Source: Hymenobacter sp. BT188
GTDB taxonomy: Bacteria > Bacteroidota > Bacteroidia > Cytophagales > Hymenobacteraceae
Length of the DNA: 64,000 nucleotides
Assembly (NCBI RefSeq): GCF_014333585.1
Contig: NZ_JACSCW010000003.1
Span: forward strand, 1-64,000
Direction of reading: 5' to 3'
Under the pieces are notes generated by a model that saw only the letters and a list, made by a program, of their open reading frames with translations, did no database searches and was not told the DNA's origin. Shown one piece after another: positions 1-64,000 of the stretch; within the stretch, counting starts at the first letter, position 1, and the number at the start of each line of letters is the position of its first letter. A program made the translations under genes and the position numbers.

Positions 1-28
1 GGTGGGAGAGTCGGTCGCCGCCAACCTT
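1..28 (+). rRNA. rrf: 5S ribosomal RNA, 3' end only
   Basis: The first 28 or so bases carry the conserved 3' part of bacterial 5S rRNA: a GGGAGAGT block followed by GGTCGCCGCCAA, which matches the loop and terminal-stem pattern known from other 5S genes. The rest of the gene, and presumably 16S and 23S, lies left of the window. A strong terminator follows at once. The exact 3' end is uncertain by a few bases. Confidence 0.72.
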
Positions 29-38
29 ACTACAACCG

Positions 39-78
39 CAGCCCCCCAGCGTCCCTCCCCGGATGCGGGGGGCTGTTT
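39..78 (+). terminator. rRNA operon terminator
   Basis: A 9-bp stem (CAGCCCCCC with GGGGGGCTG) has a 19-nt loop and is followed by a T-rich tract. It lies directly behind the 5S end. Both arms are copies of the dispersed GGGGGGC motif described separately. Confidence 0.75.
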
Positions 79-200
79 GCGTTTATGACCACTTTGACCT
101 ATGGGCATGTGTAATAGCCTGGTAATGCAGTACCTCAACCTTTTTTGTTGTGTGGTCTCGTATGCTTTATCACTTAATGATCAAATTAGTGGCGCATAAT

Positions 201-234
201 AAAAGCCCCTGAATAATAGCTTCAGGGGCTTTTG
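201..234. terminator. Bidirectional terminator
   Basis: A perfect 13-bp inverted repeat (arms 201-213 and 221-233) has A-run and T-run flanks, so it can work in both directions. It separates the plus-strand rRNA operon from the minus-strand M16 peptidase gene. Confidence 0.85.
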
Positions 235-291
235 TTATCTATTAATATACTGTAAGCTTTGGTTTTGCAGATATAAGAATTGAGGAAATCT

Positions 292-1572
292 TTATCCAAT
301 TGGTCCAGCCACAACTTCTATCATATGTTCGGGAGATAGGTATGTGTGAGCTAATTCCAATAAGTCATCTGAGCTGACTGAATTAACTTGTGTTAAGAAC
401 TCCGAATAGTAGGTGCTTGGCAAACCAAGTAATACGACTGTCTTATACTTATCACATTGCTCGAAAACTGTGCTTAGCTCGTTAGCAAACTTTCCAGCCA
501 TATACGTTTTCACTGTTTGTAATTCATCAAGTGGAACTGGCTCCTGCTGTAAGCGGCGTAATTCATTGTATACCTCTGCAATTGCTGCATCGGAACTTGC
601 CGCATTCACATCAGTACCAATGACAAACATACTTGCATGCTCACGTGGAGCTACGCTTGAATAAATGCCATACGTAAACCCTTTATCCTCTCTAATATTT
701 TTCATTAACCTGGACCCAAAATAGCCCCCCAGCACTTTGACTAATACTTGTAAGTGGTGCGCGTCAGGGTGGGTAGGGCTTGGCCACAGCCGCCCGATTC
801 GTAGAGATGCCTGTAAGCTATGCGATACAGTAACATAATCGTGTTGAGCAACCGCCAAGAGTTTATGTTCAGCCTGCTCTACTGATTCTTGATGATTAGT
901 GGAACCTTGGCCGAGGGTTTGAGCAACGAGTCGTTCATGCTGGTCTGAAATGTCGCCGCATAGGAATATTTCTGCGGAGCAAACCCTATAAGCCTCACGA
1001 TAAAACGTTTTAACTTTCTCGGTAGTGAGCTTCTCAAATGAAGTTTCATCGAACGTTACCCCATAAGGATAGTCATTGCCAAACAGATTGTGAGAGAAAC
1101 GCTCCGCAGCTAAATAACCGGTTTTTTGCCGCTCGATTCGTACGTTCTGAATAGTGCGTGACTTTAGTAACTCAAATTCTGTCGTTGGAAAAGTTGCCTC
1201 CGTAGCTACGTCCAATACAAGTGGTAAGAGCGCTTCAAGGTGGCGAGTGAGGCAATACAGAGTTAGCGTAGCTCGATCAAAGCCCTGCTCACACTCAAGC
1301 GAAGCACCATAGAAAGCTATAGTGTCGGCGATTTGACGAGCTGTGCGGCTTTTAGTACCTTCCAGTAGCATACGCGCAGCAAGGAGTGATACACCGGGTA
1401 ATGGTTCATACCATTTTCCCGCCGGAAACACTATTTGCAACCGAATGACGGGTTGGGCATCGTTGCACAGTACGTGCAGACGGGCGCCATTGGGGAGTGA
1501 AAACACGTCAGCCGCGGGCAGTGTAACACTGGCCAGCGGCTGAACGGGAGGTGCGACTTGACGGTCGAGCAT
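292..1572 (-). CDS. M16 family peptidase-like protein lacking the zinc motif
   Basis: This 426-residue protein has the two-lobed M16 (pitrilysin/MPP) fold. The C-terminal half has the conserved block GGYFGSRLMKNIREDKGF followed by TYGIYSS, which supplies the Arg/Tyr pair of the family. The usual HxxEH zinc motif is absent: the equivalent stretch near residues 63-72 reads LLAARMLLEGT. In two-subunit M16B enzymes one chain carries HxxEH and the other carries R/Y, so this looks like the R/Y chain; no HxxEH partner is in the window. It starts 10 bp after porV and is probably the last gene of the porU-porV unit. No clear signal peptide is seen. The role is unknown: chaperone or partner subunit are both possible. 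Confidence 0.85.
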   Translation of the reverse strand: MLDRQVAPPVQPLASVTLPAADVFSLPNGARLHVLCNDAQPVIRLQIVFPAGKWYEPLPGVSLLAARMLLEGTKSRTARQIADTIAFYGASLECEQGFDRATLTLYCLTRHLEALLPLVLDVATEATFPTTEFELLKSRTIQNVRIERQKTGYLAAERFSHNLFGNDYPYGVTFDETSFEKLTTEKVKTFYREAYRVCSAEIFLCGDISDQHERLVAQTLGQGSTNHQESVEQAEHKLLAVAQHDYVTVSHSLQASLRIGRLWPSPTHPDAHHLQVLVKVLGGYFGSRLMKNIREDKGFTYGIYSSVAPREHASMFVIGTDVNAASSDAAIAEVYNELRRLQQEPVPLDELQTVKTYMAGKFANELSTVFEQCDKYKTVVLLGLPSTYYSEFLTQVNSVSSDDLLELAHTYLSPEHMIEVVAGPIG

Positions 1573-1581
1573 GGAAGCGGA

Positions 1582-2799
1582 TTAGTTGACAGAGGAGGCG
1601 TCGTTGCCAAAAGCTTCCTCTAGCTTATTGAAGTTAAAGTGTAATGACACTCGAATAGTTTGTGCTAAAGGATTCGCACGGGAGTTTGGCACCAAGTAAG
1701 CACCATCAATTCCGAAAACTTGGAAGCGACCACCTAGACCTAAGCTTAAGTAGCGACGGTCACCTTTATCAGGGTTTTCGTAAAAGTATCCTACACGAGC
1801 CATCAGCAAATCTTTGTACGTGTACTCTAGACCAGCGGAAAGGTTAATTTCTTGAATTTCTTCTGAAAAGCCGCCTGGCGCATCGGTAAAGGAATTAATG
1901 ATGCCACTAACAACACCTGCGCGTCTTCTCTCCTCGTTTTCAGCATCACGGCGCTCTAGGTACGCTTGCTGACTGGCAGCATCAGTGGCTACATTATCCT
2001 CGTAATAAGGGCTGGGCACCAATAGTTTAGTGCCATCGATGGTTAGCGTAAGCTTATTGTAAGGATCAAGCTCGCGGGTGAAGGCAGTACCTAGCTTAAT
2101 ACTCATAGGCAGGAAATCCGCCTGATTGGCATCGGTATAGGTCATCTTGTTGCCAATGTTAGCAATAGAGGCCCCCAGCGCCAAATTATACGCACCACCA
2201 CCGATGCTAAGGTCGCGGTTATAATAGGTGCCTAAATCAACAGCGAGCGCATTGCCAGGCTTAGAGTCGCCACCGCTAGTAGGGCCGACAAGGTTGGAGC
2301 GAATGTAACGCGCTGTAACGCCCACCCCTAGGTATTCACTGAGCTTCTGTCCGTAGGATAAAGCAAAGGCATATTCCTTCGGGTTAAATTCTCCTTCTGG
2401 CTGATTAGCTGCCGAGCGCAGAGCAATGCTTCCTAAGTCGAAATACAGAAGTGAGGCCGAGATAGCCGCACGCTGGTTGAGTTTAGCATAGCCCGATAAG
2501 TAGGCCAAGCCCATATCATCGGTGATGGAGCGCAACCATGGCGTGTACGAGGGCGATACACTATATTGATTGGGTACAAAGCCCAGCTTGCCCGCATTGT
2601 AGTAAGCTGAGTTCGCGTCGGGTGAAGTTGCTACACCAGCTTCGCCAAGAGCAGCACCCCGTGAGTCGGGGCTGAGGGTGAGAACTGGAACTGCGGTAGT
2701 AATGACTTTCGAGTTAGTGATTTGGGCCGTAGCCGCAATTGACAAACCCAGCAAACCGGGGAGAAGCGCATAGCGCAGTGGCAGCTTCGACAAGAGCAT
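1582..2799 (-). CDS. porV: Type IX secretion outer-membrane protein PorV (LptO)
   Basis: This 405-residue outer-membrane beta-barrel is of the PorV/LptO family. A signal peptide ends near ATAQ (about residue 25), and the mature N-terminus has the family pattern LSPDSRGAALGEAGVATSPD followed by an Asn-rich SAYYNAGKLGF segment. PorV shuttles type IX cargo from the Sov translocon to the PorU sortase at the cell surface. The gene lies 46 bp behind porU, the order known in other Bacteroidota, and 9 bp before the M16 homologue, so the three are likely co-transcribed. Confidence 0.93.
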   Translation of the reverse strand: MLLSKLPLRYALLPGLLGLSIAATAQITNSKVITTAVPVLTLSPDSRGAALGEAGVATSPDANSAYYNAGKLGFVPNQYSVSPSYTPWLRSITDDMGLAYLSGYAKLNQRAAISASLLYFDLGSIALRSAANQPEGEFNPKEYAFALSYGQKLSEYLGVGVTARYIRSNLVGPTSGGDSKPGNALAVDLGTYYNRDLSIGGGAYNLALGASIANIGNKMTYTDANQADFLPMSIKLGTAFTRELDPYNKLTLTIDGTKLLVPSPYYEDNVATDAASQQAYLERRDAENEERRRAGVVSGIINSFTDAPGGFSEEIQEINLSAGLEYTYKDLLMARVGYFYENPDKGDRRYLSLGLGGRFQVFGIDGAYLVPNSRANPLAQTIRVSLHFNFNKLEEAFGNDASSVN

Positions 2800-2845
2800 A
2801 TAATCGGGAAAAGATGGGCTGAAAGATAAACGTGAGGCCAGTAAG

Positions 2846-5800
2846 TTAATTCAGAAGAACTAGTTTTTCGTATTTCGAAGCAGTAGAGCCATCACGTGGA
2901 GAACGTACGCTGACTCGGTAGACGTACACACCGCGGGCTAATTGATCATTGAATTCATCCCGACCGTCCCAAATAACATCGCTAAGGTGCGAGCTACTGC
3001 CGATAGCTGTTGTGCGCAAAGTGCGAACCAATTTGCCCGACACCGTAAAGATCTGTACCTGAATGTCCAGATCATCGCCGGTGCGATTGTGATCAAAGTG
3101 AAACGTAGTGGCGCTTGAAAACGGGTTAGGGTAATTTAATACATGATTGAGCGCTAACTTTTCGGTACGGGCCGCAATAAATTCGATTTCTTTTTCAGCA
3201 GAATTATTAAACGTATCCCAAGCCTTAACGCGCAGCAAATGAGGACCGGGAGTTAGGTCTTTGAATAAATAACGAACCCGCCCGACCTGAAAGCTATCAA
3301 CCTCGGCTGTATAGTAATCGTTTAGAACGACGAGTTTACTTACATCGTTATCCAGGGTAGCCGTTATTTCGTGGCCAATGCCTGAACCCGCCGTATTAAT
3401 ACCGTTATCGTCGCGCAAACGACTTATAAGCGTGGTGGAGGTACTGGTAAGTCCGCCAAACACAAATGACTCGGTATCCATGAACAGACGTATGTCTGGT
3501 GGGATTGTGTCAGCGGCCGCGTTATCTAAAACGCCCCCCACAACTAGGTTCGTGGCACCGCTGGCATCGGCTCGCCGAACGGTGTCGGCGGCATAAAGGC
3601 TGATTTTACCTTGGCCGAAGCTGTAGTTAATATCCTTCGGTACGACAAAAGTGAGCTTGAACTCCCCGTTGCGCACGCTGGCTTGGCCATCATAAATAAT
3701 ATCACGCTGCACAGCTATCGTGGGTCGGCCATCATTTATTTCATTGCCAAGCAGCGTAATGGTAGAAGGCTTCTCAAATACTGTGACCTGCACTTTGCCA
3801 CTAAAACCAGCGTCGATAGTGCCAGCGGCTGTTGTTACGTCGCCGGTCAGGTCTACGCGGGAGAGTGCGCGGAGGGTATCGTTGGCTGTAGCAATGGGTT
3901 TTCCATTCAGCTGACGAATAGCCGCCGACTGCTCGGGGTAAGCCAAGCGCGCAGACGGATCACCGAGAAGAGAGAAGTTTCGATTGTTATCGCCAGCTTG
4001 ACTACTGTTTTTGGTAAGCGCCATCACATCGCCCAAACGAGGCATACGACCATTTACAGGCGCAAAAACAACGGCAAAGAAACGCTCATTCAAAAAGCGG
4101 TTGAACGTGGAGATAACCACACGGGTAGTCGTCAGCAAGCCGATAGCGCCACCCGTTACATTGGTGAGCGCAACTTCCCCAGCCGAATCGAATTCGGGGT
4201 CATCGTAAGTGCTAAAGTCACAGGTAGCCGTGAGCATGAAGGTCGGCCGCGTCACGTTTTCTAAATTTAGAACGTCAGATTTCGTGAAAATTTGTTCATC
4301 GGTCCAGCCGCGCACCCCGCCGTGGCCCGCATAATTGACGATAAGCGACCCTTGCTCAATAGCTTCATCGATGGTGCGGCTGGCGCCGGGCGAATTTTGC
4401 CCCCCAGCACCGGCTACCTGCGGATACATGTCGAGGTACACTTTGTGCACGTTGTATGCTGGTCGGCGCGTGATTAAGTCATTCGCCAACGGCTCCGTAG
4501 AGGACAACACGTGCTCATTCGCGTCGCCATCGTCGGCAACGAACGTGACGCGGTTGCGCCATTTGCCATACGCGGCCGGCGAATCATAAGTAATAAGCTT
4601 ATCAACAACCAGCTTGGCCTGGGCAGTAGAGCGGGGCTGGTCGGTGGGCGTGCGCACGGGCAAACGACCAATACCAATATCGAGACCTTCACTAGTAGGG
4701 CGACCGCCTTCATCCCAGCGGCCTTCGTCGTCATCTAGAAGGCCGAAATAATCGTCGGAAGAGTAGGAGAGAGCCGGGGCGCCAGGACGAGGGAATACGC
4801 GGTTGAATGACTCGCGCGACTCATATACCGGTACGAAGTTCTGATTGATTCTGTCGATGTCAGGCGAGCCGCTTTCGGACAGTCGCCGCTGTTTCCACCA
4901 AGCCGGAACTTTGGTCAGATCATTTGTGGGGTCTGATTTATAATCGTAGGAAGCGTCGCCGAAGAGCAGAAGCATGGTGCGTTTGCCAGCCGGGGTGCGG
5001 TCATAAATCATTTTCATGAAGTCGCGGATGGCTGTTACATCCTGACCGCCAGAGCTGAATTCGTTATATATCTGCTCAGTCGTGACCACCGCTACGTTCA
5101 GCTTGTCGACGGAGCGGGCAGGGTTTCGCCGATAATCAGCCAAGCGCTCAGCCTCGGCCCGAAACAACGGGTGCGTAACGATGACAAAGTCAAGTCGGCC
5201 ATCAAGATTCAGAGCGTGCAGATTTTGAGGTGCTATCCGACCAAAGTTGCGTGGGGCTTCAAAGCTGGACCCTGAGAAGGCAATGAATTCGCGCAGGGAA
5301 TCGGTGGGGGCTACAAAAGCGCCCCCAGCATCAAGCGGGCGAGCTACCGGCCGACGCGGATTGGTGACATCCCACACGGTAACGCCAGTTGCATTCGCTA
5401 CGGTGAATCGACTGACAGCATTCAAACCAATATTATCGAAGGAACGAAACTCGAGTTGAGGCGCTACGAAGCGCAACTGCCGTTGCGCATTCAGCTCCAA
5501 ATAATCGAGGTAGCCGGCAGCGGAAGGACTATTAGCACTGTAGGTCAGCAAAACACGCAAATCAGCGGTGCCCGGCGCTGGCACTGCTGCTGTGAGCAGG
5601 CTGGTATTGGCTATCTCCGGGAAGAAATTTGAGCTGTAGCCGGCTACCGATTGGGAAACCACATTTTGCCCCCCAACACTTATTTGAAAATTAGAAGCAC
5701 TACTTGACGCTGCCGCGACCAAAGAAGTAAGCTGCACCGCTGAGCCAGGTACGAGGTCGGGAATGGTAAAGGGAATTTCCAGACGAGTGCCTGACTCAAA

Positions 5801-6805
5801 CTTCTCACCCAGCCATTGTCGCCCCGATTTTAGCAGGTTGATCAGATCAATTTCATGAAATTTTCGCTCTGCAAAGGTTGTAATGGTGGCTGAGGGAGAT
5901 GCCGTTACGGCCGGCGCCGGGGCTATGCGCTTGCCCGCTGCGGTGCCAACTGTTAAAAAGTAGTAGGCTGTATCGGTGTACAGATGGTAGGAATGGCGAA
6001 AACGGTTGACTGTGGGCGCTTCTCGTTCCCACGTATGCGGGCCACGAGCGTAGAACAGCACATATTCGTTGTCGTTGAAGGTGGCATCGTTGTTATCGTT
6101 GGCCACAAACACGGCATTTTCAATCAGGTCATCGGGCCGATAAGTGCTGTTGGGCTGCGGTAGCATACCCGTGGCATTGCCGTAAAGTTGAAGGCGGCGC
6201 GGATCAAGGGTCTGTGGATTGAGGCCCATAGCTGTCAAAGCAGCTTTATCCAGCTTATATATTCCGCTGGTAGGCACGCCGATCTTAAACCAGTCGCCTT
6301 GCTGAAGTACCGAAGCGCTCGGATGAGGGCGACCGCCCCGAGCGGCCGTAGCGGGTGCCGCTACATAGGTGTATTCGAAGGATACCAATCGCTCAGCCTG
6401 CCCGCTCTGCGTATTGCGTCGTACAGGCTGGAGTGAAAGAAAACTCACGGGTGCACGCAACTCTGTAGTGGTGCGCAAGCTTAACGCGGGCTCGGGGGGC
6501 AAATTTGCCCCCACAAGAAGTGCAGCGTCGGTGGCAGGAAAAGGCTCATAGACGGCATTGCGAAGCTGGCCGCTAACTACCCTGCCATTAAGGCGCAACG
6601 TATAGGTGCCGACGCGGTCGGTAGGAATATAGGTGGCGCCTCGGAACGAGGGAGTCCGGCTGGCTTGCCCGGTGCGCGTGTACACAGTTTCGTAGCCCTG
6701 CCACTCCACGGAGGCTTGCACTGTTTGCTCGGTGGCCTGGGCTTGCGCAGTATTCGCAAATCCCGCCAACCCCCCAATGAGCAGCAGAAGCCAAAAAAAG
6801 CGCAT
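2846..6805 (-). CDS. porU: Type IX secretion system sortase PorU
   Basis: This 1319-residue protein is the C25-type (gingipain-like) sortase that removes the C-terminal signal of type IX cargo and attaches the cargo to surface glycolipid. It has a signal peptide (residues 1-22), a large N-terminal beta region, and a C25 domain at roughly residues 540-960. The catalytic His is in NYAGHGG (about residue 828) and the Cys in ATCDFSTYDDPEF (about residue 862). Its own C-terminal sorting-like domain begins at LNYPNPFSSATTFHF and ends at KYEKLVLLN. Length and layout match known PorU proteins. It is first in the porU-porV-M16 unit. Confidence 0.94.
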   Translation of the reverse strand: MRFFWLLLLIGGLAGFANTAQAQATEQTVQASVEWQGYETVYTRTGQASRTPSFRGATYIPTDRVGTYTLRLNGRVVSGQLRNAVYEPFPATDAALLVGANLPPEPALSLRTTTELRAPVSFLSLQPVRRNTQSGQAERLVSFEYTYVAAPATAARGGRPHPSASVLQQGDWFKIGVPTSGIYKLDKAALTAMGLNPQTLDPRRLQLYGNATGMLPQPNSTYRPDDLIENAVFVANDNNDATFNDNEYVLFYARGPHTWEREAPTVNRFRHSYHLYTDTAYYFLTVGTAAGKRIAPAPAVTASPSATITTFAERKFHEIDLINLLKSGRQWLGEKFESGTRLEIPFTIPDLVPGSAVQLTSLVAAASSSASNFQISVGGQNVVSQSVAGYSSNFFPEIANTSLLTAAVPAPGTADLRVLLTYSANSPSAAGYLDYLELNAQRQLRFVAPQLEFRSFDNIGLNAVSRFTVANATGVTVWDVTNPRRPVARPLDAGGAFVAPTDSLREFIAFSGSSFEAPRNFGRIAPQNLHALNLDGRLDFVIVTHPLFRAEAERLADYRRNPARSVDKLNVAVVTTEQIYNEFSSGGQDVTAIRDFMKMIYDRTPAGKRTMLLLFGDASYDYKSDPTNDLTKVPAWWKQRRLSESGSPDIDRINQNFVPVYESRESFNRVFPRPGAPALSYSSDDYFGLLDDDEGRWDEGGRPTSEGLDIGIGRLPVRTPTDQPRSTAQAKLVVDKLITYDSPAAYGKWRNRVTFVADDGDANEHVLSSTEPLANDLITRRPAYNVHKVYLDMYPQVAGAGGQNSPGASRTIDEAIEQGSLIVNYAGHGGVRGWTDEQIFTKSDVLNLENVTRPTFMLTATCDFSTYDDPEFDSAGEVALTNVTGGAIGLLTTTRVVISTFNRFLNERFFAVVFAPVNGRMPRLGDVMALTKNSSQAGDNNRNFSLLGDPSARLAYPEQSAAIRQLNGKPIATANDTLRALSRVDLTGDVTTAAGTIDAGFSGKVQVTVFEKPSTITLLGNEINDGRPTIAVQRDIIYDGQASVRNGEFKLTFVVPKDINYSFGQGKISLYAADTVRRADASGATNLVVGGVLDNAAADTIPPDIRLFMDTESFVFGGLTSTSTTLISRLRDDNGINTAGSGIGHEITATLDNDVSKLVVLNDYYTAEVDSFQVGRVRYLFKDLTPGPHLLRVKAWDTFNNSAEKEIEFIAARTEKLALNHVLNYPNPFSSATTFHFDHNRTGDDLDIQVQIFTVSGKLVRTLRTTAIGSSSHLSDVIWDGRDEFNDQLARGVYVYRVSVRSPRDGSTASKYEKLVLLN

Positions 6806-6922
6806 AAACGTGTAAAGCGATAGAGAGCGGATAAGCGGGAGATAATAATCGGGAGCGCGCCGGCCAACTACATAACTACCAGCTGATACAAATATTGTGG
6901 TAAGGAATTGCGCGCCAGAAAA

Positions 6923-7612
6923 TCACCCAAAAGACGGTCGGAACAAGGAAAGCAGCACGTACAGCAAAATGATAAGCGGAATGGCTGCTGCCTGCAAAAC
7001 CAAAAGCAGAATCAGCGATACGATTAGAAACAGGAAACGCACCGAATTGTCCTGCCAGCTTAGGTTCTTAAACTTCAGAGCAAATAACGGCAGCTCCGCC
7101 ACCAGCAAGCCTGACAGTAATAGGGTCAAGCCAAGCAGCACCCACGGGTTCAGAATAATTGACGTGAGATGGTAGGTGTCGTACGTTAGAATCAGAGGAA
7201 GTGAAGCCACAACTAGCGTGCAGGCCGGCGTGGGCAACCCGATAAAGGAGGTAGTCTGGCGGGTGTCATTGTTGAACTTCGCTAAGCGCAGTGCCGAGAA
7301 TACAGTCAGGATGAAACCAGCGTAGGGAAGCCAGTCGGGTAGTGAATTTGCCCCCTGGCCCAGCAAATGATACAGCATAGCGCCCGGCACCACGCCAAAT
7401 GAAACCATATCGGCCAGCGAATCGAGGTCTTTGCCAATAGGCGAACTGGCATGCAATGCGCGAGCTACCAAGCCATCGGCGAAGTCAAAAAGGGCAGCCA
7501 GACCTACTAGGTAGGATGCCAACTCCAGGCGTCCGGCAAAAACGCTGCAAATCGCCAGACAGCCTGCAAATAAATTGAGACAGGTAATCGCGTTGGGCAA
7601 ATGATTCTTCAT
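6923..7612 (-). CDS. pssA: CDP-diacylglycerol-serine O-phosphatidyltransferase
   Basis: This 229-residue integral membrane enzyme makes phosphatidylserine from CDP-diacylglycerol and serine, the route to phosphatidylethanolamine. The CDP-alcohol phosphotransferase motif D-x2-DG-x2-AR-x8-G-x3-D-x3-D is complete in DFADGLVARALHASS and the following PIGKDLDSLAD (about residues 43-68). Several hydrophobic helices follow. It starts 18 bp behind the MBL hydrolase gene, so the two probably form an operon. Confidence 0.93.
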   Translation of the reverse strand: MKNHLPNAITCLNLFAGCLAICSVFAGRLELASYLVGLAALFDFADGLVARALHASSPIGKDLDSLADMVSFGVVPGAMLYHLLGQGANSLPDWLPYAGFILTVFSALRLAKFNNDTRQTTSFIGLPTPACTLVVASLPLILTYDTYHLTSIILNPWVLLGLTLLLSGLLVAELPLFALKFKNLSWQDNSVRFLFLIVSLILLLVLQAAAIPLIILLYVLLSLFRPSFG

Positions 7613-7630
7613 GAAGACGTAAAAACGACG

Positions 7631-8266
7631 TTAGCGCAAAAACGGATTGGAACGCCGTTCGGCCCCAATAGTAGTAGCGGGGCCATGCCCAGGATACACG
7701 GTTACCGAATCTGGGAGTGTAAGTAGTTGGGTGCGAATGCTTTCAATAAGCGTATCATAATTGCCCCCCGGCAAATCGGTGCGGCCGATGCTGCCCTGGA
7801 ATAGTACGTCGCCACCAATGACGGTTTCGGTAGGTTCGTGGTAGAACACAACGTGGCCCGGCGCATGACCTGGCGCGAAGCGTACTTCTAAGGTGGTTTC
7901 ACCAAAAGTGACGGGCTCACCGGGCGTCAAAAACCCAGTAGGCTCGGCTGGGTTATAGAGGGGAAAGCCGTAGCTGGGCGCGTAAGTTGGCACCGCGCGT
8001 AGTACGCTCAGGTCGGCTTCGTGAATCAGAAAAGGAACCTGATAGGTGTCAATAATAAACTGGTTGCCAAATACATGGTCGATGTGACAATGGGTGTTCA
8101 GTAGCAACACAACCTGTAGGCCTTCGGCTTCAATAAAAGCTTTCAGCGCTTGTTGCTCGGCCTTCTCATAGCAACCAGGGTCAATGACGACGCATTGCTT
8201 GGTGGCATCATGCAGCAGATAAGTGTTTTCGGAAAAAGCGTTGAAAGTGAAACCAGATACGGTCAT
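7631..8266 (-). CDS. Metallo-beta-lactamase fold hydrolase (glyoxalase II-like)
   Basis: This 211-residue soluble protein is of the glyoxalase II/ycbL-like branch. The zinc motif NTHCHIDHVFGN lies near residues 57-68, and further ligands are visible in APGHAPGH, GGDVLF and VYPGHGP. It lacks the C-terminal substrate domain of true glyoxalase II, so it is a short stand-alone thioester or persulfide hydrolase of unknown substrate. It precedes pssA by 18 bp and is divergent from the FAD oxidoreductase. Confidence 0.88.
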   Translation of the reverse strand: MTVSGFTFNAFSENTYLLHDATKQCVVIDPGCYEKAEQQALKAFIEAEGLQVVLLLNTHCHIDHVFGNQFIIDTYQVPFLIHEADLSVLRAVPTYAPSYGFPLYNPAEPTGFLTPGEPVTFGETTLEVRFAPGHAPGHVVFYHEPTETVIGGDVLFQGSIGRTDLPGGNYDTLIESIRTQLLTLPDSVTVYPGHGPATTIGAERRSNPFLR

Positions 8267-8402
8267 AGAGCTACTAAATGGGAACCGGCACGAGCCGAAT
8301 ATAATTGGGATGGTAAGTTACGATGACTAGTTTGAAGTTGCGCGCGCACGGCAATAGACACTTGCTTTATACCGCTGCCATTTTCGCCTTACCTTGCCCC
8401 CA

Positions 8403-9497
8403 ATGACCTCTTACGACTACCTTATTCTCGGTCACGGCCTGGCCGGCGCTACCTTCGCTTACGAACTGCGGCAGCGCGGACACTCAGTAGTAGTGCTCGA
8501 CGAACCCCGTGCCGATTCGGCCTCCAACGTAGCCGCTGGCCTGATGAACCCCGTAACCGGTCAGCGTTTCGTTCTGACTTGGCTAGCCGACGAGCTGTTA
8601 CCAGCGGCAGCCGAGTTTTACCGGAAGATTGAAGCTGAATTTAAACAGCAGTTTTTCTTCGAGACGCCTATTCTCAAGCTGTTTTCCTCCGTGAAGGAAC
8701 AGAACTACATTCTCGCCCGCAGCGCAGATCAGCCTTGGGGGGCTTTTGTGGATGAAATATGCGCGGATTTACCACCCATAACCGGCGTGAAAACAGGACT
8801 GGGGGGCATTTTTATTCGTCGCTGTGGCTATGTAGCCGTGCGCGAAATGCTGGCTGCCCTAGCCGCCGATGGACTGCAAAATGGCTGGCTGCGGCACGAA
8901 ACTTTTGCCTGGAATGACCTTGTTATCGGCCCGGCTGGCGTGATATATAAAGGCGCAATTCAAGCGCGCCATTTTGTGTGTTGCGAAGGCGCCGCCGCCA
9001 TGCAAAATCCGTACTTTAACTGGCTGCCGATTACGGCCAACCAAGGGGAGGTGTTGGACGTGCAGTGCAATGGTTTATCGACAGAGCAGGTGCTGAACAA
9101 AGGTGGCTACGTGGTACCGCTCGGCGACGGGCAGTTTCGTGTAGGGGCTACCTACCGTTGGCCGCCGCTGCCGTTGGGCACCACTGCGGAGGCGCTTACG
9201 GAGCTTGGTCAGCGCTTTAGCGAAATGTCCGATCAGCCGTTTACAGTCGTTGATCAGCGGGCCGGTTTTCGGCCCGCCGTACGCGACCGAAAACCCGTGC
9301 TGGGCATGCATCCGGCTTGGCCAGTTTTGAGTATATTTAATGGCTTCGGTTCCAAGGGCGTCATGCTGGCTCCGCGGCTGGCAACCCATTTTGCCAACGT
9401 GCTGGAAGGCACCGAAGCTCTTTGGCCTGAGGTCAATATTTCGCGGTATCATTCGTTGTATATTTCCGTACCTACCGAGGTCGGCGTTTCCTCCTGA
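8403..9497 (+). CDS. FAD-dependent oxidoreductase, DadA/glycine oxidase type
   Basis: This 364-residue protein opens with a Rossmann dinucleotide-binding fold (YDYLILGHGLAGATFAYEL), followed by the acidic ribose-binding end VVLDE. The C-terminal region RAGFRPAVRDRKPVLGMHP is typical of the D-amino-acid dehydrogenase/glycine oxidase family and closes the FAD site. The ATG at 8403 is preferred over an in-frame TTG three codons upstream. Two copies of the GGGGGGC motif lie in the gene, at 8737 and 8801. The substrate cannot be told. Confidence 0.87.
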   Translation: MTSYDYLILGHGLAGATFAYELRQRGHSVVVLDEPRADSASNVAAGLMNPVTGQRFVLTWLADELLPAAAEFYRKIEAEFKQQFFFETPILKLFSSVKEQNYILARSADQPWGAFVDEICADLPPITGVKTGLGGIFIRRCGYVAVREMLAALAADGLQNGWLRHETFAWNDLVIGPAGVIYKGAIQARHFVCCEGAAAMQNPYFNWLPITANQGEVLDVQCNGLSTEQVLNKGGYVVPLGDGQFRVGATYRWPPLPLGTTAEALTELGQRFSEMSDQPFTVVDQRAGFRPAVRDRKPVLGMHPAWPVLSIFNGFGSKGVMLAPRLATHFANVLEGTEALWPEVNISRYHSLYISVPTEVGVSS

Positions 9498-9520
9498 TTT
9501 TCTGCCCTTTTGCTATCTAT

Positions 9521-12500
9521 ATGAAGCACTTATCCTTTTCTATAACGCGTCGGCTTTGGGTGGTTGGGGCGCTGCTGGGAGTACTGCTGGCGGCTGGTGA
9601 AGCCCAGGGCCAAACGGCCCAAGAGCAGTTTGGGCGCGTGCGGATCCAGTACAAGGACTTTGACTGGCAGTTGTTCAGCACCCAAAACTTCAACATTTAC
9701 TACTACGCCAGCGGCGAAACCACTGCCCGCCGGGCCGCCGAGTACGCCGAAAAAGAGCTGCAGCGCGTTTCTTCCCTCATCGGTTACTATCCATACTCCA
9801 AGACTACGCTCATGCTCTACAACTCCGTGGGCGACCTGCGGCAGAGCAATATTGGCTTGTATAGCGACAAGTATCAAACCGGTGGCGAAACCTCGCTGCT
9901 GCGCATGAATAAGGTGCAAATAGCCTTTCAGGGTCAGCAAACGTTGTTTAAGCGTGATGTAAGCTCCCAAATTACCCGCGTGCTGCTTAACGATATGATG
10001 TATGGCGGCTCGCTGAAAGAAGTTATTCAGAGCACCTACTTATTACAGTTGCCCGAGTGGTTTATTGCCGGCGCATCCTCTTATGCAGCTGAAGGTTGGA
10101 GCGTGGAGATGGATGACTACATGCGCGACATGACTCAGCAGTATGAAGGCACCAAAACGGCTCCTTTCTTCCTGCGCAATCCGCAGTTGGCGGGCCAGAG
10201 CGTTTGGAATTACATCGCGGAGCGCTATGGCTACACCACCATCCAGAATATTCTCAACCTCACCCGCATTACCCGCGACGTAGAAGTAGGCATTAGCAGT
10301 TCGCTGAATGTGCCTTATAAAGTATTCCTGCGCGATTGGCTGGCTTATTACCGTCAGTTGAATGCGCAGCCGATAGTGCCATTGGTGCAGCCCGATGAGA
10401 AAAACCAGATAGTAAGCAATAACCGCAAAGCGGTATTGTATTCGCAGCCGGTGCTGAGTCCTAACGGGCAGCGGCTGGCATACGTGTCCCTCGACCGTGG
10501 CCGCTACCGCGTGATGACCGTCAATCGCAACGGCTCTGGCCGCAACACCATTCACAGAAGCGGCTACAAAACGCCTGACCAGCAGGTAGAAAACCGGCTG
10601 CCGGTGCTGGCCTGGCGCGGCAACGGGCAGGTAGCTGTAGCTGAGATGGATAAAGGCTATATGACGCTTCGCTTGCGCCCCGCCGATGCTGGTGTGGTGA
10701 ATAGCGTGGTAACCAATCTGCGTGAAATCCTACCTTTCAGTAAAGGCGGCTCGTCTATTTTCAAACCGTTCTCCCAGGTGCTCGATCTGGCGTATTCACC
10801 CGATGGGAAGTCGTTGGTATTTAGTGGTACGCGTGGGGGGCAAAATGACCTGTATCTGCTGCGGGCCGGCAGCCGCACGCCCGAGCGCATCACCAACGAT
10901 CTGTTCGACGACGTGCAGCCAACTTTTCTGCCCAACGGCGCGGGCATTGTATTCAGCTCCAACCGGTGGTCGGACGGCACGGCGGAAGGCAACTTTGCCA
11001 GCGTCGTGAATAACTACGATTTGTTTCTCTATCACCTCGATGGGCGCGAGCAGCCGGTGGAGTCGTTGGTGAGCACTATTTCCAATGAAGGCCGGCCCCG
11101 GGCCGTGTCCGACACCGAGATTCTGTACTTGGGCGAAGAAAGCGGCATCCGCAGCTTGTACCGCTACTCGCTCACTACTCGTCGGCGGACGGCCGCCAGT
11201 AACTTCTCAACCAACATTAAAGACTTTGATTTCAATACTGGTACCGGCACGCTGGGCTTTATAGCCGCCGACCGTGCCCGCGATATGGTGTATGTGTATC
11301 CCACGTATGCTCTGCCAGAGAATATGACGCTGGCTAAAACTGCACGTCAGGAAATTCTGGAAGAGAGGTCGGCGCCGCCGCCGCCAGCACCCGCCGCGCC
11401 AGCTCCGGTTCAAGAGCCCGTGCCTGCGCCGGTTGCTGACTCCACTTCTACTATTGTAGGGCAGCCTGGGGGGCAAATTACTACTGATTCGACGGCGACG
11501 CGGCCTCAGGTGGCTCAGAAGCAAACAGAGGAGCCCATCAATACCAGCAACTATGAGTTTGATGAGGATGCGCCCACGCGAACTAATGCGCGGCGACGCT
11601 CGGCTACGGCGGCTAACCTACCTACCGCTCCACCGGCCGATGCCTTCGCTTTGACTGGTCCATATCGTTATACTCCACAGTTCAGCATCGATAACGTCGT
11701 GTCGTCGCTGTACGTCGATCCGTTGTTGGGATTTGGCTTGATCGGGCAGGCCAACATGACCGATCTGTTTGAAAACCAACGCATACAGGCAGGTATTTTT
11801 GGTCTTACTGATTTAAAAACCAGCAGTATATACGCGGAGTACACCGACTTGCGCCGCCGCTACGACTGGAGCATACGTTACCAGAAACAGGCTTACTTCT
11901 TCGACCTGACCGGCTTGGGCCGTACCCGCTATGGGCGTCACGAGGTGGCTCCTACCATAGCTTACCCGCTTACGCACAACCTGAGCTTACGCGGTGGGCC
12001 ACGCTTTGTGAACGTGAACCGGACGCTGATCAACGTGTTCGACGACTCGCTGGATATAAGCCGCAACTATCTGGGCCTAACCGGCGAGCTGGTATATGAT
12101 AACTCCATTGCTACTGGGGTCAATATGCTGCAGGGTACGCGCATGAAAGTGGGGGTGATGAAGCTGAACAGCCTGAATGACAAGTCGCAGAACTTCGGTA
12201 AGATCTATGTGGACCTACGTCACTATCAGAAGATTCACCGGCAGATCATCTGGGCTAACCGCGCCAGCTATGGCCAGTTCTTCGGCGATACCCGGCAGCA
12301 GTTCCGCCTCGGTGGCATGGACAATTGGCTCAACAATGACTACCAGGACGACCAGCGCATTCTGCCCTCCACCTACGACCCCACGCAGATGTTCTACCAG
12401 GAGTTTGTGACCAACCTGCGTGGGTTCGACTACAGCAAGCGCATCGGTCCGAAATATGTGTTGTTCAACTCGGAGCTGCGGGTGCCTATTATCCAGTACC

Positions 12501-12814
12501 TCACGCGCAAACCCGTTGAGTCAGGCTTCTTCCGCAACCTGCAGCTGACCGCTTTTGCTGATGCTGGCTCGGCTTATTCCGGCCCGAACCCATTCAACGA
12601 AAACAACTCCTTTAATACCAACATAATAGGAGGAAATGGCAACTCTTTCTCGGCTACCGTTGTGAACTTTCGCAACCCCTTGCTCGTGGGCTACGGCTTC
12701 GGAATTCGGACAACCTTGCTGGGCTTCTACGGAAAAGGAGATATTGCCTGGGGTCAGGAAGACTTCGAACAACTGAGCCCTAAACTATACTTTACGCTCG
12801 GCTACGACTTCTAA
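9521..12814 (+). CDS. Large exported protein: peptidase-MA-like, PD40 propeller and outer-membrane barrel
   Basis: This 1097-residue protein has a signal peptide ending near residue 31 (EAQGQ). Residues about 40-270 resemble the peptidase MA fold (LPEWFIAGASSYAAEGW), but I find no HExxH, so this part is probably inactive. Residues about 300-600 carry TolB-like PD40 blades (LSPNGQRLAYVS, YSPDGKSLVFSG, FLPNGAGIVFSSNRW). A Pro/Ala/Thr-rich linker runs to about residue 700. The last 370 residues look like a BamA/surface-antigen barrel ending LYFTLGYDF. Relatives in Bacteroidota are usually named only as TolB-like or PD40 proteins. It may anchor a periplasmic propeller at the outer membrane. The function is unknown. 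Confidence 0.8.
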   Translation: MKHLSFSITRRLWVVGALLGVLLAAGEAQGQTAQEQFGRVRIQYKDFDWQLFSTQNFNIYYYASGETTARRAAEYAEKELQRVSSLIGYYPYSKTTLMLYNSVGDLRQSNIGLYSDKYQTGGETSLLRMNKVQIAFQGQQTLFKRDVSSQITRVLLNDMMYGGSLKEVIQSTYLLQLPEWFIAGASSYAAEGWSVEMDDYMRDMTQQYEGTKTAPFFLRNPQLAGQSVWNYIAERYGYTTIQNILNLTRITRDVEVGISSSLNVPYKVFLRDWLAYYRQLNAQPIVPLVQPDEKNQIVSNNRKAVLYSQPVLSPNGQRLAYVSLDRGRYRVMTVNRNGSGRNTIHRSGYKTPDQQVENRLPVLAWRGNGQVAVAEMDKGYMTLRLRPADAGVVNSVVTNLREILPFSKGGSSIFKPFSQVLDLAYSPDGKSLVFSGTRGGQNDLYLLRAGSRTPERITNDLFDDVQPTFLPNGAGIVFSSNRWSDGTAEGNFASVVNNYDLFLYHLDGREQPVESLVSTISNEGRPRAVSDTEILYLGEESGIRSLYRYSLTTRRRTAASNFSTNIKDFDFNTGTGTLGFIAADRARDMVYVYPTYALPENMTLAKTARQEILEERSAPPPPAPAAPAPVQEPVPAPVADSTSTIVGQPGGQITTDSTATRPQVAQKQTEEPINTSNYEFDEDAPTRTNARRRSATAANLPTAPPADAFALTGPYRYTPQFSIDNVVSSLYVDPLLGFGLIGQANMTDLFENQRIQAGIFGLTDLKTSSIYAEYTDLRRRYDWSIRYQKQAYFFDLTGLGRTRYGRHEVAPTIAYPLTHNLSLRGGPRFVNVNRTLINVFDDSLDISRNYLGLTGELVYDNSIATGVNMLQGTRMKVGVMKLNSLNDKSQNFGKIYVDLRHYQKIHRQIIWANRASYGQFFGDTRQQFRLGGMDNWLNNDYQDDQRILPSTYDPTQMFYQEFVTNLRGFDYSKRIGPKYVLFNSELRVPIIQYLTRKPVESGFFRNLQLTAFADAGSAYSGPNPFNENNSFNTNIIGGNGNSFSATVVNFRNPLLVGYGFGIRTTLLGFYGKGDIAWGQEDFEQLSPKLYFTLGYDF

Positions 12815-12857
12815 AGTTTAGATCTAAAACCTCTTTTTGGGTCCGAAATCCATTGTG

Positions 12858-12892
12858 AAAAGCCCCCCGGGAAATATCCGGGGGGCTTTTTT
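12858..12892 (+). terminator. Terminator after the propeller/barrel gene
   Basis: A perfect 13-bp stem (arms 12858-12870 and 12878-12890) has a 7-nt loop and a T6 tail. Both arms contain the GGGGGGC motif, in opposite orientation. Confidence 0.9.
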
Positions 12893-12973
12893 ATGGCTGG
12901 TATAGTTCAGCTGCCCTTAAAGCCTACACCTTAAACATCAGGCCCGAAGCAGTAAAAACCAACGGCCAGCGAC

Positions 12974-12981
12974 TATCTTTG
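12974..12981 (+). promoter_or_regulatory. Putative -7 promoter element of the ccm genes
   Basis: TATCTTTG fits the Bacteroidota -7 consensus TAnnTTTG. No convincing -33 TTTG is seen at the usual spacing. If it is real, transcription starts near 12988 and the GTG at 12981 cannot be the start codon of ccmB. Confidence 0.5.
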
Positions 12982-13001
12982 TGGTCCCATTCACTAGTCC
13001 C

Positions 13002-13679
13002 GTGGCCGTGTTGCTCCTTCGTGAGATTTGGTATTTAATGCAGAAGGATTTTCGTCTGGAATGGCGGCAGCGGGCAGCGCTGAATGGGATGTTGCTGTAC
13101 GTAGGCAGCACCGTATTTGTGTGTTATCTCAGCTTTGCGCTACGTGGGGGGCAATTACCAGCGCCAGCCTGGAACGCGCTGTTTTGGATCATCCTGCTTT
13201 TTACTGCCGTAAATGCGGCTGCTAAAGGCTTTTTGCAGGAGAGTCGGGGGCGTTTGCTTTACTACTATACGCTGGTGCGGCCGCAGGCCGTAATTCTGGC
13301 CAAAATTGCCTACAACGCGGTGCTGTTGCTGGGCTTGGCGCTGGTTGGGTTTGCGCTGTATGCCGTAGTGCTGGGTAATCCGGTGCAGGATGTGCCGCTT
13401 TTTGTTGGCAACGTTGGTTTGGGCGCGGTAGGCTTTGCCACCACGCTTACACTGGTGTCGGGTATTGCGTCCAAAGCCACCAATAGCAGCACACTTATGG
13501 CCGTGCTCGGCTTCCCTATCATGATTCCGATGCTGTTGCTGCTCATCAAAGTTTCCAAAAATGCCCTTGATGGGCTGGAGTTTGAAGCGAGCAGCGGCTC
13601 TCTGCTGACGTTGTTGGCTCTCAATCTGATTGTGACGGCTGTGTCTTATTTGCTGTTTCCTTTTTTGTGGCGCGGCTAA
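13002..13679 (+). CDS. ccmB: Heme exporter subunit CcmB
   Basis: This protein of about 225 residues is an integral membrane subunit of the CcmAB ABC transporter, which supports release of holo-CcmE in cytochrome c maturation. The cytoplasmic N-terminus has LMQKDFRLEWRQRAALNG, typical of CcmB, followed by six predicted membrane segments. The start is uncertain: GTG at 12981 lies inside a likely promoter element, so I take GTG 13002; GTG 13008 or ATG 13038 are also possible. No ccmA is found in the window. The next ccm gene begins 146 bp further on. Confidence 0.85.
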   Translation: MAVLLLREIWYLMQKDFRLEWRQRAALNGMLLYVGSTVFVCYLSFALRGGQLPAPAWNALFWIILLFTAVNAAAKGFLQESRGRLLYYYTLVRPQAVILAKIAYNAVLLLGLALVGFALYAVVLGNPVQDVPLFVGNVGLGAVGFATTLTLVSGIASKATNSSTLMAVLGFPIMIPMLLLLIKVSKNALDGLEFEASSGSLLTLLALNLIVTAVSYLLFPFLWRG

Positions 13680-13825
13680 TTTTCAAAGCACCTGAAAATG
13701 AGTGATAAGAGTCAAGAAAAAGCCTCCCGCAAGTCGTCACAAATCACGGTGTCAGCTTGTTGTTTTGCAGAAGGATTAGTTGACAAGTCCTCGGGCTTGT
13801 TTTTCCATTCACCGTTTTGCTTCTC

Positions 13826-14503
13826 ATGTCTATAAAAAGAAACTGGTGGAAAGTGCTCGCTATCGTGTTGGTATTGTACACGGTAGTAGCAGGGTTATTG
13901 GTGCCGGTGCCGCGGTTGGATATCGTGAACGAAAGCATTCGCAACCTCTATTTCCACGTGCCGATGTGGTTCGGCATGACCATCATTCTAACCACGTCCG
14001 TCGTTTATTCTATCCGGTACCTGCGCACGCCAACGGCTCGCCTGGACACCCTGGCGCACGAGTCAGCCAAGACTGGTATAGTGATGGGATTGCTGGGGCT
14101 AGCAACGGGCAGCATGTGGGCGCGCTATACCTGGGGCGCCTGGTGGACCTCCGACCCACGCCTTAATGGGGCCGCTATTGCGATGCTTATCTACGGAGCT
14201 TATATTGTACTACGCTCTTCTTTTACCGATGAGCAGCAGCGGGCGCGCATCAGCGCCGTGTACAATATCTTTGCATTCGCGGCGGCCATTCCGCTGCTTT
14301 TCGTGTTGCCGCGCCTCACCGATTCGCTGCATCCTGGTGCGGGCGGCAACCCCGGCTTTAGCAATTATGACCTGGATAGCAACATGCGCATGGTATTCTA
14401 TCCCGCCGTCATTGGCTGGACGCTCATTGGCTTTTGGATTACCCAAGTGAGCAGCCGCCTCGAATTTCTCAAACAGAAGATTTATGAAAAACAGCTGGCG
14501 TAA
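13826..14503 (+). CDS. ccmC: Cytochrome c maturation protein CcmC (CcsA-like)
   Basis: This 225-residue protein with six membrane helices belongs to the heme-handling family. The tryptophan-rich signature reads WGAWWTSDPRLNG (about residues 100-112) and sits in the periplasmic loop that presents heme to CcmE. It overlaps the following ccmD-like gene by 20 bp, so the two are translationally coupled. The ATG at 13826 is preferred to a TTG nine bases upstream. Confidence 0.93.
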   Translation: MSIKRNWWKVLAIVLVLYTVVAGLLVPVPRLDIVNESIRNLYFHVPMWFGMTIILTTSVVYSIRYLRTPTARLDTLAHESAKTGIVMGLLGLATGSMWARYTWGAWWTSDPRLNGAAIAMLIYGAYIVLRSSFTDEQQRARISAVYNIFAFAAAIPLLFVLPRLTDSLHPGAGGNPGFSNYDLDSNMRMVFYPAVIGWTLIGFWITQVSSRLEFLKQKIYEKQLA

Positions 14504-14711
14504 CGCCTTTTTGCTCCTGCTGACGCTGCTGGCCTCCATAGGGCAAGCCGTTGCGCAAACTGCCGACACTCCTGAAATGGCGGATGCTTTGCGCCAAAGC
14601 GGTAAGATCTACGTGGTCGTAGCCGTGATTTTGATTGTAGTCATTGGCCTGATCGGCTACCTCATTTCCCTCGACCGCAAAGTGAGCCGGTTGGAGAAAG
14701 AGATTCGCTAG
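14484..14711 (+). CDS. ccmD: CcmD-like small membrane protein
   Basis: This 75-residue protein overlaps the end of ccmC. It has a signal-like hydrophobic N-terminus (residues 8-25, ending AVAQ), a short linker, one membrane helix (about residues 42-61) and a basic heptad-like tail (LDRKVSRLEKEIR). Position and layout match Bacteroidota CcmD-type proteins, which link CcmC and CcmE. Sequence similarity to proteobacterial CcmD cannot be judged by eye, so the name rests on context. Confidence 0.75.
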   Translation: MKNSWRNAFLLLLTLLASIGQAVAQTADTPEMADALRQSGKIYVVVAVILIVVIGLIGYLISLDRKVSRLEKEIR

Positions 14712-14796
14712 CCGAAATACTCACCTAAAATTGCCCCCCAAGGATTTTTCAGTCCACTTTAGTTGTTCCGAATAACCGACCCGCACTCTTCGCAAC

Positions 14797-15225
14797 ATGA
14801 AAAAAACTCACGTTCTCGCCATCGCCGTTATTGCCATCGCCATTGGTATTATTATGAGCGCGGCCGGCGATGCCAGCGTCTATGTATCCTTTAAGGAAGC
14901 CCGCGAGCGTGCCGCCGAGGGCAACATGACCAAAGTACACGTGGTAGGTCGCCTGCCCCGCGACAATCAGAAGAACATTACGGGCCTGGAGTATAACCCC
15001 ACGCTCGATCCTAACTACTTCGCTTTCACGCTAGTTGATACTAATCGGATTGCGCAGCGGGTTATCTACTTCAATCCGAAGCCTCAGGATTTTGACAAGT
15101 CAGAGCAGGTAGTAATTACCGGCGCCATGCGCAACGACATCTTCGTGGCCGACAAGATTCTGTTAAAGTGCCCCTCCAAGTACGTGGAGACCGAAGTGAA
15201 AGGCGCAACGGCTGCCGTTAACTAA
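14797..15225 (+). CDS. ccmE: Heme chaperone CcmE, cysteine (CxxxY) type
   Basis: This 142-residue periplasmic heme chaperone is membrane-anchored by one N-terminal helix (residues 4-21) and has an OB-fold body. In classical CcmE, heme is bound covalently by His in HxxxY. Here the equivalent site reads KCPSKYVET, with Cys125 and Tyr129, so it is CxxxY. Cys-type CcmE is known from some Deltaproteobacteria and archaea. The intergenic stretch in front (14712-14796) carries one GGGGGGC motif. It lies between the ccmD-like gene and ccmF. Confidence 0.92.
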   Translation: MKKTHVLAIAVIAIAIGIIMSAAGDASVYVSFKEARERAAEGNMTKVHVVGRLPRDNQKNITGLEYNPTLDPNYFAFTLVDTNRIAQRVIYFNPKPQDFDKSEQVVITGAMRNDIFVADKILLKCPSKYVETEVKGATAAVN

Positions 15226-15472
15226 TAAGTAGTATCTCAACGAGCAGAAATGAAGAGTAGACGGCAATTTTCTGCATGCAGCATTGAGGCAAACAATTGC
15301 TTTAGGCTGTGGGGGTGCCGTTCTTTTTATCCTTTTTGCTCGGCTCTGGTTTATAAGCGGTGGCGTGAGTAGAAGGGGCTAAAGCTCATCTACTCACGCC
15401 GCAAGGCAAACTAAAGATTGGGCCCTGACAAGCCAATTCCTGTCAGTTGCCCCTACATTATACCCGATAAAC
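15226..15472 (+). promoter_or_regulatory. ccmE-ccmF spacer with a 12-bp inverted repeat
   Basis: The 247-bp gap has no gene. It holds a perfect 12-bp inverted repeat with arms 15362-15373 (GGCGTGAGTAGA) and 15389-15400 and a 15-nt loop. No T-run follows, so it is more likely an mRNA structure or protein site than a terminator. A smaller repeat, CTGACA/TGTCAG, lies at 15425-15446. Confidence 0.5.
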
Positions 15473-18079
15473 ATGCTTAATACTTTCATTGGCGACCTCG
15501 GACACTTAAGTGTCATTATAGCGTTTGTGGCCGCCATTGTTGCGGCGTATGCCTATTACATGGCTACCAACCGCCGCCCCTTAGGCGACGACGACGTGGC
15601 TTGGCGGCGCTTGGGCCGGGGGGCTTTTTTAGTGCACGGCGTGGCAGTGCTGTCCATTATCGGCTGCTTGTTTAGCCTGATTTATGGTCACCGATACGAG
15701 TATTACTACGTGTGGAGCCACTCCAGCAACCATTTGCCGGTGTACTACATGATTTCCTGCTTCTGGGAAGGGCAGGAGGGTAGCTTCTTGCTTTGGATAT
15801 TCTGGCACGTAGTGTTGGGCTTAGCCATAATTCGCTACAATAAGAAGTGGGAAGCGCCTGTAATGACTGTGTTTGCCGGCGTGCAGCTTTTCCTGACCTC
15901 GATGATTCTGGGCGTTGTAATAGGAGAGCTGAAGATCGGTTCGTCGCCATTTATTCTGCTGCGCGATTTTCTGACTGATCTGCCCGTCTGGAAAACGGAC
16001 CCCAACTTCGTTCCCAAAGACGGTACCGGCCTGAACCCCCTGCTCCAGAACTACTGGATGGTGATTCACCCCCCAACTCTCTTCCTTGGGTTTGCGCTTA
16101 CCCTCGTGCCGTTTGCTTTTGCCATTGCTGGCCTTTGGAAAGGTGAGCTGAGCAAATGGGTAAAGCCTGCTCTGCCCTGGACGTTGCTTGGCGCGCTAGT
16201 GCTGGGCGTGGGGGTAATGATGGGTGCTTATTGGGCCTACGAAACCCTAAACTTTGGCGGCTATTGGAACTGGGACCCGGTTGAAAATGCCGTGTATATT
16301 CCTTGGCTGGTGCTGGTGGCTTCCATCCACGGCATGATCTTATGGAAGCGCAGCCGCTTGGGTTTGCGCACTTCCTTCGTGCTCGTTATTGCTTCGTTCC
16401 TGCTCATCCTATATGCTACCTTCCTGACCCGTAGTGGCGTGTTGGGCAATGCCTCGGTGCACTCGTTCACCGATTTGGGCCTGTCTGGTCAGCTACTGAT
16501 TTACATGGGCTTCTTCTTTGTAGTCGCCATTAGCATGCTGGTGTGGCGCTGGAAGACGATTCCTATTTCCGAAAAAGAGCTGACTACTTACAATGCTGAA
16601 CTGTGGGTATTTGTGGGCGCTACGGTGCTGTGCTTGGGGGCTTTCCAGGTGCTGGTAACTACCAGTATTCCGGTTTATAATGCTTTCCTAGGCTTCCTAG
16701 GTGTCAAATCCAATCTGGCGCTGCCTGCCGACCAGATTGCGCACTACACCAAAATCCAGCTTTATGTAGGCGTAGGTGTGGCCCTGCTCTCCGGCTTGGC
16801 GCAGGTGATGTGGTGGCAGAAGAACGACAAGCAAAGCTTGATGAACTCTCTGGCTGTGCCTGGCATCCTGACCTTGTTGGGTTCGGCGCTGGTTATTCTG
16901 CTGGTGCGATACAACAAGCTGCAAATGGAGCCGACATACATTCTGCTGCTCACGGCGGCGCTGTTTGGGGTGCTGGCCAATCTGGGCATGGTGCTCAGCC
17001 TGATCATGCGGCGCGTAAGCATATCAGGGGGCGGTGTGGCTCATATTGGTGTGGCGCTGATGCTGTTGGGTATTTTGGCTTCGGCTGGCTACTCCAATAT
17101 TATTTCCGCAAACGTATCGGGTCTTGTGTATTCCCGCGAGTTTCCGGAGGAAATAAACCGCGACAACGTATTGCTCTGGCGCAACGAGATAGCGCCTATG
17201 GGCAAGTACGATGTGAGCTACACCGGCCAGTATTTTGAAGTGCCCGGCATGCCCGAGTACGTCAATAAAGAGCTTATCTATCGCACCGATGATGAGTATA
17301 AGGTAATTGCTCGGGGCGATATTAAAATTAAGGACAAGACTTATTATAAGGTGGGCGATACGCTCGAAATCCGGCCCGAGAACACCTACTACCGTGTTGA
17401 GTACAAAAACCGCGAGACGCAGGAAGCCTTCACGCTTTTCCCGCGGGCACAGGTGAACGAGGAGATGGGCTTGCTGGCTTCACCAGCTCTCAAGCAGTTC
17501 GTCGACCACGATATTTATTCTCACATCAGCACCGTGCCCGACCCGAGCAAGGAGAAGGACTGGACGGAAGTGAAGGAGCACGAGATTACCGTAGGCGACA
17601 CCATTTTCCTGAATGATTACTTCGCGGTGCTGCGCGCCATTGAACCGGCTCATCAAACGGCTGGCTTGGGCCTAAAGCCCGGCGATTTAGCTATTCAAGG
17701 CGATTTCATTGTACATGGCGAGAAGAAAAAGTACCATGTACACCCCATGTTCGTGGTGCGCGACCGGCTTATCGGCCGTGTTCCCGATGAGGTAGAAGAC
17801 TTGGGCTTGCGTCTGTCTTTCATAAACGTAGATCCTGAGAAGGGCAAATTTACCTTCGGCGTAAGCACCACAGCTAAGGATTATATCATCTTGAAAGCCG
17901 TGGAAAAACCCTTCATCAATCTGCTCTGGAGCGGCACACTGCTCATGACGATTGGGTTTGGAATGGCCTTCGCAAAGCGCCGCCGCGAGTTGCGCGAAAA
18001 TGCTGTTCAACCTGCTCCCGCAGACACAAGCACCATTAGAAAGGCTCCGGCACCACGTCGCGCGGAATCAGTGGCTTAA
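15473..18079 (+). CDS. ccmF: Cytochrome c maturation heme lyase CcmF/CcsA family
   Basis: This 868-residue polytopic protein is the synthetase arm of system I, which attaches heme from CcmE to apocytochrome c. The WWD signature is present in NFGGYWNWDPVENAVYIPW (about residues 261-279), as is the conserved WMVIHPPTLFLGF. The protein has about 15 membrane segments with a large periplasmic domain at roughly residues 550-815. It is longer than E. coli CcmF (about 650), as is usual in Bacteroidota. No ccmH, ccmG or ccmI is adjacent. Confidence 0.93.
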   Translation: MLNTFIGDLGHLSVIIAFVAAIVAAYAYYMATNRRPLGDDDVAWRRLGRGAFLVHGVAVLSIIGCLFSLIYGHRYEYYYVWSHSSNHLPVYYMISCFWEGQEGSFLLWIFWHVVLGLAIIRYNKKWEAPVMTVFAGVQLFLTSMILGVVIGELKIGSSPFILLRDFLTDLPVWKTDPNFVPKDGTGLNPLLQNYWMVIHPPTLFLGFALTLVPFAFAIAGLWKGELSKWVKPALPWTLLGALVLGVGVMMGAYWAYETLNFGGYWNWDPVENAVYIPWLVLVASIHGMILWKRSRLGLRTSFVLVIASFLLILYATFLTRSGVLGNASVHSFTDLGLSGQLLIYMGFFFVVAISMLVWRWKTIPISEKELTTYNAELWVFVGATVLCLGAFQVLVTTSIPVYNAFLGFLGVKSNLALPADQIAHYTKIQLYVGVGVALLSGLAQVMWWQKNDKQSLMNSLAVPGILTLLGSALVILLVRYNKLQMEPTYILLLTAALFGVLANLGMVLSLIMRRVSISGGGVAHIGVALMLLGILASAGYSNIISANVSGLVYSREFPEEINRDNVLLWRNEIAPMGKYDVSYTGQYFEVPGMPEYVNKELIYRTDDEYKVIARGDIKIKDKTYYKVGDTLEIRPENTYYRVEYKNRETQEAFTLFPRAQVNEEMGLLASPALKQFVDHDIYSHISTVPDPSKEKDWTEVKEHEITVGDTIFLNDYFAVLRAIEPAHQTAGLGLKPGDLAIQGDFIVHGEKKKYHVHPMFVVRDRLIGRVPDEVEDLGLRLSFINVDPEKGKFTFGVSTTAKDYIILKAVEKPFINLLWSGTLLMTIGFGMAFAKRRRELRENAVQPAPADTSTIRKAPAPRRAESVA

Positions 18080-18095
18080 AACATAGCTTGCCCAC

Positions 18096-18131
18096 AAAAA
18101 AGCCCCCCAGAATCTATCTGGGGGCTTTTTT
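18096..18131 (+). terminator. ccmF terminator
   Basis: An inverted repeat, AAAAAAGCCCCCCAGA against TCTGGGGGCTTTTTT, has one extra C on the left arm and a T6 tail. The left arm is a copy of the GGGGGGC motif. Confidence 0.88.
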
Positions 18132-18269
18132 GTGATGCTAATTTGTTATTTCTGATTAATTATCCTCTTGACGCCTAATTGGCCGTCCATCAAGTTTAAC
18201 TATCCTGTTAAGAGGGCGTTTTACCGGCGGCACGATAAAATCAGAGGATTAAGCACTTCCTTGCGCTCG

Positions 18270-19106
18270 ATGAGATTACTCCAATCCACATTTGCCCCCC
18301 AGCGTATCGCCTTACTTGGCTCGGGCCGCGTAGCCTCTCAGCTAGGTCCCGCCCTGCTGAAAGCCGGTCATCAGGTTGTCTCGGTTTGGAGCCGGACCAC
18401 AGCCAGCGCCCAAAGTTTAGCGGCCGAACTACCAAGTGCAGTGGTCAGTCCCAGCCTCAGTTTCGCCTCCCAACCGCCCGCTGATATATACATAATCTCG
18501 GTGCCTGATGCAGCTATAGAAGAAGTGTTGGCAGCCGCTCGTTTTCCGGTTGGTGCCTTAGTAGCTCACACAGCTGGTGCTTTGCCACTGAGTTTATTTG
18601 AGGCTTACCCTAAAGTGCGAGGCGGTGTTTTTTATCCGCTGCAAACTTTCAGTCCCGGCCGCATGATAGACTGGGCTACCGTGCCGCTCTGCATTGAAGC
18701 TGCTGATGAAACCGGGCAAGCAGTGTTGATGGCCTTGGGACATAGTCTGAGCAATTTGGTGCAGCCGGTGGCTACGCTTCAGCGCCAGCGCCTGCACGTA
18801 GCGGCCGTATTTGCCAGCAATTTTACCAATCACCTGTTGGGCATCAGCCATGCCCTACTATCAGAGGCGAATCTGCCCTTCGAGCTACTGGCGCCCTTAC
18901 TGCGCGAAACCGTAGAAAAAGCCATAGCTGCCCCGCCCTTTAGTGTACAAACTGGGCCCGCCGCCCGCCGTGACGGGCCTACGCTGGCTCGCCATCAGGC
19001 GGAGCTAACCGCTCATCCGGCCTGGATGTCTTTATATAAGTCGTTGAGCGACAGTATCCAGCAACAATTGCCCCCCGTGGTGCCAAACAACGAGACAGGG
19101 TTGTAG
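18270..19106 (+). CDS. Rossmann-fold DUF2520 protein
   Basis: This 278-residue protein has an N-terminal NAD(P)-binding fold (RIALLGSGRVASQLGPALL, about residues 12-30) and a C-terminal all-helical DUF2520 domain with FASNFTNHLLGISHALL. It resembles pyrroline-5-carboxylate reductase and 6-phosphogluconate dehydrogenase folds, but the substrate is not known. In many Bacteroidota a DUF2520 gene sits beside kdsC, as it nearly does here. The ATG at 18270 is chosen because the reading frame upstream of it has no recognisable family sequence. One GGGGGGC motif lies at codon 9. Confidence 0.85.
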   Translation: MRLLQSTFAPQRIALLGSGRVASQLGPALLKAGHQVVSVWSRTTASAQSLAAELPSAVVSPSLSFASQPPADIYIISVPDAAIEEVLAAARFPVGALVAHTAGALPLSLFEAYPKVRGGVFYPLQTFSPGRMIDWATVPLCIEAADETGQAVLMALGHSLSNLVQPVATLQRQRLHVAAVFASNFTNHLLGISHALLSEANLPFELLAPLLRETVEKAIAAPPFSVQTGPAARRDGPTLARHQAELTAHPAWMSLYKSLSDSIQQQLPPVVPNNETGL

Positions 19107-19107
19107 C

Positions 19108-19138
19108 TTTGATTAGGGAGCGGTGGTGCGTACCTTCG
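19108..19138 (+). promoter_or_regulatory. Putative ferredoxin promoter
   Basis: TTTG at 19108-19111 and TACCTTCG at 19131-19138 are 19 bp apart, which fits the Bacteroidota -33/-7 architecture. The leader that follows carries one GGGGGGC motif at 19151 (minus orientation). Confidence 0.6.
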
Positions 19139-19169
19139 TGCCCGCAATTGCCCCCCAGAACCCTACTTT

Positions 19170-19502
19170 GTGAATACCATTAACATCACCTTCCAGTTTC
19201 AGGATGGCCAGCCCGCGCAGACTCACGTAGCAGCCCAAGGCGAGTCGGTGCTGGACGTGGCCCTCAACAACGACATTCAGCTTCAGCACAACTGCGGCGG
19301 TGTGTGTGGTTGCAGTACCTGCCACGTGTACGTACTCCAGGGCGAAGATGAGCTACCCGAAATTTCTGATAAAGAGGAGGATTTCATCGACCGCGCCGTA
19401 AATCCACGCATCAACTCTCGTCTGGCCTGCCAATGCGTTGTGCAGGCTGAGGGCAATGATCTGGTTATCCTTATTCCACCCCAAGATTTCTTAGGTCACT
19501 AA
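19170..19502 (+). CDS. fdx: [2Fe-2S] ferredoxin, ISC/adrenodoxin type
   Basis: This 110-residue electron carrier has cluster ligands in NCGGVCGCSTCHV (C-x5-C-x2-C, about residues 42-51) and a fourth Cys in SRLACQC. The acidic EDELPEISDKEEDF helix is typical of adrenodoxin-like ferredoxins that feed iron-sulfur assembly. It starts with GTG. The iscX gene follows after 132 bp, supporting a role in Fe-S assembly, but no iscS or iscU is in the window. Confidence 0.92.
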   Translation: MNTINITFQFQDGQPAQTHVAAQGESVLDVALNNDIQLQHNCGGVCGCSTCHVYVLQGEDELPEISDKEEDFIDRAVNPRINSRLACQCVVQAEGNDLVILIPPQDFLGH

Positions 19503-19634
19503 GGCTCCGTTTGAAGTTCGGGAATGAAAGAGCCAGCAAGTGGAAAGCTGCAATATGTCAAGCGCAGCTAGCTTTTTCTCTTCTCAACTCGTAAACCCTC
19601 GCCATCAACCCTCTGAATTTTCCAACACCCAGAT

Positions 19635-19871
19635 ATGAATCATTTCGAGCCCCCCATTAAGTGGAGCGACCACGAGGATATCGCCATTGCACTCTACGAA
19701 AAGTTTGGCGATGATTTTACGGAGGCAAAAATTTATCGCATCCGCTTCACCGAACTGCTGGAATGGGTGCTCACATTGCCTAACTTCGAGGGCACCCGTG
19801 AACAAGCCAACGAAGGTCACCTGGAACAGATTCAGGCCAAATGGGTGTACGAATGGCGTGATAATCAATAA
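19635..19871 (+). CDS. iscX: Iron-sulfur assembly protein IscX
   Basis: This 78-residue acidic protein matches IscX (YfhJ): IKWSDHEDIAIALYEKF at residues 8-24, and FTELLEWVLTLPNFEG and WVYEWRD later. IscX binds IscS and iron and tunes Fe-S cluster assembly. It lies between an ISC-type ferredoxin and kdsC. One GGGGGGC motif falls within codons 5-7 (minus orientation). Confidence 0.93.
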   Translation: MNHFEPPIKWSDHEDIAIALYEKFGDDFTEAKIYRIRFTELLEWVLTLPNFEGTREQANEGHLEQIQAKWVYEWRDNQ

Positions 19872-19959
19872 AGATTTCTACCAGGTTACGTGGTTGGATA
19901 AGTAAATGGCTGGTCGTTTTACGGATGCCATCTACCTATCCAACCATTCTTATTATACG

Positions 19960-20463
19960 ATGGATACAACCATTATTCCTTCTAATTTGCTTGCTATTCA
20001 AGCTTTTATTCTTGACGTAGACGGCGTGCTTACCGACGGTACCATGCTGGCTCTGAACTCAGGCGAGCAGGCGCGGGCTTTCCACATCCGCGATGGCTAC
20101 GCTATTCGCTATGCCTTGACAAAAGGCTATCGGATCGTGGTTATTTCGGGCCGCGAGGAAGAAGGCGTCCGCAAGCGGTTGGAGTCGTTGGACGTGCGCG
20201 ACATCTATCTGGGTGTGGATGACAAGATGAAGATCTTTAACACCTACATCAATCTGCACCGCCTCGACCCGGCCCACATTGCCTACATGGGCGACGACCG
20301 CCCCGACGTGGAAGTGATGCGCCGGTGCGCCATTGCAGCCTGCCCCGCCGACGCCGCCACCGATGTGCGCGAGATCAGTAACTACGTGTCGGAACTGCCC
20401 GGTGGCCACGGCGCCGTCCGCGAGCTGATCGAAGCGGTGATGCGGGCTCAGCAAACTTGGTAG
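19960..20463 (+). CDS. kdsC: 3-deoxy-D-manno-octulosonate 8-phosphate phosphatase KdsC
   Basis: This HAD-family phosphatase of about 167 residues removes phosphate from Kdo-8-P in lipopolysaccharide core synthesis. Motif I is FILDVDGVLTDG, motif II VVISGRE and motif IV YMGDDRPDVEVM. It is a cap-less C0 HAD of the usual KdsC length. The ATG at 19960 gives the typical short N-terminus; an in-frame ATG at 19906 would add 18 residues. Confidence 0.9.
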   Translation: MDTTIIPSNLLAIQAFILDVDGVLTDGTMLALNSGEQARAFHIRDGYAIRYALTKGYRIVVISGREEEGVRKRLESLDVRDIYLGVDDKMKIFNTYINLHRLDPAHIAYMGDDRPDVEVMRRCAIAACPADAATDVREISNYVSELPGGHGAVRELIEAVMRAQQTW

Positions 20464-20600
20464 TGTCTGGTAATGCAGGCGTTACGGCTGAGTAAGCGGG
20501 CAGTTATTTAGTTTGGACTGTTGATGGGGACGAGTTGTGTTTTTCTAAAATCCATTTATATTTACCCCATCATCCATTCAACCCATTTTTTATTTTTTGC

Positions 20601-20795
20601 ATGAAAACAGGAACCGTAAAATTCTTTAATGAGTCGAAGGGCTACGGCTTCATTACAGATGACAATACGAAGGAGGACTTCTTCGTACACATTACCGGTC
20701 TTAACGGGGGCCAAATCCAACAGAACGACCGCGTTGAGTTTGAAACGCAGGAAGGCCGCAAAGGAGTAAATGCGGTAAACGTAAAGCGCGTGTAG
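20601..20795 (+). CDS. Cold-shock domain protein
   Basis: This 64-residue single OB-fold RNA/DNA-binding protein has RNP1 KGYGFI and RNP2 DFFVH. It probably acts as an RNA chaperone. The ATG at 20601 gives the standard start MKTGTVKFFNESKGYGF. The 137-bp upstream gap would hold its promoter and leader. Confidence 0.95.
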   Translation: MKTGTVKFFNESKGYGFITDDNTKEDFFVHITGLNGGQIQQNDRVEFETQEGRKGVNAVNVKRV

Positions 20796-20821
20796 GTTTT
20801 CCTACTTGAATTTTACTTTCC

Positions 20822-20857
20822 AGAAAGCCTCTTCGTTTATGAAGAGGCTTTCTTTTT
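20822..20857 (+). terminator. Terminator of the cold-shock gene
   Basis: A perfect 13-bp stem (20822-20834 with 20841-20853) has a 6-nt loop and T-rich tail. It shows that the reading frame open from 20806 is not coding and that the UbiA gene starts further right. Confidence 0.92.
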
Positions 20858-20931
20858 GGGTGCTTGGGGAAGATATTTGCCGGTTTACTTTGTGGGGGGC
20901 ATTTTTACCATGCCTCTCTGTTTTTATAGCT

Positions 20932-21849
20932 ATGCAGTCTTCCGCTGGGTCCGCCGCATTTGCAACCGCACCAGGGGCTACTGAGCCGCGTGGGTGGCGT
21001 CCGGTCATGCGGCTCGTGCGCTTGCCCAACCTGCTACTCATGGGGCTGTGTCTGCTGCTGGTGCGGGCCTGCCTGCTCCAGTCGCCGCTGCCGCTCCTTA
21101 CGTCCTCGTTTGGCCTACTCATTCTGGCCTCTTTGTGCGTAGCGGCCGCTGGCTATATCATCAACGATTACTACGACGTCAAGATCGACAGCATCAACCG
21201 GCCGGGGCGCTTAGTGGTCGGGCGCGTCATCAACCGCCGTCATGCGATGATGGCCCACCTGGTGCTAACAGGAATCGGCGTGTTGGTGGCCGGGGCACTG
21301 TCTCCGCTATTGGGGCTGGTGCATCTGGGTTCGGCGCTGCTGCTGTGGGGCTATTCAGCTCGGTTTAAGCGGTTGCCACTGGTTGGCAATGTGAGCATTG
21401 CCACGCTTACAGGCGCTTTGGTGCTGCTACCAGAACTGCAACTACGCACTGGCCAATCGGCAGTGTGGGTGTACGCGTTGGCAGCTTTCTTACTCACAGT
21501 GGTGCGCGAAATCATTAAGGACGTGGAGGATATGCGCGGTGATGCTGCGCACAAATGCCTGACGCTTCCCATTGTGTGGGGGGTAGCGCGCACCAAGTGG
21601 GTAGCCGGGTTCTTTCTGCTCAACTTACTGGTGCTGATTGGCGCGGCCAGCGCACAGGCCTTGTTTTTAGGGCAAGCCCAATGGCTCGGTTCATGGTTGG
21701 TGCTCACTGTGTTTGTGCCATTGCTGGGGCTGGCGTGGCGCCTGTTGCGCGCTGATCGTAGGTTGCATTTTACTGCGCTAAGTGCTTGGTGTAAGTGGAT
21801 TATGCTCGCGGGTGTGCTTTCTATGCTATGGGTGGCAGGTGGCATCTAA
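20932..21849 (+). CDS. UbiA-family prenyltransferase
   Basis: This membrane protein of about 305 residues has the UbiA signature NDYYDVKIDSINRPGR (first Asp-rich motif) and a second motif near EIIKDVEDMRGDAAHKCLT. It transfers a prenyl chain to an acceptor. In Bacteroidota such genes are often named geranylgeranylglycerol-phosphate geranylgeranyltransferase, but the acceptor cannot be read from sequence. ATG 20932 or ATG 21007 (MRLVRLPNLL) is the start; the cold-shock terminator excludes earlier ones. A GGGGGGC motif lies in the leader at 20894. Confidence 0.88.
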   Translation: MQSSAGSAAFATAPGATEPRGWRPVMRLVRLPNLLLMGLCLLLVRACLLQSPLPLLTSSFGLLILASLCVAAAGYIINDYYDVKIDSINRPGRLVVGRVINRRHAMMAHLVLTGIGVLVAGALSPLLGLVHLGSALLLWGYSARFKRLPLVGNVSIATLTGALVLLPELQLRTGQSAVWVYALAAFLLTVVREIIKDVEDMRGDAAHKCLTLPIVWGVARTKWVAGFFLLNLLVLIGAASAQALFLGQAQWLGSWLVLTVFVPLLGLAWRLLRADRRLHFTALSAWCKWIMLAGVLSMLWVAGGI

Positions 21850-21960
21850 AACCGTTTGGCTAGCTAAACCGTTAGCGATGAAAACTGAATGACATTTACT
21901 ACCTTTTTGGTGGGTTTGTGCTGGAGTTCGGTTTATCCATACTTTCTACCAAGCCATTTT

Positions 21961-23160
21961 ATGCGCTTCCTCTATTCACTGCTGACTCTGAGTGTGTTGG
22001 CAGCCCCCAGCGCCTTCGCGCAAGTAACTCCCACAACCGATTCAACCACTACTACTGCTCCAGCGCCCGGCCTTAGTCAGCCGCGCAAACTAGCCAGCGA
22101 CAAGCCCAGCTTTATTCCGGTGCCGATAGCGTTTTATCAGCAGGAAACCGGCTTTGCAGCCGGCGCAGCCATTTTGCCAGTGTGGCGCTTTGGCACCGAT
22201 ACCACGGTTCGCAAGTCTAATGCCCGCCTGATTGCTTGGTTTAGCCAGGAAAAGCAAAGTACTATTCAGCTTACCCACACCATCTTTACGCCCGGCGAAA
22301 AGCTGTTCTTATCAGGTGAGTTGAGCCGCTACGATCAGAAGCTGTTTTACTACGGTATTGGCAACGACAACAGCGAGGACGCCGAGTCGGATCTGGAGTT
22401 TAAGCTGATTGTGTTCGACGAAAAAGTAATGCCGCGCATCGCCCCCAATCTGTTCGTGGGCCTGCGCTACCGCCTCACCAGCCTAACCGATATATCAGCT
22501 TCTGATGGCGCCGAAGATGGTGGAGCCAATTACTTTCTGCGTGACCCGCGCATCGACCCACGCGAGCGGGAAAACACCGTTAGCTCCGGCATAGGCCCAT
22601 CCTTGCTTTATGATGGTCGCGACAACGTGCTGGCCACCTATAGCGGCAACTTTATAGATGCCCACGTGCTGGTAAATGGTGGCGCCTTGGGTAGCGATTT
22701 TAAGTTTACACGCTACCAGCTGGATGCTCGCCACTTTCAGCCTTTGTTTGGCTCCAACAATACGATTCTGGCCCTACAATACCTCACCCAACTCCATACC
22801 GGCGACGTGCCGTTTCGGGAAATGGGCGGTCTGGGGGCCAATTTGGGCGGTGCTATCTACAACAACGCCAACCTGATGCGTGGTCTGTACGAGACCCGCT
22901 TCCGCGACCGGCAGATGATGACTTTCCAAGCGGAGATTCGTCAAAAACTGTTCTGGCGCATCGACGCTGCCGCTTTCCTGAGCGCCGGGCAGGTTGGGTA
23001 TAAGCTTTCTGATTACACCTTCGATGGCACCAAGTTCGCTGGCGGCGGCGGCCTGCGCTTCCGCTTCAATCGTCGCGACCGCCTCAACGTCCGCCTCGAT
23101 TATGCGGGCGGCACTGATACGGCACCGAGCATTTACTTCGCAGTGGGCGAAGCGTTCTAA
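21961..23160 (+). CDS. BamA/TamA-like outer-membrane barrel protein, copy 1
   Basis: This 399-residue protein has a signal peptide (MRFLYSLLTLSVLAAPSAF). The mature part is beta-rich, with PVWRFGTDTTVRKSNARLIAW, GPSLLYDGRDNVL and a final IYFAVGEAF; the terminal Phe marks an outer-membrane barrel. It is shorter than BamA and lacks POTRA domains, so it is a barrel-only surface-antigen relative. A paralogue follows in tandem. The ATG at 21961 is chosen because the signal peptide starts there. Confidence 0.85.
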   Translation: MRFLYSLLTLSVLAAPSAFAQVTPTTDSTTTTAPAPGLSQPRKLASDKPSFIPVPIAFYQQETGFAAGAAILPVWRFGTDTTVRKSNARLIAWFSQEKQSTIQLTHTIFTPGEKLFLSGELSRYDQKLFYYGIGNDNSEDAESDLEFKLIVFDEKVMPRIAPNLFVGLRYRLTSLTDISASDGAEDGGANYFLRDPRIDPRERENTVSSGIGPSLLYDGRDNVLATYSGNFIDAHVLVNGGALGSDFKFTRYQLDARHFQPLFGSNNTILALQYLTQLHTGDVPFREMGGLGANLGGAIYNNANLMRGLYETRFRDRQMMTFQAEIRQKLFWRIDAAAFLSAGQVGYKLSDYTFDGTKFAGGGGLRFRFNRRDRLNVRLDYAGGTDTAPSIYFAVGEAF

Positions 23161-23176
23161 GGTCTCTCTTTTGTTG

Positions 23177-23214
23177 AAAAAAAGCCCCCAGTCGTTATTT
23201 GGCTGGGGGCTTTT
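23177..23214 (+). terminator. Terminator between the two barrel genes
   Basis: A perfect 12-bp stem (23180-23191 with 23203-23214) has GCCCCCAG/CTGGGGGC arms with five rather than six C/G, an A-run before and a T-run after. It implies that the two paralogues are transcribed separately. Confidence 0.88.
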
Positions 23215-23360
23215 ATGTGCCTTATAGATTTAATTAAAAGCAAAGTGCTACCACCCAATGAAGCTCGGCATAGAGTAAGTTTCGGCGCGAAATCCAGATT
23301 ATTAATCCAACGCGTATCTTCCGACGCTGCGGCTTGCTCTGGCCGTTTTTTGTTCTGGAT

Positions 23361-24527
23361 ATGCGCTTTTTCTACGTCTGTTTGCTGGTCAGTCTTATTA
23401 CCAGTTCCGCCACCGCCCAACCTACACCGGTGGCTCCCGATTCGGTTGTGGCCACCACTGAAAAAGCCCCCCAGCCCAAGCGCGACAAGCCTAGCTTCAT
23501 ACCTTTCCCCATCATTTTCTCTCAACCCGAAACCGGCCTTGGCTATGGAGCCGCCGTGTTACCGGTGTGGCGCTTCGGCTCCGATACCACCGTGCGCAAG
23601 TCCAACGCTCGCCTTATCGCTTGGCGCACCCAGAAGAAGCAGAGCTTGGTACAACTCTCCCAAACCATTTTTACGCCCGGCGAGCGGTTTTTGCTTAATG
23701 GCGAGCTAAGCTATTACTACAAGTTTCCCATTAACTACTACGGCTTTGGCCCTGCTACCGACATTGATGATGAGTCAGTTATTGAGTATAAGGTGTTGAT
23801 TTTCAATCAGCGTGTACTCAAGAAAATAGCTCCCAACCTGTTTGTGGGCCTCCAATACCGTCTCACCGACCTGCGCGATATACAGGTGAATGCGGATATC
23901 AACGAGGGCAGCCCCACGGAGGAGCGCCCTAGCCGCCTGTATGAGCGCGATGCGCGCGAACGGCAGAACACGTTGAACTCTGGCCTCGGCCCATCCATCC
24001 TCTACGATGGGCGCGACAATGTGCTTAGCACGTTCCAGGGCAACTATTTGGAACTGAGCAGCTATTTCAACGGCGGCTTATTAAACAGCGACTTTCGCTT
24101 TAGCCGCTTCCTACTCGATGCTCGTCATTTTCAACCTCTCACCAAGGATAATAAAACCATTCTGGCTACCCAACTCGTGGGGCAGTTTCATGTCGGCCGC
24201 GTGCCATTCCGCGAGCTTGCCAACTTAGGAGGTGAGAAGATTTTGCGAGGCTATTATGAAGGCCGCTACCGTGACCGGCAACTAGTAGCCTTGCAGGCCG
24301 AAGTACGCCGTCATTTGTTTTGGCGCTTTAATGGGGTCGTATTTGGTGGCGTGGGGCAGGTCGGAAATACGCTTTCCTCATTCGACGAAGGCGGCCTAAA
24401 GGCAACGGGTGGGGCAGGGGTGCGCTTTCAGTTCAATCGCCAAGACCGCCTCAACGTCCGCTTCGATTATGGTGTAGGCAGTGGTGGCTCTTCCGGCTTC
24501 TATTTTAGCATTGGTGAGGCATTTTAA
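23361..24527 (+). CDS. BamA/TamA-like outer-membrane barrel protein, copy 2
   Basis: This 388-residue paralogue of the preceding gene shares the segments VLPVWRFGSDTTVRKSNARL, FTPGERF, GPSILYDGRDNVLSTF and the end FYFSIGEAF. The signal peptide ends near TSSATAQ. The two copies differ mainly in loops (an insertion NEGSPTEERPSRLYER here), as expected of surface-exposed regions after an old tandem duplication. It carries a GGGGGGC motif at 23467, in the linker behind the signal peptide. The function is unknown. Confidence 0.85.
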   Translation: MRFFYVCLLVSLITSSATAQPTPVAPDSVVATTEKAPQPKRDKPSFIPFPIIFSQPETGLGYGAAVLPVWRFGSDTTVRKSNARLIAWRTQKKQSLVQLSQTIFTPGERFLLNGELSYYYKFPINYYGFGPATDIDDESVIEYKVLIFNQRVLKKIAPNLFVGLQYRLTDLRDIQVNADINEGSPTEERPSRLYERDARERQNTLNSGLGPSILYDGRDNVLSTFQGNYLELSSYFNGGLLNSDFRFSRFLLDARHFQPLTKDNKTILATQLVGQFHVGRVPFRELANLGGEKILRGYYEGRYRDRQLVALQAEVRRHLFWRFNGVVFGGVGQVGNTLSSFDEGGLKATGGAGVRFQFNRQDRLNVRFDYGVGSGGSSGFYFSIGEAF

Positions 24528-24661
24528 TTCGCCTGACCAGGTTGACAAAATAGAATAGTTTGCTGTACTTTATTAATCTGACGGTGAGTTTGATACGTTA
24601 AAATAGTAGGTATTATGTAATTCAGTAAAACCGCATGTTGTCTGGCCCGTAAGCTCGACAG

Positions 24662-25870
24662 ATGGAGCACAGTTCACCCGCCCGTTTTCACGCCGCCCAA
24701 GAGGCCACAGCCGCTCCTCCACTCATCCGGCTAGTAGCGGTGCCACCCACGTCTGAGCTATTCGTCTCGGTTATTATTCCGGCCAAAGACGAAGCGGAAA
24801 ACCTGCCTTTGGCCTTGGCAGCGTTGGCAGACCAAATTGATTTGCAAGGCCGGCCCCTGCCGATGCGCAGCTATGAGGTTATTGTGCTGGCCAATAACTG
24901 CCACGACCAGACTGCAGCCGTAGCGCGGGCTTTTGCCCGGCTCCATCCCCAGTTTAACCTGCACGTAGTCACCGTAACGCTGCCACCGGCTCAAGCGCAC
25001 GTGGGAGGCGCCCGTCGCCTGCTCATGGATGAAGCTTGCCACCGGCTGGAGGCCGTAGGGCAGCCAATGGGCCTAATTGCCAGCACCGACGCTGATACGC
25101 AAGTGAGTAAGACCTGGCTTGCGGCTATGATGGCCGAAGCCGCTGTCGGAGCCGAAGCAGTTGGGGGCCGTATTCTGACTACGCCTTCCGCAAGCCTTGA
25201 AGCCTCAGTACGCCGCTATCACTTGCGCGATGCTTCCTATCAGCTATTACGCACCCAGTTGGAGCATTTGCTTGATCCTGATGCGGCTGACCCTTGGCCG
25301 CGCCACCATCAGCACTTCGGCGCAAGCTTAGCGCTTACGGCTCGGGCGTACCGCCGCGTGGGCGGGCTGCCAGCTGTTAATTTTTTGGAAGATGAAGCCC
25401 TGGTGCGGGCCCTGCGCCGCCACGATATCAGCGTGCGCCACAGCCCGCAGGTGCGCGTGTTTACTTCTGATCGGCAGGATGGGCGGGTGGACGTGGGCCT
25501 TTCGTGGCAGCTGCGCGTGTGGGCCACGATGAGCGCAGAGCAGCATGAGCCCCTAGTTGAAAGCGGCTCCTACTTATTTACGCTATGGCAGGCCCGGCAA
25601 GCGTTACGCACTCATTGGCAGGCTAGCCGCACTAGTTTGCCCGCCGCTATTGGAAATCACGGCTTTAGCAATGAGTTGGCAACTACGCTCCACGTGCCGG
25701 TAGTTGGGTTGATAAAAGCGTTTTATCGGGTCTCCACCTTCGGAGAGCTATGGGAATGGGTGCAGATGCAGCAACACAAAACAGCACGCTGGACTCGCCG
25801 TTGGCCTTTGGTCCCCTTGAGCCAGGCCCGCATTGAGCTACGGCAGCTTATTGGGCAGCTGGGGGGCTAA
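24662..25870 (+). CDS. Family 2 glycosyltransferase
   Basis: This 402-residue GT-A fold enzyme has the nucleotide-sugar motif SVIIPAKDEAENLPLAL (about residues 36-52), an acidic metal-binding patch STDADTQ and the acceptor-side FLEDEALVRALRR. No membrane helix is obvious, so it is not a processive synthase. It faces the methyltransferase/PIG-L/acyl-CoA dehydrogenase genes and its stop overlaps the methyltransferase stop by 4 bp. Its last Gly-Gly codons and stop fall inside a GGGGGGC motif. It is likely part of one small glycoconjugate pathway with those genes. Confidence 0.88.
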   Translation: MEHSSPARFHAAQEATAAPPLIRLVAVPPTSELFVSVIIPAKDEAENLPLALAALADQIDLQGRPLPMRSYEVIVLANNCHDQTAAVARAFARLHPQFNLHVVTVTLPPAQAHVGGARRLLMDEACHRLEAVGQPMGLIASTDADTQVSKTWLAAMMAEAAVGAEAVGGRILTTPSASLEASVRRYHLRDASYQLLRTQLEHLLDPDAADPWPRHHQHFGASLALTARAYRRVGGLPAVNFLEDEALVRALRRHDISVRHSPQVRVFTSDRQDGRVDVGLSWQLRVWATMSAEQHEPLVESGSYLFTLWQARQALRTHWQASRTSLPAAIGNHGFSNELATTLHVPVVGLIKAFYRVSTFGELWEWVQMQQHKTARWTRRWPLVPLSQARIELRQLIGQLGG

Positions 25871-26466
25871 ATTTTCTCCAGCAAATCCAGCCGGTACTGC
25901 TCGTGGCGCTGGCCGTGTAGATGGTGCAAGGGGCCATTATTCGAGGATTTTTGCAGAAAGAAAGCGTGTACCTCATCTCCTGTGAGTGGGTAATCATGCA
26001 CAGGTGGAGTCCAATGCACAAGCAATAATTGCCCCCCAGACGCTAAGCCAGCCACTATTTGGTCGGTGGCACGTGTCAGATCAGCTGATGACCAGTAGTA
26101 GCCGACTTCGGATACCACAATTAAATCGAACATGGACGGCGCTGGAAATTCTTCGGGTACACGCAGCAGCCGAAACTCTACCTGCGGCAAGTGCGCGCAC
26201 CGCTGGCGGGCACGTAGCAAGGGCGCTTCCGCAACATCTACCGCCAACAAATGCCCACATCGAGCCGCCAACTGTTCGGTGAGCACTCCCAAAGAGCAGC
26301 CAATTTCAAAGGCCCGCGCGTATTGCGAATGGGGCAGAGCAGCTAGCGTTGTAGCGTATTTCTCCCGCTCGTAAGTGCTAGTTTCAAATCCCCACGGGTC
26401 TTCGTTGGCCCGATACACGTCGTCGAAGTAGGCTGGGGGCAGGGTATTAGGCTGATTTGGGTTCAT
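25867..26466 (-). CDS. NodS-like SAM-dependent methyltransferase
   Basis: This 199-residue class I methyltransferase has PWGFETSTYEREKYATTL near the N-terminus, as in NodS-type proteins, followed by SAM motif I FEIGCSLGVLTEQLA (about residues 54-68). NodS N-methylates the deacetylated sugar of Nod factors; here the neighbour is a PIG-L deacetylase that could expose such an amine. The start overlaps the PIG-L stop in an ATGA junction. Substrate assignment is inference from context. Confidence 0.85.
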   Translation of the reverse strand: MNPNQPNTLPPAYFDDVYRANEDPWGFETSTYEREKYATTLAALPHSQYARAFEIGCSLGVLTEQLAARCGHLLAVDVAEAPLLRARQRCAHLPQVEFRLLRVPEEFPAPSMFDLIVVSEVGYYWSSADLTRATDQIVAGLASGGQLLLVHWTPPVHDYPLTGDEVHAFFLQKSSNNGPLHHLHGQRHEQYRLDLLEKI

Positions 26467-27227
26467 AGCAATGCAGAACTATTCTCCGATTTGAATTCGA
26501 GATAGACTTCAAATGGCTGGGCAAAATGTGCCAGCATAGAAGGCGAAAGCTGAAAGCCAGTGGGGTCGTCGTCAATCAGATCGGTAAGCTGGGAACGGTG
26601 GGCAGCTATGGCTTGCTGTTTTTGATATAGGACTGAAGTGATGTCCAGACGCCAGCCGGCTACCTCACCCGGTCGGGGCAAATCGGTCGGCTTGGCGCGC
26701 TCCCATGCCCATACTACGTATTCTAAGAGGCGAGGTGGCGTGGCTAGTTGAGCTAAAGCGGCCTGCAGGAGCTGACTAGTAGCGCGGTGGTCGGGGTGCG
26801 GGTCGCGCCGCCAGGGGGCCAGTACGGTAGTGGGAGAGAATTGACTGATACGCATCAATAGCTGCTCCGCGGCTGCTTCAAAGCCTGCTGCGCCCGCAGT
26901 TGGTATGTTCCCATCGGCCAAGCCCAAGTAGTGCGGAGCCGTTGTGATACCCAAGGCAACTAACGCTGCCTCAAACTCCGCTTCCCGTAACTGCCGACGA
27001 GCCGCCGGCGGGTATTTCTGCGAATTGGGGTGCGACATGGTGCCATCCGTAACTAGAATGGCCATAACCGGCACTTGGGCTTGGCGCAAAAGGGCCAGCA
27101 AGCCGCCGCAACCCAAGGATTCATCATCGGGGTGGGGGGCAATAACTATTGTTGAACCGAGTTGGGGGGCAAATTCTGCCGGGCGCAGGGGCAAGTCGGC
27201 AAAAGAGAACGGTGAGATTTCGAGCAT
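26463..27227 (-). CDS. PIG-L (LmbE-like) N-acetyl-sugar deacetylase
   Basis: This zinc hydrolase of about 254 residues has the family motif APHPDDESLGCGGLL (about residues 28-42) and a second ligand set in RDPHPDHRATS. PIG-L enzymes remove acetyl from GlcNAc-containing lipids or glycosides. The ATG at 27227 is chosen; a TTG at 27260 would overlap the upstream gene. It is translationally coupled to the NodS-like gene (4-bp overlap). Two GGGGGGC motifs lie 30 bp apart at 27134 and 27164, one across the codons of the zinc motif. Confidence 0.9.
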   Translation of the reverse strand: MLEISPFSFADLPLRPAEFAPQLGSTIVIAPHPDDESLGCGGLLALLRQAQVPVMAILVTDGTMSHPNSQKYPPAARRQLREAEFEAALVALGITTAPHYLGLADGNIPTAGAAGFEAAAEQLLMRISQFSPTTVLAPWRRDPHPDHRATSQLLQAALAQLATPPRLLEYVVWAWERAKPTDLPRPGEVAGWRLDITSVLYQKQQAIAAHRSQLTDLIDDDPTGFQLSPSMLAHFAQPFEVYLEFKSENSSALL

Positions 27228-27250
27228 ATGCGAAGCGGCGACCCGCGCAA

Positions 27251-28423
27251 CTAGCGCCAAAGCCGGTGAGCGGGTTCCGTTTGAGCTAACGCAAAACGGC
27301 CGGCATCAGCTATAGCCGCGTCGGGGGCGGGCTGGCGCAGATAGTGAGTCAGGTCGCGGTGAAGGCGTTCAAAGGGCTCAGGACGAAGCAGACCACGAGC
27401 ACCCACGCAGCGCTCCGCTATTTGCAGCACCCGCAGGCAGATGTCTTCAATGGCCGTACGTACCAAGTTGGCGTACGCCACGGTAGCTGTGGCGTCGAGG
27501 GAAGCCGTAGCGCGAGCAGCATGGTCAGCGGCGCCGCGCAGCCACAGATTGCCGCCTTCTATAAGCCCTGCCAACTCGCCTAGGCGCATTTGCTGATAGG
27601 GGTCATCAGTGCGGTTAAGTTCCTGTAAAAAGCGTCTGGTCTCGTTGAAAACCGCCTCAGCCGCGCCTAGCTGCACTGCCGCAAACCGAATGGCGCCCCC
27701 ACTGAAATCGGGCTGCTGATAATAGTTTCCGGGCTGGCCCACCAAATCTTCTGTACTGATTTCCAGTCCGGTCAAATCGACCCGAAAGCTGGCAGTGGCC
27801 CGCATGCCCAGCGGCTGCCAGAAGCTAGCGTCGAGCGTGGGGGGCATTTCGTCGGTTGGCAGAATAAACATCTGCCAGCCACCATCGGGCAAAGCACCGG
27901 TAATGAGGGGGCGCGTCACGTGGCCCGCACCCGAGCCAAACGTTTTGCTGCCTACCAAACGAAAATGCCCCCCAGCCTGCGGCTCTAGGCGCACGCCATC
28001 ATTGGCCTGCGTATTCCAGACGCCAAATAGGTGGCCGGCGTGGGCATCTTCTGCCCAGCGTCCGACCTGTTTGGGTTGGGCGTAGCGCTGCATCAATTGC
28101 AACGCGTTCACATGGCCTTCATACACGCGCCCAACGGCTAAGTTGCCGCGGCCGATATGCTTCAGGGTTCTGAGTAATGTAAGGGTGTGTAGAGGCAAGT
28201 GCAGATTGGCGCCACCAAGCGCTTCGCTTAGAGGCGCCGTGAGTAGGTTTGCTGCGCGCAGCCAAGTGAATTCTGTCACCGGAAAGCCGCCTTCCTGATC
28301 CGACGCTGACGCCTGTGCTGCCAAGCGGGCCGCTAATTCGGCCGCAGCTTCCTCGGGTGCTAGTGAGCCAGCCGGAGCCGCAGCAACTGGCAAAATACGC
28401 TCTGTAACCTGTTCAGCTAGCAT
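27251..28423 (-). CDS. Acyl-CoA dehydrogenase-like flavoprotein
   Basis: This 390-residue protein has the three-part acyl-CoA dehydrogenase fold: an N-terminal helical part, a middle beta domain (HLFGVWNTQANDG, SKTFGSGAGHVTRPLI) and a C-terminal helical bundle (RCVGARGLLRPEPFERLHRDL). It is much less conserved than beta-oxidation enzymes and may act on an acyl or amino-sugar substrate of the adjacent pathway. It is the first gene of the minus-strand set, 23 bp before the PIG-L gene. An upstream TTG was rejected in favour of ATG 28423. Confidence 0.85.
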   Translation of the reverse strand: MLAEQVTERILPVAAAPAGSLAPEEAAAELAARLAAQASASDQEGGFPVTEFTWLRAANLLTAPLSEALGGANLHLPLHTLTLLRTLKHIGRGNLAVGRVYEGHVNALQLMQRYAQPKQVGRWAEDAHAGHLFGVWNTQANDGVRLEPQAGGHFRLVGSKTFGSGAGHVTRPLITGALPDGGWQMFILPTDEMPPTLDASFWQPLGMRATASFRVDLTGLEISTEDLVGQPGNYYQQPDFSGGAIRFAAVQLGAAEAVFNETRRFLQELNRTDDPYQQMRLGELAGLIEGGNLWLRGAADHAARATASLDATATVAYANLVRTAIEDICLRVLQIAERCVGARGLLRPEPFERLHRDLTHYLRQPAPDAAIADAGRFALAQTEPAHRLWR

Positions 28424-28555
28424 ACACAACAGTAAAGTAGAGTTAGCTCAACTGTTTTAGGCTCGTTTAGGTTTGGTATATGTTGAAAAAAAGGTAGTTA
28501 TGAGAAGCCAGTACTTCTATAAAAGGGTGGTATCATAATTCCCTACCCGAAAGAA

Positions 28556-28588
28556 TTTGGTAGGGGCAAAGGCGGGGACCTACCTTCG
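28556..28588 (+). promoter_or_regulatory. Putative purH promoter
   Basis: TTTG at 28556-28559 and TACCTTCG at 28581-28588 have 21 bp between them. The -7 box lies 33 bp before the ATG. The layout agrees with Bacteroidota promoters, although the spacing is slightly long. No purine operator could be recognised. Confidence 0.5.
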
Positions 28589-28621
28589 TACTGTCATTCT
28601 TTCAGCCCAAGCCCCTTTGCC

Positions 28622-30157
28622 ATGTCGTCTCAGCCCATTCGCTCCGCGCTTATTTCTGTTTATTACAAAGACCGTTTAGAGCCGCTGGTAGCGGTGCTAA
28701 AGCAGCACGGTGTAAAACTGTACTCTACGGGCGGAACACAGCAGTTTTTGGAAGATCAAGGCGCTGATGTAACAGCGGTTGAAAGCCTGACCGGCTTTCC
28801 CGCCGTGTTCGGTGGCCGCGTCAAAACGCTGCATCCGAAAGTGTTCGGTGGCATTTTGCAGCGTCGCCACGAAGCCGGTGATACCAAGGAGGCGGAGCAG
28901 CACGAAATCCCGCCCATCGATCTGGTGATAGTGGACCTGTACCCGTTCGAGGAAACGGTGGCTTCGGGCGCGCCGGAGGCCGATGTGATTGAAAAAATTG
29001 ACATCGGCGGCATTTCTTTGCTTCGAGCCGCCGCCAAAAACTTCCGCGACGTACTCGTCGTCAGTGGCCGCGACCAGTATGAATCTGTAGCCCAACTGCT
29101 CACTGAGAAAAATGGCGCTACCGATCTAGAAGACCGTCGGCAATACGCCGCCGCCGCTTTCGCTGCTACCTCGCATTACGACACTCAGATTTTCAATTAC
29201 ATAAGCCAAGGAACCGACCTGGGGGGCAAATCTTTGCGCGTAAGTCAGCAGCCGGCTACGCCCCTGCGCTACGGCGAGAACCCGCATCAGGCAGGCACGT
29301 TCTACGGTGACTTGTCGGCTCTCTTCGATCAGCTGCATGGCAAGCAGCTTAGCTACAATAACTTAGTAGACGTAGATGCTGCTGTGGCTCTGATGGCTGA
29401 ATTTGAGGATGGCCAACCTGCCTGCGCTATTCTCAAGCACACCAATGCCTGTGGCGTAGCCCAAGCCAACACGCTCCACGACGCCTATCTGCAAGCTCTT
29501 GCCTGTGACCCGGTGTCGGCTTTCGGAGGCGTTATCATTGTGAATAAACCTGTTGACGAAGCTACGGCTGAAGAGCTAAACAAGCTGTTCTTCGAAGTGC
29601 TCATTGCACCGGAGTTTGGCGAGGCGGCGCTGCCCATTCTGCAAAGCAAGAAAAACCGGATTCTACTGCGCCAAAAGCCAGTTGCATTGCCTGTTAAGCA
29701 GATTAAAACCCTGCTCAACGGCATTGTAGAGCAGGACTTTGACCGCCAAACGGAATCCGCCGCTGATTTCAAGATCGTTACTAAATCAGCGCCTACGGCC
29801 GAAGAAACCGAGGCGCTCGTATTCGCGGCCAAAGTTTGCAAGCACACCAAGAGCAATACCATCGTGCTGGCGCGGCCGGGCCAACTGCTGGCTTCCGGTG
29901 TAGGCCAGACCTCGCGGGTAGATGCCCTCAAACAGGCTATCGAGAAAGCCAAAGCGTTCGGCTTCGATCTACAAGGCGCTGTTATGGCCTCCGACGCCTT
30001 CTTTCCCTTCCCTGACTGTGTGGAAATTGCGGGTCAGGCTGGCATTCGGGCGGTGGTGCAGCCCGGCGGCTCCATCAAAGATCAAGACAGCATTGCCGCC
30101 TGCGACCAACTCGGCATGGCCATGGTCATGACGGGCGTACGGCATTTCAAGCATTAA
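28622..30157 (+). CDS. purH: Bifunctional AICAR formyltransferase/IMP cyclohydrolase PurH
   Basis: This 511-residue enzyme carries out the last two steps of IMP synthesis. The N-terminal cyclohydrolase (MGS-like) domain has LYSTGGTQQFLEDQG and GRVKTLHPKVFGG. The C-terminal transformylase domain has LRYGENPHQ, ILKHTNACGVA, DPVSAFGGVI and ASDAFFPFPD. Length is normal for the family. It stands alone between the minus-strand glycolipid set and the mre operon, with its own promoter and terminator. Confidence 0.97.
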   Translation: MSSQPIRSALISVYYKDRLEPLVAVLKQHGVKLYSTGGTQQFLEDQGADVTAVESLTGFPAVFGGRVKTLHPKVFGGILQRRHEAGDTKEAEQHEIPPIDLVIVDLYPFEETVASGAPEADVIEKIDIGGISLLRAAAKNFRDVLVVSGRDQYESVAQLLTEKNGATDLEDRRQYAAAAFAATSHYDTQIFNYISQGTDLGGKSLRVSQQPATPLRYGENPHQAGTFYGDLSALFDQLHGKQLSYNNLVDVDAAVALMAEFEDGQPACAILKHTNACGVAQANTLHDAYLQALACDPVSAFGGVIIVNKPVDEATAEELNKLFFEVLIAPEFGEAALPILQSKKNRILLRQKPVALPVKQIKTLLNGIVEQDFDRQTESAADFKIVTKSAPTAEETEALVFAAKVCKHTKSNTIVLARPGQLLASGVGQTSRVDALKQAIEKAKAFGFDLQGAVMASDAFFPFPDCVEIAGQAGIRAVVQPGGSIKDQDSIAACDQLGMAMVMTGVRHFKH

Positions 30158-30173
30158 AGACTTGAAATATAGG

Positions 30174-30204
30174 GAGTCACGCAGAAAAATTTGCGTGACT
30201 CTTT
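30174..30204 (+). terminator. purH terminator
   Basis: A perfect 10-bp stem (GAGTCACGCA with TGCGTGACTC) has an 8-nt loop and a short T tail. It lies 17 bp behind the purH stop. Confidence 0.75.
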
Positions 30205-30339
30205 AAGTAGGCATCACCGTACTACTGTGAATGCTGGGGGGCTTTTTTGCCACAATTCTGGCGCTCTTTTTTCGTTAGAGGGCCGGTTTAACTACGGCGT
30301 GTCGTAATTTTTACTGGTAGCGCTTCCGTCAAACTTCCG

Positions 30340-30347
30340 TACTTTTG
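30340..30347 (+). promoter_or_regulatory. Putative mre operon -7 element
   Basis: TACTTTTG matches TAnnTTTG, 56 bp before the mreB ATG. No clear -33 TTTG is seen. A lone GGGGGGC motif lies upstream at 30236, between purH and this element. Confidence 0.5.
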
Positions 30348-30402
30348 CCCCCTATTTGCGTGGCGCAACCCGCGCATTATCTTCTAATTGCCGTAAAAAT
30401 CA

Positions 30403-31428
30403 ATGGGTTTTTTTAACTTCCTCACCAGCGATATCGCCATTGACCTGGGAACGGCCAATACCCTCATCATTCACAACGACAAAATCGTGGTGGATGAGCC
30501 GAGCATCATCGCCAAAGACCGCACAACCAATAAAGTAATTGCCGTGGGCCGGCAAGCGCAGCAAATGCACGAAAAGACTCACGACAACATTCGCACCATC
30601 CGGCCTTTGAAGGACGGCGTAATTGCCGATTTCCACGCCGCCGAGGAAATGATTAAGGGCATGATTAAGATGATTGACACGCGCAATCGTCTGTTTCAAC
30701 CCTCGCACCGCATGGTGATTTGCATTCCTTCAGGTATTACCGAAGTAGAGAAACGCGCCGTACGTGACTCCGCTGAGCACGCCGGGGCTAAGGAAGTCTG
30801 GATGATTCAGGAGCCGATGGCCGCCGCTATCGGTATTGGCATTGACGTGGAGCAACCCGTGGGTTCCATGATTATTGACATCGGGGGCGGTACTACTGAA
30901 ATTGCGGTAATTGCCCTTTCCGGTATCGTATGCGACCAGTCAATCAAGACGGCCGGTGACGTATTCAATCAGGATATTCTGGATTATATGCGCCGCCAGC
31001 ACAACCTGCTGATCGGTGAGCGCTCAGCCGAGAAAATCAAAATTGAAGTAGGCGCGGCCCTCACTGAGCTGGACGTGACGCCGCCCGACTACGAAATCCG
31101 GGGCCGCGACCTGATGACGGGTATTCCAAAGGTGATTAAAGTAACGTCTTCTGAAATCGCCATCGCCTTGGATAAGTCGGTAGCCAAAATTGAGGAAGCA
31201 GTACTAAAAGCCCTGGAAATTAGCCCCCCAGAGCTATCGGCCGACATTTACGACAACGGAATTCACCTTACCGGTGGTGGTGCGCTGCTCCGCGGCCTCG
31301 ATAAACGCCTAGCTGCCAAAACCAAGCTCGCGATTCACATCGCCGAAGACCCGCTGCGCGCTGTAGTGCGCGGTACGGGCGCCACAATTAAGAACTTGCA
31401 GGGTTTCCGTAGTGTTCTTCTTTCATAG
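30403..31428 (+). CDS. mreB: Rod-shape actin homologue MreB
   Basis: This 341-residue bacterial actin polymerises at the inner membrane and guides elongasome cell-wall synthesis. Phosphate-1 motif IAIDLGTANTLI, phosphate-2 IDIGGGTTEIAVI and the adenosine motif HLTGGGALLRGLD are all present. It heads the mreB-mreC-mreD-mrdA-rodA set. Length is typical. Confidence 0.97.
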   Translation: MGFFNFLTSDIAIDLGTANTLIIHNDKIVVDEPSIIAKDRTTNKVIAVGRQAQQMHEKTHDNIRTIRPLKDGVIADFHAAEEMIKGMIKMIDTRNRLFQPSHRMVICIPSGITEVEKRAVRDSAEHAGAKEVWMIQEPMAAAIGIGIDVEQPVGSMIIDIGGGTTEIAVIALSGIVCDQSIKTAGDVFNQDILDYMRRQHNLLIGERSAEKIKIEVGAALTELDVTPPDYEIRGRDLMTGIPKVIKVTSSEIAIALDKSVAKIEEAVLKALEISPPELSADIYDNGIHLTGGGALLRGLDKRLAAKTKLAIHIAEDPLRAVVRGTGATIKNLQGFRSVLLS

Positions 31429-31553
31429 GCAGCTAAACAAGTAAATGGCTGGGGATTAAGTGGTTGCTTGTTCTGCTTTTGAACAGCCAGTCATTTAGTC
31501 TCCAGCCTTTTGCTACATTAAGCTCAACCATTTAACTCTTTGCTTCTTTTCCT

Positions 31554-32468
31554 GTGCGTAATCTTTTCACCTTCATTTTCCGCTACCGGGGCATCCTGGT
31601 GTTCGGGCTATTGGAGGTGCTTAGTTTGTACTTGTTGATCAGAAATAGCTCGTATCAGCGGGCCGCATTCTTCAATTCTGCTAATGCCTACGCCGGCCGA
31701 GTGCTGGAGATGCGCACCCAGGTGCTGGATTATTTTCGGCTAGTCGATGTGAACCGGGGCTTGGTGGCCGAGAACGCAGCCTTACGCCAGCAGCTGTACC
31801 GCCCCGACCTAGCAGGCCGCTTACCCGATAGTCTCGCGCCCGTGGAGCCCCTGCGCCCAGCCCGCCGCGATTCTATTCTGCTCGGTTTGCGCCAGCTGCC
31901 CGCCACCGATCCTGATTACCCGCTCATCCCGGCCCGCGTGATCAGTAACACCCGCCGACGAGTTGATAACTATATAACTATCAATGCCGGCACCCGTGAG
32001 GGCGTGCGGCCGGGGATGGGCATACTGTCAGCCGATGGGGTAGTGGGCCGGGTGAAAGTAGCCAGCGAGCACTATGCTACGGCCACCTCCGTATTGCATT
32101 CTAAAACAGTTATTTCAGCCAAGATAAAGCGCGACGGTACCGAAGGCGGCATTAAGTGGTTGGGCGACGACGCGGCCCACGTGCTTCTAGACCAGATTCC
32201 GCGGCAGAATGAGCTAGTGCGTGGCGACACTGTCTTGACTTCCGGCTACAATGCTGTATTTCCGGAGGGGGTGATGATTGGTACAATTGACGCCTTCAGC
32301 AAGGAGCCAGACAAAGACTTCTGGACGATACGCGTGCGGCTGGCTGTGGACTTTTCGCGCCTGACCTACGTGTACGTGGTAAATAGCCGCCCCAAAGCGG
32401 AGCGTGACACGCTGCAAGCTAGGGCCGGAGCCAAACCAGAAGAGGAAGAGGAGATTTTAAAGCCATGA
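31554..32468 (+). CDS. mreC: Rod-shape determining protein MreC
   Basis: This 304-residue protein has one N-terminal membrane helix (about residues 11-28), a coiled coil (about residues 50-80) and a periplasmic two-barrel domain with ARVISNTRRRVDNYITINAG, and GVVGRVKVASEHYATATSVL. It links MreB, MreD and PBP2. It starts with GTG and overlaps mreD by 4 bp. A Glu-rich tail follows the second barrel. Confidence 0.93.
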   Translation: MRNLFTFIFRYRGILVFGLLEVLSLYLLIRNSSYQRAAFFNSANAYAGRVLEMRTQVLDYFRLVDVNRGLVAENAALRQQLYRPDLAGRLPDSLAPVEPLRPARRDSILLGLRQLPATDPDYPLIPARVISNTRRRVDNYITINAGTREGVRPGMGILSADGVVGRVKVASEHYATATSVLHSKTVISAKIKRDGTEGGIKWLGDDAAHVLLDQIPRQNELVRGDTVLTSGYNAVFPEGVMIGTIDAFSKEPDKDFWTIRVRLAVDFSRLTYVYVVNSRPKAERDTLQARAGAKPEEEEEILKP

Positions 32469-32992
32469 GAGAAGCCGGCGGACTAGTACTACACCTGATT
32501 TTGCTGGTTCTGTATGTGCTGTTGCACGTACTGGTGGCGAGCAAGCTGGTGCTATTTGATCTGGGCTGGTGCTTTTTCTACTTGGGCTTTTTGCTGTTTC
32601 TACCTATCACCACGCCTATCGTCGTGCAGCTGCTTTTGGGTTTTACGGTGGGCATCACCATGGATATTTTCTACGATACGGGTGGGGTGCACGCTGCCGC
32701 TGCGGTGCTAGTGATGTACTTGAGACCGTGGGTATTGCGCTTGCTTACACCCCGTGATGGCTATGATGCCGCCGACGCGGTAAATGTGCACTTAATGGGG
32801 TGGCAATGGTTTCTGGTTTACCTGATTTTACTGGTCAGTATACACCACCTCGCATTTTTTCTGTTAGAACTGGGAAGTTTTCAAATTATTGGTGTTACGC
32901 TGATTAAAGTGGTAGTAAGCACCTTGTTCACGGGCATCACGCTGCTGATTGTACAGATGCTGTTCTTTCCGTCGCGCCGAAGCAAAAGGTAG
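32465..32992 (+). CDS. mreD: Rod-shape determining protein MreD
   Basis: This 175-residue inner-membrane protein has five or six predicted helices and the basic C-terminus FFPSRRSKR. Sequence is poorly conserved in this family, but the position (ATGA overlap with mreC, followed by mrdA) and the motif GFTVGITMDIFYDTGGVHA make the call safe. It is a partner of MreC in the elongasome. Confidence 0.9.
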   Translation: MREAGGLVLHLILLVLYVLLHVLVASKLVLFDLGWCFFYLGFLLFLPITTPIVVQLLLGFTVGITMDIFYDTGGVHAAAAVLVMYLRPWVLRLLTPRDGYDAADAVNVHLMGWQWFLVYLILLVSIHHLAFFLLELGSFQIIGVTLIKVVVSTLFTGITLLIVQMLFFPSRRSKR

Positions 32993-33046
32993 GAGCTGGG
33001 GTGGGCCACTCGTCTTACAGACTAGATAGTGAGCCTTTGTGTTGTG

Positions 33047-33085
33047 TACCTTTGTAAACCCAGATAATAGGCTGGGGGGCTTTTT
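33047..33085 (+). promoter_or_regulatory. Possible internal promoter and leader hairpin of mrdA
   Basis: TACCTTTG at 33047-33054 fits the -7 consensus. Just behind it a 5-bp stem (CCCAG/CTGGG, 33059-33076) precedes GGGC and five T, formed by a GGGGGGC motif copy. It could attenuate transcription into mrdA or end read-through from mreD. The stem is short, so this is tentative. Confidence 0.35.
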
Positions 33086-33102
33086 ATCCAGTTTCTTTCG
33101 CT

Positions 33103-34935
33103 TTGCAATACCTTGAAGGTCGTAAGTATGTGGTGCAGACCATTTTCGTGGTCGTAGCCCTACTGTTTGCGGCGCGCTTATTCTACATTCAGGTGCTCGA
33201 CGGCAGCTATAAGCTGGCCGCCGACCGCAATTCCTTGCAGCGCATCGTGCAGGTGCCCTACCGTGGCCTCATCTTCGACCGCAACGGGAAGCTGATGGTG
33301 CAGAATACACCGGTGTATGATCTGATGGTAGTGCCTCGCGAAATAAAGCAGCTCGATACCGTCCGCTTATGCGAGCTCCTTCAGCTGCCCATCGAGGAGT
33401 TTCGCCTCGCCCTAACGGCTGCCAAAACCTATTCGCGGGTAAAAGCCTCGCCTCTGATTCAGAATCTAAGCACGCCGGAGCTGGCTGCTATTCAGGATAA
33501 CCTGATTGATTTTCCGGGTTTCAGTATTAGGGCGCACATGGCCCGTTCCTACAAAACGGAGAATCTGGCGCACGCCTTGGGCTATGTAGGCGCCATTACC
33601 CCTAAACTGTTAGAAAGTCCTAAATACGCCAAGTACATTGCCGGTGATAACTTGGGAATCACAGGCTTAGAGTCTTTCTACGAGAAAACGCTGATGGGGC
33701 GCCGCGGGGTGCAATATCGCATGGTAAATGTGCGCGGTATTGAGAAGGGCGCCTTTCGGGATGGGGAGTACGACACGCTTTCCATAGCTGGGCTAGACCT
33801 ACATACCAGCATCGATAGCGAACTGCAACAGTACGGCGAGATGCTCATGGCCCAAAAGCGGGGCTCTATCGTAGCCCTCGACCCTAAAACGGGCGAAATT
33901 CTCGCCTTCGTTTCGGCCCCGTACTTCGAGCCCGCTCGGCTCAGCGGTAAGGGCATGGGCAACCGCTATATGGACCTGCTCAACAACCCCGACCGGCCCC
34001 TTTTCAACCGGCCCCTGATGGCGACTTACCCGCCGGGTTCGGTGTTTAAGCTAGTTAACGAGCTGGTTGCCTTGCAAATGGGAGTAGTAACCCCCTACAC
34101 TAGTTTTCCGTGCAATCAGCGGTTAGTGAAATGCACTCACCGCCACGAGCCTCCGACCAATGTGGGCATCGCCATTAAGCAGAGCTGCAACCCTTATTTC
34201 TATCAAGTGATGCGCACAGCCATCATGCGCGGCCGCTCCAGCAACCCCAAGGAAGATGCTCGCTTGGGCCTGGCCGAGTGGCGCCGACAGGTGATGTCAT
34301 TCGGGCTGGGCCAGCAGCTAGGTGTCGATCTGGGCTCGGAGCGGAAGGGCTCTATTCCATCGCCGGAACTTTACGACAAGATGTACGGCCGCCACGGCTG
34401 GAACTTCCGCACGATTTACTCTTTAAGCATCGGGCAGGGCGAAATTGGTATTACGGGTCTGCAGATGGCCAACATTATGGCTACTATCGCCAACCGCGGC
34501 TATTATTATACACCTCATTTCGTGCGTGGTATAGGTCAGGGTGGGCCTTTGCCGGAGTATAAGGAGCGCCATTATACCAACGTTGACCCCCAGCACTTCG
34601 ACGCCATTATTCCGGGTATGCAGGCGGTGGTAGAAGGCCGCGGTGGCACCGGCAATCTGGCTAGTCTGGCACAATTCGGTATTTCGGTAGCCGGCAAAAC
34701 AGGTACTGTGCAAAATGCTCACGGTCCCGACCACGCTACCTTCGCAGCCTTCGCGCCCGCCGAAGACCCCCAGATTGCCATTGCTGTGTTTATCGAAAAC
34801 GCCGGTTTTGGAGGTAGCTCTGCGGCCCCTATGGCAGCCTTGATGATGGAAAAATACCTGCGTGGCAAAGTGGAGCGCACCCAGTGGGAAACCTGGTTAG
34901 AGGGCGATGCTTCCAAGTTTATCAGAAAGCGCTGA
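33103..34935 (+). CDS. mrdA: Penicillin-binding protein 2 (elongation transpeptidase)
   Basis: This 610-residue class B PBP has an N-terminal membrane anchor (about residues 10-27), a dimerisation domain with YRGLIFDRNGKLMVQNTPVY, and a transpeptidase domain. The catalytic triad motifs are YPPGSVFKLV (Ser313, Lys316), SCN in KQSCNPYFYQ, and KTG in AGKTGTVQN. It crosslinks peptidoglycan during elongation, with RodA as glycosyltransferase. It starts with TTG at 33103; no in-frame ATG is available that keeps the membrane anchor. Confidence 0.95.
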   Translation: MQYLEGRKYVVQTIFVVVALLFAARLFYIQVLDGSYKLAADRNSLQRIVQVPYRGLIFDRNGKLMVQNTPVYDLMVVPREIKQLDTVRLCELLQLPIEEFRLALTAAKTYSRVKASPLIQNLSTPELAAIQDNLIDFPGFSIRAHMARSYKTENLAHALGYVGAITPKLLESPKYAKYIAGDNLGITGLESFYEKTLMGRRGVQYRMVNVRGIEKGAFRDGEYDTLSIAGLDLHTSIDSELQQYGEMLMAQKRGSIVALDPKTGEILAFVSAPYFEPARLSGKGMGNRYMDLLNNPDRPLFNRPLMATYPPGSVFKLVNELVALQMGVVTPYTSFPCNQRLVKCTHRHEPPTNVGIAIKQSCNPYFYQVMRTAIMRGRSSNPKEDARLGLAEWRRQVMSFGLGQQLGVDLGSERKGSIPSPELYDKMYGRHGWNFRTIYSLSIGQGEIGITGLQMANIMATIANRGYYYTPHFVRGIGQGGPLPEYKERHYTNVDPQHFDAIIPGMQAVVEGRGGTGNLASLAQFGISVAGKTGTVQNAHGPDHATFAAFAPAEDPQIAIAVFIENAGFGGSSAAPMAALMMEKYLRGKVERTQWETWLEGDASKFIRKR

Positions 34936-34986
34936 CGAAACCACAAGGTAGTCAGCGCCAGATACAGTCGTTTTTGAATAACCAAA

Positions 34987-36279
34987 ATGCCCTCTTCACC
35001 CGCCAGATACAGTCGCAGCCTTGATTGGGTAACCATCGGCATTTATGCCCTGATGGTGGGCTTAGGCTGGCTGAATGTGTACGCTGCCAGCTACTCGCCA
35101 GATGCACCCGCCGGCTTTGCCGGCCAGAGCTTTCAGGAACTGATGGCCAATAACTGGTTTAAGCAGATTGTCTGGATCGGGACGGCCGTGGTGCTGATGG
35201 TCATCTTGGTGGTAGTCGACTACAAGGCTTACGATACGTTCGCCTACGTTTTCTACGCCGTGGTGGTCTTGCTGCTGCTCGTTACGCTGTTTATTGCGCG
35301 GCCTATTGCGGGTTCCCGGTCGTGGCTGGAACTGGGCCCGGTACGCTTGCAGCCGGCCGAGTTTGCCAAATTTGCCACCGCCCTGGCCGTCTCGCGCTTT
35401 ATGGCGGGCATCAATCTGCGTCACCAGAACTGGCGCGACCAGGCCGTGCTAGCCGGCATGACCCTGTTGCCGCCGCTGCTGATCATCGCCTCCAACGAAA
35501 CCGGTCAGGCGCTCGTGTTTGGCGCGTTTCTGCTGGCTTACTTTCGCGAGGGAATGTCCCCGCTAATTCTCATTATTCTAGCTGCTGCGGGCGTCATTCT
35601 GATTCTGGCTTTGCTGATTCCCAAACTCTGGCTCATTGGGGGTATCACCCTTATTCTGGGGGGCGTTTTTTTAGTTAATTCGCGGGTGATGCGTCACCAT
35701 TTGCCCTTAGCGTTGAGTGTGTGGGCGGTAGTAGTCGGGATGGTTTTCGGTGTCGACTTTTTCTTTAATCAGGTGCTCCAGCCCCACCAGCGTAAGCGCA
35801 TCGAAGTCCTTATCAATCCGTCGGCCGACCCGCTGGGCGTGGGCTGGAACGTGACCCAATCCAAAATTGCCATCGGCTCAGGTGGTCTGATGGGTAAAGG
35901 CTTTCTGGAAGGCACTCAAACAAAATTCGATTTTGTGCCCGAGCAAAGCACCGATTTTATCTTTTGCACCGTAGGCGAGGAGTGGGGCTGGATGGGCAGC
36001 ATAGTGGTTATCATCCTGTTCATGGCTCTGCTGATGCGCCTGGTATACGTGGCGGAGCGTCAGAAATCGGTGTTTGGGCGAACCTACGGCTACTGCGTAG
36101 CCAGTATTTTCTTCTTCCACTTCGCCGTCAACGTCGGCATGACCATCGGTTTGGCGCCAGTAGTAGGTATTCCGCTCCCGCTGTTCAGCTACGGGGGCTC
36201 CTCGCTCTGGTCGTTTACTATTCTGCTGTTTATCATGCTGGCAATTGATGCCTACCGCAAGCAGGACTTGGTGCGCTAA
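34987..36279 (+). CDS. rodA: Peptidoglycan glycosyltransferase RodA (SEDS family)
   Basis: This 430-residue polytopic membrane protein polymerises glycan strands from lipid II. It has SEDS signatures LQPAEFAKFA, the loop ERIEVLINPSADPLGVGWNV in a variant form (KRIEVLINP), and VPEQSTDFIFCTVGEEWGW, with VGIPLPLFSYGGSSLW near the end. It starts 51 bp after mrdA and closes the mre operon. Confidence 0.95.
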   Translation: MPSSPARYSRSLDWVTIGIYALMVGLGWLNVYAASYSPDAPAGFAGQSFQELMANNWFKQIVWIGTAVVLMVILVVVDYKAYDTFAYVFYAVVVLLLLVTLFIARPIAGSRSWLELGPVRLQPAEFAKFATALAVSRFMAGINLRHQNWRDQAVLAGMTLLPPLLIIASNETGQALVFGAFLLAYFREGMSPLILIILAAAGVILILALLIPKLWLIGGITLILGGVFLVNSRVMRHHLPLALSVWAVVVGMVFGVDFFFNQVLQPHQRKRIEVLINPSADPLGVGWNVTQSKIAIGSGGLMGKGFLEGTQTKFDFVPEQSTDFIFCTVGEEWGWMGSIVVIILFMALLMRLVYVAERQKSVFGRTYGYCVASIFFFHFAVNVGMTIGLAPVVGIPLPLFSYGGSSLWSFTILLFIMLAIDAYRKQDLVR

Positions 36280-36312
36280 ACATGAGCGATAGAGCCTTAT
36301 AAATAGCCATAC

Positions 36313-36365
36313 AGAAGCATAAAAAATCCCCCTAGCAATTTGCTAGGGGGATTTTTTATGCTTCT
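36313..36365. terminator. Bidirectional terminator, 26-bp inverted repeat
   Basis: Arms 36313-36338 and 36340-36365 are perfect complements, with the core AAAAAATCCCCCTAGCAA. The right arm touches the stop codon of the minus-strand gene. It serves both rodA (plus) and the converging proline-rich gene (minus). Confidence 0.93.
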
Positions 36366-37664
36366 CTACGCAAACTTGCGGTCAATGAGCTTTAGGAGCC
36401 GGCCGACGTGCTCCTCCTTGCGCGTCCAGTCGTATTTGGCGGACAGGTCTTGGGTCACGTAGCGTTTAGCCGATTCCGGATCATTGAATGTATCAAGGTG
36501 CTGGATGGCAGTATGATACTCCATATTTTCCCCATTAAACAGCTCGTTGATAAAGCCAAACCGCTGATTAATAGATATCGCCTCGCGGAGCGATTCCACT
36601 CTGGGGGGCTTTTCCGCCAATGTAGCTCCGGCTTTTTCCGGTCGCAGTGTTTCGCTGAGCGGCGCAGTAGCGGAGCGCTCCGCTTTCAACTTTTCGTACA
36701 GTGGTACACTTGTAGGGCTCGCTTCCGTGAGCGGACGGCGAGGCGCTACAATCGGCTCATGAACCGGCTTGGGTTCAGGGGTTGGTGCTGGCGTGGGTAC
36801 GAAAGCTGGTGTGGGCACAAAAGTAGGCGCAGCTACAGACGGCTGGGGGGCATTTTGCACCGGAATAGGTGTCGGGGCTACTGCAACTGGAGCGACTACT
36901 GGTTCTGGAGTGTTCGCTGGCTCATTAGGGCGCGCTGGCTCTGCTACTTGTACTGGTTCTGGCTTAGGCGCAGGCTGCGGCTGAACCGGGTGAGGTGTTT
37001 CCGCAATGGGTGCAGCGGGTGCACGCACGGGGCCATCAGCCCATAAATCAGCCTCAGTTAGCGGAAGCAAAGCGCTGAATTCTGCTACCAGTTTTTCCAT
37101 TAACTGATGGCCTTTATAAGTAGCCTCCTGATGCAGCCGAAAGCGCTCCAGCAGAAATTCGCGCTCCAATGGCGCTTCTGGCGAGAGGCTGTCGATAAAC
37201 TCCTCGAACAAGTCTTTATTCAAATCCAGATACCGCAAAGCATCACGCAGTTGCGCCGCCGTAGCAGTCGGTTGATCACCCAGCAACTTCTCTTCAAACG
37301 TCAGCACCGGATCGGTTACAACGCCCAGTGTGTCGGCTACGGCACGAGCTAATAATGGCTCAAAAGCTCCCCGCGTCAGCCGGATGCGGCGCGAAAGCGT
37401 GTTCATAAACTGGGTGAGAGCCTGCCGCACGTCGGGAGCCTCAAAGTCGAAGTAGGGGCTACGCAATCGAGCCATTTCGGCCGTCCACTGGGCCAGCAAT
37501 TGCTGTACAACCAACAAATTTACCTGCCGAATAGGGGTGAAACGCAGCACTGCGGGGCCATCGAGAGTGCCAGTGGGCTGGGGGCCAAAATGCTGGTCGC
37601 AGAGGTGAGCGGCCAGCCGGCGGCCATAGTGTTCGCGCTTGGCGTGGCTATATTTGTCCTTCAT
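36366..37664 (-). CDS. Conserved unknown protein with proline-rich linker
   Basis: This 432-residue protein is not recognised beyond likely relatives in Cytophagales. Residues about 1-205 are helical and charged (KDKYSHAKREHYGRRLAAHL, then RHLEFEEKLLGD-like acidic helices). Residues about 215-320 are a Pro/Ala/Val linker rich in PAP, PTP and EPV repeats. The last 90 residues are again helical (SINQRFGFINELFNGENMEY, KYDWTRKEEHVGRLLKLIDR). No signal peptide or membrane helix is seen, so it is probably a cytoplasmic scaffold. The start ATG 37664 is 35 bp from the start of the divergent ferredoxin. Motif copies at 36603 and 36845 encode Ala-Pro-Gln or Pro-Pro. Confidence 0.75.
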   Translation of the reverse strand: MKDKYSHAKREHYGRRLAAHLCDQHFGPQPTGTLDGPAVLRFTPIRQVNLLVVQQLLAQWTAEMARLRSPYFDFEAPDVRQALTQFMNTLSRRIRLTRGAFEPLLARAVADTLGVVTDPVLTFEEKLLGDQPTATAAQLRDALRYLDLNKDLFEEFIDSLSPEAPLEREFLLERFRLHQEATYKGHQLMEKLVAEFSALLPLTEADLWADGPVRAPAAPIAETPHPVQPQPAPKPEPVQVAEPARPNEPANTPEPVVAPVAVAPTPIPVQNAPQPSVAAPTFVPTPAFVPTPAPTPEPKPVHEPIVAPRRPLTEASPTSVPLYEKLKAERSATAPLSETLRPEKAGATLAEKPPRVESLREAISINQRFGFINELFNGENMEYHTAIQHLDTFNDPESAKRYVTQDLSAKYDWTRKEEHVGRLLKLIDRKFA

Positions 37665-37699
37665 TTTAGATCCTGATTCAATCGGCAATTTAGGGAAAG

Positions 37700-38026
37700 A
37701 TGCCTAGTCTAACCGTGCAAAACTTGTCAGGCGCTGTAGTGGCGGTGCCCACTGGCTCCACCTTGCTGGCTGCCTTGCAAGCCGCCGGCCACGACTGGAT
37801 GCACGCCTGTGGCGGCAAAGGCCGCTGCACCACCTGCCGTTTGGAGGTACTTAGCGGCGCGAAAAACCTAACGCCCGATACCGATGCAGAATTGCGTTAT
37901 CGTCGTGCCGGTCGTCTGCTGCCGCATGAACGGCTCACGTGTCAAACGCGTTTGCTTGAGGGTGAATTAACGGCCCGAGTGCCCGAAGCTACCAAGCTGC
38001 CGCACGTAACATACAGTTCCAAATAA
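37700..38026 (+). CDS. [2Fe-2S] ferredoxin, plant-like
   Basis: This 108-residue protein has cluster ligands in HACGGKGRCTTCRLEVLSG (C-x5-C-x2-C, about residues 37-45) and a fourth Cys in RLTCQTRL. It is distinct from the ISC-type ferredoxin at 19170: it lacks the acidic helix and is more basic. Its partner is unknown. It is divergent from the proline-rich gene with only 35 bp between start codons, so they must share regulatory DNA. Confidence 0.9.
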   Translation: MPSLTVQNLSGAVVAVPTGSTLLAALQAAGHDWMHACGGKGRCTTCRLEVLSGAKNLTPDTDAELRYRRAGRLLPHERLTCQTRLLEGELTARVPEATKLPHVTYSSK

Positions 38027-38202
38027 AACCCAAGAATCACCGGCACGGCGCGGACTTAGGAAGTGCATAACGCACAGCCGACTAGCGCTGCATAGAATAT
38101 ATTTCCAGATTGTAGTCCTTGAAGCTACACGCTGAAAGCCTTACTTTAGAGGTTTAAAGCAAAGCCAGATCATTCGCTGCTGGCTGTTCATAGCAAGACC
38201 TT

Positions 38203-38832
38203 ATGTTTCTAGAACCCCGCGTTGGCACCAACCGCGAGGCCCCTCGCCGGGGCTGGATCGAGGTGGTGTGCGGCTCCATGTTTTCGGGCAAAACCGAGGA
38301 ATTAATTCGTCGCTTAAACCGGGCCACCATTGCCCGGCAGCGCGTTGAAATCTTCAAGCCCGCCCTTGATACCCGCTACCACGAGCACGATGTAGTATCG
38401 CACAACGCGAACAGCATCCGCTCTACGCCCGTGGCTTTGGCCCAGGAAATCCTGCTCATGACCAGCGGCTGTGATGTAGTGGGGATCGACGAAGCGCAGT
38501 TTTTCGACGAGTCGCTGGTGGAAGTGTGCGTGCAGCTTGCTAACCGGGGCACCCGCGTCATCGTAGCCGGCCTCGATATGGACTACGCCGGTAAGCCTTT
38601 CGGTCCGGTGCCCGCCCTCATGGCCGTGGCCGAGTACGTGACCAAGGTGCACGCCGTGTGTATGTGCTGCGGCGAACTGGCTTCCTACTCATTTCGCATT
38701 GCTGCTTCTCAGGATAAGATTTTGCTCGGCGAAACTGATTCGTACGAAGCGCGCTGCCGCCCTTGCTTTTTGGAGGGAATGAAGGAAAAAAGTTCTCCAA
38801 CGCGCGTTACCGCCAGCCACGACTCTCTGTAG
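38203..38832 (+). CDS. tdk: Thymidine kinase (type II)
   Basis: This 209-residue deoxynucleoside salvage enzyme has the P-loop [18 protein letters not shown] (about residues 27-44), the Walker B-like [10 protein letters not shown], and a zinc site of paired cysteines in CMCCGEL and ARCRPC. Length is normal. It is preceded by 176 bp without a gene. Confidence 0.96.
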
Positions 38833-38943
38833 CCCAAAGCCAGCATTAGGCCAACTACAGACGAGGTCTGGGGGACTTTTTGTAGCTGTATCTTTCTGCT
38901 GCGTCGCGCCAAGCTAGGCTTTGTGTATCTTCAGTTTTCGCCA

Positions 38944-41310
38944 ATGACCTATCTGCTCCGTACCTGCCGTTGGCTCAGCTTTGTTGCTATCTGGCTTTGT
39001 AGCCTGACCTCAGCTGTCGCTCAGGGACCCGTAGGCTTTGGTGACTGGCAACTGCATTTGCCCACCAACCAGGCCAAAGCCGTAACCGATACGGATAAGC
39101 GGGTGTATGTGGCCACCGAAAACTCTTTCTTCTACTTCGATAAGGAACTAAACACAACCCGCCTGCTTTCCCACCGCGACGGGCTCAACGACGTAGGCGT
39201 CAGTACGGTAGCCTACGATTCGGTTAGTCAACAACTGCTGATAGCTTATAATAGCGGCAACCTGGATGTACTGCGGGCCAATGGCTCTATTCAGAACATA
39301 ACAGATATTCTGAGGGCCCAGATTACTCAAGCCAAAACCGTTAATCACATAAATTTTAGCGGTCCCCGCGCTTACCTGGCATGTAGTATCGGCTTGGTCG
39401 TGCTTGATATGACGCGGCTGGAAGTGCGTGATACTTATGTCAATATCGGCCCCGGCGGGCAGGCAGTGCAGGTATACGCCAGCGCCGTGCTCCGCGACTC
39501 TGTGTATGCCGCTACTTCAGCGGGCCTGTTGCGGGGCCGTCTGACCGATAACCTCGCCAACTTCCGCAGCTGGACCATCGACCTGCCTGCGCGGGCTGGC
39601 AATCCGTTTCGTACGCTCGCTACCTATAACGAGAAAGTATACGCGGGTGTCAATGGCGACCAGCTATACCGATTTGTGGGCGGCCCCGGAGCAGGCAGAG
39701 GCTGGCAGCCGGTAGCTGGCTTCGCTGGGGGGCAATTTCGTCAGCTCACAGCCTCGCGGGCTGGCTTATTGGTAGTTGGGCTAGATAACCTGTCAGTGCT
39801 TGACCGCCCAGGCGGTACAATTCGTACCTATCGTAATGCGCTGCTGCGTGATACGCGGGCTGCGGTTCGCTCCCGCGACGGCGCGTTTTACGTGGCCGAT
39901 TTTCATAATGGCTTAGTAAAAACAACCGGCGCTCAGCAGTTCGAGAACTTTGTATCGAACGCGCCAGCCAGCGCCCGATCTTTCAGTGTGTACAGCGATG
40001 CAAGAACGGGGATTACTGATGTCTTCAGCGGCGGTTTTTCCGACAGATTTCTGCAAAATGGCTCTTTCGGCGGCTTCTTTGAATACAAGGAAGGGCAGTG
40101 GACCAATATTACGCCCCAAACGCTGCCTGACCGCACCCAGTACCCTAATTTTCAGGACCCTTCGCATGGTGTGCGAACCCCCGACGGCACGCTGTACATT
40201 GGCAGCTACGGCAATGGCATATTGGAGTGGAAGGGGCCCGGCAGTTTTCGTCAGTTCACCTTTGGAAGCGGCAGCAACCCGTTAAGGACGGCGCTGGCTC
40301 CGCCTAAATTCTCCAACGTCGACCCGAACTATACTCGCATCACTGACCTAACCGCTGATGCGGAAGGAAATGTGTGGGTAGTAAACCGGCATGAGTTTGC
40401 AGGCGTGCCTGGGGTGCATGTTTTCAACCCCATAACTACCACCTGGCGCTCATTGCCATATTTTGCCGGAGTCGAGAATCTCAACGGCATTGTGCTCGAC
40501 AATAATGGGTACGTATGGCTGTCTACCTCGCGCCAGCCTACGGGCAACGGTGTTATAGCTTACGACGAAAACACGCGCACTCCACGTTATTTTTCTACTG
40601 CCAACGGCCTGCCTTCCAACGATATCTATGATATGGTGAAGGACCGGCAAGGAAGCATCTGGGTGACAACCAGTGCCGGTGTAGCCGTGCTTACCGACCC
40701 TAGTCAGACCTTTGTAGCTGGTTCGGAGGAGGTGTTCCTAAAGCCTGTTATTCAGCGCGGACCGCAGGCCAGCCTCAACTTTCCGGCGTTGAATAGCGAT
40801 GTAGTGCGTTGCGTGGCCGTGGATGGCGCCAACCGTAAGTGGTTTGGTACTGACCGCGGATTGTGGCTATTCACTGAAAGCGTAAATGAGGCGCTGCTCA
40901 ATTTTACCACCGACAACAGCCCTTTGCCTTCCAATCGTATTCTGGATGTAGCCGTGAACGACCGCACGGGGGAGGTATTTGTCGTAACGGATGCTGGTGT
41001 TGTGTCTTATCGAGGTTCGGCAACCGTCACGGAAGGCAAGCCCTCGTGTGCCAAAGTATTCCCCAATCCTGTACGCACCGACTTTACGGGCCAGGTGGGT
41101 ATTTCGGGCTTGGCAAATAATGCGGTCATCAAAATCACGGACGTAACGGGCAAACTCGTTTACCAGACCCGCGCCAACGGCGGCACTCTTACCTGGAACC
41201 TAGCCGACTATAACGGCCGCAAAGTGCAATCGGGAGTGTATATGGTATTGTCTTCTGATGCTGATGGCAGAAACGCCTGCATAAGCAAAATAGCCGTAGT
41301 AGCTCGGTGA
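38944..41310 (+). CDS. porZ: Type IX secretion protein PorZ
   Basis: This 788-residue surface protein has a signal peptide ending near LTSAVAQ. The body has two seven-bladed-like propellers, with repeats such as VYVATENSFFYFDK, VWVVNRHEFAGVPG and RQGSIWVTTSAGVAVL. A C-terminal CTD of type IX type starts at AKVFPNPVRTDFTGQVGISG and ends with QSGVYMVLSSDADGR. PorZ binds A-LPS and delivers it to PorU for cargo attachment. Length matches known PorZ (about 780). It lies 98 bp before recO and far from porU-porV. Confidence 0.9.
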   Translation: MTYLLRTCRWLSFVAIWLCSLTSAVAQGPVGFGDWQLHLPTNQAKAVTDTDKRVYVATENSFFYFDKELNTTRLLSHRDGLNDVGVSTVAYDSVSQQLLIAYNSGNLDVLRANGSIQNITDILRAQITQAKTVNHINFSGPRAYLACSIGLVVLDMTRLEVRDTYVNIGPGGQAVQVYASAVLRDSVYAATSAGLLRGRLTDNLANFRSWTIDLPARAGNPFRTLATYNEKVYAGVNGDQLYRFVGGPGAGRGWQPVAGFAGGQFRQLTASRAGLLVVGLDNLSVLDRPGGTIRTYRNALLRDTRAAVRSRDGAFYVADFHNGLVKTTGAQQFENFVSNAPASARSFSVYSDARTGITDVFSGGFSDRFLQNGSFGGFFEYKEGQWTNITPQTLPDRTQYPNFQDPSHGVRTPDGTLYIGSYGNGILEWKGPGSFRQFTFGSGSNPLRTALAPPKFSNVDPNYTRITDLTADAEGNVWVVNRHEFAGVPGVHVFNPITTTWRSLPYFAGVENLNGIVLDNNGYVWLSTSRQPTGNGVIAYDENTRTPRYFSTANGLPSNDIYDMVKDRQGSIWVTTSAGVAVLTDPSQTFVAGSEEVFLKPVIQRGPQASLNFPALNSDVVRCVAVDGANRKWFGTDRGLWLFTESVNEALLNFTTDNSPLPSNRILDVAVNDRTGEVFVVTDAGVVSYRGSATVTEGKPSCAKVFPNPVRTDFTGQVGISGLANNAVIKITDVTGKLVYQTRANGGTLTWNLADYNGRKVQSGVYMVLSSDADGRNACISKIAVVAR

Positions 41311-41407
41311 TTTATTGCCGTGTTTTGGTGTTAAGAAGCTACCTAATCATTTATTATTCGTAGCTCGTCTATCTATTCAGAAGAGTAGCCAAAACCAATA
41401 CTTTCTA

Positions 41408-42130
41408 ATGCTTATCAAAACGCGTGGCTTGGTTCTGAGCTACATTAAGTACCGCGAAACCAGCATTATTGCGCGGGTGTATACCGAGCGATTGGGCTTG
41501 CAAACCTACATAGTGAACGGGGTGCGCAAGGCCAAGCCGCCGGGGCGTATTGCTTTATTTCAGCCTTTTACTCTGCTTGATCTGGTAGCGTATACCTCGC
41601 GGGCGGGCGGTATTACACGCTTATCGGAGTTTCGCTGCGCCGAGCAGTTTGCCAGCATTCCTTATGATGTGCGCAAGGGCAGCGTCGTACTGTTTTTGTC
41701 GGAAGTTGTCAGCCGTACGGTGTTTGAGGAAGAAGAAAACGAGCCCTTGTTTACTTTTCTTCACGATTCTATTCTCGCTTTCGATAAGCAGAGCGCTGGC
41801 TACGAGAACTTTGCCCTCGTTTTTCTGCTCCAGCTGGCGTCTTATCTGGGCTTCGGCATCTTATCCGGTGAGCAGGTAACGACACAGGTTGCTTTCGCCG
41901 GAGAAGCCAGCAACCCCGCTACGAGTAGCAGCGGCCCCACGATACTGCGTTTCCGTGAGTTCGACCATTACTTCGACGAGTTGCTCCGCGACCCCGCCAC
42001 GGCTACCGTGCCCAATGGCCGCGTCCGTCGTGAGCTGCTGGCTGTGCTCATTCGCTATTATCAGCTCCACATCGAAAAGCTCGGCGACATTCGGTCCCTG
42101 GCGGTTCTATCGGAAGTGCTGGGAGAATAG
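41408..42130 (+). CDS. recO: DNA repair protein RecO
   Basis: This 240-residue protein of the RecFOR pathway loads RecA onto SSB-covered DNA. The N-terminal OB-fold is KTRGLVLSYIKYRETSIIAR, followed by a helical domain. ATG 41408 gives the usual start MLIKTRGLVL; the in-frame codons upstream lack family similarity. The gene overlaps no neighbour and ends in a shared terminator. Confidence 0.93.
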   Translation: MLIKTRGLVLSYIKYRETSIIARVYTERLGLQTYIVNGVRKAKPPGRIALFQPFTLLDLVAYTSRAGGITRLSEFRCAEQFASIPYDVRKGSVVLFLSEVVSRTVFEEEENEPLFTFLHDSILAFDKQSAGYENFALVFLLQLASYLGFGILSGEQVTTQVAFAGEASNPATSSSGPTILRFREFDHYFDELLRDPATATVPNGRVRRELLAVLIRYYQLHIEKLGDIRSLAVLSEVLGE

Positions 42131-42144
42131 CGTTGGATTCCTTC

Positions 42145-42183
42145 ATAAAAAAGCCCCCCAGGGTTGCTGGGGGGCTTTTTTAT
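42145..42183. terminator. Bidirectional terminator recO/FKBP
   Basis: A perfect 17-bp stem (42145-42161 with 42167-42183) has a 5-nt loop and T-runs on both strands. Both arms are GGGGGGC motif copies facing each other. It overlaps the last codon of the minus-strand FKBP gene. Confidence 0.93.
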
Positions 42184-42641
42184 TTGTTTACTCTCACCAT
42201 TTCCAGTTCGAATATGAGATCGGTATTCGGTGGAACAATGTAGCGGTTATCATCGTCGGGGTTGCGGGCACCTTTAACTCCGTAGGCCAGCGCGGCCGGT
42301 ATCCAGACGCGGGCGCGGCTGCCGGCAGGTAATAGCTGTAATACTTCCTCCCAGCCTTCTATTACTTCGCCTCGACCCACGCGGCAGCGCAGCGGGCGCC
42401 CATTCAAAGCGGATGAGTCGAAGAGCTTACCATTGGGCAAAAAGCCCGTGTAGTTCACCGTCACCTTGTCGCCTACCTTGGCGGTAGCACCATTGCCGGG
42501 CTGATGAATGTAGTAGCGCACACCGGAGGTGGTACGGACCGTATCGGCTGGCGCTTGTGCCTGGCTATGCCCTGCACTGCTCAGGAGCAGTATAAGCAAC
42601 GCGAGGCGCCAATAGCGAAGTGGGGTGGGGGGCTTTTTCAC
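42180..42641 (-). CDS. FKBP-type peptidyl-prolyl isomerase 1
   Basis: This 153-residue exported protein has a signal peptide (YWRLALLILLLSSAGHSQAQ) followed by one FKBP domain, with VTVNYTGFLPNGKLFDSS, GEVIEGWEE and IPAALAYG. It starts with GTG overlapping the stop of the next upstream FKBP gene (GTGA), so it is translationally coupled. One GGGGGGC motif makes its codons 4-6 (Pro-Pro-Thr). It is the last of four FKBP genes in a row. Confidence 0.92.
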   Translation of the reverse strand: MKKPPTPLRYWRLALLILLLSSAGHSQAQAPADTVRTTSGVRYYIHQPGNGATAKVGDKVTVNYTGFLPNGKLFDSSALNGRPLRCRVGRGEVIEGWEEVLQLLPAGSRARVWIPAALAYGVKGARNPDDDNRYIVPPNTDLIFELEMVRVNK

Positions 42642-43201
42642 CGGATGTCGGTGATTTCGACGTCAAAAACGAGTACTTGGTTGGGTAGAATGTCATAGGA
42701 ACCGGCTGCATTAGGCTTGCCAGTTGGCCCATACGCTAAATAGGAAGGAATAATCAACATTTTGCGGTCGCCTTTCTTCATTTCCACGAAGGCCTGATCC
42801 CAGCCTTTAATTACCTCGCCGCTTCCGATCAGAAACTCGCCGCAGTCGCAGGGAATCCGGCGGTCGAAGGAGCTATCGAACACAACGCCATTTTCCAGAA
42901 ACGTACCCCGATATTTCACCGACACCCGGTTGCCAGCCTTTACCTGCGGTCCAGTGCCATTTACAATAGGAATTATAAACAGGCCCGAAGGCATGCGAGT
43001 GAATTCCGTAATATTATTTCTGGTCAGGTAAGCCTGAATCAGGGTCTCATCGATTCCCTTATATTCTTCTTCCTGCGCACGCAGCCGCTTGGCATACTTT
43101 TCCGTTTCAGTATCGCCGCAAGCAGCCAAAAAGGGCCCAACAGCCAGCAACAGCAACAATAGGCGGTTAAGCAGAGAGTAGGTAGAAAAAGTCTTCATCA
43201 T
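42638..43201 (-). CDS. FKBP-type peptidyl-prolyl isomerase 2, lipoprotein
   Basis: This 187-residue protein has a lipobox LAAC after a hydrophobic signal (about residues 12-28), then an acidic helix and an FKBP domain with VSVKYRGTFLENGVVFDSSF, GEVIKGWDQAF and IPSYLAYG. It is predicted to be a membrane-anchored periplasmic folding factor. GldI of gliding Bacteroidota is a protein of this kind; I cannot say which of the four, if any, is GldI. Confidence 0.92.
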   Translation of the reverse strand: MMKTFSTYSLLNRLLLLLLAVGPFLAACGDTETEKYAKRLRAQEEEYKGIDETLIQAYLTRNNITEFTRMPSGLFIIPIVNGTGPQVKAGNRVSVKYRGTFLENGVVFDSSFDRRIPCDCGEFLIGSGEVIKGWDQAFVEMKKGDRKMLIIPSYLAYGPTGKPNAAGSYDILPNQVLVFDVEITDIR

Positions 43202-43260
43202 CGTATCGCCTTTATTTTTAGAAGTAGCCAGCTAAGCTTATAACGTATTACCGCGCCCAG

Positions 43261-43755
43261 TTATTTAACGCTCACAAGCTCCACATCAAAGCGCAATACT
43301 GCGTTTGGCGGAATAGAACCACCAGCGCCGCGCGGACCATAGGCTTGAGCCGAAGGAATCAGCAAAATAGCCTTACCACCTTGGTTCATCAGCGAAATGC
43401 CTTCGTCCCAGCCAGCAATAACTTGACCTACACCCAGTTGAAAATCAATTGGCTTGCCGCGCTTTACTGAGTTGTCAAACTCCTGGCCGTTAAGCAGTGT
43501 GCCTACATAATGCACGGATACCGTTTGTCCGGGCTTGGCCTTGGCGCCGGTGCCCACTACAGTAGGCACATAGTAGAGACCCGATTCCTGACGCTGAGCG
43601 CCGGCAATATTATTCTGCGCTATGTATTCCTGAATGATTTTCTCATCCTCCTGTACATAGTCTGTTTCTTTCTCGCAAGCCGTGAGCAACGGTACGCTGG
43701 CTAACAGCAGAACGGCGAGTCGGGAGAAGAGGGAGCGCTTGAGCAACTGAATCAT
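43261..43755 (-). CDS. FKBP-type peptidyl-prolyl isomerase 3, lipoprotein
   Basis: This 164-residue protein has a lipobox LLTAC at residues 23-27, then DEKIIQEYIAQNN and an FKBP domain with VSVHYVGTLLNGQEFDNS, GQVIAGWDEGI and IPSAQAYGPRGAGGSIPP. It is the most canonical FKBP of the four. It is separated by 59 bp from copy 2 and by 75 bp from copy 4, the latter gap holding a terminator. Confidence 0.92.
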   Translation of the reverse strand: MIQLLKRSLFSRLAVLLLASVPLLTACEKETDYVQEDEKIIQEYIAQNNIAGAQRQESGLYYVPTVVGTGAKAKPGQTVSVHYVGTLLNGQEFDNSVKRGKPIDFQLGVGQVIAGWDEGISLMNQGGKAILLIPSAQAYGPRGAGGSIPPNAVLRFDVELVSVK

Positions 43756-43775
43756 AAAGGCAAAAAATGGATGAT

Positions 43776-43821
43776 AAAAAAAACCGTCGTGGCCGACCCA
43801 AAGGCCCGCACACGACGGCTA
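43776..43821 (-). terminator. Terminator between FKBP genes 4 and 3
   Basis: On the minus strand, CCGTCGTG pairs with CACGACGG (43784-43791 with 43811-43818) and is followed by eight T. It should end transcripts of FKBP 4, so the cluster is at least two units. Confidence 0.8.
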
Positions 43822-43830
43822 GGGGGCTTT

Positions 43831-44787
43831 TTACTTTACGTCAACCAACTCCACATCGAAGCGGAGCACAGCATCAGCAGGAATGTCGGCGCCAGCACCG
43901 CGCTGGCCATAGCCTAGCGTGGAAGGAATGAGCAGCGTAGCCTGGGTGCCTTTGTTGAGCAGGGCAATACCCTGGTCCCAACCTGGAATTACCTGACCTA
44001 CGCCCAAGGGAAACTCAATTGGCTTACCACCCTGCTTCTCCGACGAGTCGAATACTTTGCCGTCGAGCAGTGAGCCTTTATAGGTAACCGCCACCGTCTG
44101 GCCCTGCTTGGGCTTGGCGCCGGTGCCGGCCTTATTTACTACGTAGTAAATGCCAGAAGGAGATTTCTCGGCCTTCAGGTTATTCTTCTTGATGTAGTCC
44201 TGCAGAATGACGTCGTCTTTTTTTATCTGCTCTTCAGCATACGCCATCATTTTCTTCTGCTGCTCCTCCATCATCTTCTGCTGGTCGGCCATAGCCTCCT
44301 GCTCGCTTTGGAGCTTGTCGGCCTTCACGAACATGGTCATCGTGTTGCCGGCTTTCTTCATAAAAGGCGGTACGGGAGCCTTAAAAGACTTAGCGAAAAT
44401 GGTGTCCACGTTGAAGCGGAATACGGCGCTGTCGCCGGGCTGAAGCATCGAAAGCGCTTCTTCCAAGCCACCTTTCGTCTTCAGCTCTTCCAGCTTGATG
44501 CGCATCGGCACGCCCATTTGGGCTTTGCGCGAGTTGAAGAGGACCGAGTCTTTAGCGGTGCGATACTCTACGTTGAGGGCCAGAATCTTGCCCAAACGGT
44601 CTTTATAAGTTGGGTCGCCGGTGGGGGCTACTTCCCGCTCGGAGTACTTGCCTTTTTCACTTTTGAAAAGTTTGTACTCAAAGCCGGATTTGGCCTTTGT
44701 GAAATCACCGCCGCCCTTGTTGCAGGAAGCGAGGCCCAAAATGCCGGCGGCAAGCGCCAAGCCTAGGAAATTGCGTTGAAAAAGCAT
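43831..44787 (-). CDS. FKBP-type peptidyl-prolyl isomerase 4, two-domain lipoprotein
   Basis: This 318-residue protein has a lipobox LASC at about residue 22, a divergent FKBP-like N-terminal domain (about residues 35-145, with LQPGDSAVFRFNVD), a Met/Gln/Lys-rich helix (about residues 155-190) and a canonical C-terminal FKBP domain (VAVTYKGSLLDGKVFDSS, GQVIPGWDQGI, IPSTLGYGQRGAG). This domain order resembles FkpA/Mip-like dimeric foldases with a helical arm. ATG 44787 is chosen since it starts the lipoprotein signal. Confidence 0.9.
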   Translation of the reverse strand: MLFQRNFLGLALAAGILGLASCNKGGGDFTKAKSGFEYKLFKSEKGKYSEREVAPTGDPTYKDRLGKILALNVEYRTAKDSVLFNSRKAQMGVPMRIKLEELKTKGGLEEALSMLQPGDSAVFRFNVDTIFAKSFKAPVPPFMKKAGNTMTMFVKADKLQSEQEAMADQQKMMEEQQKKMMAYAEEQIKKDDVILQDYIKKNNLKAEKSPSGIYYVVNKAGTGAKPKQGQTVAVTYKGSLLDGKVFDSSEKQGGKPIEFPLGVGQVIPGWDQGIALLNKGTQATLLIPSTLGYGQRGAGADIPADAVLRFDVELVDVK

Positions 44788-44824
44788 GAAAAGGAAAAGA
44801 AGGTGAAAGTAAAATCGAGGCAAG

Positions 44825-45868
44825 TTACGCCGCAGGCGGCGCAACCGCTAGCGGGGCCGTCACTAGCTTGGTTTGATACTGAGGCAATAAGCTCAGGAAG
44901 CGTTGCACGGTGTCGTCTAAAGACTCGTAGCTAATGCCCCCCGATGCGTTGAGGTGACCACCGCCCTGGAAGTGCTGACGAGCGAATTCATTGACCGAAA
45001 AGCCACCCACCGAGCGGAAAGAGATTTTTACCGCCTGCCCACGGTCGATGAGCACAGCCGCAAATACCACGCCTTCAATGCTTAGCGCAAAGTTGACCAA
45101 TCCTTCCGTGTCGCCCGTCTTGGACTGGTACTGGCGCAGCTCATCCTGGGTAATGGCGATGTAGGCCGTGTTGTATTCGGGCAGCACTACCAGCTTATCC
45201 TTGAGCACAAAGCCTAGGAAGCGCAAACGCATTTCGGAGTGCGAGTCATAAATACGGCGGTGTACGGAGCTCAGGTCGATGCCAGCGTCGAGCAGCTCGG
45301 CAATAATCAAGTGCACATTGCGCGAGGTGCTGGGGTGGCGAAACGAGCCCGTATCGGTCATAATACCCGCGTAGAGGCTCTCGCCGATGCCCACGTCGAT
45401 CATGTCCTGGTCGCCCAGGTCGCGGATTACTTCGAACACCAGCTCGGCCGTGGCGGCCGCTTTCGGATTGGAGAAATCCAGGTCGGCGAAGTTCTCCGGC
45501 TCTAGATGGTGGTCGATGAGAACCTTGATGCCGGGCGCGTTGCGGATATAAGTGCCGAGCTCATTAATTCGGCCTAAACAGCTGAAATCGAGGCAGAAGA
45601 TAACCTCAGCCGTGCCGATGATCTCGCGTACCTGCGCATCGTTGCGGCGCGCATCATACACTATAACATCTTCATTGCCAGGCATCCAGGCTAGAAAGTC
45701 GGGGTAATCGGAGGGGGTGACGACGGTGACGTGGTGACCCTTTTTGCGGAGATAACCGGCTAAGCCCAGAGAAGAGCCCAGCGCGTCAGCGTCGGGTTTG
45801 TGGTGTGTTGTGATAAAAATCTGTCGGGGCTGCGCGAGCAACTCCTTCAGAGCGGAGATTGTGGACAT
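44825..45868 (-). CDS. nrnA: DHH-family phosphoesterase, NrnA-like
   Basis: This 347-residue protein has the motifs of bifunctional oligoribonuclease/PAP phosphatase: HHKPDADALGSSLGLAGYL, the DxD-like FCLDFSC, DHH in LIDHHLEPE, and DTGSFRHPSTS. The C-terminal DHHA1 domain has FRSVGGFSVNEFARQHFQGG and HLNASGG. It degrades nanoRNA and/or 3'-phosphoadenosine phosphate. It lies upstream of the FKBP genes with 37 bp between it and copy 4, so it may be co-transcribed. Confidence 0.93.
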   Translation of the reverse strand: MSTISALKELLAQPRQIFITTHHKPDADALGSSLGLAGYLRKKGHHVTVVTPSDYPDFLAWMPGNEDVIVYDARRNDAQVREIIGTAEVIFCLDFSCLGRINELGTYIRNAPGIKVLIDHHLEPENFADLDFSNPKAAATAELVFEVIRDLGDQDMIDVGIGESLYAGIMTDTGSFRHPSTSRNVHLIIAELLDAGIDLSSVHRRIYDSHSEMRLRFLGFVLKDKLVVLPEYNTAYIAITQDELRQYQSKTGDTEGLVNFALSIEGVVFAAVLIDRGQAVKISFRSVGGFSVNEFARQHFQGGGHLNASGGISYESLDDTVQRFLSLLPQYQTKLVTAPLAVAPPAA

Positions 45869-46063
45869 TGCCTACTGATAGGTGGCTGAAATTCGGAGGT
45901 TTAGGCCGGAAGCAAGGCGGCAAAATTCGGAAATAATCCGTAAATAATTTTTGCTCTAACAATAGAGCGTTGGGTTTAGGTTCGGTTAAGGCGTTGTGAG
46001 ATGTAACCAGTTGAGGAAAAGCAGGTTCTATTTTTTTAATAAGTTTCAACAAGTCATTCTACT

Positions 46064-46167
46064 GAACGTCATGCCGAGGCGGAGCCGAAGCATCTGGTGT
46101 GCTGATGAGAAGTTAGTACTCCAGCTAAACACGCTGGATACTTCGGCTCCGCCTCAGCATGACGTTC
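46064..46167. repeat. REP-like inverted-repeat element, copy A
   Basis: The 27-bp arms 46064-46090 and 46141-46167 are complementary with one mismatch. The core GTCATG-N2-GAGGCGGAGCCGAAG followed by CATC is shared with a second copy at 50197. The 50-bp centre differs between copies. Size, ends and intergenic position fit a REP/MITE-like family that could be moved by a transposase elsewhere in the genome. Confidence 0.85.
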
Positions 46168-46298
46168 TGAGTTTGATGTGGATAAGGCACACTTTCATTA
46201 AAGCCTAATCTAGCGCACTGACACGAAGCTGGGGGGCTTTTTTAGGGAGGATTTCAACTTGCCTACTGCTCAGATTCTCAACCCAACCAACTTTCGGC

Positions 46299-46306
46299 TA
46301 CTTTTG
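46299..46306 (+). promoter_or_regulatory. Putative ndk -7 element
   Basis: TACTTTTG matches TAnnTTTG and lies 67 bp before the ndk ATG. No clear -33 element is visible at the expected spacing. Confidence 0.45.
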
Positions 46307-46373
46307 CGGCCGCAATCTGCCACGGATTTGCGCTTCGCAAGTCTTCCTACACTTACCACTTTACAACTACAGA

Positions 46374-46793
46374 ATGGCCACTAACCGCACATTCACGATG
46401 ATTAAGCCCGACGCGGTACAGGAAAACCACATTGGTGGTATCCTGCACATGATCGAAGAGGGTGGCTTCCGCATCGTTTCGCTCAAAAAAGTACGCCTGA
46501 CGCCCGAGCGCGCCGGCAAATTCTATGAAGTACACAAGGAGCGTCCTTTCTACCAGGACCTAGTAAAATACATGTCGTCGGGCCCGATTGTGGCGGCTAT
46601 CCTAGAGAAAGACAACGCCGTTGCTGACTTCCGCACATTGATTGGTGCTACCAACCCAGCCCAAGCTGAAGAAGGTACCATCCGGAAGAAGTACGCCAAG
46701 AGCATCGAAGCTAACGCCGTGCACGGCTCCGACTCTGATGAGAACGCGCAGATTGAAGGCGACTTCTATTTCAGTGCCGACGAGCGATTCTAA
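46374..46793 (+). CDS. ndk: Nucleoside-diphosphate kinase
   Basis: This 139-residue enzyme balances nucleoside triphosphate pools by transferring phosphate through an active-site His in [12 protein letters not shown] (about residue 115). The N-terminal [15 protein letters not shown] is typical. Length is normal. It is followed by a strong terminator and faces the nucleoside permease gene. Confidence 0.97.
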
Positions 46794-46812
46794 GCTATCC
46801 AGCGTTAAATTC

Positions 46813-46856
46813 AACAAAAAACCCGCCCTGCACGATGCAGAGCGGGTTTTTTGTTA
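46813..46856. terminator. Bidirectional terminator ndk/nucleoside permease
   Basis: AACAAAAAACCCGC pairs with GCGGGTTTTTTGTT around an inner CTGCA/TGCAG stem. T-runs on both strands let it serve both converging genes. Confidence 0.9.
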
Positions 46857-46914
46857 GACTACATTTAGACTTATTTTATACTACTTATATACTTTCAAAC
46901 CGTGATGCTTCTGA

Positions 46915-48204
46915 TTATAGTTCATTAGCGGCCAGAAGAGGTCCAGAGTGTTCCACTGCTTCTTCAGACACTGTTTCGTGCTTGTGCTTGAATAGAATGA
47001 GAAACAGCACGGCCACAACCAGAGCGTAGCCAGCAAAAGACAGCCAGATGCTTTGCCAGTCCTTGGTAACGCCATCAGCAGCGGTGAAATACTGCTCGAT
47101 AACTAGGCCGCTCACCAGACTGCCGAACACGGCACCAAAGCCATTAGTCATCATCATGAACAATCCTTGCGCGCTGGCCCGGATAGACGGCGCGGTCTGC
47201 GTTTCGACGAACAGGGAGCCGGAAATATTGAAGAAGTCGAAGGCCATACCGTACACGATGCACGAGAGTATAATCATCCACAGGCCGTCCGCGGGATTAG
47301 CGAAGGCGAATAAACCGAACCGCAAAACCCAGGCAATCATGCTAAAAACCATCACCTGCTTAATACCGAAGCGGCGTAGAAAGAAGGGAATAGCCAGAAT
47401 GAACAGCGTCTCCGATATCTGCGAAATGGACATGATGATGGCCGGATACTTCACGGCTAGGGTATTCTGATAGGCCGGTACTTTATCGAAGTCGTGCAGG
47501 AACGTGTCGCCATAGGCGTTGGTAAGCTGCAACGCCGCGCCCAGCAGCATAGCGAAGAGGAAGAAGGTGAGCATCTTGGTGTCGCGTAGCAAGGCAAACG
47601 ACTTCAAGCCTAGCACATCGATCAGGGAACGGCTCGGCGTGTCTTTCGCGGTAGGAGGGCACTTGGGCAACGTAAACGAGTAGAGACCCAGCAGAATAGC
47701 CGCGCCGGCGGCCACATAAAACTGATTAGCCGATTTTTCGAAGCCCAGCAAACTAACTGTCCACATGGCTACAATAAAGCCTACGGTGCCCCACACCCGA
47801 ATAGGCGGATAGTCGCGCACTACGTCGCCGCCTCTGCTTTTGAGTACATAGTAAGATACCGCAATGGAGAGAGCCAGCGTAGGCATGTAAAAAATCATGT
47901 TCAGCAGCATGACCCAGAACATAGTGCCCGGTTCGGTGACTAGTGGCACTGTGAATAGCACAATGCCCCCCAGAATGTGCAGGATGCCATACAGTTTCTC
48001 GGCATTCACATACTTATCGGCGATGATGCCCATGATGGAAGGCATGAAGATGGACGCAATGCCCATCGTCGAGAAGATAGCCCCGAACTGCGCCCCTGAC
48101 CATTGCTTGGTCTGAAACCAGTATGCCCCGATGGTTATCAGCCACGAACCCCAGATAAAAAACTGTAAGAAGCTCAGGATAATGAGACGCAGCTTGGTAC
48201 TCAT
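46915..48204 (-). CDS. Nucleoside permease (NupG-like MFS transporter)
   Basis: This 429-residue protein has 12 membrane segments. It starts LRLIILSFLQFFIWGSWLIT and has MGIASIFMPSIMGIIADKYV, typical of the nucleoside:proton symporter branch of the major facilitator superfamily. It imports nucleosides for salvage, fitting with ndk next to it and tdk 8 kb away. It carries one GGGGGGC motif at 47966. Confidence 0.88.
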   Translation of the reverse strand: MSTKLRLIILSFLQFFIWGSWLITIGAYWFQTKQWSGAQFGAIFSTMGIASIFMPSIMGIIADKYVNAEKLYGILHILGGIVLFTVPLVTEPGTMFWVMLLNMIFYMPTLALSIAVSYYVLKSRGGDVVRDYPPIRVWGTVGFIVAMWTVSLLGFEKSANQFYVAAGAAILLGLYSFTLPKCPPTAKDTPSRSLIDVLGLKSFALLRDTKMLTFFLFAMLLGAALQLTNAYGDTFLHDFDKVPAYQNTLAVKYPAIIMSISQISETLFILAIPFFLRRFGIKQVMVFSMIAWVLRFGLFAFANPADGLWMIILSCIVYGMAFDFFNISGSLFVETQTAPSIRASAQGLFMMMTNGFGAVFGSLVSGLVIEQYFTAADGVTKDWQSIWLSFAGYALVVAVLFLILFKHKHETVSEEAVEHSGPLLAANEL

Positions 48205-48339
48205 GTAGAATCAGGTTAAAAAGCAGAGGCTCTTTGGTGTAGGAGAAGGCTGGGCAGCTTAGTGCGGCTGAGCACCGTCAGGATCTGCGAAGCCGGGACT
48301 ATGCCGATGAGCTAGGCTTCGGAAAAAGGTGAGAAAGGA

Positions 48340-48379
48340 AGAAAAAAAGAACAACCCGGCCACTTGCGCAGACCGGGCA
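48340..48379 (-). terminator. Terminator-like hairpin in the permease leader
   Basis: Read on the minus strand, CCCGG and CCGGG flank a 13-nt loop and are followed by a T-rich tract (TTGTTCTTTTTTTCTT). It lies about 136 bp upstream of the permease ATG, where an attenuator could act, or it ends read-through from the right. Confidence 0.4.
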
Positions 48380-48551
48380 TTCAAAGATAGAAAAAAACGA
48401 AAACGAAGCGGGTGGGAACAGCGCTACTTTAGAGAATAAAAAGGTTTGTGATCTGATTTGGTTTATAAGTGGCGCTACCTCTATGACGATGGGGAAAGGT
48501 CAGCATCTAATAACGACTCAAATCCCATTGGCAATCATTCACATACCAATG

Positions 48552-48583
48552 CAGCCAATAACCTTATTCAAGGTTATTGGCTG
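48552..48583. repeat. Perfect 14-bp inverted repeat
   Basis: CAGCCAATAACCTT and AAGGTTATTGGCTG flank a 4-nt loop, ATTC. No T-run follows on the plus strand, so it is either a protein-binding site or the remnant of a hairpin. It lies just upstream of the decayed regulator gene. Confidence 0.6.
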
Positions 48584-48639
48584 AATGCTCAAAGTTGCGG
48601 GCTGCTTGGTTAACTTTTTATGGACTGCCTCGAAAAACA

Positions 48640-48876
48640 ATGTCGTCTGCCAATAGCGGGTGGGATGCGAAGTCTAACTTTCTGAAATAGAAGACAGGAG
48701 CCACGGCGGGCAATCTGAGCACCCTGATCAGTAAGTTCAAAGACGCCGGCTACTTCACCATGACCAAGGAGTTTGGCGGCAGTTACCCGCTCACGCGCTG
48801 CGCCATCACACCCCAAGGTGTTACGGCCTTCGAGAACTACCTACAGAGCCTACAACGCTACCTCAAGCCTGAGTAA
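48640..48876 (+). pseudogene. Decayed winged-helix (HTH_34-type) regulator
   Basis: Read from ATG 48640 the frame runs into a TAG stop at 48688-48690, then continues in the same frame to TAA at 48874 with clear winged-helix sequence: GNLSTLISKFKDAGYFTMTK, then LTRCAITPQGVTAFENYLQS and LQRYLKPE. This is the C-terminal part of the small one-domain HTH_34 regulators (about 90-100 residues). The N-terminal helix region is eroded and interrupted. It was probably a repressor of a neighbouring gene. Confidence 0.75.
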
Positions 48877-48894
48877 ACGCCTTTTGGTATCATT

Positions 48895-48946
48895 TTACCA
48901 CATAAAAAAGCCCCCAGTCATGACTGGGGGCTTTTTTATGTGGTAA
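48895..48946. terminator. 52-bp perfect palindrome, bidirectional terminator
   Basis: The sequence from 48895 to 48946 is identical to its own reverse complement, with the core AAAAAAGCCCCCAGTCA on the left. Both directions have T6 tails. It separates the decayed regulator (plus) from sodA (minus). The arms carry the five-G version of the genome-wide motif. Confidence 0.93.
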
Positions 48947-48976
48947 TGTAGGATAAGTAGTTCCGAGATTTAGAAT

Positions 48977-49582
48977 CTAAGCGGCTTGGAAGCGCTTATT
49001 TACCTCGTCCCAATTGATGAGGTTGTAAAAGGCGGCGATATAGTCGGGGCGCCTGTTCTGATACTTCAGATAGTAGGCGTGCTCCCACACGTCGAGGCCC
49101 AAAACGGGGATGCCTTTGCAGCCAGCATCGGGCATAAGGGGATTATCTTGGTTGGGGGTAGAGCAGATTTGCAACGAGCCGTCAGACTGTTTGCAGAGCC
49201 ATGCCCAGCCTGAGCCAAAGCGCGTGGTAGCGGCTTTGGTAAATTCCTCTTTGAACTTCTCGTAGCTGCCGAACGACTGCGTAATGGCCTCACCGATAGC
49301 GCCCGTAGGCTCGCCGCCACCATTTGGCTTCAGGATTTGCCAGAACATGGAGTGATTCCAGTGACCACCGCCGTTGTTGCGAACCGGAGCTGGAGCAGCA
49401 GCAATATTTTGCAGAATATCCTCGATGGACTGGTTCTCCATATCGGTGCCCTGAATGGCATTGTTCAGGTTGGTAACGTAGGCCTGATGGTGCTTGGTGT
49501 GGTGAATTTCCATCGTCTGCGCATCGAAATGCGGTTCGAGGGCGTCGTAGGCGTAAGGGAGTTGGGGCAGTTCGAAGGCCAT
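48977..49582 (-). CDS. sodA: Superoxide dismutase, Fe/Mn type
   Basis: This 201-residue enzyme has metal ligands His in [13 protein letters not shown], His in HWNHSMFW, and Asp/His in [14 protein letters not shown]. The GGHWNHS and GSGWAW segments are family hallmarks; whether Fe or Mn is used cannot be decided by eye. ATG 49582 gives the standard start [20 protein letters not shown]; the frame upstream is non-coding. A GGGGGGC motif lies in the gap to tadA. Confidence 0.96.
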
Positions 49583-49711
49583 GGGAAAGATAGGTTTGGA
49601 GGTGAAAGGAAACGCGTAAGGCTGCCCGGCGTTCGGGCAGCTACTATACTTCTTTAACTGACAAAGCTGCCGAAGGGTTAGAATTTGCCCCCCAGCGGCC
49701 ATCAAAAGTAA

Positions 49712-50158
49712 TTATTTCCGCTTGCGGGCAAAAAACTCCTGTATCAGCTCGGCGCATTCCATGGACATAATGCCCGTAACCAGCTCCGTGCGCCGATGCA
49801 GCAAGTTACCGTGCCGCCGAAACCCGTGTTTCTCCTCGGGGGCACCATACACCACGCGCCGCATCTGAGCCCAAGCACTGGCGCCCGCGCACATCACGCA
49901 AGGCTCTATCGTCACGTACAAAGTGCAGTCAGTTAAATACTTGTTGCCCAGAAAGTTGGCGGCGGCCGTGATAGCCAGCATTTCGGCGTGGGCGGTAACG
50001 TCGTTTAGCTTTTCCGTTTGGTTGTAGGCTCGCGCAATAATCTGTCGCTCCAGCACGACCACCGCCCCAATCGGAATCTCATCTTCTTCTAGAGCGTAGC
50101 GCGCCTGCTTCAAGGCTTCGCGCATGTAGCTTTCGTCGCTATAGAGGGAAAGGGTCAT
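49712..50158 (-). CDS. tadA: tRNA-specific adenosine deaminase-like (TadA family)
   Basis: This 148-residue zinc deaminase has the catalytic HAEMLAI (about residue 57) and zinc ligands in EPCVMCAGASAWAQMRRVVYG. It most likely converts A34 to inosine in tRNA-Arg; a guanine deaminase of the same family is less likely given the length and the MREALKQARYALEEDEIPIG start. Confidence 0.92.
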   Translation of the reverse strand: MTLSLYSDESYMREALKQARYALEEDEIPIGAVVVLERQIIARAYNQTEKLNDVTAHAEMLAITAAANFLGNKYLTDCTLYVTIEPCVMCAGASAWAQMRRVVYGAPEEKHGFRRHGNLLHRRTELVTGIMSMECAELIQEFFARKRK

Positions 50159-50196
50159 AAGTTAATGAATAGTTCTTAGTCTAAACTTAAAAGGAG

Positions 50197-50296
50197 GTCA
50201 TGCAGAGGCGGAGCCGAAGCATCTCGAGTGTTTAGCGGAATTACTAATCTTAACTACCGCGAGCGAGATGCTTCGCTGCGCTCTGCATGACGTTCT
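50197..50296. repeat. REP-like inverted-repeat element, copy B
   Basis: Arms 50197-50226 and 50264-50296 are imperfect complements. The left arm shares GTCATG, then GAGGCGGAGCCGAAGCATC, with copy A at 46064. The right arm has drifted (CGCTGCGCTCTGCATGACG). It lies between tadA and a small exported protein, both on the minus strand. Confidence 0.83.
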
Positions 50297-50315
50297 GCTT
50301 TACTTATTCATGCAA

Positions 50316-50888
50316 TTATTTCAACACAATGCTCTGCATCATGGCTTGGGCGGTAGGTTGCCATTGAGCCTGCTCTTCGGCGGGGCAGTTAAAGGTGAAA
50401 ACCATAAGCTGGTCGCCCTCAATGGCATACTGCACGAGCTGGTAGCGACGAATGGGCGCCAAATTGCCCCCCCGACGCGTATCTGCCACTGACGACACAA
50501 ACTCCAGCACTACAAAATCGCGCTTGTTGATGGTGCGGATGTCTTCGGCCAGGAAGTCTACTTTGGTGTAGGCATTCTGAATGCTGGCTTTATAAATCTT
50601 GAGCAGAATACCGTAATCCTTACTGGTGAAGGTGCTGGGCTTCTGGGCCACGCTGAAATCGACGCGGCCGCTGGGGTTGGTAAATACGGCCAGCGGCTTG
50701 CGCGGCGCGGGGTATTTGGCGGCAATGCCATCATCGGGCAGGGCCGTGAAGCCCTCAGGAATACCGACGGTGAGATTTTTGGTGATGGGTGTTTTCTTGA
50801 GTTTAGGCTTGGGCGCAGCAAAAGCGACCAGCATGAGCAGAAACAAGGTGTAAGGAGCAAATCGGAGCAAACGCAAAGAAACTTTCAT
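50316..50888 (-). CDS. Small exported protein of unknown function
   Basis: This 190-residue protein has an N-terminal signal-like hydrophobic stretch (residues 8-24) and then an alpha/beta domain of about 150 residues with LTVGIPEGFTALPDD, FSVAQKPS and YQLVQYAIEGDQLMVFTFNC. The pattern resembles PsbP/DcrB-like folds found in many exported stress proteins, but this is a weak structural guess. The ATG 50888 is chosen for the signal peptide. A C7 run (motif copy) lies at 50467. Confidence 0.7.
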   Translation of the reverse strand: MKVSLRLLRFAPYTLFLLMLVAFAAPKPKLKKTPITKNLTVGIPEGFTALPDDGIAAKYPAPRKPLAVFTNPSGRVDFSVAQKPSTFTSKDYGILLKIYKASIQNAYTKVDFLAEDIRTINKRDFVVLEFVSSVADTRRGGNLAPIRRYQLVQYAIEGDQLMVFTFNCPAEEQAQWQPTAQAMMQSIVLK

Positions 50889-50951
50889 AGAAACGAGAGA
50901 AAATAAGAGGCGCAACTTTCCGCCAGCGCCACAACAAAAAAACAAATAAAA

Positions 50952-50990
50952 AAACCCCCGCAGCCGAAACGACTACGGAGGTAAAAAAGC
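50952..50990 (-). terminator. Terminator behind the 51008 gene
   Basis: On the minus strand an imperfect stem, CCTCCGTAGTCG with CGGCTGCGGGGG, is followed by seven T. It lies 18 bp behind the stop at 51008. Confidence 0.65.
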
Positions 50991-51007
50991 TAACTAAATA
51001 GGCGGAT

Positions 51008-51466
51008 TTAGCGTCGCTTCTTTTTTTTACTTGCCACCGGAACCGATGGATACTTAATGCGCACCTTTTTCCAGTACACATAATTGCCGGTTTTAGCCTC
51101 TACCAAATATGTGCCAGCTGGTATGCGACCTAGGTCAACGGGCTGACCCGTGTTGTTCGCGGGGTCGAGGGCGGCAGTGTAAACGGGGGCATTTTTGTAG
51201 TTGGTCATCACCAGCGTACCGGGCTTGGTAAACTGCTGCGTGAAGCTCAGGAAGATGGTATTCGTGTTGGGGTCAGGGTACACATCAATGCCCGAGAGCG
51301 TTTCGACGCGCTTGATCGGGCCGTCGAGTGTAACGGGTTCGGCACCGGTCTTCGACTTAACGGTGGTGCCGTTGACCTGCGTTTTGGTCTTGCCTTTGGT
51401 GGAGGTTTGAGCTTGGGCAGATGCCACGGTGAGGAGGGCCGCGGCGAGAAGAGCAGTATATTTCAT
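51008..51466 (-). CDS. Small exported protein with CTD-like fold and basic tail
   Basis: This 152-residue protein has a signal peptide MKYTALLAAALLTVASAQAQ, a Lys/Thr-rich linker, then an 85-residue beta domain (VYPDPNTNTIFLSF, GTLVMTNYKNAPVYTA, LGRIPAGTYLVEAKTGNYVY) that resembles the C-terminal sorting domains of type IX cargo. It ends with a very basic KKKKRR tail. It may be a stand-alone sorting-domain-like protein. The start ATG 51466 is chosen over 51496, which lies in a terminator. Confidence 0.68.
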   Translation of the reverse strand: MKYTALLAAALLTVASAQAQTSTKGKTKTQVNGTTVKSKTGAEPVTLDGPIKRVETLSGIDVYPDPNTNTIFLSFTQQFTKPGTLVMTNYKNAPVYTAALDPANNTGQPVDLGRIPAGTYLVEAKTGNYVYWKKVRIKYPSVPVASKKKKRR

Positions 51467-51480
51467 AGGAAGAATAGACA

Positions 51481-51515
51481 AAAGGCCGGAAAACAAGAGT
51501 GTCTTCCGGCCCTTT
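51481..51515. terminator. Terminator behind the permease-peptidase gene
   Basis: AAAGGCCGGAA pairs with TTCCGGCCCTTT around a 12-nt loop. It lies 35 bp behind the stop of the gene at 51550 (minus). Confidence 0.75.
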
Positions 51516-51549
51516 GCACAATCCGGGCCAAACCCGAAAAGCCCCCTAG

Positions 51550-54500
51550 CTAGCTGCGAGGTAAGTTTTTGACGTTGTCGTCTGGGTCGCGGTCAATTAA
51601 TTCATTAAATGGGTCAATACCAGCCTTTACCGGTTTCTCGGACACGAGTATCTCCAGTTTATTGGTGCCCGCTTTTAATCGGGTTTTGCGGCGGTACAGC
51701 GGCTCATCGCGCCACTTGCCGTTTACTTTACGCTCCGTGAGCACGGCAATGTCAACCCAGTCATTCATCGGAGCGGGTTTTTCGTTGCCGAGGCTGTCGG
51801 CGTAGAATTTCTTGCTGTTCAGGTTCAGCGTGACCTGATATTTGCCACCCGATAGCTTTTTGTAAGAAACCGAATCGACCCGGTTTTCATACAGCGTGAT
51901 GCGCTCAAACATATCCGTAATCAGGTACTGCAAAGAGTCGGGCGTAACTTGGCGTAGGTGGCGTATTAAATCCGGCGAGGTAGTGTAGGGCGGTTGCTGA
52001 AACTTCACCTCTTTGATATAAGATGCCAGCGCTTGGTTTACCTTGTCTTCGCCCACGTAGTCCTGCAAGGCATACATCGCCACGGAGCCCTTACGATAGT
52101 GGATATACTGCTGATTCTCTACTTTATACAGCGGCTGTTCCTTGCTTTGTTCCGTGGCCCGGCCGGTGAGGTAGCGGTCCATTTCGTGCTTCAGGAACTT
52201 GCGCATGCGCGCCTCGCCGTAGAGCTGTTTCATCACCATCAGGGCCGCATACTGCGACAAGGTTTCCGACATCATCGTGGAGCCCTGCACGTTGGCCCCA
52301 ATTACTTGGTGAGCCCACCACTGGTGCGCTACCTCGTGGGCCGTCACGTAGTAGGGATAATCCACATCCTCGGGGTCGGTGGAGTCGATTTTGGCGATAA
52401 AGCCAATGTTTTCCGAGTACGGAATGGTATTGGGAAAGCTTTGGGCAAACGACTGATAGCCAGGAAACTCCACAATGCGCACCTGCCGATGCTGATAAGG
52501 GCCAAAGTTTTTGGTGAAGTAAGTCAGGCCATCCTGCACGCCGCGCACCATGCGGTCGAGGTTGTACTCGTGGCCGGGCTGGTAGTAAATGGCGATATCC
52601 ACGTCGTTCCATTTCGCCTTCCGCACCGCATAGCGCGCCGACTGGAAAGAGTAAAAGTTGAGAATAGGCGCGTCCATTTCGTAGCGGAAATAGCGGCGGC
52701 CGTTCTCGGTCCATTCCTTCTTCAAATAGCCGGGCGCCAGCGCTAGCTGGTCGGGCTCGGTGCTGACGGTGGCGGCAAAGCGCACCCAGTCCGCGTCGTG
52801 GCTGATGTAGGTGTTGCGGCGGGCTGCCGTATCGGTTAGCGACGCCATGCGCGGCTTGGGGGGCAAATTATAGTCTTTGCGCGTTTCCTCGTCGCTGATT
52901 TCGGCCTGTGGGTTATAACCAATGTTGGGTAGGAGCTGGCTGTTGATAAACGTACCGTTGTAGACCACGCTGGTGCGGTTCGTCACGTTCTCGAAACCCG
53001 GCGCGGCGTAATACAAATCGAAGCGCAGCGGTAGGGAGTCGCCGGGAGCCAGCGGCTTGGCTAAGCGCTGCACATAGAAGCCCAGCAGCGAATCGGAGAG
53101 TACCGTGCGAGCGGGCGCCGCGCCCGCTGCGCCGAGCGCCAGTAGCCGAATTCGAGCCTCTTGCGGCAGGTTTAGCTGTACTGAATCGATGGGTTGACCG
53201 GTTTTGTTGCGCAGCCAATACTGGCCCCGCAGGCGCACTTCCTGCCGGCTCGGAAACAGGTCAGCCTGCACTTCCACGGCCGTAATGCGTGGTTGGGGAC
53301 GCTTACCCAGACGGCTGTATTTTTTCTCAAACTCTACGGTTAGCTTCTCCTGGGTTTTGGAGCCCTGGTAGCGGTTGAGCATGTTGGTATTGTAGTAAAT
53401 AAAGCCCCCCAAAACCAGAAATGTGAGCAGACCCGCGCCCATCGCCAGCCGGGCAGGGCCAGTAAAGCGGCTGCCTGCCAGTTTTTGGCGCACGTTGCCG
53501 CTAGTTTCGGTGCCGCGCACCCAGAGCAAATTGGCCCCCACGGCCAGCACCAGCGCCAACCCCGCCCAGTACAACTTAAACCACAAAAACGGCCCAATAA
53601 AGTGACCAAACTTGTTCAACGCAGAGTACTGTATGCCGGGGTCGGAGCCGTAAATCGCCAGGTTGTGCTCTATACCAATTTGGCTCGCGAAAAGCGTGAA
53701 CATGTAATACAGTAGCATCACGAAGTGGCCCAGATACTTGTGATTTACAAGCACATGCACGGCTATCGCCAACACTACCAACAGCCAGTAATCGATAAGC
53801 CGCAGCCCAAACAGAAATTTGATATAAACCCCTAACTCAAATTGGTAGTAGCCGGAGAAAATCTGCGTCAGTAGGCCACAAACCAGTACTATGACTTGCA
53901 ATACCACCGGGACAAGCAGCAAGGCTGCCAGCTTGGAGGTCAAGGGCACCCAGTTAGGCAGCGGCAGGGCATCATAAATCTGATTTAGATGAGCATCCCG
54001 TTCCCGCCACACCAACTCGCCAGCGTAGAAGGTGATAATTGCCAGCGCGAACAAACTAAATGACCCCGACAAAATGATGGCTACTTGTGCTGTAACCGGG
54101 AAGGTTTTGGTGTCGTAGATTTTACCAACTTGTAGGGCCGCCGCCAACAAAAAGGCCAGACCCGCTACCACAATAGCAATGAAATAGGGACTGCGGACAA
54201 TATCCAGAAACTCTAGTTTGGTCAGGCGGGCCCACTGGCGCAGGTATTGGCTGGTGCCAAATTGCTGGTGTACGCGCGGTAACACGACGCTGGCAGTGGT
54301 AGGCACAACGTCTAAGCCGGGCCGCTCGGCACGGCGCCGTACGGTACCTTCGGCGGCACTTTGAGCGAAGCGAAAACGCCAGAAGCAGAAGCCCAGTAGC
54401 GCGAAACCCACTCCCAGCCACAGCAGGCGGTTGCCGAGTAGCAGGCCAGTGAGGGGTACGAGTTGGGTGTTTTTCTCAGCTGTTGTCCAGTATTTGGTGA

Positions 54501-55170
54501 GCTGGCGGGTGGCCCCGCTGCCCATCGGGTCGAGCAGGCTGCCGATGGTTTTATTATCGAGGTCGGAGAGCTGGCTTTGGGCCACAAAATACAGCACCAA
54601 AAACACGATGCTGCCCACATACGTAGCCAGCGCCTTGCGCGTGAGAGTGCCCAAGGCAAAGAAAATGCCTCCCATCAGCACTACGTTCGGCAGTACCACC
54701 GTGAGATAAGGATTCAGGTAATTCATCAGCCGCTGCGGCCCAATTCGGTCGGCCGGCATACCCGGGATCAGCGTGCCAATAAACAAGCCCACGGCAATAC
54801 CGCTGAGCACCAGCATGGTAATGACGAGTGTGCCAGCGAAGCGCCCGCCCAGATACCCAACCCGCGAGATGGGCGTAGTAAATAGCAGGGGATGCATGCG
54901 GGTTTCAAAATCGCGCAGGATAGCCGGCCCGAACATGGCCGAAATCAGCAGCACGCCCGGCACCAGGGTAAGCACCGTGGTGTAGCCATTCAGGGAGAAG
55001 GGCGAATTTACGAACACCTTACTGCCCACACTCACTGCCAGCCCCTTAAAAAAGCCCCCCGACGTGAGCATCAGGAGAAAAGCCAGCAGCAGCAGAATGC
55101 CGAAATAGATATAGGTAGCTGGTCGCCGCAGTCGGTACCACAGCTCAAAGCGAAATATTTGGAGAAACAT
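51550..55170 (-). CDS. ABC-2 permease fused to M1 aminopeptidase
   Basis: This 1206-residue protein has at its N-terminal half (about residues 1-590) twelve or so membrane helices in two ABC-2 permease sets. After a linker the C-terminal half is an M1 (gluzincin) peptidase with HEVAHQWWAH (about residues 945-954) and a downstream ETLSQYAALMVMK giving the third zinc ligand. The peptidase domain is predicted to lie outside the inner membrane. The partner ATPase gene is 41 bp upstream. Such permease-peptidase fusions recur in Bacteroidota, but the substrate is unknown. Confidence 0.92.
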   Translation of the reverse strand: MFLQIFRFELWYRLRRPATYIYFGILLLLAFLLMLTSGGFFKGLAVSVGSKVFVNSPFSLNGYTTVLTLVPGVLLISAMFGPAILRDFETRMHPLLFTTPISRVGYLGGRFAGTLVITMLVLSGIAVGLFIGTLIPGMPADRIGPQRLMNYLNPYLTVVLPNVVLMGGIFFALGTLTRKALATYVGSIVFLVLYFVAQSQLSDLDNKTIGSLLDPMGSGATRQLTKYWTTAEKNTQLVPLTGLLLGNRLLWLGVGFALLGFCFWRFRFAQSAAEGTVRRRAERPGLDVVPTTASVVLPRVHQQFGTSQYLRQWARLTKLEFLDIVRSPYFIAIVVAGLAFLLAAALQVGKIYDTKTFPVTAQVAIILSGSFSLFALAIITFYAGELVWRERDAHLNQIYDALPLPNWVPLTSKLAALLLVPVVLQVIVLVCGLLTQIFSGYYQFELGVYIKFLFGLRLIDYWLLVVLAIAVHVLVNHKYLGHFVMLLYYMFTLFASQIGIEHNLAIYGSDPGIQYSALNKFGHFIGPFLWFKLYWAGLALVLAVGANLLWVRGTETSGNVRQKLAGSRFTGPARLAMGAGLLTFLVLGGFIYYNTNMLNRYQGSKTQEKLTVEFEKKYSRLGKRPQPRITAVEVQADLFPSRQEVRLRGQYWLRNKTGQPIDSVQLNLPQEARIRLLALGAAGAAPARTVLSDSLLGFYVQRLAKPLAPGDSLPLRFDLYYAAPGFENVTNRTSVVYNGTFINSQLLPNIGYNPQAEISDEETRKDYNLPPKPRMASLTDTAARRNTYISHDADWVRFAATVSTEPDQLALAPGYLKKEWTENGRRYFRYEMDAPILNFYSFQSARYAVRKAKWNDVDIAIYYQPGHEYNLDRMVRGVQDGLTYFTKNFGPYQHRQVRIVEFPGYQSFAQSFPNTIPYSENIGFIAKIDSTDPEDVDYPYYVTAHEVAHQWWAHQVIGANVQGSTMMSETLSQYAALMVMKQLYGEARMRKFLKHEMDRYLTGRATEQSKEQPLYKVENQQYIHYRKGSVAMYALQDYVGEDKVNQALASYIKEVKFQQPPYTTSPDLIRHLRQVTPDSLQYLITDMFERITLYENRVDSVSYKKLSGGKYQVTLNLNSKKFYADSLGNEKPAPMNDWVDIAVLTERKVNGKWRDEPLYRRKTRLKAGTNKLEILVSEKPVKAGIDPFNELIDRDPDDNVKNLPRS

Positions 55171-55211
55171 AAGAAGGAAGATGTTTTGCTTGTGAAAAGA
55201 GAAGTGAAGCG

Positions 55212-56105
55212 CTAAGCCACTACTGCCGCACCCCTTTCTGCCTCCGCGATACGAGCGAAATACACATCCTCCAGCGATGGTATCACCGGCTCATAATCCG
55301 AACCCGGCGATCCGTCACTGACCACGTGCACAATAGTTTGACCAGCATACAAGCGGGAGGAAATCACCTGCTGCTCCTGCTGCAGCGCCGGCAACTGATC
55401 CTTGGCTATGGCGCGGCGCCACACTTGGCCCTGTAGCTCATTCATGACCACCAGCGGGTCGCCGGTGAGCAGCACCTGGCCTTTGTTAATGATGGCCATG
55501 TTGCGACACAAGTCGCTGACATCCGACACGATGTGGGTGCTCAGAATGACAATGATGTTCTCGCCAATCTCGCTCAGCAGGTTGTGAAAGCGGTTGCGCT
55601 CGGCCGGGTCGAGGCCGGCCGTGGGCTCATCCACAATGATCAGGCGCGGATTGCCGAGCAACGCCTGCGCAATACCGAAGCGCTGCTTCATGCCCCCGGA
55701 ATAGCCCCCCAGGTTCTTGCGACGCACCTCGTAGAGGTTGGTTTTGTGCAGTAAGGCCGCCACCGTCGCCTTGCGCTCCTTGCTGTCGGAAAGGCCTTTG
55801 AGGACCGCGAAGTGGTCGAGCAAATCCTCGGCTGCTACTTTCGGATACACGCCAAACTCCTGCGGCAAATAGCCTAGAATGCGGCGCACTGCATCTTTTT
55901 CGCGCAACACGTCCAGCTCATCAAGGTGAATGCTGCCGCTGTCGGCTTCCTGCAAGGTGGCAATGGTGCGCATCAAGCTCGACTTGCCCGCGCCATTCGG
56001 CCCCAGCAGCCCGAACATTCCCGTCGGGATGGTGAGGTTCACGTCGCGCAGGGCCTGCACACCGTTGGAGTAAGTTTTCGACAGGTTTTTGATGACGAGG
56101 GCCAT
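55212..56105 (-). CDS. ABC transporter ATP-binding protein
   Basis: This 297-residue ATPase has Walker A GLLGPNGAGKSSLMRTIATL, signature SGGMKQRFGIAQALLG, Walker B LIIVDEPTAGLDP and the H-loop in STHIVSDV. It belongs to the ABC-2/CcmA-like subfamily that drives two-domain permeases such as the fused one following it. ATG 56105 (MALVIKNLSK) is chosen; the frame open up to 56516 runs antisense into aspS. A GGGGGGC motif overlaps the codons before the signature motif (55705). Confidence 0.94.
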   Translation of the reverse strand: MALVIKNLSKTYSNGVQALRDVNLTIPTGMFGLLGPNGAGKSSLMRTIATLQEADSGSIHLDELDVLREKDAVRRILGYLPQEFGVYPKVAAEDLLDHFAVLKGLSDSKERKATVAALLHKTNLYEVRRKNLGGYSGGMKQRFGIAQALLGNPRLIIVDEPTAGLDPAERNRFHNLLSEIGENIIVILSTHIVSDVSDLCRNMAIINKGQVLLTGDPLVVMNELQGQVWRRAIAKDQLPALQQEQQVISSRLYAGQTIVHVVSDGSPGSDYEPVIPSLEDVYFARIAEAERGAAVVA

Positions 56106-56336
56106 GCGTGCGAATGAAGTTAAAGAGGAAGAAAAAAGCAGGAATGTGGAAAAGGCGGAAAGAATCAGCTGAAAGATAGAGAATAGCCTATAAGAGTTGC
56201 CCTTTCGGCGGAGAATCTTTGCTGGGGGGCTTTTTAGGATATGAATCGCAGTGCTGGGGTCGGTATTACAGCCCGGAAAAAATAAATAGCTGGACTTACC
56301 GCGTTTTTGAGCCCGGCATATCTTCCTACCTTCGCT

Positions 56337-56344
56337 CTCGAAGT
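56337..56344 (+). promoter_or_regulatory. Putative aspS -7 element
   Basis: TACCTTCG lies 32 bp before the ATG at 56376, a spacing also seen for purH and the ferredoxin at 19170. It supports the ATG 56376 start over upstream ones. No -33 box at the usual distance could be found. Confidence 0.45.
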
Positions 56345-56375
56345 CCCGATTACCTCTTACCGACTCGTTAAGCAC

Positions 56376-58178
56376 ATGCTCCGTACCCATACCTGCGGCG
56401 AACTTCGCCTCGAACACGCTGGCCAATCTGTTACTCTTTGCGGCTGGGTGCAGCGCACCCGCGACAAAGGTGGCATCCTCTGGATTGACCTGCGCGACCG
56501 TTATGGCCTCACTCAATTAGCTCTGGAAGAAGGCGTTGAAACCGCTGAAGTCCGGGAGCAGGCTCGCCAGCTAGGCCGTGAGTTTGTGCTCTGCGTAACG
56601 GGAAAAGTGGCGGAGCGCCACTCCAAAAACGATAAGATGCCTACCGGCAACATCGAGATTCGGGTAGAGAAGCTGGACGTGCTGAACCCCGCCAAATTGC
56701 CCCCCTTCCTCATCGAAGATGACACCGACGGCGGCGACGACCTGCGCATGAAGTATCGCTACCTCGATTTGCGCCGCTCGCCCGTGCGCCGTAATCTGGA
56801 GCTGCGGCACCGCGTGGCCCAGGCCACGCGCCGCTTCCTCGATGGGCAGGAATTCATCGAAGTAGAAACGCCGGTCCTCATCAAAAGCACGCCCGAAGGA
56901 GCCCGCGACTTTGTGGTGCCTTCGCGCATGAACCCCGGCGAGTTCTACGCCCTGCCCCAGTCACCCCAGACGTTTAAGCAACTGCTGATGGTGTCGGGCT
57001 TCGACCGCTATTTCCAGATCGTGAAGTGCTTCCGCGACGAGGACCTGCGCGCCGACCGCCAGCCCGAATTCACCCAGATTGACTGCGAAATGTCCTTCGT
57101 GGAGCAGGAAGACATTCTGCGCACCTTCGAGGGCCTCGTGCAATACCTGTTTAAAGAAGTAAAAGGTCTGGAAATCGGGGAGTTGCCGCGCATGACCTAC
57201 GCCGACGCCATGCGTTTCTACGGCAATGACAAGCCCGATACGCGCTTCGAAATGAAGTTTGTAGAACTCAAAAACGTCGAGAAAACGCCCCCCACGACTG
57301 CTCAAACGCAGGATATCGTATCAGGCTATAACTTTCCGGTATTCGAGAGCGCAGAACTGGTTGTTGGTATCAACGCCTTCAACAGCGCTGTGTACACACG
57401 CAAGCAACTCGACGAACTGACTGAGTTTGTGAAGCGCCCTCAGATTGGCGCTACGGGCCTCATTTATGCCCGCATAGAGTCAGATGGCAGCGTAAAATCG
57501 TCGGTGGATAAATTCTACTCGCAGGAAGTATTGCAGCAGTGGAAAGCTGCGTTCAATGCTGCGCCGGGCGACTTGCTACTCATTCTAGCTGGCGATGCCA
57601 ACCGCACGCGTAAAGCGCTTTCGGAACTGCGTCTGGAAATTGGCCAGCGTATGGGCTTGCGGGATAAAGACACTTTCTCCCCGCTGTGGGTGCTTGATTT
57701 TCCGCTGCTCGAATTCAACGAGGAGGAAAACCGCTACTTCGCCATGCACCACCCCTTTACCTCGCCCAAGCCCGAGGATATTGCCTTGCTCGACAACCCC
57801 GAAACAATTGGTCAGGTGCGCGCCAACGCCTACGACATGGTAATCAACGGCGTAGAAGTAGGGGGCGGCTCCATCCGTATTCACGACCGCACAGTGCAGG
57901 CTCGCATGTTCTCGCTGCTCGGCTTCTCCGATGAGGAAGCCCAAGCCCAATTCGGCTTCCTGCTCGATGCCTTCGAGTACGGCGCTCCACCCCACGGCGG
58001 TATCGCCTTTGGCTTCGACCGCCTCTGCAGTCTCTTCGGCGGCGCCGACTCCATCCGCGACTTCATTGCCTTCCCCAAGAACAACTCCGGCCGCGACGTA
58101 ATGATCGACTCGCCCTCGCCGATTTCTGGGGGGCAATTGAAGGAGTTGAGTATTGCTACGGCGGTAGTTCCAAAATAA
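56376..58178 (+). CDS. aspS: Aspartyl-tRNA synthetase
   Basis: This 600-residue class II synthetase has an N-terminal OB anticodon-binding fold ([20 protein letters not shown]), class II motif 2 [20 protein letters not shown], the bacterial GAD insertion domain (about residues 290-410) and motif 3 GIAFGFDRL. Length matches bacterial AspRS. Whether it is discriminating or not cannot be decided here. The motif GGGGGGC occurs three times (56700, 57288, 58128). Confidence 0.97.
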
Positions 58179-58200
58179 AGGCAGTAGCTAATGTGTTAAG

Positions 58201-58243
58201 AATGAGAGCGGCGCCTGCAGATGCAGGCGCCGCTCTCATTTTA
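58201..58243 (+). terminator. aspS terminator
   Basis: A perfect 19-bp stem (58201-58219 with 58222-58240) has a 2-nt spacer and a T-run. The core is AGCGGCGCCTGCA. Confidence 0.92.
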
Positions 58244-58267
58244 CTAAATACCCGTAAAAGGATAAAA

Positions 58268-58300
58268 TTTGCCCCCCAGAGCCCAAAAATGCTATCTTCG
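58268..58300 (+). promoter_or_regulatory. Putative exonuclease promoter overlapping a motif copy
   Basis: TTTG at 58268-58271 and TATCTTCG at 58293-58300 are 21 bp apart. The TTTG is the A/T end of a GGGGGGC motif copy (TTTGCCCCCCAG), so the motif and the -33 box overlap. Confidence 0.5.
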
Positions 58301-58330
58301 GCACTATAGCCCGCAAGCCACACCTATCCC

Positions 58331-59125
58331 ATGCAGATTCTGCGCAAAACTCCGCTCGACCAAATCTTTGTCCTGGACATTGAAACGGTGCCGTGCGTGG
58401 GCTGCCACGACGAGCTGAATGACATGCTGCGCCTGCTCTGGGAACACAAATGCCACGCCCTGCGCCGCGATAAAGGCTGGCGCAGCAGCGCCGAGGAAGT
58501 AGAGCCCATGCCTTCCCACCTGGAGGCCGCCAGCTTGTTTGCCCAGGCCGGTATCTACGCTGAGTTTGGCCGGGTCGTATGTATTTCGGTGGGCTGCTTC
58601 AACTTTGATAAGCAGGAGGAAACCTGGCGCTTCCGCGTCAAATCCTTTGCCCACGAAGACGAGAAGCTGATGCTGCGCGAGTTTTCAGCGCTGCTGGCTC
58701 GTAAGCCCCAGTATTTGCTGTGTGCCCACAACGGCAAAGAGTTCGACTTTCCTTACCTGGGCCGCCGCCTGCTCATCAACGGCCTGCCGCTGCCGCCGCA
58801 ACTGGATATTGCCGGCAAAAAGCCCTGGGAAGTCGCCCACTTCGATACCATGGAGCTGTGGAAGTTCGGCGACCGGAAATCCTACACGTCGTTGCCGCTG
58901 CTGGCGGCTATGTTCGGTATTCCCACACCTAAAGACGACATCAACGGCAGCGACGTAGCCCGCGTGTATTATGATGAAAAGGACTTGCCGCGTATCGTGA
59001 AGTATTGCCAGAAGGATATCATCACGACGGCGCGCGTGCTACAGAAATTTCGGGGTGACGAGCCCTTCCATGATGATGCAGTAGTGTACGCCGACGAAGT
59101 AGGTGCCGTGATGCGGCGGTTGTAA
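58331..59125 (+). CDS. 3'-5' exonuclease, PolB-exonuclease-like
   Basis: This 264-residue DnaQ-fold nuclease has motif I FVLDIETVPC, motif II in CAHNGKEFDFPYLGRRL and motif III VKYCQKDIITTARVLQKF, which give the four acidic metal ligands. It belongs to the predicted exonuclease family related to the PolB proofreading domain. It probably acts in DNA repair or RNA processing, with no polymerase domain attached. It stands alone behind aspS. Confidence 0.9.
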   Translation: MQILRKTPLDQIFVLDIETVPCVGCHDELNDMLRLLWEHKCHALRRDKGWRSSAEEVEPMPSHLEAASLFAQAGIYAEFGRVVCISVGCFNFDKQEETWRFRVKSFAHEDEKLMLREFSALLARKPQYLLCAHNGKEFDFPYLGRRLLINGLPLPPQLDIAGKKPWEVAHFDTMELWKFGDRKSYTSLPLLAAMFGIPTPKDDINGSDVARVYYDEKDLPRIVKYCQKDIITTARVLQKFRGDEPFHDDAVVYADEVGAVMRRL

Positions 59126-59410
59126 TAAGCAATGTCCCGAAAACCCCAAATTAGTATTGTCGTCATTGGAGGGCGCTGACCCGTAATGAGTGCTGATAAC
59201 GCAGGTGAGCTACTTGGTAATCTGGATAGAGTTCAGCCTTTGAGGCGAATTGCCGAGATAGAATGGTTAGGTTTCTATTGATAAATTGATAGAATGCGAG
59301 AAAGATTATATGGTATTGGCATTCAATGTTTTGTATTTTTAGGTATGGAATATATTCCATAAAAATTTGTATTATTATACCTTCTTTCGTTTACATATTC
59401 CTGAATAGCT
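59126..59410 (+). promoter_or_regulatory. AT-rich gap with an 18-bp palindrome
   Basis: A 285-bp gap without a gene. The right half is clearly more AT-rich than its surroundings. At 59344-59361 lies TATGGAATATATTCCATA, an 18-bp perfect palindrome, about 50 bp before the start of the DUF937-OmpA gene, a fitting place for an operator. Confidence 0.5.
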
Positions 59411-60802
59411 ATGACTTACAACTTACTGGAAGCCGTTAAGAATTGCTTCACTACGGAGGCTATGCGGCAAACTGGGGTAGCTGCGGTAGGAGAGAGCGAT
59501 GCCAGCATTGAGAGAGCGTTGTCGAGGGTTACTGCCTTGGTAATAAATAGTCTGACGGGCTTGGCTGAGCAGGCTGGTGGAGGCGAGGTGCTGTGGAGTA
59601 TGGCCCGGGAGGCACATGAGCAGGGCGTATTGCGGCCGTCCAGTGGTCGGTTGATAGGTGGGGGCGGATGGCAAAGCCGGGGCGCAGAACTGATGAGATC
59701 CTTGCTTAGTGACCGCTACAGCAGCACAGTGGAGAGTGTGGCTGATGGCGCTGGTAGCCAGAATACTACCGTGAATAATCTGCTGGGATTGACCACACCC
59801 ATCACGCTAGGGATATTAGGCAGGCATGCTGCTGAGAATGAGTTGGATGCGCAGGGCTTAAGCCAGTGGTTGCAGGAGCAGCGCCGGATGGTAGGAGCTA
59901 TTCAGCCGGATCTAGTGCGTCCTCATGCCCCGCAGCCTCAGTCCCAAGCGCAGGGGCTAGGCCAGGCTCAGACGATTCCTCGGCCGAGCCCTATGAGTTT
60001 TGACGTACGTGATAATGGGACGAATTATAGTCATGAAGTTGTGGGGGTGCAAAACCGTCGTGTGGCAGCCATTGGCGATTATTACCAGCCCGAAGCCGCG
60101 CCGGCCAAAGCCTCCATCTGGTCATCCAATTGGCTGGGCCTGGGGATATTGTTGGTTGCAGTGGCGGCCGCTCTCGGGTATTTTCTGGGGCAAGACCGTA
60201 TAAATCTGGGCTTCAATCGTCTGACTGGTAATACCGAAGAGGTTGCAGCGGTGCCCGCGGCTACGGCTACTAGCACCAGCACTTCCCAGGGGCGCTACGA
60301 CGAGGCTACCGGCAACTATATCTACGACACGGGCCTTCCCACGCTGATTAAGATGGGCGATGGCACGCGGCTAATGGTAGGCTCTAACTCAACCGAGCAC
60401 AAGCTGTATCAGTTTTTAGCGAGTGATGTTGCTCAGGTTGATTCGGTGAATCGGACGAAGGGATGGATAAGCTTTGACCGGGTGTATTTCGCGCCATCCA
60501 GCGCTACGCTCACGCCGGAGTCGCAGCAGCAGCTGCAAAACGTGGCGGCTATCCTGAAAAACTTTCCCCGCGCCAAAGTGCGCATCGGCGGCTACACCGA
60601 TAACAGCGGCAGCTTTGCGGGCAATATGAAAATGAGCGAGGACCGGGCAAATGCGGCGATGGCCGTGCTCGTGGACATGGGCATTGATGCTACCCGAATC
60701 ACCAGCAAAGGCTACGGCCAGAAAATCCCGATTGCCAGCAACGACACTGAGGACGGCCGCGCCCTCAACCGCCGCATCAGCCTGCGTGTTACCCGTAAGT
60801 AG
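59411..60802 (+). CDS. DUF937-OmpA domain protein
   Basis: This 463-residue protein has an N-terminal DUF937 helical domain (about residues 1-165, with a Gly-rich GGEVLWSMAREAHEQG), a Gln/Pro-rich linker, one membrane helix (about residues 239-258, WLGLGILLVAVAAALGYFLG) and a C-terminal OmpA peptidoglycan-binding domain (FAPSSATLTPESQQQLQ, GGYTDNSGSFAGNMKMSEDR). The OmpA domain should sit in the periplasm and DUF937 in the cytoplasm, so it would tie the inner membrane to the cell wall. The upstream gap holds an 18-bp palindrome. Confidence 0.87.
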   Translation: MTYNLLEAVKNCFTTEAMRQTGVAAVGESDASIERALSRVTALVINSLTGLAEQAGGGEVLWSMAREAHEQGVLRPSSGRLIGGGGWQSRGAELMRSLLSDRYSSTVESVADGAGSQNTTVNNLLGLTTPITLGILGRHAAENELDAQGLSQWLQEQRRMVGAIQPDLVRPHAPQPQSQAQGLGQAQTIPRPSPMSFDVRDNGTNYSHEVVGVQNRRVAAIGDYYQPEAAPAKASIWSSNWLGLGILLVAVAAALGYFLGQDRINLGFNRLTGNTEEVAAVPAATATSTSTSQGRYDEATGNYIYDTGLPTLIKMGDGTRLMVGSNSTEHKLYQFLASDVAQVDSVNRTKGWISFDRVYFAPSSATLTPESQQQLQNVAAILKNFPRAKVRIGGYTDNSGSFAGNMKMSEDRANAAMAVLVDMGIDATRITSKGYGQKIPIASNDTEDGRALNRRISLRVTRK

Positions 60803-60824
60803 AGCCTGAATTTTACCGTTCCGT

Positions 60825-60858
60825 AAAAAGCCCCCTGATTGAATAAGGGGGCTTTTTT
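60825..60858 (+). terminator. Terminator behind the OmpA gene
   Basis: AAAAAGCCCCCT pairs with AGGGGGCTTTTTT around a 9-nt loop. A lone full motif copy (minus orientation) follows 24 bp further on at 60882. Confidence 0.88.
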
Positions 60859-60970
60859 ATGGACAATCGGGCACTAAAAAGCCCCCCAGAAGTTATTATA
60901 GTCAACGGATGACGAGTATTTATCCGGCAACGTGAATCAGGCCGGACGACGCGGTATTCAGGTAGATAGA

Positions 60971-61618
60971 ATGATAGGAATGAGTATTAACTGGAGCGAA
61001 ATTCTGGCAAATATCAGTGTGTATGCGCTGCTGATTGGAGCCACCTCGTGGGTGGCCAAGGCGCTGGGCGAGCAATTTCTGAAAATGCGGTTTCGGGCCT
61101 ACGAAAGGGAGCTGGAAAGCAAGTCGATTGAATTCAAGGCCCAGCTTGACCGCAGTTTGGAGCAGTTTCGGGCCGAGCTACAGCTGGCCAACACCAAAGA
61201 CTCGCGCCTCCACGAAAAGCGAATGCTCGTGCTGGAAAGCCTTTACCAAAAAATTGTGAGCCTGAATGTGGCGCTGAAAGAAATGACAGCCACGCTGAAA
61301 TTCATTCACATCGACGCTGATCAGGAGGAGGACGAGCGCATCAAAACCGCCAGCCAGGCTTACGACGCGTTCCTGAAGTATTACACGGAGAACAAGATCT
61401 TCTTTTCACTGGAGTCGTGTGCCCAGCTGGATGCGCTGCGCAACAGCTATTTCGATAGTATGCAGCAGTATAATGCGTCGGGATTTATAACGGGAAATAA
61501 TGGTTTTCGTCCGGACTTTGGCAAGGCACAAATGGCGTCGGAGATAGTGCGCAAAGCCATTCCGGTAGTCATGCAGAATATCGAAAGTGATTTTCGGCAA
61601 TTGTTAGGCGTTAGATAA
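60971..61618 (+). CDS. Unknown membrane protein with coiled coil
   Basis: This protein of about 215 residues has one N-terminal membrane helix (about residues 10-28, NISVYALLIGATSWVAKAL), a charged coiled coil (about residues 40-90, RAYERELESKSIEFKAQLDR and onward) and a helical C-terminal part. The layout resembles phage- or defence-associated small membrane proteins found as singletons in many genomes, but no motif fixes a function. ATG 60971 or 60980 is the start. It has its own terminator downstream. Confidence 0.72.
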   Translation: MIGMSINWSEILANISVYALLIGATSWVAKALGEQFLKMRFRAYERELESKSIEFKAQLDRSLEQFRAELQLANTKDSRLHEKRMLVLESLYQKIVSLNVALKEMTATLKFIHIDADQEEDERIKTASQAYDAFLKYYTENKIFFSLESCAQLDALRNSYFDSMQQYNASGFITGNNGFRPDFGKAQMASEIVRKAIPVVMQNIESDFRQLLGVR

Positions 61619-61639
61619 GAAATCAGGTGGAGGTAAATA

Positions 61640-61671
61640 AAAAAGGAGCGACTAATGAGCCGCTCCTTTTT
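61640..61671. terminator. Bidirectional terminator before nuoN
   Basis: AAAAAGGAGCG pairs with CGCTCCTTTTT around a 10-nt loop. It separates the converging unknown gene (plus) and nuoN (minus). Confidence 0.92.
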
Positions 61672-61691
61672 GATGGATTACAATCAATCTT

Positions 61692-63095
61692 TTATAAGAT
61701 TCCGTTTACCAGGCCCGGCAGCACACCCAGTACAACCGTGAGTAGCGCCAGTATAACCAGCACTGCCGATTGGAAGCTGCCAACTACTATGGGCGCGGCG
61801 GTGTCATCGTCGGCGGGCTTCATGTACATCGCGATGATGGGCCGCAGGTAGTAGTAAATACCAACCATCGACATGATTACCGCGAAGATAACCAAGCCGA
61901 TATAGCCTTTGTCTACAGCTGCGCCGAAGAGGAAAAACTTGCCAAAAAAGCCCCCCGTGAGCGGAATGCCAGCCAGGGAAAGCATAGCAATGGTCATCAC
62001 GAAAGCCAGCAGCGGATTAGTGCGGGCCAGGCCATTTAAGCCGTCGTAATCTTCACGCTGGCGCTGGTCGTGCACAAGCTTGAGCACCCCGAAGGCAGCG
62101 ACAGTGGCGATGGAGTACGCTAGGGAGTAAAAGAAAATGCCGTTGGCAGAAAGTCCGCTGAGTGCGCCATTAAACGCTACCAAGCCGATAAGCAGATAGC
62201 CCGCGTGCGAGATGCTGGAATAAGCCAGCATGCGCTTCACGCTTTGCTGGGCCACGGCCCCCACGTTGCCGATGAGCAGCGTAAGGGCGCACATAGCCAC
62301 AATAGTAGGAATCCAGAAGCCCTGAGCGGCGGGGAAGGCCTGCACCAGCAGCTTCAGAAATGCCGCGAAGCCAGCCGTTTTCACGACGGTACTCATGAAA
62401 GCCGCGAAGAAGGTGGGCGTGCCTTCGTACACATCCGGCGTCCAATAATGGAAGGGCGCCGCCGACACTTTGAAGCCTATACCAATGAGCATCAGCAAAA
62501 TGCCGATGTAGAGCATGGGGCGCAGCGAGTCGTTGGCTGGATTTGTAACGGCCGTGCCGATTTCGCTGAGCTGGAATGCACCGGTAGACCCATACACCAA
62601 GGCAATACCGAAGAGCAGAATGCCGGTGGCAAATGAACCCATCAAAAAGTACTTCAGCGAGGCTTCGTTGGAGCGCACGTTGCGCTTATCGGAGCCAGCT
62701 ACCACGTACATGGAAATACTCAGAATTTCGATGCCCACGAACAGCATGAGCAGGTTATCGTAGCTGACCATCATAATGGCCCCCACGAGTGAGAACAGCA
62801 GTAAGGAGTAGTACTCAGCGAGGTTGGCCTCGTTGTCGCGCACGTATTTCTGGGAGAACGGGAGCAGCAACAGCGTGGTAAGCACTACAATGCCCGTGAA
62901 AGCGACCGAAAACCGGTCGATGGTGAGCATGTTGTTGAAATACGACTGGGCCGGCGCGTTCCAATCATACAAATTAGCACCGAAGACGATCAGCAGAATA
63001 ACCATAGCTGCGGGCAGCAGCATGCGGTTGGAGCGCAGAAAGCCTAAGAATAGATTGGCGATGCCAAGAACGGAGAGTAATATAATAGAGGCCAT
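61692..63095 (-). CDS. nuoN: NADH-quinone oxidoreductase subunit N
   Basis: This 467-residue protein with about 14 membrane helices is of the antiporter-like (MrpD) family of complex I. Conserved Lys/Glu residues occur in FVGIEILSISMYVVAGSDKR, KRMLAYSSISHAGYLLIG and FKVSAAPFHYWTPDVYEGTP. It pumps protons during NADH oxidation. ATG 63095 (MASIILLSVLG) is chosen. It follows nuoM by 103 bp and is the last gene of the nuo operon. Confidence 0.95.
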   Translation of the reverse strand: MASIILLSVLGIANLFLGFLRSNRMLLPAAMVILLIVFGANLYDWNAPAQSYFNNMLTIDRFSVAFTGIVVLTTLLLLPFSQKYVRDNEANLAEYYSLLLFSLVGAIMMVSYDNLLMLFVGIEILSISMYVVAGSDKRNVRSNEASLKYFLMGSFATGILLFGIALVYGSTGAFQLSEIGTAVTNPANDSLRPMLYIGILLMLIGIGFKVSAAPFHYWTPDVYEGTPTFFAAFMSTVVKTAGFAAFLKLLVQAFPAAQGFWIPTIVAMCALTLLIGNVGAVAQQSVKRMLAYSSISHAGYLLIGLVAFNGALSGLSANGIFFYSLAYSIATVAAFGVLKLVHDQRQREDYDGLNGLARTNPLLAFVMTIAMLSLAGIPLTGGFFGKFFLFGAAVDKGYIGLVIFAVIMSMVGIYYYLRPIIAMYMKPADDDTAAPIVVGSFQSAVLVILALLTVVLGVLPGLVNGIL

Positions 63096-63198
63096 TGGCA
63101 GGATATAACACCAATCTCCAGCGTTGCTGTCCAGTTGGTGAGTCGTTGAATGAGGTCGTTCAAGAGAGGCGAACGACACTTAGAGCATAACCGCCTGT

Positions 63199-64000
63199 TT
63201 ACCGCTGCATTAAGCTCAGAATCCGAATCACGCTGGGCTCTGACATTTGCAGGAAGGTATTTGGAAACAAGCCAATCCAGAAAATCATGAAGATCAAGGG
63301 TACTAGCACGGCTAGCTCCGCTCCATTCAAGTCGCGGAAGGCGGCAGTGAAGGAAGTAGCCGGGCCGAGCATGACGCGCTGGAACATGCGCAGCAAATAA
63401 ACGGCCCCCAGAATGATGGTGATGCCCGCTACCGCGCCTAGCCAGTTGTTGTACTGGAATACGCCCGCTAGCAGCAGAAACTCACCTACAAAACCACTGG
63501 TCAGAGGCAAGGCCACCGTGGCCAGCAGCACTACCAGAAAGCTTACCGAAAGCAGGGGTGTGGTTTGTGTGAGGCCACCCAACTCGGGGATGAGGCGGGT
63601 GTTGGTGCGGCGCTGGATGATGTCGGCAATGAAGAACATGCCCACCACGTTCACGCCGTGGGCCAGCATTTGCACCACGGCGCCCTGCAAACCCATTTGG
63701 GTAAGCGAGAACACGCCAGCCGCCATCAGCCCGACATGGGAGAGGGAGGAATAGGCAATCAAGCGCTTCATGTCGCGCTGCCGGATGGCAATGATAGCGC
63801 CGTAGATAATGCCGATAACGGCCAGAATCATCACCAGCCAGCCCCACTGACTTACGCCCAACGGCGTAATAGGTAGCAGCCAGCGGAGGCAACCATAAAT
63901 ACCCATTTTCAGCATAATGCCCGATAGCAGCATCGTAGCCGGAGCGGGCGCTTCGGTGTAAGTATCAGGCTGCCAGGTATGGAAGGGGAAGATGGGCATC
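63199..64000 (-). CDS. nuoM: NADH-quinone oxidoreductase subunit M, 3' part
   Basis: The C-terminal 266 residues or so of the complex I antiporter-like subunit M; the start lies right of the window. FPFHTWQPDTYTEAPAPATM holds the conserved proton-channel region, RLIAYSSLSHVGLM the key Lys/Arg helix, and TSGFVGEFLLL follows. It is co-transcribed with nuoN. Confidence 0.95.
   Translation of the reverse strand, partial: MPIFPFHTWQPDTYTEAPAPATMLLSGIMLKMGIYGCLRWLLPITPLGVSQWGWLVMILAVIGIIYGAIIAIRQRDMKRLIAYSSLSHVGLMAAGVFSLTQMGLQGAVVQMLAHGVNVVGMFFIADIIQRRTNTRLIPELGGLTQTTPLLSVSFLVVLLATVALPLTSGFVGEFLLLAGVFQYNNWLGAVAGITIILGAVYLLRMFQRVMLGPATSFTAAFRDLNGAELAVLVPLIFMIFWIGLFPNTFLQMSEPSVIRILSLMQR

Follow-up and report, generated by a model that had tools for sequence, protein, structure and literature searches.

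Four adjacent genes of Hymenobacter sp. BT188 encode a glycosyltransferase, a NodS-like methyltransferase, a PIG-L family deacetylase and an acyl-CoA-dehydrogenase-like protein. The locus raises the question of what such a set makes, and how far it resembles the Nod factor pathway of rhizobia, whose NodB and NodS steps, N-deacetylation and then N-methylation, have the order proposed here for the set. A likeness to NodB and NodS would take two Nod factor steps out of symbiosis into a wider context, and four small enzymes in cultivable hosts make the set testable. No description of the four-gene set was found among the titles and abstract openings returned by a full-text search of open papers, or in the available part of a paper on NodB-like proteins in cyanobacteria (PMC6963936).

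Organization of the four genes

The window, the whole 64-kb stretch of DNA analysed here, contains one gene for each of the four families, as judged with profiles of these families:

24662..25870, plus strand: GT2 glycosyltransferase (GT), 402 aa; Pfam PF00535, 39.7 bits (cut-off 23.3)
25867..26466, minus strand: NodS-like class I SAM-dependent methyltransferase (MT), 199 aa; PF05401, 64.8 bits (cut-off 24)
26463..27227, minus strand: PIG-L family N-deacetylase; PF02585, 90.4 bits (cut-off 28.2)
27251..28423, minus strand: acyl-CoA-dehydrogenase-fold flavoprotein (ACAD-like); PF08028, 40.3 bits (cut-off 22.7)

Each of the four open frames placed here by an earlier, sequence-only reading is present, and every product scores above a Pfam cut-off. 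The PIG-L gene starts at the ATG at 27227 within a frame open from 27260, and the ACAD-like gene at the ATG at 28423 within a frame open from 28429. The same reading described the genes as packed end to end, and the coordinates bear out the spacing: GT and MT overlap by 4 bp (25867-25870), as do MT and PIG-L (26463-26466), and a 23-bp gap (27228-27250) separates PIG-L from the ACAD-like gene. The strand of the GT had to be corrected to plus, opposite to the other three genes; it converges tail to tail with the MT of a minus-strand operon in the order ACAD-like, PIG-L, NodS-like. Because the GT faces the MT from the opposite strand, one operon can hold at most three of the four genes. An Rfam scan of positions 20000-34000 gave zero matches at the gathering score, promoter-like sites were on a par with those in shuffled sequences, and terminator-like sites were fewer than in shuffles.

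Conservation of the set

Conservation as a set had been named beforehand as the test that could refute the reading. It was evaluated with the NodS-like gene alone as anchor, on 296 sampled genomes of Actinomycetota and 398 of Pseudomonadota. An ACAD-like gene lay near the anchor in 31 of 33 Actinomycetota loci and 31 of 34 Pseudomonadota loci, whereas none of 20 control stretches (only nine of them from Pseudomonadota) held a match of at least 60 bits to any of the four family profiles; the set thus passed. It is found as a unit in six phyla, and the ACAD-like gene is present in 108 of the 120 Hymenobacter genomes searched, the source genome included (E 1e-60). The genes form a conserved unit, and from this breadth the product should be of general use. 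In six Lewinella/Saprospiraceae loci the PIG-L and MT are fused in one protein.

The membership of the set varies. A GT was absent within 6 kb in nine of the 34 Pseudomonadota loci, three of which have the MT alone. Plasmid loci were hand-picked from the matches listed, 10 of 30 in one list and 10 of 60 in another; of ten plasmid records with the ACAD-like gene as anchor, two (L101 and L104) lack an MT of this kind in the vicinity. An apparent GT-ACAD fusion in Methylobacterium (L009) was discounted, as its linker looks like a shifted frame, and fusion calls at L074/L201, L209 and L249 were left out of the counts. The fusion partner of a Deinococcus ACAD is a glycoside-hydrolase-like domain and not a GT.

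PIG-L and CE4 deacetylases replace each other

The HxDDE and HxDH residues of PIG-L, which we take to be the metal site, are invariant in 13 of 13 aligned proteins. Among the 33 actinomycete loci, 11 carry a PIG-L deacetylase, 20 a CE4 deacetylase, none both and two neither, and no scanned locus holds the two together. PIG-L proteins of this subfamily were absent at E 1e-12 from 18 of 19 genomes with a CE4-type set. NodB was the best NCBIfam model for all five actinomycete CE4 proteins scanned, drawn from 21 loci (a sixth, L188, was omitted because of a stop within its range), with scores of 109-134 bits, below the cut-off of 240. Many actinomycete sets hold a NodB-related CE4 enzyme, whereas the window set has PIG-L instead. 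The two deacetylase families replace each other at the set. This exchange speaks for an amino sugar that is first N-deacetylated and then N-methylated, and it offers a direct way into the chemistry. The earlier proposal that PIG-L stands in for NodB in a deacetylate-then-methylate scheme is strengthened accordingly by the NodB-related enzymes found where actinomycetes miss PIG-L.

The ten Methylobacterium genomes without PIG-L at the locus all have one elsewhere, and this PIG-L adjoins another NodS-like MT in seven of ten short stretches. Counting against the cassette, the MT and the ACAD-like gene also occur in five genomes (G1045, G978, G424, G423 and G567) that lack both the PIG-L subfamily (E 1e-12) and a CE4 gene at the locus. 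G978 has a 28-bit fragment at the locus, and G423 is a metagenome-assembled genome (MAG).

Glycosyltransferase and methyltransferase

The GT has a GT-A fold whose DxD (D143, D145) and ED (E243-D244) motifs are invariant in 37 aligned sequences (alignment A6, the window protein and 36 of 39 thinned rows). These motifs, with a PF00535 match above the gathering score, place it in GT2. Its AlphaFold model has a pLDDT of 92.9, and Foldseek returned weak, partial matches to solved GT2 enzymes that indicate no donor. The suggested parallel with NodC-type chain synthesis found no support: NodC is missing from the NCBIfam matches of the GT at E 0.001. NodA has no match in seven neighbouring genes scanned with NCBIfam or in the four genes of the set. 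As NodC is not recognised, the set is not a Nod factor pathway, from which it differs further by the added flavoprotein.

The MT belongs to the NodS family at the Pfam level (PF05401) and falls short of the NodS equivalog NF041650 (82.1 bits, cut-off 300). Its nearest solved chain is 4isc (profile E 2.5e-59), followed by rhizobial NodS (3ofj, 9.1e-31). The 4isc protein, presumably from Pseudomonas syringae, belongs to the same family as the window MT and is listed just as 'Methyltransferase'; to our knowledge it has no assigned function. In an MT tree of 146 rows, the 19 CE4-type MTs retained of 20 form one clade with support 1.0. The tree keeps four Hymenobacter sequences and omits L011 and L218 as duplicates, sequences shorter than 120 aa, and loci L107-L183, most of which are second stretches of included loci. 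Two rhizobial NodS proteins group away from the set (support 0.805, midpoint root), with L250 and with the MT domain of a 1000-aa Rhizobium leguminosarum protein (L256), in which a GT, a NodS-like MT and a CE4 domain are fused. The record names the latter a trifunctional GT / class I SAM MT / polysaccharide deacetylase, three activities that the set also has, here joined in a single chain. The MT of the set is predicted to N-methylate the freed amine of the sugar; both the methylated atom and the identity of the sugar as glucosamine are predictions.

A proposed amino-sugar glycoside pathway

On balance we consider it somewhat probable that the genes, conserved as a cassette, serve the biosynthesis of a small amino-sugar glycoside. 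In this pathway the GT2 enzyme would move an N-acetylated sugar onto an acceptor, the acetyl group would be taken off by PIG-L or, in many actinomycetes, by the NodB-related CE4 enzyme, and the freed amine would be N-methylated by the NodS-like enzyme. Last, the ACAD-fold flavoprotein would oxidise the product, either at the methylated nitrogen or on the aglycone; its most likely activity is that of a flavin monooxygenase. The order of the steps, the sugar, the acceptor, the oxygenation and the product are what we infer, together with a possible role in stress survival.

A different and unlikely possibility is that the set tailors a cell-surface or extracellular polysaccharide, with the GT adding a GlcNAc branch to a polymer, followed by deacetylation, N-methylation and oxidation. 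CE4 enzymes often have polymer substrates, the GT-MT-CE4 fusion of Rhizobium lies in a polysaccharide-like locus (its annotation, as shown, has no ACAD-like gene), additional GTs or glf adjoin some sets, and an ABC-transporter-like gene is near the set in the six Lewinella-type loci and in L067. Against this, no recognisable polymerase or flippase turned up in the partly annotated neighbours inspected, and the closest curated and solved relatives of PIG-L carry the names of small-glycoside and diacetylchitobiose deacetylases.

The ACAD-fold flavoprotein

The assignment of the fourth protein to the ACAD fold is certain. Acyl-CoA dehydrogenases use the glutamate of an EGT motif as catalytic residue; isovaleryl-CoA dehydrogenase has an alternative catalytic glutamate. 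All four acyl-CoA dehydrogenases of the genome, the paralogues used for comparison, keep EGT, whereas the ACAD-like protein has LRQ(P) there, with Q366 invariant in 32 aligned sequences (alignment A5, the window protein and all 31 thinned rows). The absent glutamate led us to reject acyl-CoA dehydrogenase chemistry as the main reading.

A profile search placed the flavin monooxygenases DszC (5e-32), TdsC and MsuC first, with the best ordinary acyl-CoA-dehydrogenase-type chain at only 4e-22, and Foldseek also ranked oxygenases nearer than dehydrogenases. Structural Z-scores were almost tied (40.6 for oxygenases, 39.6 for dehydrogenases) in a list (VIA) in which the absence of a family carries no weight. 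The fold and best profile matches are shared with these enzymes and with the amino-sugar N-oxygenases KijD3, nitrososynthase and DnmZ, from which the protein differs in sequence (∼17-23 percent identity in the listed structural alignments). A reductase gene related to that of Rubrobacter is present in 18 of the 33 actinomycete loci and one of 20 controls, with no relative in the 34 Pseudomonadota loci; a reductase gene of this kind inside the set was seen solely in actinomycete loci. The ACAD-like protein is probably a flavin monooxygenase, as the profile and Foldseek results suggest; the Z-scores and the single-sequence search described next do not favour this group.

If the set instead modified a glycolipid, the lipid version of the sequence-only reading, PIG-L and MT would act on the sugar head group and the ACAD-like protein would be a true acyl-CoA or acyl-ACP dehydrogenase desaturating or oxidising the acyl chain. 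The fold agrees with such a role, a single-sequence search puts the acyl-CoA dehydrogenase 4u83 (2.1e-14) above TdsC (3.3e-12), in L101, where the ACAD-like gene stands alone, an AMP-binding (CoA-ligase-like) gene lies close to it, and an acyl-CoA thioesterase is near the set in L016. We regard it as quite improbable given the replaced glutamate and the nine flanking window genes scanned, among which there is no acyltransferase or CoA ligase; the acyl-chain chemistry of the sequence-only reading is unsupported on the same two counts.

That the set makes, recycles or protects a bacillithiol-type low-molecular-weight thiol is very improbable and is rejected: PIG-L shares its family and small-glycoside deacetylation with BshB2 and BshB1, its closest NCBIfam models, but scores far below their cut-offs (TIGR04000, 66.9 of 195.25 bits; TIGR04001, 61.7 of 182.5 bits), a separate BshB1, scoring 290 bits, is encoded elsewhere in the genome, and the four genes include no BshC-type ligase.

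Neighbouring genes and stress

A bolder version of the amino-sugar glycoside proposal, for which we see little likelihood, is that the N-methylated sugar is then N-oxidised, and that the resulting hydroxylamine or nitrone works as a natural spin trap that shields DNA or proteins during oxidative stress and desiccation. The deacetylase and NodS chemistry of legume signalling would then be a specialised relative of a stress pathway far more widespread than itself.

The neighbours of the set in the window are not stress genes, except for a cold-shock-like protein. A short-chain dehydrogenase/reductase (SDR), top at eight loci, was rejected as a further shared partner on its frequency in controls (two of 20) versus sample loci (one of 34 and four of 33). 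Ku and catalase, families picked after neighbours elsewhere had been inspected, were each found in none of the 33 actinomycete loci. In the Pseudomonadota, Ku occurs within the ∼16.5-kb stretch at four of 34 loci (L218, L221, L222 and L235; 0.097 expected, Poisson P 3e-6), L218 being the same locus as L093, one of the sources that suggested the two families. Catalase occurs at three of 34 (L221, L227 and L232; 0.34 expected, P 0.005). These neighbours are a weak hint of a stress role in some Pseudomonadota. At L222 the MT is the only one of the four genes present, and L221 and L235 are the sole fresh full sets with Ku.

The gene set and its flanks

The set occupies four adjacent genes of the window:

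24662-25870, + strand, GT2 glycosyltransferase (GT), converging on the other three genes
25867-26466, - strand, NodS-like methyltransferase (MT)
26463-27227, - strand, PIG-L deacetylase
27251-28423, - strand, acyl-CoA-dehydrogenase-fold (ACAD-like) flavoprotein

The genes flanking the set are ordinary: a KdsC-type phosphatase, a cold-shock-like protein, a prenyltransferase-like protein, purH, mreB, mreC, PBP2 and two Omp85-superfamily genes. The last encode similar outer-membrane proteins in tandem (21889-23160 and 23334-24527), directly upstream of the GT.

The set recurs in other phyla

Named genomes were scanned for a single NodS-like family motif, which gave at least 588 confirmed places. 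In the best 80 of these, matches of at least 60 bits to a profile of each of the four families were sought up to 6 kb from the MT. ACAD-like genes were found in 79/80 of these best loci, PIG-L in 68/80, GT in 67/80 and all four in 58/80, several of the loci stopping at contig edges; without Hymenobacter the values were 53/54, 42/54, 43/54 and 34/54, respectively. By record titles these best 80 loci belong to Bacteroidota, Cyanobacteriota, Pseudomonadota, Actinomycetota and Verrucomicrobiota; among plasmid records there are also Deinococcota.

Because the 80 loci are the best matches, evenly drawn samples of two phyla were also taken. A NodS-like gene (E 1e-38) was present in at least 32 of 296 Actinomycetota genomes (up to 10 candidates scored per genome) and at least 33 of 398 Pseudomonadota genomes (up to 8). 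Anchored on this gene, 33 actinomycete loci contained ACAD-like genes in 31, GT in 29 and PIG-L in 11, and 34 Pseudomonadota loci contained them in 31, 25 and 26; the set was complete in 23 of the 34. Twenty control stretches of equal length, taken from the same contigs at a distance of 100 kb in 20 of the sampled genomes (11 actinomycete, 9 Pseudomonadota), gave no match of 60 bits or more to any of the four profiles. The conservation in other phyla by which the sequence-only reading proposed to judge its Nod-factor-like enzyme set is thus borne out, and the gene set is widespread. Within Bacteroidota the distribution of the family is patchy: 6/296 genomes matched the window protein at 1e-20, and 108/120 genomes of the window's own genus have the ACAD-like gene (E 1e-60). 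No description of the set turned up in our searches of open papers; as far as these go, it is undescribed.

Gene order and orientation are more variable than gene content. Among the genome loci with a GT (from the best 80 of at least 588), GT and MT lie on opposite strands in 54/67 and share a strand in 13/67; in actinomycete loci they share one in 29/29. Six Lewinella-type loci (L049, L063, L066, L069, L073, L085) encode PIG-L and MT as a single protein. In two Deinococcus records (L007, L102) a glycoside-hydrolase-like domain, weakly matching GH1/GH35/GH42/GH53, is fused N-terminal to the ACAD-like domain (coordinates listed for this observation: L007:190-1410, L102:4705-5925, L077:6023-7243); relatives lie close to the set in Dyadobacter, Spirosoma and locus L006. 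Two of 10 plasmid records picked by their ACAD-like gene (L101, L104) lack the set's MT nearby, so lone relatives exist. In the Gloeothece record L104, an annotated MT, an SDR and an FMN reductase accompany a divergent ACAD-like gene in a stretch free of PIG-L and GT2, perhaps a related pathway.

The deacetylase is exchanged in actinomycetes

A CE4 polysaccharide deacetylase, of the family of rhizobial NodB, is present in 20/33 actinomycete loci, none of which has PIG-L and 18 of which have a recognised ACAD-like gene (exceptions L197, L206). Another 11/33 have PIG-L and no CE4, and two have neither, L216 and L205 (the contig of L205 begins 302 bases ahead of the MT). Relatives of the actinomycete CE4 were absent from the 34 Pseudomonadota loci and the 20 controls. 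For all five CE4 proteins scanned NodB was the best NCBIfam model, at 109-134 bits, below its cut-off of 240. Genome-wide at 1e-12, PIG-L of this subfamily was absent from 18/19 CE4-type genomes and from both genomes with neither deacetylase at the locus. Since the CE4-type MTs form one clade (19 plus L205, support 1.0), the exchange looks like a single event.

Methylobacterium genomes without PIG-L at the locus encode it elsewhere in 10/10 cases, as do G751 and G874, and G861 has it ~11 kb away; in five other genomes with MT and ACAD-like genes (G1045, G978, G424, G423, G567) no PIG-L of this subfamily was recognised, nor a CE4 at the locus. Within the reach of these profiles, the deacetylation step is thus frequent without being universal. 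A core of N-deacetylation and N-methylation is well supported.

The window MT passes Pfam NodS; against the NodS equivalog it scores 82 bits, below the cut-off of 300. In a midpoint-rooted tree the two rhizobial NodS proteins included cluster with a Rhizobium trifunctional protein and locus L250 (support 0.805) and stand outside the set; no ACAD-like or PIG-L gene lies close to L250. Score and tree position together indicate that NodS is a relative of the set's MT, not a member. The trifunctional protein (L256:7378-10380, Rhizobium leguminosarum; 1000 aa) is encoded in a polysaccharide-like locus and joins a GT2, a NodS-like MT and a CE4-type domain.

The flavoprotein, a probable oxygenase

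A 32-sequence profile of the flavoprotein matched DszC (5.3e-32), TdsC (1.6e-28) and MsuC (5.3e-27) best, followed at 1e-24 by 5z8t and 5gj7, which share one name and are titled 'Flavin-containing monooxygenase' and 'putative Acyl-CoA dehydrogenase'. Acyl-CoA dehydrogenases came next (3.9e-22 and weaker), and the amino-sugar N-oxygenases KijD3, nitrososynthase and DnmZ further down (2e-19 to 3e-16). Foldseek with the AlphaFold model (pLDDT 92) returned only DszC or TdsC in rows 1-15. A single-sequence search placed a dehydrogenase first, and VIA Z-scores of the model barely part DszC/TdsC from dehydrogenases (40.6 vs 39.6). At the position of EGT, the motif bearing the catalytic glutamate in 4/4 acyl-CoA dehydrogenases of the same genome, the ACAD-like proteins of the set read LRQ(P), and Q366 does not vary among 32 aligned sequences; isovaleryl-CoA dehydrogenase has its glutamate at an alternative position. 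We assign the flavoprotein as an oxygenase with moderate confidence. A pyridine-nucleotide reductase gene, present in 18/33 actinomycete loci vs 1/20 controls, is a possible electron source.

Neighbouring genes

Ku and catalase genes lie near the set in Pseudomonadota above gene-density expectation, a count from few loci, and catalase, Ku/LigD or general stress genes lie near 6/20 hand-picked plasmid loci. Several hosts belong to radiation- or desiccation-tolerant genera. Together these points make a stress-related product possible at most. A stand-alone LigD 3'-phosphoesterase domain gene lies between GT and ACAD-like gene in a Methylobacterium locus (L071:6332-6832), with relatives in another seven Methylobacterium loci. 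Deinococcus gobiensis has another GT and a UDP-galactopyranose mutase after the set (L102:9772-12007); Spirosoma and Dyadobacter also have relatives of this GT close to the set. Candidate exporters encoded near the set are of two kinds: an MFS gene in Bradyrhizobium (L013:2565-3737) and likewise in six loci of Methylobacterium, and an ABC-transporter-like gene (L063:10778-12652) in six Lewinella-type loci and L067.
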